Assembly (NCBI GenBank): GCA_001004345.1
Contig: LCQW01000011.1
Coordinates: 1-33,480 of the forward strand
DNA from: Candidatus Kaiserbacteria bacterium GW2011_GWA2_52_12
GTDB taxonomy: Bacteria; Patescibacteriota; Minisyncoccia; Phycocordibacterales; UBA2100
DNA length: 33,480 nucleotides
Direction: 5' to 3'
Shown: positions 1-33,480 of the stretch, piece by piece
How the letters are laid out: each line of letters opens with the position of its first letter
Numbering within the stretch: position 1 is the first letter of the stretch
Translations under genes and position numbers: made by a program
The notes under the pieces: model-generated
The model's database searches: none
The model's input: the letters and a program-made list of their open reading frames with translations, nothing else
What the model was told of the DNA's origin: nothing

Positions 1-65
1 GACAACTTCACCACGCTCGATACCTGACCAAGAGCGCTTTAGCGCGACAACCTCAAACGCGGACG

Positions 66-91
66 AACCCCTCGCCTTGCAGGCGAGGGTT
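66..91. repeat. Palindromic element after rpoD
   Basis: Inverted repeat with arms CCCTCGCC and GGCGAGGG around a TTGCA loop; the outer AA/TT also pair if one C is bulged. It starts directly after the rpoD stop codon on the minus strand. No T-run follows on that strand, so it is not a classical intrinsic terminator. It resembles the other short palindromes of this window, with the CCTC/GAGG elements in the opposite order. Confidence 0.6.
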
Positions 92-93
92 GT

Positions 94-1335
94 TCAGTAA
101 CTGCGAAGCTGTTTTGCCCTCTCGTGAAATCTGATCCTCTCCAGTGCCTTTGCTTCGATCTGGCGGATGCGCTCGCGGGTGACGCCGAATTCGCGCCCCA
201 CCTCTTCGAGGGTGTAGCAAATACCCTCACCGGAGAGGCCATTGCGCATCTCCAAGATTTTTCGCTCTTTTGGAGAAAGTTCATCGAGGATTTCCATCAT
301 TTGCTCATTGAGTATGCGACGTGAAGCATCCTGATCGGGTGCCGCGATCGTATCGTCGGCAATGAAGCTGCCGAGCGTCGAGCGCTCGTCGTCGTCTTCG
401 CCCACCGGCGATTCGAGCGAGACGGTGTCCTGATTGATCTTTTGGATGGTGTAAATTTTTTCCACTTCGATACCCATTTCCGCCGCTATCTCTTCCGGCA
501 GCGGATCGCGGCCGAGGTGCTGGGAAAGTTCGCGCACTTTTTGCTTGTATTTGGCGATGGTTTCCACCATGTGCACGGGGATGCGAATAGTGCGCGACTG
601 GTCGGCCAAGGCGCGGGTAATGGCCTGTCGTATCCACCATGTGGCATAGGTCGAGAATTTGTAGCCTTTTGTATAGTCGAATTTATCGACAGCCTTAAAG
701 AGCCCGAGGTTACCTTCCTGAATGAGGTCGAGAAGGGTGAGATCGGGAGAACGATTGACATATTTTTTGGCGATAGAAACGACAAGGCGGAGGTTGGAGC
801 GAGCGAGAATTCCGCGCGCCTCATCATCGCCCAGCAAGATGCGCTTCGCGAGGATCTTCTCCTGCTCGCCGTTCAAGAGCGGATATTGGCCGATCTCGCG
901 CAAATACATCTGCACGGAATCATAGGTGGAATCCGAACGACGGTGCTGGAGTTTCTTGCTCGCGAGCACGGTGTCCGCCGAAGAATCTTCGAGCATGCCG
1001 CCACCCTCCAAGACATCGATACCGGCGGCGCTAAATCGCTCGTACATTTCCTCGAGTAATAGCACGTTGTCTTCGATGGTCGGAAATTCACGCAGGATTT
1101 CGTCGTAGGTCACGTACCCACGCTCGCGGCCAAGCCGTATCAGCGCGAGCACCTTATCTTCATCCTTCCCCTTCGTAAGTGGTTTAAATTTGCCAGACTT
1201 TCCCGATCTACCGGTCATTTGTTTCGGTGGGGTTTTCACGCGCGGCGTTGGTACCCGCTTTGACGCGATGCGAGAGGGCTTCGATCGGGAAATCTTCCTC
1301 TTGGCCTTGTGTTTTTTGTGAGTTTTTTTAGCCAT
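94..1335 (-). CDS. rpoD: Primary RNA polymerase sigma factor (RpoD/SigA)
   Basis: Housekeeping sigma-70 factor of 413 residues that directs core RNA polymerase to -35/-10 promoters. A very basic N-terminus (residues 1-55, Lys/Arg/Ser/Pro-rich) leads into a region 1.1-like segment. Region 1.2 ([17 protein letters not shown]) lies near 138-154, region 2 with [19 protein letters not shown] and [13 protein letters not shown] near 205-245, and region 4.2 ([20 protein letters not shown]) at the end. The region 2.3/2.4 residues for -10 melting and recognition and the 4.2 helix-turn-helix for -35 binding are intact. It lies 122 nt downstream of dnaG on the same strand, the classic dnaG-rpoD arrangement. 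I see no strong Shine-Dalgarno before the ATG. The promoters proposed here mostly use TTGACA-like and TATAAT-like boxes, consistent with this factor. Confidence 0.97.
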
Positions 1336-1457
1336 ATATGCAAAAAGTTGCCCAAAACAGCATTCCCCTCAGTTCAAGGGGGAGATAGGCATTATGAATG
1401 ACTCCTCGCTCCATCATTTCCACATCCCTAGAGCGATGGCATACTCTACACTTTTTT

Positions 1458-3173
1458 CTATAAGAGCGCAATCTGACTTGTCAACATCTTATGCACACCC
1501 ATGAGACGAGCGATTTCCTTCGCATTGTCCTCATGTTCGGCCTGCTGTATCGCATGGGATATTTCCAAGAGCTCGTGCGATAACCGCTCCTTCAAAAGCA
1601 CCTTGAGAAGGGTATTTGTTTCGCGCGCAAGATTGGGGCTTTTACCATACAGCTCCTCGGCGGAGAAACGCAGAGGCTCGCGATGACTCTCCGGCATCTC
1701 ACCAACTACTTTGAACGCCGAAGGTCCGATAGCCTCCTTGAAATCCGCTTCAAACTTCTTTACATCTATCTCCGGCTTCGCGAGTGTCTTTTGCCAAAGA
1801 TATAGTGCGTACGCTTGTATCGTCCGATTTGAAACCTTCTCCTTCGCCACAACTTCGGAAGAAGTGTCGCCGACAATTCTTGTCGTTGACGTGGCAGATG
1901 GGACTCGCGGCAATTTCACAAATGCTTCGGCAACCGCATTTTCTGATACGCCGAGCCGCTTTGCGATCTCCTTGATGTATTGTTCGCGTGCAATCGGGCT
2001 TTGCACGTCGGTCAAGAACGGCAACACAGCAAACTCGACCGAACGGCGAAAATTGTCGGGACTCTTGGAATGCTCATTGAGCACGTCGAGCAAAAACGTA
2101 ATGATGTCTTTCGCCTTTCGTATCGCACTACTCCATGCATCTTTTCCTTCCTTCAAGATTAGCTCCGCCGGATCCGACCCACTCGGTAATTGAGCCACTT
2201 TTACATTCAAGCCTCCCTGCAGTGCCGCGCGCGCAGCGCGGCCCGCAGCTTTGATGCCCGCTTCATCGGCATCGAGCGCCAAGACGAGATTGTCGGTCAT
2301 GCGATGTATGAGTGCGGCATGCTCCGGAGTGAACGCTGTCCCTGAGACTGCGACAGTATTTCCCCATCCAGCCTGATGCGAAGCGAGGAAATCCATCTGC
2401 CCTTCCACCAAGACAGCACAATTGTGTTTGCGAGTAGCGAGCTTTGCACGGTCGAACCCATAGAGAATTCGAGATTTGTGAAAAAGCGGCGTCTCGGGAC
2501 TATTCAAATATTTTGGCGCCTCGGGTGACGCGTTTTCACCAAATATGCGCCCTGAAAATGCGATCACGCGTCCGGCCGAATCATTGATGGGAAACATGAT
2601 ACGGTTGCGGAATTTATCTATCAATCCCCTATCTCCTTTCTTCGCGAGACCAGCGTCCACAATCTCTTTGTCGGTAAATTTCTTACTCTTGAAATAGTCG
2701 CTCGCTTCGCTCCAACTATCTCCCGCCGCCCAGCCAAGGCGGAATTCTTTTACAGTCGCATCGCTCATACCGCGTTCCTTGAGATATTTCTTTGCTGCAT
2801 CACTCAATCGTGACATATAAAAAATAGTCGCCACTTCCATGAGCTCGAAGAGTCGGTCGCGCTCATCTTTTTTTTCTTTGCCACCACGCTCGTACACGAG
2901 CTCCACGCCCGCTTTCTCTGCGAGCACTTTCAAAGCGCCTTTAAAATCCAGCCCTTCAATCTGCTCGACAAATGAAAAAATGTCGCCGCCGACGTTGCAG
3001 CCGAAACAGTGGTACGTGCCGCGCTCCGGCGAGACAAAGAACGACGGCGTACGCTCCGCATGAAAGGGGCACCGCGCCCGCAGGCTGCTACCGGATCGTT
3101 CGAGCTTCACGTACTGGCTGACGACGTCGACGATGGACAGCTTATCTTTAACTTGTTGAACAGTGTCGCTCAT
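1458..3173 (-). CDS. dnaG: DNA primase DnaG
   Basis: Synthesises RNA primers at the replication fork. About 571 residues from the chosen ATG, MSDTVQQVKDKLSIVDVVS, which matches the usual DnaG N-terminus; an upstream in-frame start would add 18 unusual residues. The CHC2 zinc-binding domain is visible near residues 35-60 (CPFH...YHCFGC). The catalytic core follows, with a TOPRIM fold containing VLVEGQMDFLASHQAG and LALDADEAG, whose acidic residues bind metal. The C-terminal part is divergent, as expected for the helicase-binding domain. An AGAGG lies upstream of the start and a probable promoter lies between this gene and the divergent small gene. rpoD follows on the same strand. Confidence 0.95.
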   Translation of the reverse strand: MSDTVQQVKDKLSIVDVVSQYVKLERSGSSLRARCPFHAERTPSFFVSPERGTYHCFGCNVGGDIFSFVEQIEGLDFKGALKVLAEKAGVELVYERGGKEKKDERDRLFELMEVATIFYMSRLSDAAKKYLKERGMSDATVKEFRLGWAAGDSWSEASDYFKSKKFTDKEIVDAGLAKKGDRGLIDKFRNRIMFPINDSAGRVIAFSGRIFGENASPEAPKYLNSPETPLFHKSRILYGFDRAKLATRKHNCAVLVEGQMDFLASHQAGWGNTVAVSGTAFTPEHAALIHRMTDNLVLALDADEAGIKAAGRAARAALQGGLNVKVAQLPSGSDPAELILKEGKDAWSSAIRKAKDIITFLLDVLNEHSKSPDNFRRSVEFAVLPFLTDVQSPIAREQYIKEIAKRLGVSENAVAEAFVKLPRVPSATSTTRIVGDTSSEVVAKEKVSNRTIQAYALYLWQKTLAKPEIDVKKFEADFKEAIGPSAFKVVGEMPESHREPLRFSAEELYGKSPNLARETNTLLKVLLKERLSHELLEISHAIQQAEHEDNAKEIARLMGVHKMLTSQIALL

Positions 3174-3222
3174 ACCGTCATTATGCCTCTTCAGCCAACC
3201 AAAAGCGAAAGTTGCAATAAAC

Positions 3223-3252
3223 AACATAATGGTGTTAAATGGCCACGGTCAA
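3223..3252 (-). promoter_or_regulatory. Putative dnaG promoter
   Basis: On the minus strand a -35-like TTGACC and a -10-like TATGTT are 18 nt apart, about 50 nt upstream of the dnaG start in the dnaG/small-gene divergent region. The -10 is a weak match, so this is tentative. Confidence 0.35.
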
Positions 3253-3266
3253 CAAGGAGGACAACC

Positions 3267-3494
3267 GTGGTCTGTAGAAGCAACGATGCTATCGCACGCA
3301 CTCTTATGCGGCGCGCGAACGGCAAGCACCTCGCCAAGGAGGCTCTTGCCAAGGCTGAATACAAAATCGCATGGGAACACGTGGTAGCGTATGGTCTCGA
3401 CGAGTTCGATATCATGGAACTCGGCCTACCAGAGAAATATCGGCCCAAGCACCTTCGTGGCCGCGATTTTCCGAAAGCGGAGGGTTGTGTTTGA
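3267..3494 (+). CDS. Small hypothetical protein, GTG start
   Basis: A 75-residue protein I do not recognise. The start is set by a perfect AAGGAGG six nt upstream of GTG (MVCRSNDAIARTLMRR); the longer open frame upstream runs antisense through dnaG and is not needed. The product is basic and helical in character (HLAKEALAKAEYKIAWEHV), then has LDEFDIMELGLPEKYRPKHL. There is no signal peptide or membrane segment. It is divergent from dnaG and ends 17 nt before a strong intrinsic terminator, so it is probably a single-gene transcript. Confidence 0.7.
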   Translation: MVCRSNDAIARTLMRRANGKHLAKEALAKAEYKIAWEHVVAYGLDEFDIMELGLPEKYRPKHLRGRDFPKAEGCV

Positions 3495-3510
3495 TCCAAC
3501 ATCCAGTCTA

Positions 3511-3540
3511 AAGAGCCGTCCCATGGGGCGGCTCTTTTTT
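3511..3540 (+). terminator. Intrinsic terminator of the 75-residue gene
   Basis: AAGAGCCG pairs with CGGCTCTT around an inner CCC-ATG-GGG, followed by a run of six T. This is a classic rho-independent terminator on the plus strand. The left end of the IS30 element lies immediately beyond the T-run. Confidence 0.9.
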
Positions 3541-3549
3541 CGCGAATTC

Positions 3550-4639
3550 ACCTTTGAAGCCGAACACCTGTACGATTAAAACGTATGGGATACACACATA
3601 TAGATGAGAGTGAGCGGCGGCGAATCGAGCGGGCGCGAGAAGGAGGAAAAGGAGTGCGGGAAATCGCCCGGATGATTGGGCGAAGTCCGAGCTCGGTCTC
3701 GGAAGAATTGGGACGAAACAGTGTCAGGAAAAAGTACTCGCGACAACGAGCGGATTTGAATGCCCTGTTGCGACGAAAACAATCCAAGCTCCAATGTTTG
3801 AAAGTGGCGATGGATCCAGAACTGAAGAAGTACGTGACAGAGAATATCGAAAACGATCAATCGCCGGAAGGAATTTCGGGACGATTAAAAAAGGTCGAGA
3901 CATATATGCAATACGCGAGTACGAAAGCCATCTACAAATTCGTTCATTCTGTGCACGGAAGAAAGATCGAGAAACATCTGTACTCAAAAGCGGTGAAGCG
4001 ACGCGGCGGCCCGAAACGAGGTGCGAGAAAAACATCTATCGATGGACGCACCATGATTGACAAGCGACCCCAAAGTGTCGAGAAACGCAAGGAATTCGGC
4101 CATTTTGAGGGTGACTTCATTGAGTCGGGCAGAGATGGAAAAGGGTCGCTCCTCGTGCTCGTTGAGCGGAAAACTCGGTATCCATTCCTCGTGTATACTG
4201 AAAACAAAACAACCACGTACATCAATACGCTCGTCGCAAAAACATTCCACGGAGTTCCAATCAAATCACTTACGCTCGACAACGACATTTCATTCCAGAA
4301 ACATGAAGAGCTCTCGGAGCTTGTCGATGCAGTTGTGTTCTTCTGTCACGCGTATCATTCGTGGGAAAAAGGAACGGTCGAAAATCGCAATCGCGCGGTG
4401 CGTCGGTACGCGCCGAAGAAGACCGATCTCTCATCACTATCGAGCGAACGATTCAAGGAAATTGAAATAATTCTCCGCACCCGTTATATGAAAGTTCTCA
4501 ACTTCAAGACGCCGGAAGAGGTGTGGAATACTGAAATAGAGAAAGAGGAAAAACGCGCGGAGAAGAGACGGGAACGTGCTACAGTAATTGCATTATCAGC
4601 ATCCATTATTCAAAAAATTGGGTGTTCGGCTTGAGGGGT
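3550..4639 (+). mobile_element. IS30-family insertion sequence, complete copy
   Basis: About 1.09 kb. Terminal inverted repeats of 19 nt match at 16 positions: left ACCTTTGAAGCCGAACACC at 3550-3568, right at 4621-4639, with 12 consecutive matches (AAGCCGAACACC). The transposase stop codon lies inside the right repeat. The left end is shared almost base for base with a second copy at the end of the window, including ten nt (TCGCGAATTC) outside the repeat, so the true border could lie at 3540. I could not define a target duplication. Confidence 0.8.
3585..4634 (+). CDS. IS30-family transposase
   Basis: DDE transposase of 349 residues that cuts and joins the element ends. The N-terminal helix-turn-helix (MGYTHIDESERRRIERAR..GVREIARMIGRSPSSVSEEL, residues 1-45) is typical of IS30. 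The catalytic core shows the first Asp in FGHFEGDFIE, the second in LTLDNDISF, and the Glu in WEKGTVENRNRAVRRYAPK, the IS30-type DD-E arrangement. The frame is intact, so the enzyme could be active. A second copy starts at 33427 with the same spacing from its left end. The region between the left repeat and ATG is short and shows no obvious Shine-Dalgarno. Confidence 0.95.
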   Translation: MGYTHIDESERRRIERAREGGKGVREIARMIGRSPSSVSEELGRNSVRKKYSRQRADLNALLRRKQSKLQCLKVAMDPELKKYVTENIENDQSPEGISGRLKKVETYMQYASTKAIYKFVHSVHGRKIEKHLYSKAVKRRGGPKRGARKTSIDGRTMIDKRPQSVEKRKEFGHFEGDFIESGRDGKGSLLVLVERKTRYPFLVYTENKTTTYINTLVAKTFHGVPIKSLTLDNDISFQKHEELSELVDAVVFFCHAYHSWEKGTVENRNRAVRRYAPKKTDLSSLSSERFKEIEIILRTRYMKVLNFKTPEEVWNTEIEKEEKRAEKRRERATVIALSASIIQKIGCSA

Positions 4640-4640
4640 T

Positions 4641-4688
4641 TTTGTAGGTTTCTTTATCTATTCACATCACACCAAGAAACCCCACAAA
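4641..4688. repeat. Hairpin between IS30 and RAYT1
   Basis: TTTGT-A-GGTTTCTT pairs with AAGAAACC-CC-ACAAA across a 19-nt loop. It begins next to the IS30 right end and may be a terminator for the transposase or part of the RAYT unit's 5' side. It has no clear T-run. Confidence 0.5.
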
Positions 4689-4704
4689 TAGTTTGATATA
4701 TACA

Positions 4705-4721
4705 GGGAGGCGAGGCCTCCC
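4705..4721 (+). repeat. REP-like palindrome, left flank of RAYT1
   Basis: GGGAGGCGAGGCCTCCC: seven-nt arms and a three-nt GAG loop, 21 nt before the RAYT1 start. The same palindrome stands in inverted orientation after the gene (5433-5448). RAYT enzymes characteristically sit among the palindromes they recognise. Confidence 0.8.
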
Positions 4722-4742
4722 AATTCCTGCTATGATACATGG

Positions 4743-5420
4743 ATGAGTTATCGCCGGACGCCGTTCGCTCCTGATGAACACTATCATTGCTACACGCGGG
4801 GCATTGATGGTCGCACCACTTTCAAAGATAATGAAGACTACGAGCGGTTCCAGGCTTCACTCTATGTATGCAACGATACTAAGCCGTTCGACAGATCGGA
4901 CTTTTTTAGAATCAGTCATCGCGAGATTTTCGAAAAGCCCCGCAAACGCGAGCTTGTCGCAATTGGCTGCTACAGTCTCATGCCAAATCATTTTCATATC
5001 GGATTTCAAGAGCTCGAAGAGGGTGGTTCATCGAAGTTTCTACAGAAACTGGGCACGAGTTATGTGATGTATTTCAATGCGAAGTATGATCGCGTCGGAA
5101 GCTTATTTGTAGGACCTTGTCGATCACGCCACATTGACAGTGATCGCTATTTTAAACGCGTGGCACAGTACATCCATCTCAATGTTGCCGAAATTCTTGA
5201 GCCCACATGGAAAAAAGGTCGGGTAAAAGATATGCGCGGCCTGGAACGACGAATAGGTAAATACACATTTTCAAGCTTGCGCGATTACGTAGGCGATTTC
5301 CGACCCGAGCGTGCGATACTTAATGCTGAAATTATGCACCTGGTTGCAGGTGGTATGCCGCAACTGAGCGCTGTACTTGGGGAAGCTCAGGAGTACTACC
5401 GAAAGATAAAGTTCGTTTAA
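4743..5420 (+). CDS. REP-associated tyrosine transposase (Y1/HUH family), RAYT1
   Basis: A 225-residue single-strand transposase of the IS200-like TnpA_REP group. It begins HYHCYTRGIDGRTTF. The HUH metal site is MPNHFHIGFQE near residue 80, and the catalytic Tyr candidates are in SYVMYFNAKYDRVGSLF, followed by the family's IHLNVAEI motif. Established knowledge: RAYTs bind and cleave folded REP palindromes in single-stranded DNA and help spread them. Here the gene is bracketed by inverted copies of one palindrome (GAGG-N5-CCTC core), making it the likely cognate enzyme. It is only about 27% alike by eye to RAYT2 in this window, which has a different palindrome. The frame is complete, with no sign of decay. 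Confidence 0.93.
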   Translation: MSYRRTPFAPDEHYHCYTRGIDGRTTFKDNEDYERFQASLYVCNDTKPFDRSDFFRISHREIFEKPRKRELVAIGCYSLMPNHFHIGFQELEEGGSSKFLQKLGTSYVMYFNAKYDRVGSLFVGPCRSRHIDSDRYFKRVAQYIHLNVAEILEPTWKKGRVKDMRGLERRIGKYTFSSLRDYVGDFRPERAILNAEIMHLVAGGMPQLSAVLGEAQEYYRKIKFV

Positions 5421-5432
5421 CTAACCAGACTT

Positions 5433-5448
5433 GGGAGGCCTCGCCTCC
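5433..5448 (-). repeat. REP-like palindrome, right flank of RAYT1
   Basis: GGGAGGCCTCGCCTCC, the reverse complement of the left-flank palindrome but for one terminal base. It lies 12 nt after the RAYT1 stop codon. The asymmetric loop (CTC here, GAG upstream) shows the two copies are inverted. Confidence 0.8.
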
Positions 5449-5484
5449 TGCATACTTCGAATGCGAACCGTTTTTGAAAAGCGA

Positions 5485-5511
5485 AAGCCCCGCCAATATA
5501 TGGCGGGGCTT
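5485..5511. terminator. Bidirectional terminator between RAYT1 and the 79-residue gene
   Basis: AAGCCCCGCC and GGCGGGGCTT form a perfect ten-bp stem with a seven-nt loop, between two convergent genes. U-rich stretches follow on both strands (TTTCGCTTTT on minus, TTCTAAT on plus). Confidence 0.75.
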
Positions 5512-5524
5512 CTAATAAAATAGG

Positions 5525-5764
5525 TCAATCGGAATCGGTTTGTGCGATATCAGCAATTCTGAGCAATATCACCTCACAAAAACGGTCAAGATCCTCAAAA
5601 GATTTGCAATCAGGACCAATGCAGCTTCGTATATTTCTTTTGTTGAGGCGGGCCAACACCATAAGCAATTTTTCGTTTTGCAAATACGCCTGTAATTCGA
5701 CGTACTTCAGAATGTTGGGGTACTCGGCGAATTTTCTCTTCAGCGCCTTGACGTCGATGCTCAT
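5525..5764 (-). CDS. Small hypothetical protein, paralogue of the next gene
   Basis: A 79-residue protein I cannot name. The start MSIDVKALKRKFAEYPNILKYV is preceded by GAAAGGAAAG. It aligns at its N-terminus with the 81-residue product upstream (VDVVALRAKYTGYPNTVALI): both have I/V-DV-x-AL-K/R-x-K-F/Y-x-x-YPN and then a helical stretch rich in Leu. Two cysteines (SCIGPDC) occur only here. No signal peptide or membrane span is seen. The pair probably arose by tandem duplication. A strong hairpin terminator lies just downstream. Confidence 0.75.
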   Translation of the reverse strand: MSIDVKALKRKFAEYPNILKYVELQAYLQNEKLLMVLARLNKRNIRSCIGPDCKSFEDLDRFCEVILLRIADIAQTDSD

Positions 5765-5825
5765 CCGACTTTCCTTTCGTTGACTACAGGAACAGTACCA
5801 TTGACATAGAAAAACAAAGACACCG

Positions 5826-5843
5826 TCCCGAAAGCTTTCGGGA
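5826..5843. repeat. Perfect 18-nt palindrome
   Basis: TCCCGAAAGCTTTCGGGA reads the same on both strands. It lies between the two small paralogous genes, 13 nt after the stop codon of the 81-residue gene. Without a T-run it is more likely a dispersed palindromic element than a terminator. Confidence 0.7.
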
Positions 5844-5855
5844 TGGGGCGACTAA

Positions 5856-6101
5856 TCACGGTTGCTCATCATTCTTTTCTCGTAGGACCTCTGCGCAGAG
5901 GGCCTCAAGTTCGTCGGGAGAAAACGAGATGGTCGGTTCATCCGGATCCGTCAGCCACCCATAGCGATCTTTTTCGAGCAAATCCAATCCCTCCAAAATC
6001 TCTTGGGCATCCTCACTGCCGTCCTTTGCAAGCAGGTCGATGAGTGCGACCGTGTTCGGGTAGCCGGTATATTTCGCCCTCAATGCAACAACGTCGACCA
6101 T
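5856..6101 (-). CDS. Small hypothetical protein, paralogue of the previous gene
   Basis: An 81-residue acidic protein of unknown role, starting MVDVVALRAKYTGYPNTVAL after a good AGGAGAG Shine-Dalgarno four nt from ATG. It shares the DV-AL-K-YPN N-terminal motif with the 79-residue protein just downstream. The rest (EILEGLDLLEKDRYG, SPDELEALCAEVLREK) is acidic and helical. It lies between the rpoC terminator and its paralogue. It may be a small regulatory or adaptor protein, but nothing in the sequence proves this. Confidence 0.75.
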   Translation of the reverse strand: MVDVVALRAKYTGYPNTVALIDLLAKDGSEDAQEILEGLDLLEKDRYGWLTDPDEPTISFSPDELEALCAEVLREKNDEQP

Positions 6102-6134
6102 TGGTCTCTCCTATTTCTAATACAACACTACCAT

Positions 6135-6169
6135 GCCAAAGAGCCACCCCGTAGGCGGCCTTCTTTGGC
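6135..6169 (-). terminator. Probable rpoBC terminator
   Basis: GCCAAAGA pairs with TCTTTGGC, enclosing further GCC/GGC pairing. It lies 13 nt downstream of the rpoC stop on the minus strand. The U-tract is short (TCTTT), so termination strength is uncertain. Confidence 0.6.
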
Positions 6170-6181
6170 TGTTGGTAACGA

Positions 6182-9782
<3,601 letters not shown>

Positions 9783-9788
9783 ACGAGA

Positions 9789-12700
9789 TTATTGGTTGAT
9801 AACATCGCCGCCTTTAAATTCAATGTCGATACCGAGACCACGCAAGTGCCGCACGAGCACGTTGAAAGTCGCCGGTGTGTTCGTCTCTTCGATTCGTTTG
9901 CCTGAAACTATCGCGTCGAATGCTGCCGAACGTCCCAGGATGTCATCGGACTTGATGGTGAGGATTTCGCGCAGGGAATAGGCGGCGCCGTAGCCGAGAA
10001 ACGCCCACACTTCCATTTCCCCGACGCGCTGACCGCCGTTCTGCGCCTTGCCCCCTAGGGGCTGCTGCGTCGTGAGTGAGTACGGGCCGATCGAACGCAT
10101 ATGGATCTTGTCTTCTACCATGTGGTGCAGCTTCAACATATACATGACACCGACGGACACGCGCTGCGCGAATGCTTCGCCGGTCCTACCGTCGAAGAGT
10201 ACCCGCTTGCCGTCTTCGGCAACGCCCGCTTCTTTCAATTCGCTGCGGATCTCCGCTTCTGTCGCGCCTGCGAACGACGGCACGACGGCCTGATAGCCGA
10301 GCATTTCTGCTGCGAGTCCGAGGTGTAATTCGAGGATCTGTCCGAGGTTCATACGTGACGGCACACCGAGCGGTGTCAGAATGATGTCGACCGGGTTGCC
10401 GCTCTCATCAAATGGCATGTCTTCCTCGGGAAGTACGCGCGAAATGACGCCTTTGTTGCCGTGACGTCCGGCTAGTTTGTCGCCGACCGAGATGGTGCGC
10501 AGTTGCGCGACCTCCACATGCACGCGCTTGATAACGCCCGATTCGAGCTGATCGCCCGTCTCGCGTGAAAATACTTTGATGCCGATGATGCGCCCGCGCT
10601 TGCCGCCTTCCATGCGAAGCGATGTGTCTTTCACATCTTTTGCTTTCTCGCCGAAGATCGCATGCAAGAGACGCTCTTCCGGAGTCAGCTGCGTCTCGCC
10701 TTTTGGCGTGACTTTGCCGACGAGAATATCGCCGGAGCGCACTTCTGCGCCGATGCGGACGACGCCGTCTTCATCGAGGTTGCGCAGTTTGAATTCTGAA
10801 ACGTTCGGAATGTCGTGGGTTGTGACTTCAGGTCCGAGCTTGGTGTCACGGACAACACACACGAATTCCTCCATGTGGATCGATGTGAAGCGGGCCTCTT
10901 TGGCGAGCTTTTCGGAGATAACGATGGCATCTTCGAAGTTGGCCCCGAACCACGGCAAAAAGGCGACGCGGACATTTTGTCCGATGGCGAGCTGACCCCC
11001 AACTGAGGTCGAAGTATCGGCAAGGAGACCGCCTTTTTTCACCGTGTCGCCGACCGATACGGCCGGACGCTGATGAAATGTCGTGAAGCCGTTGGTGCGC
11101 GAGAAATTTACCAATCCGTATTCTTTTGTCTTACCGTCTCCATTTTTCACCTTGATCAACTGCGCATCGGCATAGGTGACTTCGCCCGCTTCCTCGGCCA
11201 CTACCAAACGGCCGGAGTCGCGCGCAGCTGCACTCTCGACGCCTGTCGCCACGTACGGCGCGTCGGGCACCGCGAGCGGCACGGCTTGTTTTTGCATGTT
11301 GCTCCCCATGAGTGCGCGGTTGGCGTCGTCGTTCTCGACGAACGGAATGAGCGCGGTCGCGACGGAGAACGGCTGGTTGGTCGCGACCTCCATGAAATCC
11401 ACGTCCTCGCGCTTCACGAGCGTCGGGATGCCTTCTTTGCGGACTTCGATTATTTTTTCGGTGAGCTTCCCTTCCTCATCGCGCGGCGTCGCCGCGTGCG
11501 CGATCGCATATTGCTCTTCTTCAATCGCATTAATATAGACGATCTCTTTGGTCACGCGGCCCTTCTCCACTTTTGCATACGGCGTTTCGATGATGCCGAA
11601 TTCATTGGGACGCGCATAGAGCGACATGTGGAGCACGAGTCCGATATTTTTACCTTCAGGTGTGTGAATAGGACACACGCGGCCGTAGTGCGATGAGTGC
11701 ACGTCGCGCACTTCAAGGCCGGCGCGCTCTGAGGTGAGTCCGCCACGGCCGAGGGTGGAAAGCGTGCGCAAGTGCTCGATCTCGTCGAGCGTATTGTATT
11801 GCTGCATGAGCTGCGAGAGCTGGTCGGTCGTGAAAAATTCGCGTATTGCCGCCTGGAACGGGCGCGGGTTGACGAGCGAAACCGGCAAAATGGTCTCGGC
11901 GTCCACCATTGCCATCCGGTCTTGGATGTTGCGCTTCATGCGGGATAATCCGATGCGCATGCGCTGCTCGAGAAGCTCGCCTGCAAAACGTACGCGGCGA
12001 AAACCGAGATGGTCGATGTCGTCTCCTTCTGCCTGCGGATCAGCGTTCTGATCGGCGATGTGTGTGACTATACGGACGACATCGTCGAGCGAGAGCGTCG
12101 CCTTTAGAAGGTCCGCTTCTTTGATGCTCAAACCGAAACGACGATTGAAATGAAAACGTCCGACACGCGAGAAATCGTACCTCTCGGCGGAGAGAATCGC
12201 TTGCACATGTGTGCGTGCCGATTCCGGCGTCGCGATGTCGCCGTCGCGCAATCGCCGGTAGATCTCTACGTACGCCTCTTCGGGAGTCTTGGCATTGTCG
12301 TGTGTAAGTGTCATCGCGATAGAGTCGCGAGCCGCCGTCTTATCAAATCGTCCTTGAATTTCTTTGTCGGTCGCGAGGCCGAGTACGCGGAGAAGCGCCG
12401 TCACCGGAAAGTGGCGTTTGCGGTCGATCTTCACATACACGGCGCCATCAGCGTCGGATTCGATCTCTATCCACACGCCGCGTGCGGGGATGATCTTTGC
12501 TGCGAAATAGCCCTTGCCTTTGTAGGGAACTGATTCAAAAAATACGCCGTAGCTGCGCGCGAGCTGCGGCACGACGATGCGCTCGACGCCGTTGATGATG
12601 AACGTGCCGTGAGCGGTCATCCACGGAAAATCCGCGAGGAAAATCTCCTGCTCTTTCTCTTCGCCGGTCGTTTTGTTCTTCAAGCGAACAATCATCGAAA

Positions 12701-12968
12701 GCGGCGCCTCGTACGTGCGCATCGTCTTTTTTGAGTTATGCTCGTCGGAACGCAATTCGCCGAACGTGAACTTCACGAGCTTGAGTTCAAACTTTTTTCC
12801 GGAGTGATCCCCGATGGGAGAAAATTCTTTGAAGACACGCTCCGCGCCGCCCTCCACGAATTGACGAAAGGACTCGATCTGCGATTCGACGAGTGATGGG
12901 AGCTTCACTAAGGGCTCGCGATGCTTTCCGAAATACTTTTGCGGTCGCACTTTGTGTGCTTTTGCCAT
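9789..12968 (-). CDS. rpoB: RNA polymerase beta subunit
   Basis: Catalytic beta subunit of about 1,059 residues; the ATG giving [15 protein letters not shown] is preferred over an upstream GTG that adds three residues. Visible landmarks: the rifampicin-pocket segment [57 protein letters not shown], and [16 protein letters not shown]. The C-terminal [41 protein letters not shown] clamp region is also present. It is shorter than the E. coli protein, as is common for reduced lineages without the large lineage-specific insertions. It heads the rpoB-rpoC operon. A consensus promoter lies about 140 nt upstream, leaving a long untranslated leader. Positions equivalent to E. coli D516 and R529 are Q and T. 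Confidence 0.97.
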   Translation of the reverse strand: [1059 protein letters not shown]

Positions 12969-13107
12969 GTTCAACACGAGATACTGCAGCGACTGCGCTG
13001 TAGTTCTTTTTCGTTATTAAAATGTCTTTTAAAAAGAAACCAGTCACCTTTCTTTTTACTCAAAAGCGCAGCCGCAACACAATCAAGCCTAGAGCAAATG
13101 TAGAGGC

Positions 13108-13135
13108 AGTATATACAGCAAAACGGAGCTGTCAA
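13108..13135 (-). promoter_or_regulatory. rpoBC promoter
   Basis: On the minus strand a perfect -35 TTGACA and a -10 TATACT are separated by 16 nt, about 140 nt upstream of rpoB. The leader between them and rpoB is A/T-rich on the coding strand and shows no other gene. Confidence 0.8.
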
Positions 13136-13160
13136 GGCCCTGTACGGGTCATGTGTGAAC

Positions 13161-13194
13161 AAAAAAAGCCGGGTGGAGAGGAGCCCACCCGGGG
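13161..13194 (-). terminator. Intrinsic terminator of the 62-residue gene
   Basis: On the minus strand CCGGGTGG and CCACCCGG pair around a short loop, followed by seven T. It separates the small gene from the rpoB promoter. Confidence 0.92.
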
Positions 13195-13217
13195 ATTATA
13201 TGAAAATGCGTGCACTA

Positions 13218-13406
13218 TCAATCGGCGTAGACGACCATCGCCCGAGACACATTTTCGGCGGTCTGTTTGGTGATCCGCTGATTCGGATCCTTGACCCGCA
13301 TCGCTTCCTCTGCGGCCCTCATCGCAATACGTTCCTGTTCCGCCACCAGCCACTCTGGATCACTATTATATGCTGACCCTGTATACTCGTCTGAAAGTTT
13401 TGTCAT
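13218..13406 (-). CDS. Small hypothetical protein
   Basis: A 62-residue protein, unrecognised. The start MTKLSDEYTGSAYNSDPEW is chosen because AAGGAGG stands ten nt upstream; an upstream in-frame start lacks one. The body is a charged helix (VAEQERIAMRAAEEAMRVKD) followed by PNQRITKQTAENVSRAMVVYAD. No export signal is present. It is downstream of trmD, 91 nt away, and is closed by a strong terminator, so it may be the last gene of the khpA-trmD transcript. Confidence 0.7.
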   Translation of the reverse strand: MTKLSDEYTGSAYNSDPEWLVAEQERIAMRAAEEAMRVKDPNQRITKQTAENVSRAMVVYAD

Positions 13407-13497
13407 GGCGATATAACCTCCTTTTCGCCACACGATACCCCGCAACACTGCGTCACGGTTATATCTTTCATTACCGTATACCTTCTTTTACTTTCAA

Positions 13498-14175
13498 TCA
13501 ACTCCCCCGATTTTTCTTTTTCCATTCCTCGATTTTGGCGTGATGACCGGTCAGAAGCACTTTCGGCACGCGGTATTTTTTCCCTTTCCAGACAAGCACT
13601 TCCGGGCGCGTATACACTTCGGGACTGGAAACGCGGGACGCCTCCAGAGATTCCGCCTTTCCCAATACGCCGGGCACGAAGCGGGTTACGGCATCAATGA
13701 GCGTCGCGGCCGGCAGCTCGCCGCCGGTGAGGACAAAAGGGCCCATTGAGACTTTTTTTGCTTTCAAAATTTTCTGCACGCGCGCGTCGATACCTTCGTA
13801 GTGCCCGCAAATCAAAATAATGTGCTTCCAAATCCTAGAGGTGTCGCCTCTAGGATTCGATGCAAGCCGCTTAGCCATGGCTTCATCAAACTGCGTACCG
13901 TCGGTCGAAAAGAAAATCACCTCTCTATTGTCAAGGTTTCGTCTTGACATTGCTTTCGCGGCTGCGCGTAACACACCATCCGGCTCAAGCACCATTCCGG
14001 GGCCTCCGCCATAGGGCCGGCGATCCACCCGACCATAACGATTACGAGTGAACTTCTTCGGATCATAAAAAGACACTTTTATCTTCTTGGCCGCTTGCGC
14101 CCGCCCGATAATCGACGCCTTCGGATACGGCTCGATGGATTCGGGAAAGAGGGTTATTACGTGAAAATGAATCAT
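13498..14175 (-). CDS. trmD: tRNA (guanine37-N1)-methyltransferase TrmD
   Basis: SAM-dependent SPOUT methyltransferase that methylates G37 next to the anticodon and prevents +1 frameshifting. 225 residues, starting MIHFHVITLFPESIEPY. Landmarks: RPYGGGPGMVLEPDGVL, the trefoil-knot SAM pocket HIILICGHYEGIDARV and GPFVLTGGELPA, and the tRNA-binding C-terminus YTRPEVLVWKGKKYRVPKVL-LTGHHAKIEEWK. Nine extra residues, NPRGDTSRI at ~107-115, come from a palindromic element and sit just before the SAM knot. It normally follows rpsP-khpA-rimM; here rimM is missing and a 121-nt element stands before it. The Shine-Dalgarno is weak. Confidence 0.96.
   Translation of the reverse strand: MIHFHVITLFPESIEPYPKASIIGRAQAAKKIKVSFYDPKKFTRNRYGRVDRRPYGGGPGMVLEPDGVLRAAAKAMSRRNLDNREVIFFSTDGTQFDEAMAKRLASNPRGDTSRIWKHIILICGHYEGIDARVQKILKAKKVSMGPFVLTGGELPAATLIDAVTRFVPGVLGKAESLEASRVSSPEVYTRPEVLVWKGKKYRVPKVLLTGHHAKIEEWKKKNRGS
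13831..13857. repeat. In-frame palindrome inside trmD
   Basis: Perfect inverted repeat: arms AATCCTAGAGG and CCTCTAGGATT with five nt (TGTCG) between. It has the same GAGG-N5-CCTC core as the RAYT-flanking palindromes. It encodes NPRGDTSRI on the trmD strand and keeps the frame (27 nt, nine codons). Confidence 0.85.
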
Positions 14176-14195
14176 ACAATTACCAACTTAAGCAA

Positions 14196-14316
14196 GGTCG
14201 GTAGTGCTCTTGGCGAACATCTCGCGCGACGCGAACTATGCACCATGACATGCAGTGGCAGTGACAAATTGTAAAGCGGGAACTTTCGTTACCGTTCGCA
14301 AAGGGCACTGCCGACC
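14196..14316 (+). repeat. 120-nt hairpin element, copy 1
   Basis: A 121-nt unit closed by 23-nt inverted arms (14196-14218 and 14294-14316; left arm begins GGTCGGTAGTGC, right arm ends GCACTGCCGACC). Read as plus-strand RNA, 22 of 23 positions pair, two of them as U-G wobbles. A second copy of nearly equal length is at 20955-21074. Arm differences are compensatory: pair 4 C-G/G-C, pair 10 T-A/C-G, pair 11 G-C/A-T, pair 20 G-C/A-T. The interior begins with CTCGCGCG in both copies and folds into smaller hairpins. It occupies the khpA-trmD gap. It could be a structured RNA, a dsRNA processing site, or a small inverted-repeat transposable element; no family is recognised. Confidence 0.7.
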
Positions 14317-14326
14317 GAGCGCCCCG

Positions 14327-14650
14327 CTATTCGGATTTCAAATCCTTGATGACATCGTCTACCGACGTGTCGCGAACATACGGGCCTGACGATGGACGCT
14401 CGCTGCCCTCCGGCTCTTCTATCTTGAGGTTCACGCGCGCATCGTTCTTCATCCCGACTACTCGCAAAACGGTGCGGATCGCTTTTGCGGTGGCGCCGCT
14501 TCTCCCGATGACCTTGCCCATGTCATCCTTGTGTACGGAAAGGGTAAGCAACACGCCCATCTGATCAATGGCGCGATTAATCTTGACGTCATCCGGATTA
14601 TCCACCAATGCCCTCACTACATATTCTAGAAATTGCTGATCTTGTTCCAT
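14327..14650 (-). CDS. khpA: KH-domain RNA-binding protein (KhpA-like)
   Basis: A small RNA-binding protein of 107 residues. The KH fold is shown by LLTLSVHKDDMGKVIGRSG and ATAKAIRTVLRVVG; GRSG is the GxxG loop that grips single-stranded RNA. The N-terminus (FLEYVVRALVDNPDDVKI) matches the usual KhpA opening, which supports this ATG. Known KhpA proteins act with KhpB in post-transcriptional control and cell-size regulation in Gram-positive bacteria; that role here is inference. About 25 acidic residues follow the KH core. It lies between rpsP and trmD as in many bacteria, but with its own promoter. An unusual 121-nt hairpin element begins 11 nt after its stop. Confidence 0.9.
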   Translation of the reverse strand: MEQDQQFLEYVVRALVDNPDDVKINRAIDQMGVLLTLSVHKDDMGKVIGRSGATAKAIRTVLRVVGMKNDARVNLKIEEPEGSERPSSGPYVRDTSVDDVIKDLKSE

Positions 14651-14680
14651 ATCGTTCTATCTGTTAAGGATTAATGCCTC

Positions 14681-14709
14681 ACTATATAAAAGTATCGACG
14701 ACGCGTCAA
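14681..14709 (-). promoter_or_regulatory. Putative khpA-trmD promoter
   Basis: Minus strand: -35 TTGACG, 17 nt, -10 TATAGT, about 30 nt before the khpA start and directly after a strong terminator for the upstream transcript. Confidence 0.65.
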
Positions 14710-14711
14710 AG

Positions 14712-14753
14712 AAAAAAACTGGGGGTCGAACGGCTAATCTTCCGTTCGACCCC
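14712..14753 (-). terminator. Strong intrinsic terminator upstream of khpA
   Basis: GGGGTCGAACGG and CCGTTCGACCCC form a perfect 12-bp stem with an eight-nt loop; on the minus strand seven T follow. It ends transcription coming from rpsP and the intergenic sequence between. Confidence 0.92.
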
Positions 14754-14993
14754 GTACACACGGCAAAGTGTTACCCCACGACTTGTAACAGGCCGTCGTA
14801 GGTCCGCATGCCTATTTCGCCCCCGCCGCAACTCTCCCCGGACGTCGACCCCCGGAATCTCTTCAGCGATTTCGTGCCTACTTACCTCGTTTCACCGAGG
14901 CGCGTGAGAAGACTTTCTCACCTGAAAGTTGCGGTGGAGGCATGTTTTACCTCCAACAACATACACACAAGCAAAGAAAATAGCAAGAACACC
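14754..14993 (-). other. Structured 240-nt intergenic region between rpsP and its terminator
   Basis: No known gene. On the minus strand a 17-nt imperfect stem (core CCGCAACT / AGTTGCGG) encloses several hairpins: GTGAGAA-AGTC-TTCTCAC, CCTCG-GTGAAA-CGAGG and AATC-...-GATT. It lies inside the transcript that starts before rpsP and ends at the strong terminator. It could be a small RNA processed from the rpsP mRNA, a leader-like regulatory region or the remains of a gene. Confidence 0.5.
14878..14943 (-). CDS. Possible 21-residue ORF with strong Shine-Dalgarno
   Basis: ATG preceded by GGAGG with six nt spacing; product begins MPPPQLSGEKVFSRASV and ends KRGK. GGAGG can pair with the CCTCC just inside the ORF, so the start would be masked in a hairpin. 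No similarity is recognised. Coding is plausible only because of the ribosome-binding site. Confidence 0.25.
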   Translation of the reverse strand: MPPPQLSGEKVFSRASVKRGK

Positions 14994-15374
14994 TTATTCC
15001 GTTTTCTGTCCTGCGTCTTCTGTCGCTGCGAGAGTTAGAGCCGCTTCTTCTGCCTTCGCGGACTCGTTTTTCCCCGACGCTTCGGTCAAGGCAGGCTTCG
15101 GTGGACTTTTCTTCGGCAGGACGTTGATTTTCTTTTCATTTAAAACGCCAATCGTCACGAGCATGTTGTGCACCGTCCCCGACGGCTTCGCACCCTTCGA
15201 GAGCCAATGCCTAATGCGGTCGGTATCGAGCTTACGCTCCTTGGTGCGCGGGTTGTAGGTACCCACTTTGTCGACATAGCGCCCGGTCTTCGGACTTTCG
15301 GTGTGCTCCACGACGATAATGCGATATGACGGCATGTTTATCCGCCCTGTCCGCTGCATTCGTATCTTCAACAT
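14994..15374 (-). CDS. rpsP: 30S ribosomal protein S16
   Basis: Small-subunit protein needed for 30S assembly. The start MLKIRMQRTGRINMPSYRI matches the family (usually VKIRLxRxGxKxxPxYRIVV); the upstream in-frame start would add 13 unlikely residues. SPKTGRYVDKVGTYNP and RIRHWLSKGAKPSGTVHNML follow as expected. The ~90-residue core is extended by a C-terminal tail of about 40 residues rich in Ala, Glu and Lys (PPKPALTEASGK..AEEAALTLA), likely disordered. It heads the S16-KhpA-TrmD gene set. No clear Shine-Dalgarno is present. A possible promoter ends only a few nt before ATG, so a very short leader is possible. Confidence 0.95.
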   Translation of the reverse strand: MLKIRMQRTGRINMPSYRIIVVEHTESPKTGRYVDKVGTYNPRTKERKLDTDRIRHWLSKGAKPSGTVHNMLVTIGVLNEKKINVLPKKSPPKPALTEASGKNESAKAEEAALTLAATEDAGQKTE

Positions 15375-15384
15375 ATGTTGCAGC

Positions 15385-15413
15385 ACACTACCAGAGAAAC
15401 ACAAAAGATTCAA
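15385..15413 (-). promoter_or_regulatory. Possible rpsP promoter
   Basis: Minus strand: TTGAAT, 17 nt, TAGTGT. The -10 box is poor and lies about 10 nt from the rpsP ATG, which would make the mRNA almost leaderless. Confidence 0.3.
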
Positions 15414-15440
15414 GCCGCCGCGTCAGAGACGCGGCGGCTT
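15412..15440. repeat. Perfect 13-bp hairpin after the PSRP gene
   Basis: AAGCCGCCGCGTC and GACGCGGCGGCTT with a three-nt AGA loop, four nt after the stop codon of the regulatory protein gene. On the minus strand it is followed by GAATCTTTTG, so it may act as a terminator. Its build (long perfect arms, three-nt loop) is also that of the palindromic elements here. Confidence 0.75.
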
Positions 15441-15443
15441 CGA

Positions 15444-16271
15444 TTACCCTTGTGGAAAACGCTCTTGATGCTTCGCCATAATCATCGCCGCAGCTTCCTC
15501 GACACCACAGCGCGTAACGTCAATGCGCGCCCACTCCGGATGCAGTGTCAGTAAACGAGTAACGGCCAACACTTCTGCCCGAATGGCATCGCGGTCCACA
15601 TACACTGCACCGGCGTCCATCCCTAGACTATTGAGCCTGCTCGAACGCACCGCGAGCAAACGGTCGAGCCCCATTTGTAGAACGTACACGCGCCTCGGGT
15701 CGACCTCCTGAAGTTCAGTGGGGAGAGAGATCCCGGGCACGATGGGAATATTCGCCGCGAGCACTCGGTGGTCAGCGAGTGCGCGACATACTGGAGTCTT
15801 TCCCGTACGGCTAAGACCCAGTACGACAACATCTGCTTTCAAAAGATCCTGCAGGTTCTTGCCATCATCATTGCGCTGTGCAAAAAAGATGGCTTCGAGC
15901 CGCGCAAAGTATTTTTCATCGAATGCATGACCGGGATTTCGGCTTGGTTGTGCACCAAGCCACTGCGACACCGACGGCAACAGCTGTTCAAAAAGATTAA
16001 CGGCGATGATCCCAAGGCCGTCGGCAGCGTTTTTTGCGGTTTCCGCCATGCCCTCACCCACGAGGGTGTACACTACCAGTGCATGCGTCTTTGCAGCCGC
16101 ATGCATGATCTGGGCTATTTGAGCCGGTGTGCGAACCTCCGGGAAGCGTTGTTCTGTCACTGAAACGTTTCGAAATTGTTCCAGCAATACAGACACCATC
16201 GCCGATGCTCGCTCGCCTGAAGCATCCGAAACGATAAAAATCGTGCGGCGTACCGACGCCGATTCGGTCAT
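15444..16271 (-). CDS. ppsR: PEP synthase regulatory protein (kinase/pyrophosphorylase, DUF299)
   Basis: Bifunctional Ser/Thr kinase and Pi-dependent phosphatase family that switches phosphoenolpyruvate synthase or pyruvate phosphate dikinase off and on; 276 residues. The start is fixed by GGAGG five nt before ATG (MTESASVRRTIFIVSDASGE); an upstream extension of 65 residues is rejected. IFIVSDASGERA is the family opening. ADVVVLGLSRTGKTP contains the P-loop-like GxSRTxKTP nucleotide site. NIPIVPGISLPTELQEVDPR and YVDRDAIRAEV follow as expected. The target enzyme is not in this window. A TTTACA-16-TAGAAT promoter lies just upstream. In reduced genomes this suggests control of the pyruvate-PEP step (inference). 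Confidence 0.92.
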   Translation of the reverse strand: MTESASVRRTIFIVSDASGERASAMVSVLLEQFRNVSVTEQRFPEVRTPAQIAQIMHAAAKTHALVVYTLVGEGMAETAKNAADGLGIIAVNLFEQLLPSVSQWLGAQPSRNPGHAFDEKYFARLEAIFFAQRNDDGKNLQDLLKADVVVLGLSRTGKTPVCRALADHRVLAANIPIVPGISLPTELQEVDPRRVYVLQMGLDRLLAVRSSRLNSLGMDAGAVYVDRDAIRAEVLAVTRLLTLHPEWARIDVTRCGVEEAAAMIMAKHQERFPQG

Positions 16272-16306
16272 TATGTCCTCCGTATATTTCTCATTTCTCT
16301 GTGCGG

Positions 16307-16334
16307 ATTCTATCAACGCAGACGGTAATGTAAA
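16307..16334 (-). promoter_or_regulatory. Promoter of the PSRP gene
   Basis: Minus strand: -35 TTTACA, 16-nt spacer, -10 TAGAAT, about 36 nt upstream of the ATG and its GGAGG. Confidence 0.65.
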
Positions 16335-16369
16335 CCGATGCCATTCGGTTTTCGAACTCCTCGGCTCGG

Positions 16370-16396
16370 AAGCGCGCGAGCTATGCTCGCGCGCTT
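16370..16396. repeat. Perfect 27-nt palindromic element
   Basis: AAGCGCGCGAGC and GCTCGCGCGCTT around a three-nt TAT loop, 25 nt after the stop codon of the peptidoglycan-binding protein gene. No T-run follows on either strand, so an intrinsic terminator is unlikely. Confidence 0.75.
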
Positions 16397-16420
16397 CACT
16401 CGCTCTACGTCGTCCGTAAA

Positions 16421-17032
16421 CTATTGGATCGCATTCGGATCGGAACAGTCCCATTCGATGAGGCATCCCGCCTCATCGTGTATCAATATCCATTCCCCGA
16501 CCGTGCAGAGCGATGCCGCCGGCTTCGGGAGCGGTTCGATGGGGCACGTGGATGTGCCATCCGCACTTTTACTTGATAGACCTTGAGCGGGAACAGCGCC
16601 GGATTGACCGCCGATCGCCGATTGCGGAAGGGAAGTCGGCCTCGTAGAAGAAGCGATGATGACCGAGGGAGTTGTGACAATGTTCGTAGCACGTACCGCG
16701 TTTTCGCAACGCATGGCCGCACGTGTTTTCGGTCCTACGATACCTGCACCATCAGAGAATGCCGATGAAATGACACCGTTCTGAACTTGCCATTCAATCA
16801 CGGCGGCCTTCGTCAACGGTCCGAAATAGCCAGTCGTTCGTACTCCCAAAAATGTCTGAAGATCCGCAATACTCGGCTCGGTCATACCGTAGGAAAGCGA
16901 GCGGGTGAGTGTGAGACATTGCGATACGACCGATGTGGCCGGTGCCGACGCTTGCACGACAGGCGTGGTCGTCGGCGAATTCCAAAAACCAAAGAGCGAG
17001 GCAACCGCTGCAAGCATGACTCCGATTTTCAT
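16421..17032 (-). CDS. Exported peptidoglycan-binding-domain protein
   Basis: 203 residues. An N-terminal signal peptide (MKIGVMLAAVASLFGFW) leads to a Thr/Val-rich linker. It is followed by one PG_binding_1-type domain near residues 42-108: SIADLQTFLGVRTTGYFGPLTKAAVIEWQ and GIVGPKTRAAM are its repeats. A Ser/Pro-rich spacer and a Cys-containing C-terminus (STCPIEPLPKP, SLCTVGEW, GCLIEWDCSD) follow, perhaps a small disulfide-bonded module. It probably binds cell wall outside the membrane. The start is one nt after the smc stop (TAA-T-ATG), so translation is coupled to smc. The link with a chromosome condensin looks like operon packing rather than shared function. Confidence 0.85.
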   Translation of the reverse strand: MKIGVMLAAVASLFGFWNSPTTTPVVQASAPATSVVSQCLTLTRSLSYGMTEPSIADLQTFLGVRTTGYFGPLTKAAVIEWQVQNGVISSAFSDGAGIVGPKTRAAMRCENAVRATNIVTTPSVIIASSTRPTSLPQSAIGGQSGAVPAQGLSSKSADGTSTCPIEPLPKPAASLCTVGEWILIHDEAGCLIEWDCSDPNAIQ

Positions 17033-17033
17033 A

Positions 17034-19241
17034 TTATTTTGCGACGCGTTCGGCTTCTTCCAGCTTCACTGACAACAATTTGGACACGCCGTCATGTCCC
17101 ATCGTAACACCGTAAAGTTCGCCTGCGGCGGCCATAGTCGCACGGTTGTGAGTAATCACGATGAGCTGGCTTTTCTGGCCGAGTTCCTTGATCATATCGG
17201 CATAGCGCTTGCTGTTGGCCTCGTCGAGCGCGGCGTCGGTTTCGTCCAAAATGAGGAACGGCGGGGGATTCACCTGCGTCATTGAAAAGATGAGTGCGAT
17301 CGAGGTAAGCGCGCGCTCGCCGCCGGAGAGTACCTCGAGCCCGCGGATCTTCTTGCGCGGAAGCGAGACGGAAATGGAAAGCCCCGCATACAATTCCTCT
17401 TCTTCGACCATTTCATCCTCTTCGTCCCCATCCTCAACGTCGAGGCCTTGCCTCGACGGACGATGAGGCTCTTCGATGCGGAGCTTCGCTTCCCCACCGC
17501 CGAATAATTTTTGGAAAAAATCATGGAGCGCAACGTTGATCTGCTTCAATCCTTCAGTGAATCGTATGTCGATGGTTTTTTCAAGTTCTGCGATTATCTC
17601 CTTGAGCGATGCTGCTGATTTTTCCAAGTCTTCGAGCTCGCGGGCGAGAAATTCGTCGCGCTCTTTGGTCTGTTTGAATTCGCGGACGACCGCATCCCCA
17701 TTCCCTATTCCCGACTCTTCAATTTTGATCTTCAAACGTTCTGTCTCGCGTCGGCGCTTTTCTTGATTACTACGATCTTCCGAAAGCGCGCCGGGTGGAA
17801 TCTCGTTTTTGTCCCACGCATGCACGGCTGCGCCGATAAGGGCGATACCTTCGCGTACTTCTTCCTCAAATCGCAGGCGTAACGTCGCGACGGTAGCCCG
17901 CGCGGCATTGAAAGCATTTTTCTTGCTCTCTACTTCACGATGCGTCGCTTCCAACCCCACGATATCGCGTTCGGCAGCAAAACCCTCCTCACGCGTTTCC
18001 GCCATTTTTGATCGCAAACCATCTATCTCGGAGGTAATCCGATTTTGTTCAGCCTGTACCCGTTCAAGCTTGGTGTTCAGATCATCGACTTCGCGCTTCG
18101 CTTCTGCATTAGTGACCGGAGCCGCGCCTGTCAGTCCATCGACAAAAGATCTGATGCGGATGCGCAGATGCGCAAGGATGTTGCGTACCTGCTGGAGGTC
18201 GTCATTCCGTTCGATCTCCTCGATCGCAGAGTCGAGTTCGCGCGCGAAACCGCGCACGTGCGGCACCGTCACAATCTGTTCAACCATCACGTCGTTGCGC
18301 TCCAAGGCGCCTTCGGCACGCCCCAATTCACGAGCGATCTCGCCGCTACGCCCCCGTGCGTCAGTAAGCTTTGCTTCGCACTGCACTATTTTTGATTGCA
18401 GCTCAGAGAGTGTGCCGCTCCCGCCATGTGTGCGTTTGCTGCGGGCTTCTTGCAATTTGGCAGAGATATCTCGTAGCTCCTCGTCAAGTGATTGTACTTC
18501 CTCTTTCAAACGCGCATCTTCCTGTGTTATCCACGCATTTTCGCGCGCCAAATATTCCGAAAGTTTGGCGGCGAGCGCTTCCTTGAGTTCCCGTGCTTTC
18601 TCGATCTTTTCCACCTGTATGCGCAAAAAAGTGAGGTGCGGTCCGATCTCGCGCCGGAGCGATTTCGTCTTCTCTATATTATTTCCTGTCTCCTCGAGTT
18701 TGCGTTCGCTTTCGGCTTTTTTGTGCTGGTAGAGTTTGAGACCGAGCGCATCTTCTACCATTTCTCTGCGCTCGCGCGGAGAAGCGTTGAGTATTCTGTC
18801 GGCTTCACCCTGCGAAATGATCTGGTATCCCGACCCGCCGATATTGGCACCCGCCAGAAGTCGGATGACATCTTTGAGACGCACCTGTGTACCGTTCAAT
18901 ACATATTCATTCTGTCCGTCGCGGTACACGACACGCTCTATCACCACCTCACCGAAATCAATGTCGAGCAGCCGTTTTGAATTATCAAAAACCACTTTCA
19001 CACTGGCGCGATTCTGCCGCGCGAGCGCGGGTGAGCCGCCCCAGATCAGATCCTCGCCTTTTTTTGAGCGCATCGATTTCATCGACTGCTCGCCGAGTAC
19101 GAAACGGAATCCCTCCGCCACATTGGACTTACCGCTGCCGTTGGGCCCCACGATAGAGGAAATGCGCGAACCGAAGACAAGTTCTGTCTTCTTACCGAAT
19201 GACTTAAACCCCATGAGTTCGATGGACTTGAGGTAGAGCAT
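17034..19241 (-). CDS. smc: Short SMC-family chromosome segregation ATPase
   Basis: 735 residues against about 1,150-1,200 for usual bacterial SMC. The N-terminal head has Walker A GPNGSGKSN near 33-41. The C-terminal head has the signature LSGGERALTSIAL at ~638 and Walker B FLILDETDAALDEAN at ~662. The QIISQGEADRIL block of the head is also present. Between the heads are two short coiled coils (roughly 160-320 and 370-560) linked by a region with FARELDSAIEEIERNDD-LQQVRN and no recognisable ~150-residue hinge; no Rad50-type CxxC hook is seen. A palindrome inserts PSRQGLDVE near 595, beside an acidic stretch (EDGDEEDEMVEEEE). It is coupled to the exported protein gene downstream. Annotated as SMC because of the head motifs. 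Confidence 0.9.
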   Translation of the reverse strand: MLYLKSIELMGFKSFGKKTELVFGSRISSIVGPNGSGKSNVAEGFRFVLGEQSMKSMRSKKGEDLIWGGSPALARQNRASVKVVFDNSKRLLDIDFGEVVIERVVYRDGQNEYVLNGTQVRLKDVIRLLAGANIGGSGYQIISQGEADRILNASPRERREMVEDALGLKLYQHKKAESERKLEETGNNIEKTKSLRREIGPHLTFLRIQVEKIEKARELKEALAAKLSEYLARENAWITQEDARLKEEVQSLDEELRDISAKLQEARSKRTHGGSGTLSELQSKIVQCEAKLTDARGRSGEIARELGRAEGALERNDVMVEQIVTVPHVRGFARELDSAIEEIERNDDLQQVRNILAHLRIRIRSFVDGLTGAAPVTNAEAKREVDDLNTKLERVQAEQNRITSEIDGLRSKMAETREEGFAAERDIVGLEATHREVESKKNAFNAARATVATLRLRFEEEVREGIALIGAAVHAWDKNEIPPGALSEDRSNQEKRRRETERLKIKIEESGIGNGDAVVREFKQTKERDEFLARELEDLEKSAASLKEIIAELEKTIDIRFTEGLKQINVALHDFFQKLFGGGEAKLRIEEPHRPSRQGLDVEDGDEEDEMVEEEELYAGLSISVSLPRKKIRGLEVLSGGERALTSIALIFSMTQVNPPPFLILDETDAALDEANSKRYADMIKELGQKSQLIVITHNRATMAAAGELYGVTMGHDGVSKLLSVKLEEAERVAK
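17438..17458. repeat. In-frame palindrome inside smc
   Basis: Arms CGTCGAGG and CCTCGACG with CCTTG between: the GAGG-N5-CCTC core again. It encodes PSRQGLDV in the second SMC head, near residue 595, without changing the frame. Confidence 0.85.
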
Positions 19242-19253
19242 TGATATTCATCA

Positions 19254-19289
19254 TATCAAAAGAATAACGCCCCATCGGAGTGGAGCGTT
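19254..19289 (-). terminator. Probable terminator upstream of smc
   Basis: Minus strand: AACGCTCCA and TGGGGCGTT pair around CTCCGA, followed by ATTCTTTTG. It separates the small 85-residue gene from smc. Confidence 0.65.
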
Positions 19290-19308
19290 GGCCATTTGGC
19301 CGAAATGT

Positions 19309-19566
19309 CTATTGCATCAGTATGTTGGGTTGAATGGGAGATGTGCTTTTACCGCGTTGCACGCGATACCCCGCGGCTCCGAGATCCGAAACTGATCGAA
19401 TGTGAAGCTCGGCCTTGTAGATGCTACGCGGATCACCGCGCCAGTTTCCTCGCCACGTTACAAGCCATCCCTTTTCACCCTCCGGCACGTCGGTAACGAT
19501 TTTGAAATTCGCATCTTTGATTCGGAGTGGCCGCATCTCCACCAAGGGTGATTCCGGCCGCTGCAC
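19309..19566 (-). CDS. Small hypothetical protein between smc and RAYT2
   Basis: 85 residues from a GTG, or about 75 from an inner ATG (MRPLRIKDANFKIV); neither has a good Shine-Dalgarno. The middle, FKIVTDVPEGEKGWLVTWRG and ELHIRSVSDLGAAGYRVQRG, looks like real beta-rich protein, but I do not recognise a family. A terminator follows, which supports a transcript. The RAYT2 left palindrome lies eight nt upstream of the GTG, so the gene may have lost its natural 5' end to the RAYT insertion. Confidence 0.45.
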   Translation of the reverse strand: MQRPESPLVEMRPLRIKDANFKIVTDVPEGEKGWLVTWRGNWRGDPRSIYKAELHIRSVSDLGAAGYRVQRGKSTSPIQPNILMQ

Positions 19567-19573
19567 AATTAAC

Positions 19574-19600
19574 GTGTACCGAGGTTAAACCTTGGTATAC
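19574..19600 (+). repeat. REP-like palindrome, left flank of RAYT2
   Basis: Arms GTGTACCGAGGTT and AACCTTGGTATAC around a single A: 13 pairs, two of them G-T. It ends eight nt before the RAYT2 start codon. The core ACCGAGGTTAAACCTYGGT recurs in inverted orientation at the gene's 3' end. Confidence 0.85.
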
Positions 19601-19608
19601 TAACACAT

Positions 19609-20289
19609 GTGGCAAACAGAAAACCAATTGAATTGGATGAATGGTATCACTGCTACAACCGCGGCGTTGATAAGCGAAGAGTATTTTTGAATCGTAGCGA
19701 CTACGAACGATTCTTACTACTTTTGTTTACCGCAAATGCCTCCGTCCCCGCTCACATATTTCATTTGGAAAACAAACACCTCCAAACAGTGCTGTCCGAT
19801 ATCTCACTCAATAGAGGGAACGCGATTGTCGAAATTGGCGCATACTCTCTGATGCCGAATCATGTTCATCTCGTTTTGAAAGAAATACAGGAACATGGCA
19901 TATCGCTCTTTATGCAGAAAGTGTTTACCGGCTACACCATGTACTTCAATGAAAAAAATGAACGGACTGGTTCCCTTTTTGCAGGTACCTTCAAGTCGAA
20001 ACACATTGCAAGCGACGACTACCTCAAGCAATTAATACCCTACGTTCATCTAAACTGCGTCGAGATATTCGATCCAAAGTGGAAAACTGGTCAAGGAAGT
20101 GGCGCAGCAATCCATGAACGCTTAGAAAAATATCCGTACTCAAGCCTACCCGACTTCCTTGGAACAAAACGACCAGAGAGAAAATTACTCGGCGATTCAA
20201 TTTTTGAACTGTTCGATAGATTACCGAATACCCGAGAAATGCTAGAGGACTCAAAAGAATATTACATATCACTTTCTACCGAGGTTTAA
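19609..20289 (+). CDS. REP-associated tyrosine transposase (Y1/HUH family), RAYT2
   Basis: 226 residues, GTG start (MANRKPIELDEWYHCYNRGVDKRRVF). The HUH metal site is MPNHVHLVLKE near 83. The Tyr region is TGYTMYFNEKNERTGSLFAG, followed by YVHLNCVEIFDPKW. It is the same family as RAYT1 but clearly diverged, and its bracketing palindromes are different. The 3' palindrome overlaps the coding sequence: the last codons (STEV-stop) are its left half. The base composition is more A/T-rich than the surrounding smc and rnc genes, which fits later acquisition. An out-of-frame ATG overlaps the GTG and has no role I can see. Confidence 0.93.
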   Translation: MANRKPIELDEWYHCYNRGVDKRRVFLNRSDYERFLLLLFTANASVPAHIFHLENKHLQTVLSDISLNRGNAIVEIGAYSLMPNHVHLVLKEIQEHGISLFMQKVFTGYTMYFNEKNERTGSLFAGTFKSKHIASDDYLKQLIPYVHLNCVEIFDPKWKTGQGSGAAIHERLEKYPYSSLPDFLGTKRPERKLLGDSIFELFDRLPNTREMLEDSKEYYISLSTEV

Positions 20290-20296
20290 CCTCGGT
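20278..20296 (-). repeat. REP-like palindrome, right flank of RAYT2
   Basis: ACCGAGGTTTAACCTCGGT: nine-nt arms and a one-nt loop. It is the inverted counterpart of the left-flank core. The RAYT2 stop codon TAA lies at its centre. Confidence 0.85.
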
Positions 20297-20304
20297 GCCT
20301 TGGT

Positions 20305-20339
20305 AAAAAGAAAACTCTCGGACCAAAAGGGCCGAGAGT
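20305..20339 (-). terminator. Intrinsic terminator of the 135-/36-residue gene pair
   Basis: Minus strand: ACTCTCGG and CCGAGAGT pair around ACCAAAAGGG-like sequence, followed by TTTTCTTTTT. Confidence 0.88.
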
Positions 20340-20345
20340 ACAGTT

Positions 20346-20456
20346 TCAGGACAAATGGGACAGTGGCTCAAATGCGCGCACGAGCACCTGTCTGATAAGG
20401 AGGAACGCAAGGACCTTACCCGCCAGAAACAAAATAATGAAGATGGCCGTTTTCAT
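20346..20456 (-). CDS. 36-residue single-span membrane peptide
   Basis: A small ORF whose ATG overlaps the preceding gene's TGA by one base (TGATG), a sign of translational coupling. The peptide opens with MKTAIFIILFLAG, then KVLAFLLIRQVLV and ends RAFEPLSHLS: one hydrophobic helix of about 20 residues with a short polar tail. It stops just before a strong intrinsic terminator, so it fits inside the transcript. The function is unknown. It could anchor or modulate the protein encoded upstream. Confidence 0.55.
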   Translation of the reverse strand: MKTAIFIILFLAGKVLAFLLIRQVLVRAFEPLSHLS

Positions 20457-20863
20457 CAGTCGGCCTCTTCGGCGAGGATGTGGCCTCCGCCGACCCGCTG
20501 ACACCTGACGTCCAAACGAATCCATCTACGTTCTGCTTCAATCTCTCGCCGTCTAGCGATGAGCTTCGCCGGCGACGTTTCTCTGAGCGTTTCAAGCGGG
20601 AATTCGTCGGCAACTCCTCTGAGATTCAGCCCGAAGTAGTCAAGAATGGCCTTTCGACCATCCTCATCCAGTCGTCCTTTATCCGGATACAAACGCCACG
20701 GTGGTCCGTACCCGTCATTTTGCGACATAACCCAAACGGGATGGTTATCCGGCCATCGCCAATCGCAGGATAATCCGCTGCTACCAAATGAGAATTGCTG
20801 GCACCTTCTCGGCCCTTTGGTAATCGTTACTTCGTCCAGCTTTACCGTCTTCATCACCGACAT
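20456..20863 (-). CDS. Hypothetical protein of 135 residues
   Basis: Start MSVMKTVKLDEVTITKGPRR with a strong GAGGAGG five nt upstream. The N-terminal half is rich in Trp, Gly and Pro (SCDWRWPDNHPVWVMSQND, GYGPPWRLYPDKGRLDEDGR). The C-terminal half is a charged helix (KLIARRREIEAERRWIRLDV). There is no signal peptide. The family is not recognised. It is coupled to the membrane peptide gene downstream and ends the minus-strand cluster after rnc. A 120-nt hairpin element lies between it and rnc. Confidence 0.7.
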   Translation of the reverse strand: MSVMKTVKLDEVTITKGPRRCQQFSFGSSGLSCDWRWPDNHPVWVMSQNDGYGPPWRLYPDKGRLDEDGRKAILDYFGLNLRGVADEFPLETLRETSPAKLIARRREIEAERRWIRLDVRCQRVGGGHILAEEAD

Positions 20864-20954
20864 ACCGTCCTCCTCAATTTACGTTTTCGCTTCCAATACC
20901 ATACAACCCATCAAAAAAACGTGCAAGCCGCGCGCATTTTTACAACGTAAGCGA

Positions 20955-21074
20955 GGCGGGCAGCACCTCTTGCAAACCTCGCGCGCATATTCAACAAGTA
21001 TCAACGTCGCGTAGTAGTGGTGATATACGAGGAAACGTGTACTTTTATAGCGTTTGCAAGGGGTGCTGCCCACC
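20955..21074 (+). repeat. 120-nt hairpin element, copy 2
   Basis: Inverted arms 20955-20977 and 21052-21074 (left arm begins GGCGGGCAGCACC, right arm ends GGTGCTGCCCACC). 22 of 23 positions pair, one as a U-G wobble. It matches copy 1 at 14196 in total length (120 against 121), arm pattern, inner CTCGCGCG and left flank (TAAGCRA), with compensatory changes in the stem. It starts eight nt beyond the rnc stop codon. A 23-bp stem is about the size RNase III cuts, which makes its place behind rnc notable (inference). Confidence 0.7.
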
Positions 21075-21081
21075 GAACAAA

Positions 21082-21768
21082 TCACCACCCCTTTGCACCA
21101 AGCGCCTTCTGTGCAGCGTCTTGTTCCGCCTCTTGTTTTGATCTCCCGCTACCTGTCGCAATTTTCTCCTGTCCAACAAACGCGCCGACGACGAATTGCC
21201 GGTCATGGTCGGGACCGGATTGATCGAGAAGCTGATAGGTCGGCGTGATGCCGAGCTTTTCTTGCGCCATTTCCTGAAAACGACTCTTTGCGTCTTGCCA
21301 CAATCGTTTCTCCACCACTTCTTCCGTTTTGTGGAAAAGCTGGTCTGCAATGAATTTTTCCGCCACCACATACCCCTGATCGAGATAGAGAGCGCCAATG
21401 AGCGCCTCAAACGCATTGGCGAGGATTATCAGACGCGCCCGTCCCGTGTCGCGGGATTCACCGCGCGAGAGGAGCATATAGTCATTCATGCCGAGTTTCT
21501 GCGCGGCATCGGAGATCGACTGCGTATTCACGAGCGCCGCGCGATAGGCGGTCAATTCCCCCTCCGGCTTTTCCGGATATTTTTCATACAGAAATTTCGT
21601 GACGGCGAGCTCCAAGACCGCATCGCCTAAAAATTCGAGGCGCTCATTGTGTTCGCGTCCCGAGGCGCGATTCTCATTCAAATACGAACGGTGCGTAAAC
21701 GCGGTCTCAAGCAGGCGCTTGTCGTTGAACGGATACCCGATCTTTGTTTCGAACGTGCCAAATTCCAT
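21082..21768 (-). CDS. rnc: Ribonuclease III
   Basis: Double-strand-specific endoribonuclease for rRNA and mRNA processing; 228 residues. The signature NERLEFLGDAVLELAVTKFL (residues ~41-60) and ANAFEALIGALYLDQG (~115-130) hold the metal-binding Glu/Asp residues. The C-terminal dsRNA-binding domain is visible as DAKSRFQEMAQEKLGITPTY...FVVGAFVGQEKIATGSGRSK-QEAEQDAAQKAL. The length is normal for the family. It starts three nt after the nusB-Nudix stop, so it is the last gene of the rnhB-rpmF-nusB-rnc operon. A 120-nt inverted-repeat element lies immediately downstream. Confidence 0.97.
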   Translation of the reverse strand: MEFGTFETKIGYPFNDKRLLETAFTHRSYLNENRASGREHNERLEFLGDAVLELAVTKFLYEKYPEKPEGELTAYRAALVNTQSISDAAQKLGMNDYMLLSRGESRDTGRARLIILANAFEALIGALYLDQGYVVAEKFIADQLFHKTEEVVEKRLWQDAKSRFQEMAQEKLGITPTYQLLDQSGPDHDRQFVVGAFVGQEKIATGSGRSKQEAEQDAAQKALGAKGW

Positions 21769-21771
21769 ATC

Positions 21772-22683
21772 CTATTTCCTGTCCCGCTGTGCAAGGAGAT
21801 TGATCGCGCGCGTGACAACCGGCAAGATGTCGTCATAAAAATTCAGATCGCCCACCGATGCGAGGGGGAACCACTGCCCGTCGTCGAGCCCGCCTTCTTT
21901 CTTGAGATGTAGGTCTTTGAACTCGGCGCGTGCGAGGAAATAGGTGGCGTGGCGTCGTTTCTTGCCGCCAGCGGCTTTTTGGTCGTTGGCGATGTACTCA
22001 TTTTCGCCAAGTTGGTCTTCCACCTCGACATCGATCCCGATCTCTTCTTTCACCTTGCGCCTCACGGCACCCTCGTGCCCCTCGCCCGGCTGCAATTTGC
22101 CCTTTGATAATGTCCAGTGACCGAAAATGTCATGCACGAGCGCGAGGTATACCTCGGTGCCGTCACGCGCATACACGACCGAGCCGATGAGCTCTTCCGT
22201 GGGCATTTTCGCGTTCTTATTCTCCGGCTTCCGCACGCCACCCTCATCTTTGCCCGGTTCACCAAGCTCCACATAGACCGCTCCGAGTACGCCGTTTACA
22301 AATCTACCGGATGCGGCACTTCCAAAAGCCTTCGCGAGCTCAATCGCTTCATTGATGGCGACTTTCGCCGGCACCTGCGTACGATCCGCGAAGAGTAGCT
22401 CGGTGAGGCCGACGCGAAGCACGTTGCGGTCGATAGCGGCGATCTTATCGAGCGGCCACTCGGGCGCTGCGCGCACGATCACCTCGTCGATCTCTTTTTG
22501 TTTCGCAATAGCGGTTTGGAGGAGATTTTTCATGAACGGCACGTCGCTCTCGCGGGCGCCGAATTCTTGCGCATAATCCGCAAGACGGCCGAGACATTGA
22601 TCGGTCGTCATTTTGCTGCCCGAGGAGTCGCGTTCAAAAAGCACTTGGAGGACGACGGAGCGGGCTAAGTGTCGATTCGCCAT
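21772..22683 (-). CDS. nusB: NusB-Nudix fusion protein
   Basis: 303 residues. Residues 1-140 are NusB (MANRHLARSVVLQVLFERD, IDRNVLRVGLTELLF, AINEAIELAKAFGSAASGRF-VNGVLGAV), the antitermination factor that binds boxA RNA with NusE. A Lys/Glu/Pro linker leads to a Nudix domain (~162-300) with GKLQPGE and RRKVKEEIGI. The Nudix box Gx5Ex7REUxEExGU is met except that the Glu of REU is Lys (K210), while E213 and E214 remain. That Glu contributes to metal binding or catalysis in MutT, so hydrolase activity may be weak or changed, or the domain may only bind nucleotides. The fusion is continuous with no frame break. It is in operon with rpmF upstream and rnc downstream. Confidence 0.92.
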   Translation of the reverse strand: MANRHLARSVVLQVLFERDSSGSKMTTDQCLGRLADYAQEFGARESDVPFMKNLLQTAIAKQKEIDEVIVRAAPEWPLDKIAAIDRNVLRVGLTELLFADRTQVPAKVAINEAIELAKAFGSAASGRFVNGVLGAVYVELGEPGKDEGGVRKPENKNAKMPTEELIGSVVYARDGTEVYLALVHDIFGHWTLSKGKLQPGEGHEGAVRRKVKEEIGIDVEVEDQLGENEYIANDQKAAGGKKRRHATYFLARAEFKDLHLKKEGGLDDGQWFPLASVGDLNFYDDILPVVTRAINLLAQRDRK

Positions 22684-22724
22684 ATTTTTCTAAAGATCAA
22701 AAAGAGCAAGGGAGTTTCATGTAT

Positions 22725-23000
22725 TTATGTTTTTGCGGCCATTTCTTTATCTTTGGTTTCGCTGACTTGGCCGCTCTCGCGGAGCTCTTTTTGGCGGCGG
22801 GCAGTGCGCTTTTGGTCGCGCTTCGCGCGTCCGACCATATCGATGATGACGCGGCCGTTGTATTTGCCGCATTCGGGACAGGCGCGATGAGAGACACGCA
22901 AAGCACCACATTCGCACTTCGCGAGGCGCATGCCGCCGATGGCATGATGAGAACGACGCTGTGCCGTCTGGGAACGATTCCTGCGCATTCGTACTACCAT
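22725..23000 (-). CDS. rpmF: 50S ribosomal protein L32, extended
   Basis: 91 residues; the L32 core is MVVRMRRNRSQTAQRRSHHA followed by KCECGALRVSHRACPECGKYNGR. Four cysteines form the expected zinc ribbon, but the first pair is CxC (C-E-C) instead of the usual CxxC. The C-terminal ~35 residues (GRAKRDQKRTARRQKELRES...KDKEMAAKT) extend beyond the usual ~60-residue protein and are highly charged. The start matches the family N-terminus. It lies between rnhB and nusB in the same operon, 18 nt from rnhB. Confidence 0.9.
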   Translation of the reverse strand: MVVRMRRNRSQTAQRRSHHAIGGMRLAKCECGALRVSHRACPECGKYNGRVIIDMVGRAKRDQKRTARRQKELRESGQVSETKDKEMAAKT

Positions 23001-23018
23001 AGTGACGTTACTATACGG

Positions 23019-23636
23019 TTAATTAGCCCCTGATGCAAGAAGTCGTGTACAGAAGGTGGCCCGATGCAATTCACACATACCACGCTGCGCTATTGCCTTT
23101 CGATGCGCGAGCGTACTATATCCTTTATTTTGTTCGAAAAAATAAGACGGGTACTTTTTTGCGGCATCCTCCATGTACCGATCACGCATAACCTTGGCAA
23201 TAATGGACGCGAACGAGATCGCGGGTATCGTCTCGTCGCCACGCACGAATGATTGTTGAAACCATTTCGACGGCACACGGAGTCCCGCGTCGAGCATAAC
23301 TCGGGCACGCGAAGGTCTGATACCGAGCTCGGCGATCGCGACCGCCGCGCCTTCGTTCGCGGCATTTACAATGCTGATTCTATCTATGCTTTTTGCATCG
23401 ACAAATGCGACCGCATGCCGCAGACGGTCGTGCGCAATCAGATGTTCAAAGAGAGTATCGCGCTGCTGCGCGGTCAGCTGTTTGGAATCTTTGAGTTTTG
23501 GAGTCCCCTTTTTCGTAATGAGCATGAAGACATCGCGCCACGGAAAATCCGTGGGATAGAGGACGGCACCAACGCCGACAGGCCCCGCGAGCGCCCCGCG
23601 ACCCACCTCATCGATACCGATGATGTACTCTGTCAT
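23019..23636 (-). CDS. rnhB: Ribonuclease HII
   Basis: Removes ribonucleotides and RNA from RNA-DNA hybrids. 205 residues with the full motif set: GIDEVGRGALAGPV (catalytic Asp-Glu), KLKDSKQLTAQQRD, VMLDAGLRVP, then IPAISFASIIAKVMRDRYM. The length is normal. It is the first gene of the operon rnhB-rpmF-nusB/Nudix-rnc. A hairpin at 23654-23679 separates it from the minus-strand gene before it. Confidence 0.96.
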   Translation of the reverse strand: MTEYIIGIDEVGRGALAGPVGVGAVLYPTDFPWRDVFMLITKKGTPKLKDSKQLTAQQRDTLFEHLIAHDRLRHAVAFVDAKSIDRISIVNAANEGAAVAIAELGIRPSRARVMLDAGLRVPSKWFQQSFVRGDETIPAISFASIIAKVMRDRYMEDAAKKYPSYFFEQNKGYSTLAHRKAIAQRGMCELHRATFCTRLLASGAN

Positions 23637-23653
23637 CTTTCTATAGTATCAAA

Positions 23654-23679
23654 GCGGCGCGAAGAGTACTTCGCGCCGC
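23654..23679. terminator. Hairpin between the NDT-like gene and rnhB
   Basis: GCGGCGCGAAG and CTTCGCGCCGC form a perfect 11-bp stem with a four-nt loop, starting a few nt after the stop codon of the 91-residue gene. The U-tract is only TTT on the minus strand and ATTTTC on plus. Confidence 0.65.
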
Positions 23680-23683
23680 ATTT

Positions 23684-23959
23684 TCACCGAAAACGTAAGA
23701 GTGCCGACCTGCATGCCTCTGCCAGTGTGTCGTTCAATGGAATATCGTACTTCTTGAGCATCAGCGAGATATACTTCCGTCCCGGAAATCCCCTGTCGGC
23801 AGCGACAACGATGTGCCGCGCAAATTCAGATTGTCGCATCACGTTCCAATCCGCCGTTCTTTGCCAATCAGGAGCCCCCTCTATGGGACCGGCGAGAAAT
23901 ACGTACGGCCGTTCGTCGAAATTTTTTGGAATCCATTCGGGCGGTCTAAAGACGGGCAT
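23684..23959 (-). CDS. Nucleoside 2-deoxyribosyltransferase-like protein, short
   Basis: 91 residues. RPYVFLAGPIEGAPDWQ is the hallmark start of the nucleoside 2-deoxyribosyltransferase-like fold (FLAGPI...W), which acts on nucleotide N-glycosidic bonds. The rest (FARHIVVAADRGFPGRKYIS, LMLKKYDIPLNDTLAEACRS) is too short to hold the complete domain, and I do not see the usual catalytic Glu segment. It may be a truncated or degenerate member, or a short variant. A perfect GGAGG six nt before ATG lies inside the end of the upstream gene, with a 14-nt overlap of the two reading frames, so the two are translated together. Confidence 0.65.
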   Translation of the reverse strand: MPVFRPPEWIPKNFDERPYVFLAGPIEGAPDWQRTADWNVMRQSEFARHIVVAADRGFPGRKYISLMLKKYDIPLNDTLAEACRSALLRFR

Positions 23960-24302
23960 TGGTTACCTCCTTTTCGAACTTTAACGCTTCCGCGTCGCGC
24001 TCGTTCCGCTTTGCTAATGCATCGAAGTCCTTTTTGCACGCAGCTCGCCGCGGCAAAACAACTTCGCGAAAGTATTTGTAACTTCCGGATCGAAAATCGA
24101 ACATGTCTGGGTATCGCGCATCGGCAGGCCCGACTCCCTGATTACGAAGCTCATCGCGCCGTCGCGCAAGCATCTCGTGAATAATAACAATATCGAAATC
24201 GAACAACCTTCCCGCCTTCTCTTCTGCCAGCAAATCGGGATACCTTGCTCTATTACGCCTCACACTGAAGCGCCACTGCAGATATTTGAAGAACAATTTC
24301 AT
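23946..24302 (-). CDS. Hypothetical protein upstream of the NDT-like gene
   Basis: 118 residues from MKLFFKYLQWRFSVRRNRAR, preceded by AGAGGTG; longer in-frame starts reach into dnaE antisense and are rejected. The N-terminus is basic and aromatic. PDLLAEEKAGRLFDFDIVII, HEMLARRRDELRNQGVGPAD, RYPDMFDFRSGSYKYFREVV and a charged helical tail follow. No family is recognised and no membrane span is seen. It overlaps the NDT-like gene by 14 nt and is divergent from dnaE. Confidence 0.65.
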   Translation of the reverse strand: MKLFFKYLQWRFSVRRNRARYPDLLAEEKAGRLFDFDIVIIHEMLARRRDELRNQGVGPADARYPDMFDFRSGSYKYFREVVLPRRAACKKDFDALAKRNERDAEALKFEKEVTNARL

Positions 24303-24333
24303 CGGAACACCTCTCGTTCGTTCACTGGAACGC

Positions 24334-24362
24334 ATACTACCAAACAGCGATGATATACTCAA
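24334..24362 (-). promoter_or_regulatory. Putative promoter of the 118-/91-residue gene pair
   Basis: Minus strand: TTGAGT, 17 nt, TAGTAT, about 30 nt before the start codon. Confidence 0.5.
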
Positions 24363-24366
24363 ATAC

Positions 24367-24417
24367 ATGTCGTCCGCCTTCGCTGAAGCTTCGGTGGGAC
24401 AAGCGCGCGCACTATGA
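24367..24417 (+). other. Repeat-derived 16-codon leader ORF overlapping the dnaE start
   Basis: ATG opens MSSAFAEASVGQARAL and its TGA overlaps the dnaE ATG (ATGA). The DNA holds an imperfect palindrome (GTCCGCC...GAAGCTTC...GGTGGGAC) of the sort that encodes FAEAS peptides in related genomes. It could be a coupled leader or just a palindrome insertion in the leader. Confidence 0.4.
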
Positions 24418-27400
24418 ATACATTCGTTCACCTTCATACCCACTCGCACTATTCCCTTCTCGAAGCTCTGCCGAAAATTCCCGAACTTGTAGCTGCCGCG
24501 AAGGCCGACGGTCAGGAAGCCCTCGCGCTCACCGATCTCGGCAACATGTATGGTTCGATCGAATTCTATAAAGAGTGTAAAAAGCAGGGAGTGAAGCCTG
24601 TTTTAGGGGTTGAATTTTTCATCGCACCCCGTACCAGGTTCAACAAGGAACATAAAACCGACGACCCTATCGCCCGCCTTATTTTGCTCGCGAAGAACAT
24701 GGCCGGATACCGCAATCTGATCCGCCTCGTGACCGCTTCGCATCTCGAAGGCTTCCATATTCGTCCCCGTATTGATCGCGAGCTCATGGAGAAATGTCGC
24801 GAGGGACTGATCGCTCTTTTGCCGCCCTTCTACGGTGAGCACGCACAGGCCGTCGCCAATCATGACTATGCGCATGCGGAACAGATCATCGAGTGGTACA
24901 AAAAAATATTCTCGGAAGATTGCTACTCCGAGATCACGCTGCACTCCGAGATAGAAGGCCACGATGCGCGCGTCAAAAAGATAATCGAGCTATCACGAAA
25001 GTTCTCTCTCCCGCTCGTCGCTGGTCATGACATCTTCTACCTCAAGCCGGAGGACGCGCTCGCGCGCGAGCTCGTCAACAAAATCCGCACCGGCGAGACA
25101 TTGAACAGGGACATCGAAGATGGCATACACGATCTCTCCTTCCAGACGCAAAAACAGATGGAAGAGAAATTCAAGAAATTACCCGAAGCACTTGAGACCC
25201 CCGCGCGTATCGCGAGTGAATGTAATCTTGAGTTGACTCTCGGCAAAGCAATATTCCCCTATTTCCCCATAGCCGCAGGGACGACGCACGACAAAGAGCT
25301 GCGTGCGCGCGCCGAATTGGGAATTAAAGAGCGCGAGATGCACGACACGCCGGCACTCCGGGAACGCATGGAATATGAGCTCGGTATTATTGCAAAAAAG
25401 AGATATGCAGGATACTTTTTGATCGTCGCCGACATGCTCCGGCACTCGCGCGAGACGGGTATCTACACCAATACGAGAGGCTCCGCTGCCGGTTCGCTTG
25501 TCTCGTATCTGTGCCACATCACGACCGTCGACCCGATCGCTTTCCAGATGCCATTCGAGCGCTTTCTCAATCCGGAGCGGCCGACCGCGCCAGATATCGA
25601 CATGGATATCGCCGACAATCGCCGCGACGAACTAATCGAATACGTGCGGCACAAATATGGAGAAGATAAGGTCGCGCAGATCGGCACGTTCGGCACCATG
25701 ATGGCCCGCGCCGCGGTGCGTGATTGTGCACGCGCGCTCGGACATCCGTACGGCTTGGCCGACCGGCTCGCAAAATTGATCCCGTTCGGTAAACAAGGAT
25801 TTCCGGTCACGATCGAAAGCGCGCTCAAAGATACGCCGGATCTGCAGCTCGCACGTGAGAAAGATGCGGATGCGCGCGAGATATTGGACCTCGCACAAAA
25901 AGTCGAAGGTAATGCGCGGCACGTCGGCGTACATGCGGCAGGTATCGTCATCGCGCCGGGTCCGGTCGTTGATTTCGTGCCGATCCAACTCGACCCCAAG
26001 GGCGGTAAGACTATCACACAGTACGATATGTACTCGATAGCCGACGAGTATGGTGGCATCGGGCTACTCAAATTCGATATCCTGGGCCTCACCAACCTTT
26101 CCGTCTTGGCCGACGCGGTCGGACGAGTAAAAAATCGTCTGGACATCAACGTCGATCTCGACAAAATACCGCTCGACGACAAAAAAACATTCGAAATGCT
26201 CGCGCGCGGCGAGACGCTCGGTGTATTCCAAATGGCCGGCAGCGGCATGACAGCGTATCTCAAAGACCTCAAACCAACCGTGATACACGACTTGAACGCA
26301 ATGGTCGCGCTCTATCGTCCCGGCCCGATGGCGTTCATCCCCGACTACATTGAGCGCAAAAAAAATCCTTCGCGCGTGCGCTACCTCGACCCTAGAATGG
26401 AAGCGATACTGAAACCGACCTACGGCGTTCTTATTTACCAAGATGATGTCATGATGATCGCCGTGCAACTCGCCGGCTATTCATGGGGCGAGGCCGACAA
26501 ACTCCGCAAAGCAATGGGCAAGAAAATACCCGCAGACATGCAGGCGCAAAAAGACCATCTCATTTCAGGGTGCATCGAGCGCGGAATGAAAAAAGACATC
26601 GCGCAACAACTATGGGAACAGATAGAGACATTCGCCGCGTATGGTTTCAATAAAGCGCACGCCGCGAGCTACGGCAATCTCGCGTACAAGACCGCGTACA
26701 TGAAAGCGAATTTCCCCGTTGATTACATGGCCGCTGTACTCACCGCCGATGCGGGCGATGTGGAAAAAATCGCGGAGATTGTCGCTGAATGCAAGCGCAT
26801 GGGGATCAAGGTGCTTCCGCCGTCGATCAATGAAAGCTACGGTAATTTCACCGTAGTGGATGACACACATATTCGCTTCGGACTCTACTCGATAAAAAAT
26901 TTTGGAAGCGGAGTAGGGGATTCGATCATCAGAGCCCGCGAAGAAAAAGGTCACTTCACAACGATCGCCGACTTTCTCGCACGTATTCCCGACAAAAATC
27001 TCAACAAGAAATCGCTCGAATCACTCATAGAGTGCGGCGCGCTCGACGAAATAGGCGAACGAGGCCAGTTGATAAAAAACAGCGAAATGCTCCTCACCTA
27101 TCACCGCGAACACGTCAATGTGAGGGCCGATCAGTCGTCGCTTTTTGGAGCAGGACATCGATCGGAAGCATCACTAAAGCTTCTGCCAGCACCGGCAGCC
27201 ACGATGGACGAGCGTCTCGTATGGGAAAAAGAACTTTTGGGACTCTACGTTTCTGGTCACCCGCTCGACAAACACAAAGCAAAACTCGGTAGCGGCAAGA
27301 ACACTATCAAACACGCGAAAGAACACCTCAAAGGTGTGGAAACGGTCATTGGCGGTTTTGTCGAATCGGTGCAATCCATTCTTACCAAAAACGGCGAGCA

Positions 27401-27578
27401 CATGGGATTCCTCAAAATGTCTGACTTTTCCGATTCGATAGAAGTCGTCGCATTCCCACGCATCTACAAAGAACATGAAAATCTTCTCGTCGCCGGTTCA
27501 TGCATTCTCATCAAAGGTCGGATATCGTCGCGCAACGGAATCCCATCGTTCGTCATTGAAAAAGCAAAAGCTCTTTAG
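24414..27578 (+). CDS. dnaE: DNA polymerase III alpha subunit
   Basis: Replicative polymerase, 1,054 residues, slightly shorter than the usual ~1,160. It begins with the PHP domain FVHLHTHSHYSLLEALPKI. The polymerase core has NTRGSAAGSLVSYLCHIT and the catalytic PDIDMDIADNRRDELIEYV aspartates. It continues with VGVHAAGIVIAPGPV, GLLKFDILGLTNL and FAAYGFNKAHAASYGNLAYK. The helix-hairpin-helix part and an OB-fold (VIGGFVESVQSILTKNGEHM) close the protein soon after, so the usual C-terminal tau-binding region is reduced. The frame is intact throughout. It is divergent from the 118-residue gene and followed by thrS. The start overlaps a short leader ORF, and no clear Shine-Dalgarno is visible. Confidence 0.97.
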   Translation: MNTFVHLHTHSHYSLLEALPKIPELVAAAKADGQEALALTDLGNMYGSIEFYKECKKQGVKPVLGVEFFIAPRTRFNKEHKTDDPIARLILLAKNMAGYRNLIRLVTASHLEGFHIRPRIDRELMEKCREGLIALLPPFYGEHAQAVANHDYAHAEQIIEWYKKIFSEDCYSEITLHSEIEGHDARVKKIIELSRKFSLPLVAGHDIFYLKPEDALARELVNKIRTGETLNRDIEDGIHDLSFQTQKQMEEKFKKLPEALETPARIASECNLELTLGKAIFPYFPIAAGTTHDKELRARAELGIKEREMHDTPALRERMEYELGIIAKKRYAGYFLIVADMLRHSRETGIYTNTRGSAAGSLVSYLCHITTVDPIAFQMPFERFLNPERPTAPDIDMDIADNRRDELIEYVRHKYGEDKVAQIGTFGTMMARAAVRDCARALGHPYGLADRLAKLIPFGKQGFPVTIESALKDTPDLQLAREKDADAREILDLAQKVEGNARHVGVHAAGIVIAPGPVVDFVPIQLDPKGGKTITQYDMYSIADEYGGIGLLKFDILGLTNLSVLADAVGRVKNRLDINVDLDKIPLDDKKTFEMLARGETLGVFQMAGSGMTAYLKDLKPTVIHDLNAMVALYRPGPMAFIPDYIERKKNPSRVRYLDPRMEAILKPTYGVLIYQDDVMMIAVQLAGYSWGEADKLRKAMGKKIPADMQAQKDHLISGCIERGMKKDIAQQLWEQIETFAAYGFNKAHAASYGNLAYKTAYMKANFPVDYMAAVLTADAGDVEKIAEIVAECKRMGIKVLPPSINESYGNFTVVDDTHIRFGLYSIKNFGSGVGDSIIRAREEKGHFTTIADFLARIPDKNLNKKSLESLIECGALDEIGERGQLIKNSEMLLTYHREHVNVRADQSSLFGAGHRSEASLKLLPAPAATMDERLVWEKELLGLYVSGHPLDKHKAKLGSGKNTIKHAKEHLKGVETVIGGFVESVQSILTKNGEHMGFLKMSDFSDSIEVVAFPRIYKEHENLLVAGSCILIKGRISSRNGIPSFVIEKAKAL

Positions 27579-27636
27579 TAGCGAAACCGGTGAACACTTT
27601 TTTGTACTATAGTAATATCTGCTATCATAGACTTTT

Positions 27637-28839
27637 ATGGCTGAAATCGATCAAATCAGACACACGCTCTCTCACCTCACCGTAGCCGCGGTGCGCGAAT
27701 TATGGCCGGGATCCCAAAATGCGATCGGGCCGGCAATCGACAACGGCTTTTATCAAGATTTTGAAATCGCGGGAACAATAACCGATGCCGATCTGCCGAA
27801 GATAGAGGCGAAAATGCGGGAATTCTTGCCGAAATGGACTGGTTTCGAAAAAAAAGAAGTAAGCAAAGAAGAGGCCCTGAAAGAATTCGCGTGGAACAAA
27901 TACAAATGCGAGCTTATCGAAGAGTTCGCAGACCAGGATAAAAAAATTACTTTTCACAATGCACCGGGACTCGTGGACCTCTGCAAGGGCGGTCACACGG
28001 AAAACCCGGCTAAAGAAATCGCCCCGGATTCCTTCAAACTCGACCGTGTCGCGGGCGCGTACTGGCGCGGTGATGAGAAAAATATAATGCTCACGCGCAT
28101 CTACGGTCTCGCGTTCGGCACAAAGGCCGAACTCGACGCCTACCTCACGCAGCGCGAAGAAGCCGCCAAGCGTGACCACCGCAAGCTCGGGAAAGAGATG
28201 GACCTTTTTATCACCTCCGAGCTCGTCGGTCAGGGCCTTCCGCTCTGGACGCCACGAGGGACCATCTTCCGCAATACGCTCGATGCATACGTGTGGGAAT
28301 TGCGCTCCAAACATGGATATCAACAGGTCACCATTCCTCACATCACAAAAAAAGATTTGTATGAAAAGTCCGGCCATTGGGCAAAATTCGCCAATGAGCT
28401 GTTCCGCATCGAGACGCGAGAAGGCAAAGAGTACGCACTGAAGCCCATGAACTGTCCGCACCATACGCAGATATTCGCGCGCAAGCCGCATTCGTACCGC
28501 GAAATGCCACAGCGTTATGCCGAGACGACGATGGTCTACCGCGACGAACAATCGGGAGAACTCGGGGGACTCACGCGCGTCATTTCCATCACACAAGACG
28601 ATTCGCACGTCTTTTGTCGCGTGGACCAAGTGCGCGATGAATTTTTTATCGTCTGGGACATTATCGAAAAATTCTACGGCACGTTCGGCTTCAAGCTCCG
28701 TGTGCGCCTTTCCTTCCACGACCCGAATGAGATGCAAAAATATCTCGGCACGCCGGAGATATGGAAAAATGCCGAAGAGGCTCTGCGCAGGCCAACTCGA
28801 CATGAATTTGCCAGAACGGTTCGACCTCACCTGCGTTAA
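27637..28839 (+). CDS. thrS: Threonyl-tRNA synthetase, N-terminal and catalytic part (frame broken)
   Basis: Class II synthetase that charges tRNA-Thr. It starts directly at the editing domain (HTLSH near residue 9 and LCKGGH near 115 form its metal/editing site) and lacks the N-terminal TGS domain. Catalytic motifs: KPMNCPHHTQIF with the zinc Cys, and motif 2 region VYRDEQSGELGGLTR then SITQDDSHVFC. The true product runs to about EIWKNAEEALR; the last ~14 residues are out of frame. At that point about 40 codons (including the GAFYGPK block and third zinc ligand) are missing and the reading frame changes. The gene follows dnaE by 58 nt. Confidence 0.9.
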   Translation: MAEIDQIRHTLSHLTVAAVRELWPGSQNAIGPAIDNGFYQDFEIAGTITDADLPKIEAKMREFLPKWTGFEKKEVSKEEALKEFAWNKYKCELIEEFADQDKKITFHNAPGLVDLCKGGHTENPAKEIAPDSFKLDRVAGAYWRGDEKNIMLTRIYGLAFGTKAELDAYLTQREEAAKRDHRKLGKEMDLFITSELVGQGLPLWTPRGTIFRNTLDAYVWELRSKHGYQQVTIPHITKKDLYEKSGHWAKFANELFRIETREGKEYALKPMNCPHHTQIFARKPHSYREMPQRYAETTMVYRDEQSGELGGLTRVISITQDDSHVFCRVDQVRDEFFIVWDIIEKFYGTFGFKLRVRLSFHDPNEMQKYLGTPEIWKNAEEALRRPTRHEFARTVRPHLR

Positions 28840-29248
28840 CGAGAAGAGCGAGAAGGAACGCATCGTCATGATCCACTGCGCCATCATGGGCTCGATAGAG
28901 CGCTTTTCGGCTGTGCTCATCGAACACCTTGCCGGAGTCTTCCCCGTGTGGCTCTCGCCCGTGCAAGTGCGTGTGTTACCGATTTCCGAAAAACATTCAG
29001 AGTACGCGCGCGGAACATTGTCCGAATTACGTACGCACGGCATTCGCGCTGAAATGGACGACACCGAAAGTCTCGGTAAGCGCATCCGCAATGTGAAGAT
29101 CGAAAAAATTCCGTATTTCCTCGTCATCGGAGAAGAAGAAGTGAATGCACAAACAGCCACACTTGAAAGCCGCACAGGAAAAGTGGGCGCATTTCCTGTG
29201 AGCGATATCATTTCAAAACTATTGGAAGAAATCCGTAATCGCGATTAA
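28802..29248 (+). CDS. thrS: Threonyl-tRNA synthetase, C-terminal part (frame broken)
   Basis: Continues thrS in another frame, from QLDMNLPERFDLTCV; ATG is simply the first Met of the fragment. Motif 3, IHCAIMGSIERFSAVLIEH, with the conserved Arg is present. The anticodon-binding domain follows: VWLSPVQVRVLPISEKHSEY, RAEMDDTESLGKRIRN, KIPYFLVIGEEEV. The fragment cannot be active alone. It would complete a normal ThrRS if the ~40 missing codons were restored between the parts. Confidence 0.88.
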   Translation: MNLPERFDLTCVNEKSEKERIVMIHCAIMGSIERFSAVLIEHLAGVFPVWLSPVQVRVLPISEKHSEYARGTLSELRTHGIRAEMDDTESLGKRIRNVKIEKIPYFLVIGEEEVNAQTATLESRTGKVGAFPVSDIISKLLEEIRNRD

Positions 29249-29293
29249 CGGTATTCATCGCCTATAGATTCTCACTTTTTCCTGTTCTACAAC

Positions 29294-29337
29294 ATATACT
29301 GCCTCAATGTATTGCCTCACAATGTACTGCTTTCACG
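29294..29337 (+). repeat. Three imperfect direct repeats
   Basis: ATATACTGCCTC, ATGTATTGCCTC and ATGTACTGCTTTC begin at 29294, 29307 and 29322 (spacings 13 and 15). They stand directly before a 36-nt palindrome in the thrS/PaaX-like intergenic region. Confidence 0.45.
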
Positions 29338-29339
29338 CA

Positions 29340-29375
29340 TACACCAAAAGTAAGCTATAGCTTACTTTTGGTGTA
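29340..29375. repeat. Perfect 36-nt palindrome
   Basis: TACACCAAAAGTAAGCTA followed by its exact reverse complement, with no loop. It lies between the ends of two convergent genes (thrS and the PaaX-like fragment). It could be a bidirectional terminator-like hairpin, an operator or a dispersed palindromic element. Confidence 0.85.
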
Positions 29376-29405
29376 GTTAAATTTACCCACATCTCCTGTA
29401 CTATC

Positions 29406-29690
29406 CTATGCGCGTAGACCAAATTCCTTGCAAAGCCGTTGATCACCCTCCAATTGATCAACAATCATATACAGAACATCGCGACCAATCCTAAAATCAG
29501 CCTTGAGAAGAGTTATCAAATCCTCACAGTCATATGGGTATATCCATACACTATCTTGGAGACGTTTAAATCCGATCACCGTCAGAGTACGTCGCATTTT
29601 TTCTCGCAAAGATCTGCGGTACTCCGGAATATCAAAAATCAACTTTTCTGAAAACAAAAACTCTCCTTTCGGAGAGTTTTTGTTTTTCAC
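29406..29690 (-). CDS. PaaX/Cas2-like C-terminal domain, orphan fragment
   Basis: 94 residues as an open frame. The core KLIFDIPEYRRSLREKMRRT, VIGFKRLQDSVWIYPYDCED, LLKADFRIGRDVLYMIVDQL matches the ferredoxin-like C-terminal domain of PaaX-type repressors in Patescibacteria, a fold shared with Cas2. The winged-helix N-terminal domain is absent. The first ~14 codons are simply the sequence of a terminator hairpin, so the natural start is lost or lies inside (no good Shine-Dalgarno). Most likely it is a truncated pseudogene; a stand-alone small domain is the alternative. No CRISPR array or other cas gene is nearby, so a Cas2 role is unlikely. Confidence 0.65.
   Translation of the reverse strand: MKNKNSPKGEFLFSEKLIFDIPEYRRSLREKMRRTLTVIGFKRLQDSVWIYPYDCEDLITLLKADFRIGRDVLYMIVDQLEGDQRLCKEFGLRA
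29656..29681. terminator. Bidirectional intrinsic terminator
   Basis: CTCTCC-TTTC-GGAGAG flanked by five A and five T, then TGTTTTT. It can act in either direction and lies at the 5' edge of the PaaX-like fragment. Confidence 0.85.
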
Positions 29691-29693
29691 TTT

Positions 29694-29770
29694 GCTTGTC
29701 CTGCGAAGCCTTGCCTGTCCTTCCGTAGCTTTACGCGAAGGAGGAGCGAAGCGGGAGAGCTCGACGGGCG
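29694..29770. repeat. Repetitive GAAG/CTTC-rich intergenic segment
   Basis: Short self-complementary words (TCCTGCGAAGCC, TCCTTCCG, CGCGAAGGAGGAGCGAAGC) of the type that recurs in Patescibacteria intergenic DNA. It contains no gene. Confidence 0.45.
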
Positions 29771-29788
29771 GCGGCTTTTTCTGATTAA

Positions 29789-31246
29789 TTAATTGCGAGT
29801 GATCATGATGCGAGGCGCACTACCGTCCTCTGACATATAGAAGTCCATTGAATCATGCGTTACGTCCCGGTGTTCAGCGACGGGAAGATTGAATGCAGGC
29901 GTATCGACAGGAAGATCGCGGATCGGAGCTGCTGCTTTTGCTACCGGCGCCTCTTCGATATCGCGTTCAGGCACAGTAGTAGTAGAAGTACGGCGACCGC
30001 TCACCTCCGCTTGCTTCGGCGAGGCACTGCGCACCATTTCACTCGCGAGCGCGAGCGCACCGCCCTGGTAGTAGACCACGAGGTACGCTGCCGCGACTGC
30101 GAAGCCAAGGAGCACCACCCAGTACATCGCGTTCCCGATCGGCCCGAAATCAAAGCCGGTGTAGGGTATCTGCGAGAGAGACACATACGGAGCGGGAGTC
30201 GTTGTCGGCGGAACGTACGTCGACGTGTAGTAGTACGTCGCCTGGCAGTTTGCACTCTGACCATTCTGACCATAGACCGTCATCGTGTAGATCTGATTTG
30301 TCCCCGGCGAGACGAGCCGCGAACCCGACGTGTTCACATTGCCGATGCTCGGACTGATGTAGGCCGAGGTGGCGTACGAAGATGTCCATGTGAGCATCGC
30401 CTGGTTGCTGCCGTAGTTGTAGCTACCGTAATTGTTCGCAATCGTGAGTGTGCAGTACGGCGCTTGGTATGTGTATGTCGGTTGCTGCGGGTAGACGTAC
30501 TGGATCGGATACTGAATGATCGGCATCTGGTAGACCGGCGTGACTGGCGCTTGCTGCGGCACGTTCACCACCACGTTGATGTTGTTGGTGCTGTTGCCGG
30601 AGTTCGATACAGAGCTGTTGCTTGTCGAGTTTGAATTGCTCGAACTGGTGTTGGTATTTGTATTCGTGCTTGTAACAATGTTCTCGTTGAAGTTGACGTT
30701 CTCATTCGTATTGGTGTTCTCGTTGACGCTCGTAACTTCATTCGCAATAGAAACCGGTTGACCGATCGGAACGATGCTGTACGACAGGGTTTGGTTGATC
30801 GGTCGAGGCTCTGGACGCGATGTCGGAGTCGGCGTTTGATAGTACGAGGTCGGATGCCCGATGGAAACCGGGTAGCTCGAAACGCTCGGGTAGAAGCCCT
30901 GGCCGGCAGAATACATCACACCGTCAGAGCCATAGTATGTCGGCGCTTCAGAGTAATACGGGGAATAGGTCGAGTCGTAGCCGAGTGAATACGAAGAATC
31001 ATAACCGGGACTATACGTGGAATCGTATCCGGGTGTGTACGCCCAATCATAGCCGGGATCGTAGGAATAACTCGAGCCCGCATCGTACGAATAGTCGTAG
31101 CCAGGATCGTAGGAGTAGCTGGAGCCTCCACCACAGAAATCACAGCCGTCATATTGCGCATACGCGTTCGGCGCAAAAGCAGAGACCATCGTCACAACGG
31201 CGATTGTCACAAGCACAGAACCGAAACTTTTTTGTAATGTATTCAT
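29789..31246 (-). CDS. Tyr- and Asn-rich exported, membrane-anchored surface protein
   Basis: 485 residues from MNTLQKSFGSVLVTIAVVT. The signal peptide ends near APNAYAQYD. Residues ~30-100 are tandem repeats of the type SYDPGYD/STYSPGYD, then a Pro/Tyr linker. Residues ~160-215 are an Asn/Thr/Ser tract (NENTNTNENVNFNEN..). A beta-rich domain with a Cys pair (YCTLTIANNYGS...SANCQATYYY) follows. IPYTGFDFGPIG, a sortase-like motif variant, precedes one membrane span (AMYWVVLLGFAVAAAYLVVY) and a charged tail of ~100 residues. That long tail makes sortase anchoring doubtful. It is probably a cell-surface fibre or adhesin-like protein (inference). A perfect consensus promoter stands upstream. Confidence 0.8.
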   Translation of the reverse strand: MNTLQKSFGSVLVTIAVVTMVSAFAPNAYAQYDGCDFCGGGSSYSYDPGYDYSYDAGSSYSYDPGYDWAYTPGYDSTYSPGYDSSYSLGYDSTYSPYYSEAPTYYGSDGVMYSAGQGFYPSVSSYPVSIGHPTSYYQTPTPTSRPEPRPINQTLSYSIVPIGQPVSIANEVTSVNENTNTNENVNFNENIVTSTNTNTNTSSSNSNSTSNSSVSNSGNSTNNINVVVNVPQQAPVTPVYQMPIIQYPIQYVYPQQPTYTYQAPYCTLTIANNYGSYNYGSNQAMLTWTSSYATSAYISPSIGNVNTSGSRLVSPGTNQIYTMTVYGQNGQSANCQATYYYTSTYVPPTTTPAPYVSLSQIPYTGFDFGPIGNAMYWVVLLGFAVAAAYLVVYYQGGALALASEMVRSASPKQAEVSGRRTSTTTVPERDIEEAPVAKAAAPIRDLPVDTPAFNLPVAEHRDVTHDSMDFYMSEDGSAPRIMITRN

Positions 31247-31274
31247 ACGACTATGATTTATTATTAACATGGAA

Positions 31275-31302
31275 ATTATACTGCTAATTTTCTACTTGTC
31301 AA
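31275..31302 (-). promoter_or_regulatory. Consensus promoter of the surface protein gene
   Basis: Minus strand: TTGACA, 16 nt, TATAAT, both perfect boxes, about 30 nt before the start codon. This suggests strong constitutive expression. Confidence 0.88.
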
Positions 31303-31321
31303 GGTCTAAAAGGGGTTATTT

Positions 31322-31353
31322 TGAGCCGCGGAATATGCATGTCCCGCGGCTCA
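31322..31353. repeat. Hairpin between the surface protein promoter and the next gene
   Basis: TGAGCCGCGG and CCGCGGCTCA form a ten-bp stem with a 12-nt loop containing the palindrome ATGCAT. It lies about 15-20 nt after the upstream gene's stop on the minus strand; AAAATAA instead of T follows, so it is not a canonical terminator. Confidence 0.6.
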
Positions 31354-31373
31354 CTCTAGTGTAAAGAACTACT

Positions 31374-31757
31374 TCATCTGGAGCGGTGGCCTTTGGCCAC
31401 CGATGTAATCCGGGCAATTTGGGCCCAGACACATCTTGAGGTGGCCAGTCCAGACAAAAGCCAATGGCATCCGACGCGCACCGAGAACAGGTGGCCTCGT
31501 ACCATCTTGGTGCGCGGCTTTCCCTCGTCGAAGAGAGATTTTCTTGAAGTATCGCGCGGCTCGTAGAAATGCAGTCCGCCAGGCGTCGGGGCTGTGATCA
31601 AGACTGTGCACTTGGCCGGACCTTTTATCCCCGACCCGATGCCCGTCTGATAGGCTTCGCACCCCGCCGTATTGCATGGCCGCTTCCCGCCCGCTAGCGC
31701 GACTTGCGCCGAGAAAGGGAAGGAAATAGCCACTAGTACTAAAAAGAACAGTTTCAT
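31374..31757 (-). CDS. Small exported Cys-containing protein, probable frameshift
   Basis: Start MKLFFLVLVAISFPFSAQVA with AAGGAGG six nt upstream; a signal peptide ends near ALAGG. The mature part has CNTAGCEAYQTGIGSGIKGPAKC and SRKSLFDEGKPRTKM, then continues as GHLFSVRVGCHWLLS. The neighbouring frame gives a more protein-like ending, RRMPLAFVWTGHLKMCLGPNC then PDYIGGQRPPLQ, stopping at 31369. CLGPNCPDYIGG echoes CNTAGCEAYQTG of the first half, so a one-base frameshift near 31500 is likely. The family is unknown. It is the first of three adjacent exported Cys-pair proteins. Confidence 0.6.
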   Translation of the reverse strand: MKLFFLVLVAISFPFSAQVALAGGKRPCNTAGCEAYQTGIGSGIKGPAKCTVLITAPTPGGLHFYEPRDTSRKSLFDEGKPRTKMVRGHLFSVRVGCHWLLSGLATSRCVWAQIARITSVAKGHRSR

Positions 31758-31853
31758 GGTCCCCTCCTTTTTCATATCGACGCGGAACGCGGCAATCTCG
31801 TGAGAACCTGGCTAGATACTTTTGAAATATCCAATCAGACAATAACGAAGAAA

Positions 31854-31901
31854 TCAAAAAAGTGTGGTCGGGAGGGTAGAGGAATCATCCACTCTCCCGA
31901 C
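31854..31901 (-). terminator. Intrinsic terminator of the 152-residue gene
   Basis: Minus strand: GTCGGGAG and CTCCCGAC pair with inner imperfect pairing, followed by CACACTTTTTT. It closely resembles the terminator at 32512. Confidence 0.8.
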
Positions 31902-31909
31902 ATAAAACT

Positions 31910-32368
31910 TCACCACTCGCGGATCGTCAACCGCGGCTCCCGGTGGCAATTGTAGTCGCCGTTGGCCAGCCGCACGTTGGGATTGAGACCTTTCGCCTCA
32001 CAGCCTGCGACATGCTCTTCCCACAGCGGTCCACTCGGACGATGTGAGCGTTGCACGACAGCCGGAACGCGATGCGTTTCAGTTCCCATTGAGCCACGGT
32101 GTTGCGGCAGAATGACCATCTGCCGACCGCCAACGTTCTGTTGGGTGAACGGCATTCGGTAATTTTGCCCTTGCGGCGGCATTCGCCGTTCCGCATAGGG
32201 ATTGCCGACGTTCACACGAACGGGTGGCGGCTGCAGTGCACAGGGGGTATTGAGCCCCTGGCATCGCACCGTCGGATTGATAGGCGCCTGCGGAGGCTGG
32301 CCGGCACTTACCGGAGCCGTCGCAAATATCATTGCCGCCACAGCGGCAACAAAGAGTATTGCACGCAT
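31910..32368 (-). CDS. Exported protein with C-terminal Cys pair
   Basis: 152 residues; AGGAGAG four nt before ATG. The signal peptide MRAILFVAAVAAMIFATAPV ends near VSAGQ. The middle is Pro/Gln/Arg-rich (QPPQAPINPTVRCQGLNTPC, MPPQGQNYRMPFTQQNVGG) and likely extended. The C-terminus GCEAKGLNPNVRLANGDYNC has two Cys 17 residues apart, a spacing shared with the neighbouring exported proteins. No named family. It probably lies outside the membrane, perhaps wall-associated. Confidence 0.75.
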   Translation of the reverse strand: MRAILFVAAVAAMIFATAPVSAGQPPQAPINPTVRCQGLNTPCALQPPPVRVNVGNPYAERRMPPQGQNYRMPFTQQNVGGRQMVILPQHRGSMGTETHRVPAVVQRSHRPSGPLWEEHVAGCEAKGLNPNVRLANGDYNCHREPRLTIREW

Positions 32369-32459
32369 TGATCTCTCCTATTGAATTTGTGCCATTCACC
32401 ACCATGGCAAACAGCAAGAACATGTTGGCCTCACTCTTGCGAGGTCCCGGCACATGTTT

Positions 32460-32478
32460 ACTTCATGTATCATGAAGT
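32460..32478. repeat. Palindrome upstream of the 152-residue gene
   Basis: ACTTCATG and CATGAAGT around a TAT loop; CATGTATC recurs 16 nt further. It lies about 90 nt upstream of the start codon, so it could be an operator or another palindromic element. Confidence 0.5.
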
Positions 32479-32511
32479 TCTCATGTATCGGGAAATAACA
32501 AGAAAATTTTG

Positions 32512-32542
32512 GCGGGAGAGTGGGATAATTCCACTCTCCCGC
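32512..32542 (-). terminator. Terminator of the 210-residue gene
   Basis: GCGGGAGAGTGG and CCACTCTCCCGC form a perfect 12-bp stem with a seven-nt loop; CAAAATTTTC follows on the minus strand. It is nearly the same hairpin as at 31867-31901, suggesting the two gene-plus-terminator units share an origin. Confidence 0.8.
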
Positions 32543-32556
32543 ACCATAGTTCCATC

Positions 32557-33189
32557 TTACTCGCAGGTGTACAAGCGAGTGACCGGATCCCGAGTGAGCG
32601 TCAGGTGAGCTTGCGCACACGCTTTCCTGAATTCGATCAGGTTCGGGGCGTTCGCCAAGGCTGGGATAGCCGGTCCGCGATTGTGCGTGACCACCGGGTC
32701 CTTCATGCAGTGCCAGACGCCCTCAACGAAGAGTGGCTGGACATTGATACGAGCGCACTCTCGTACGACCGGAGCCGGCACATTGGACGCGACCGAAGCA
32801 GCAACCGGTGGTTGAATCAGAGCTTGTGCTACCGGCACAGGCGGAGCAGTTTGCTGTGTCTGCTGCTGCACGTGTACGATGGGCCGTTTGGCCAGCCATG
32901 AGGAAACCTCATGGCGATTCGCCATGACCCATACGAGTCCGGCGATCATCGCGAAAGCGACGACGATCAGCGTGGCGAAAACGGCACGTGCCGTGTCACT
33001 GCCACCTGACGTCGAGACAGTTGCCGTAGTAGCCCTGACTGTCGGCTTCGGCGCGTCGCGAAAACGCCCGTCGACCGCGTACTCAAACGCGTGTTCGAAC
33101 CGGTGTATGAAGCGCACCGGCGGTGTCTGGATTTCATGGGGCTCGATATCAGACGTTTCCACTTTCTTCTCCGATTCGGTCGTGGTCAT
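32557..33189 (-). CDS. Single-pass membrane protein with two extracytoplasmic Cys pairs
   Basis: 210 residues from MTTTESEKKVETSDIEPHEI, with AGGAGAG four nt upstream. An N-terminal cytoplasmic part of ~65 residues precedes one membrane span (ARAVFATLIVVAFAMIAGLV). A Gln/Pro/Ala-rich linker (QQQTQQTAPPVPVAQ) follows, then two copies of a Cys-pair motif: ECARINVQPLFVEGVWHC and ACAQAHLTLTRDPVTRLYTC. These resemble the C-terminus of the 152-residue neighbour. The function is unknown; a role in the cell envelope is inferred from topology. A TTGACA promoter and a hairpin lie upstream. Confidence 0.75.
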   Translation of the reverse strand: MTTTESEKKVETSDIEPHEIQTPPVRFIHRFEHAFEYAVDGRFRDAPKPTVRATTATVSTSGGSDTARAVFATLIVVAFAMIAGLVWVMANRHEVSSWLAKRPIVHVQQQTQQTAPPVPVAQALIQPPVAASVASNVPAPVVRECARINVQPLFVEGVWHCMKDPVVTHNRGPAIPALANAPNLIEFRKACAQAHLTLTRDPVTRLYTCE

Positions 33190-33216
33190 GGAACTCTCCT
33201 GTGTTTGTGTTTGAAA

Positions 33217-33240
33217 GATCACGCCCGTCGGGGCGTGATC
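33217..33240. repeat. Hairpin in the 5' leader of the 210-residue gene
   Basis: GATCACGCCC and GGGCGTGATC around GTCG: a perfect ten-bp stem between the promoter and the start codon. It could be a regulatory leader structure or a palindromic insertion. Confidence 0.7.
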
Positions 33241-33260
33241 CCCCGATGAAACTTGGTGTG

Positions 33261-33288
33261 ATTGTATCACCTCAAATGCATTTGTCAA
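33261..33288 (-). promoter_or_regulatory. Promoter of the 210-residue gene
   Basis: Minus strand: TTGACA, 16 nt, TACAAT, about 70 nt upstream of the start codon. Confidence 0.8.
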
Positions 33289-33332
33289 GAGTCGCTCTCA
33301 TTCCGTGGCTCTACTGCTGCATGAAAGGTGTC

Positions 33333-33360
33333 AAACCCCACAACAAGCCGCGGGGTTTTT
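33333..33360 (+). terminator. Terminator-like hairpin before the second IS30 copy
   Basis: AAACCCC and GGGGTTT pair around a 12-nt loop, followed by TT on plus. No plus-strand gene ends here, so its partner may have been lost or lie on the other strand. Confidence 0.6.
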
Positions 33361-33391
33361 AACCCTTGCTACCTGCGTCGCTCGCGAATTC

Positions 33392-33480
33392 ACCTTTGAA
33401 GTAGAACACCTGTATGTTTAGAACATATGGGATATACGCACATCGAAGCGAGCGAACGAAGAAGGATTGAGCGAGCGTTA
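33392..33480 (+). mobile_element. IS30-family element, second copy, cut by the window edge
   Basis: Left inverted repeat ACCTTTGAAGTAGAACACC differs from copy 1 at two positions. The ten nt before it (TCGCGAATTC) and the 45-nt spacing from them to the transposase ATG are the same as in copy 1. Confidence 0.85.
33427..33480 (+). CDS. IS30-family transposase, N-terminus only (runs off the window)
   Basis: The visible residues are MGYTHIEASERRRIERAL, nearly the same as the start of the complete IS30 transposase in this window (MGYTHIDESERRRIERAR). The gene continues beyond the sequence given. The synonymous and amino-acid differences show it is a related but not identical element. Confidence 0.85.
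   Translation, partial: MGYTHIEASERRRIERAL

Follow-up and report, generated by a model that had tools for sequence, protein, structure and literature searches.

The window analysed here, by which we mean the whole stretch of 33,480 bases, raises the question of whether a member of the Patescibacteria carries a broken gene for threonyl-tRNA synthetase (ThrRS), or whether the break in thrS arose when the genome was put together. The window is a complete contig (53.1% GC, 0 N) of the draft genome of Candidatus Kaiserbacteria bacterium GW2011_GWA2_52_12, which consists of 924,614 bases in 38 contigs and is 91% complete. A Pfam scan of ten window proteins recognised a sigma factor, dnaG, rpoC, a RecF/RecN/SMC protein, a kinase/pyrophosphorylase, dnaE and thrS. 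A protein of 493 residues (29789-31270, minus strand) had no Pfam match at E 1e-5 and showed, by eye, Tyr/Gly/Ser-rich and Asn/Thr/Ser-rich stretches and a hydrophobic segment. Among the matches listed, the best named relatives of the window thrS were Patescibacteria metagenome-assembled genomes (MAGs), such as Nomurabacteria and Yanofskybacteria.

In the window, thrS is split into two parts on the plus strand. The first part (27637..28788, frame 1) encodes an editing domain (about residues 1-173) and the start of the class II catalytic core, ending in EEALR; no TGS domain was seen. Beyond 28788, frame 1 runs on for 16 codons without ThrRS similarity to a stop at 28839. The second part (28793..29248, plus strand, frame 2) encodes the end of the catalytic core (VMIHCAIMGSIERF) and the anticodon-binding domain. 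At the junction (28788..28793, plus strand), 4 nt (28789-28792) separate the final codon of the first part from the QLD that opens the second, and the reading frame changes; most relatives have 41 codons in place of these 4 nt. Relative to other genomes, 94 of the 99 query alignments showed a net loss of 119 nt, three showed 122 and one showed 107, these being the three commonest values, and several of the queries were overlapping copies of one locus and thus not all independent. A pattern search matched 10 of 29 whole-genome thrS loci (L083-L111), in which the corresponding stretch was 81 residues long (eight loci) or 82 (two loci); its equivalent in the window is 40 codons plus 4 nt. Likewise, positions 1-376 of the NCBIfam profile TIGR00418 matched the first part and positions 417-564 the second, so that about 40 profile positions (377-416) are absent. 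The first part alone scored 388 and 386.5 bits, above the curated cut-off of 383.65.

By alignment of one relative's protein (L084) with the E. coli enzyme (1qf6), the missing part corresponds to about E. coli residues 442-483, including YGPK, and no YGPK segment of the catalytic core within one open frame was found in the window. Counted on the same alignment, Y462, K465 and Q479 fall inside the missing part and H385 outside it; we take residues such as these to bind zinc or substrate. Compared with known bacterial ThrRS (TIGR00418; 1qf6, 1nyq), the window gene is alike in that the editing domain, class II core and anticodon-binding domain flank the gap, but it differs in lacking about 41 core residues and in its changed frame. 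The preliminary description, made from the letters of the window, had noted a gene about 40 codons short with a frame change near 28790, an absent YGPK segment and two halves free of slow decay, and all of this is borne out: neither half contains a stop, and both align with ordinary levels of identity.

Its further statement that a zinc-binding region was lost with the gap turned out to be wrong, because the cysteine and both histidines concerned lie in the retained halves. The Cys of MNCP and the His of DDSH, both in the first part, were aligned to the same residues of the S. aureus enzyme (1nyq), the DDSH His of L084 aligns with E. coli H385 (1qf6), and the His of IHCA in the second part was counted on the alignment as E. 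coli position 511. Thus, all three residues of the Cys-His-His site, to which we attribute zinc binding, are kept. Judged from the assembled sequence, the catalytic core is broken despite these retained residues.

A second break was found on the same contig, 21.8 kb away, in rpoC. Its first part (7032..9782, minus strand) aligns to relatives over residues 1-917, its second part (6182..7036, minus strand) lies in another frame, and the frame changes at 7032/7036 within the junction (7030..7038, minus strand). Of 29 query alignments, 28 gave a net loss of 134 nt and the remaining one gave 119. The segment missing from the window would code for GEPGTQLTMRTFHTGG, and the stretch across the junction measured 77 residues in all 20 relatives' loci matched by a pattern search (of 29, L113-L141). 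Judged by open-frame length, the rpoC frame continued past the break site in 38 of 40 relatives; the exceptions were G021, which stops at a contig end, and G010, which has the first 317 residues only. The relative G008 likewise carries thrS and rpoC on a single contig, where they lie about 18 kb from each other and are oriented to one another as in the window. The likeness between the two breaks that had been proposed therefore stands as far as both being real, clean and frame-changing, and fails for their size (134 vs 119 nt).

When the missing ThrRS and RpoC peptides were searched against the 924,614-base assembly, no match was found at E values up to 10. As a positive control, each query recovered its segment in five of five relatives tried, and the relatives carry the segments between the same flanks, as a local assembly error in the window would require. 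The preliminary description had held that another thrS elsewhere, together with reads supporting the deletion, would speak against an artefact; profile and window-protein searches of the assembly found none. Other thrS-like places (in contigs C29, C27 and C23) were weak and far below the cut-off, and are of the kind expected from other synthetases.

We then surveyed such losses with 5,741 reading frames from the fetched loci of other genomes as tblastn queries. The survey compares genes common to the fetched pieces, requires two conserved flanks and is blind to losses at gene ends and to those above about 360 nt. The own genome contributed 96 aligned stretches (93 kb), with the halves of broken genes counted apart. 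Frame-changing losses of at least 60 nt numbered two in the window (20 stretches), in thrS and rpoC, and none in the 76 stretches (70 kb) of 14 other pieces of the same genome or in the 454 stretches (434 kb) of G002, G003, G008 and G011; G009 was excluded from the count. A candidate third break in L149 (net 122) was rejected, as a neighbouring frame had matched there by chance; weak events near window positions 9785-10132 lay at the border of two genes, and an event in L148 (net 19) came from a single query with about 50% identity. The other window genes tested showed no small internal frameshift, which argues against a noisy long-read assembly.

The rpoC of G009 showed a net loss of 116 nt (L173:5105-5110, on G009:C57); it is located at another rpoC site, its junction reads NN, and it has the look of a scaffold gap whose size was misjudged. 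This gap resembles those in the window in size (the two N being counted as bases), in its frame change and in affecting a conserved essential gene, but differs in site and in the NN. A run of six N also occurs in another contig of the own genome (L155), and neither the thrS nor the rpoC junction of the window contains any N. Of 12 N runs tested in the fetched loci, seven had a usable match and five had none, and a large net loss was seen in G009 only; with one such loss among seven usable runs, a misjudged size at every N run was rejected. In principle, a short N run might also be a mask introduced by the collection instead of a scaffold gap.

We propose that the gaps in thrS and rpoC probably arose from two local errors in the assembly of this Patescibacteria MAG, a reading to which we assign a probability of roughly 0.86. 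It is favored because two essential genes on one contig both show clean, frame-changing losses, because the remaining halves show no decay and no second thrS was found, and because relatives hold the segments and one of them has a similar gap marked by N. An assembler or scaffolder would have joined the two thrS flanks directly, with loss of about 119 bases including the YGPK-coding stretch, and a second error of like kind would have dropped 134 bases from rpoC. The faulty step may have been a join at which the gap was wrongly estimated or removed. Scaffolds with misjudged gaps are suggested by the NN in the G009 rpoC and the N run in L155, and a join that left no N would produce the pattern seen in thrS and rpoC; the living organism presumably retains both segments. 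In the pertinent passages of their paper, Chen et al. (2020; PMC7111523) described how protein-coding genes come out incomplete or incorrect through scaffold gaps or local assembly errors; for a single CPR genome they gave 13 errors of the latter type. The window resembles the cases in those passages in that a gene of a CPR-type draft genome contains a local fault while its flanks are intact; on the other hand, its junctions carry no N, and a clean loss of this size is not described in those passages.

An assembly artefact had already been suggested in the preliminary description and is still the best reading; the equal sizes and single k-mer length on which it had drawn, like the zinc loss, did not hold up. 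Losses of 119 nt (thrS) and 134 nt (rpoC) differ, and therefore no single k-mer mechanism fits: an artefact of one fixed k-mer length would require equal losses. The default k values of MEGAHIT include 119, and 134 is not known to be among them. A tangle of the assembly graph at unusually conserved DNA was also considered and found to be unsupported for thrS and weak for rpoC, since the lost segments are of unexceptional nucleotide conservation. The fraction of comparison windows at least as conserved as the lost segment was 0.199 for rpoC (13 of 14 named loci in the run) and 0.435 and 0.565 for the two thrS sets (8 of 9 and 8 of 8 named loci). In relatives, the GC content of the missing rpoC segment averaged 0.616, compared with 0.567 for the whole gene, and that of the missing thrS segment exceeded the whole gene in seven of eight and six of eight rows of two overlapping sets.

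This somewhat higher GC would suit a local loss of coverage, and hence an explanation in which the assembly took up a deletion from a few library molecules, either chimeric or from a minority strain variant, where the true path had low coverage. We consider this unlikely, and hold the same view of the sources that such deletion molecules might have had, namely template switching, an amplification chimera or a rare mutant. By eye, a long repeat is absent at both junctions, which would agree with it, and the two rpoC sides may share up to 4 nt (GTCA), depending on an unread codon; but two events in one contig would require low depth along the contig. The thrS junction may also be envisaged as a chimera of two species, as residues 421-450 of the window protein are closer to five short-form relatives (0.85-0.92) than to G002 (0.77). 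However, G002 is the best match both after the gap (69%) and for the core before it (84%), and the drop in identity after the gap falls mainly in the last 90 residues.

The assembled sequence, read as it stands and without N, would mean that thrS and rpoC were both broken by recent deletions in the sampled population. Cells would not be expected to survive the loss of either gene, the searches found no second thrS, 38 of 40 relatives continue rpoC past the site, and the remaining halves show no decay; we regard such a double knockout as very unlikely. More improbable still is the version in which both deletions are real and the population, or a moribund part of it, relies on other cells or on intact sister genomes; if it were true, cells with broken thrS and rpoC would depend on others for transcription and threonine charging. 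That the two thrS halves work as separate or frameshifted parts of one enzyme is hardly conceivable: both are open and conserved, but about 41 residues with the YGPK and WQVATI stretch are missing altogether, and no joining of frames restores any of them.

Apart from the break, the ThrRS of the genus has a mixed ancestry. The editing domain of the window protein was 90% identical to that of G008, 88% to G011 and 56% to G002; for its catalytic core before the gap, the identities were 84% with G002, 69% with G011 and 44% with G008 (mosaic loci: window 27637-28788, L083, L084 and L088). The ThrRS of G011 and G008, both encoded by open genes, shared 93% identity in the editing domain and 47% in the core. 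In trees of 18 rows (17 relatives included; LG+G4 without a mixture; clades named after the identities had been seen), the editing domain of the window fell into a clade with G011 and G008 (support 100/100), and its catalytic core joined that of G002 (100/98); a long-branch warning for the core tree concerned other rows. AU tests rejected a core clade uniting the window, G011 and G008 (p-AU 5.7e-27), as well as an editing-domain pairing of the window with G002 (p-AU 5.0e-12). Thus, the ThrRS of this genus is a domain mosaic, more likely of biological origin, whose editing and catalytic domains have different histories; assembly of the window does not account for it, because the open G011 and G008 genes also disagree with each other. 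Among the papers listed by a literature search of titles and abstract starts, no title dealt with a ThrRS editing-domain mosaic, which is no proof of novelty.

Ten other genus members (L100, L101, L103, L104, L105 and L107-L111) had short ThrRS forms, whose open frames span 413-452 residues and whose identity to the window core is 62-67% or 42-43%; they apparently have no editing domain, because their matches start near residue 174. In G004 and G017 (89% and 99% complete), there was no clear ThrRS match to the window protein, and matches to the thrS profile were far below the cut-off, the best being G017:C18:13809-14981.

With regard to the breaks themselves, local assembly errors as the probable cause bear on how MAGs are read. 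When an essential gene in a MAG has cleanly lost a hundred-odd bases, automatic annotation may take this for decay or for a split gene. Such losses can also pass for lineage-specific gene loss, and in the present genome thrS and rpoC would be counted as broken.
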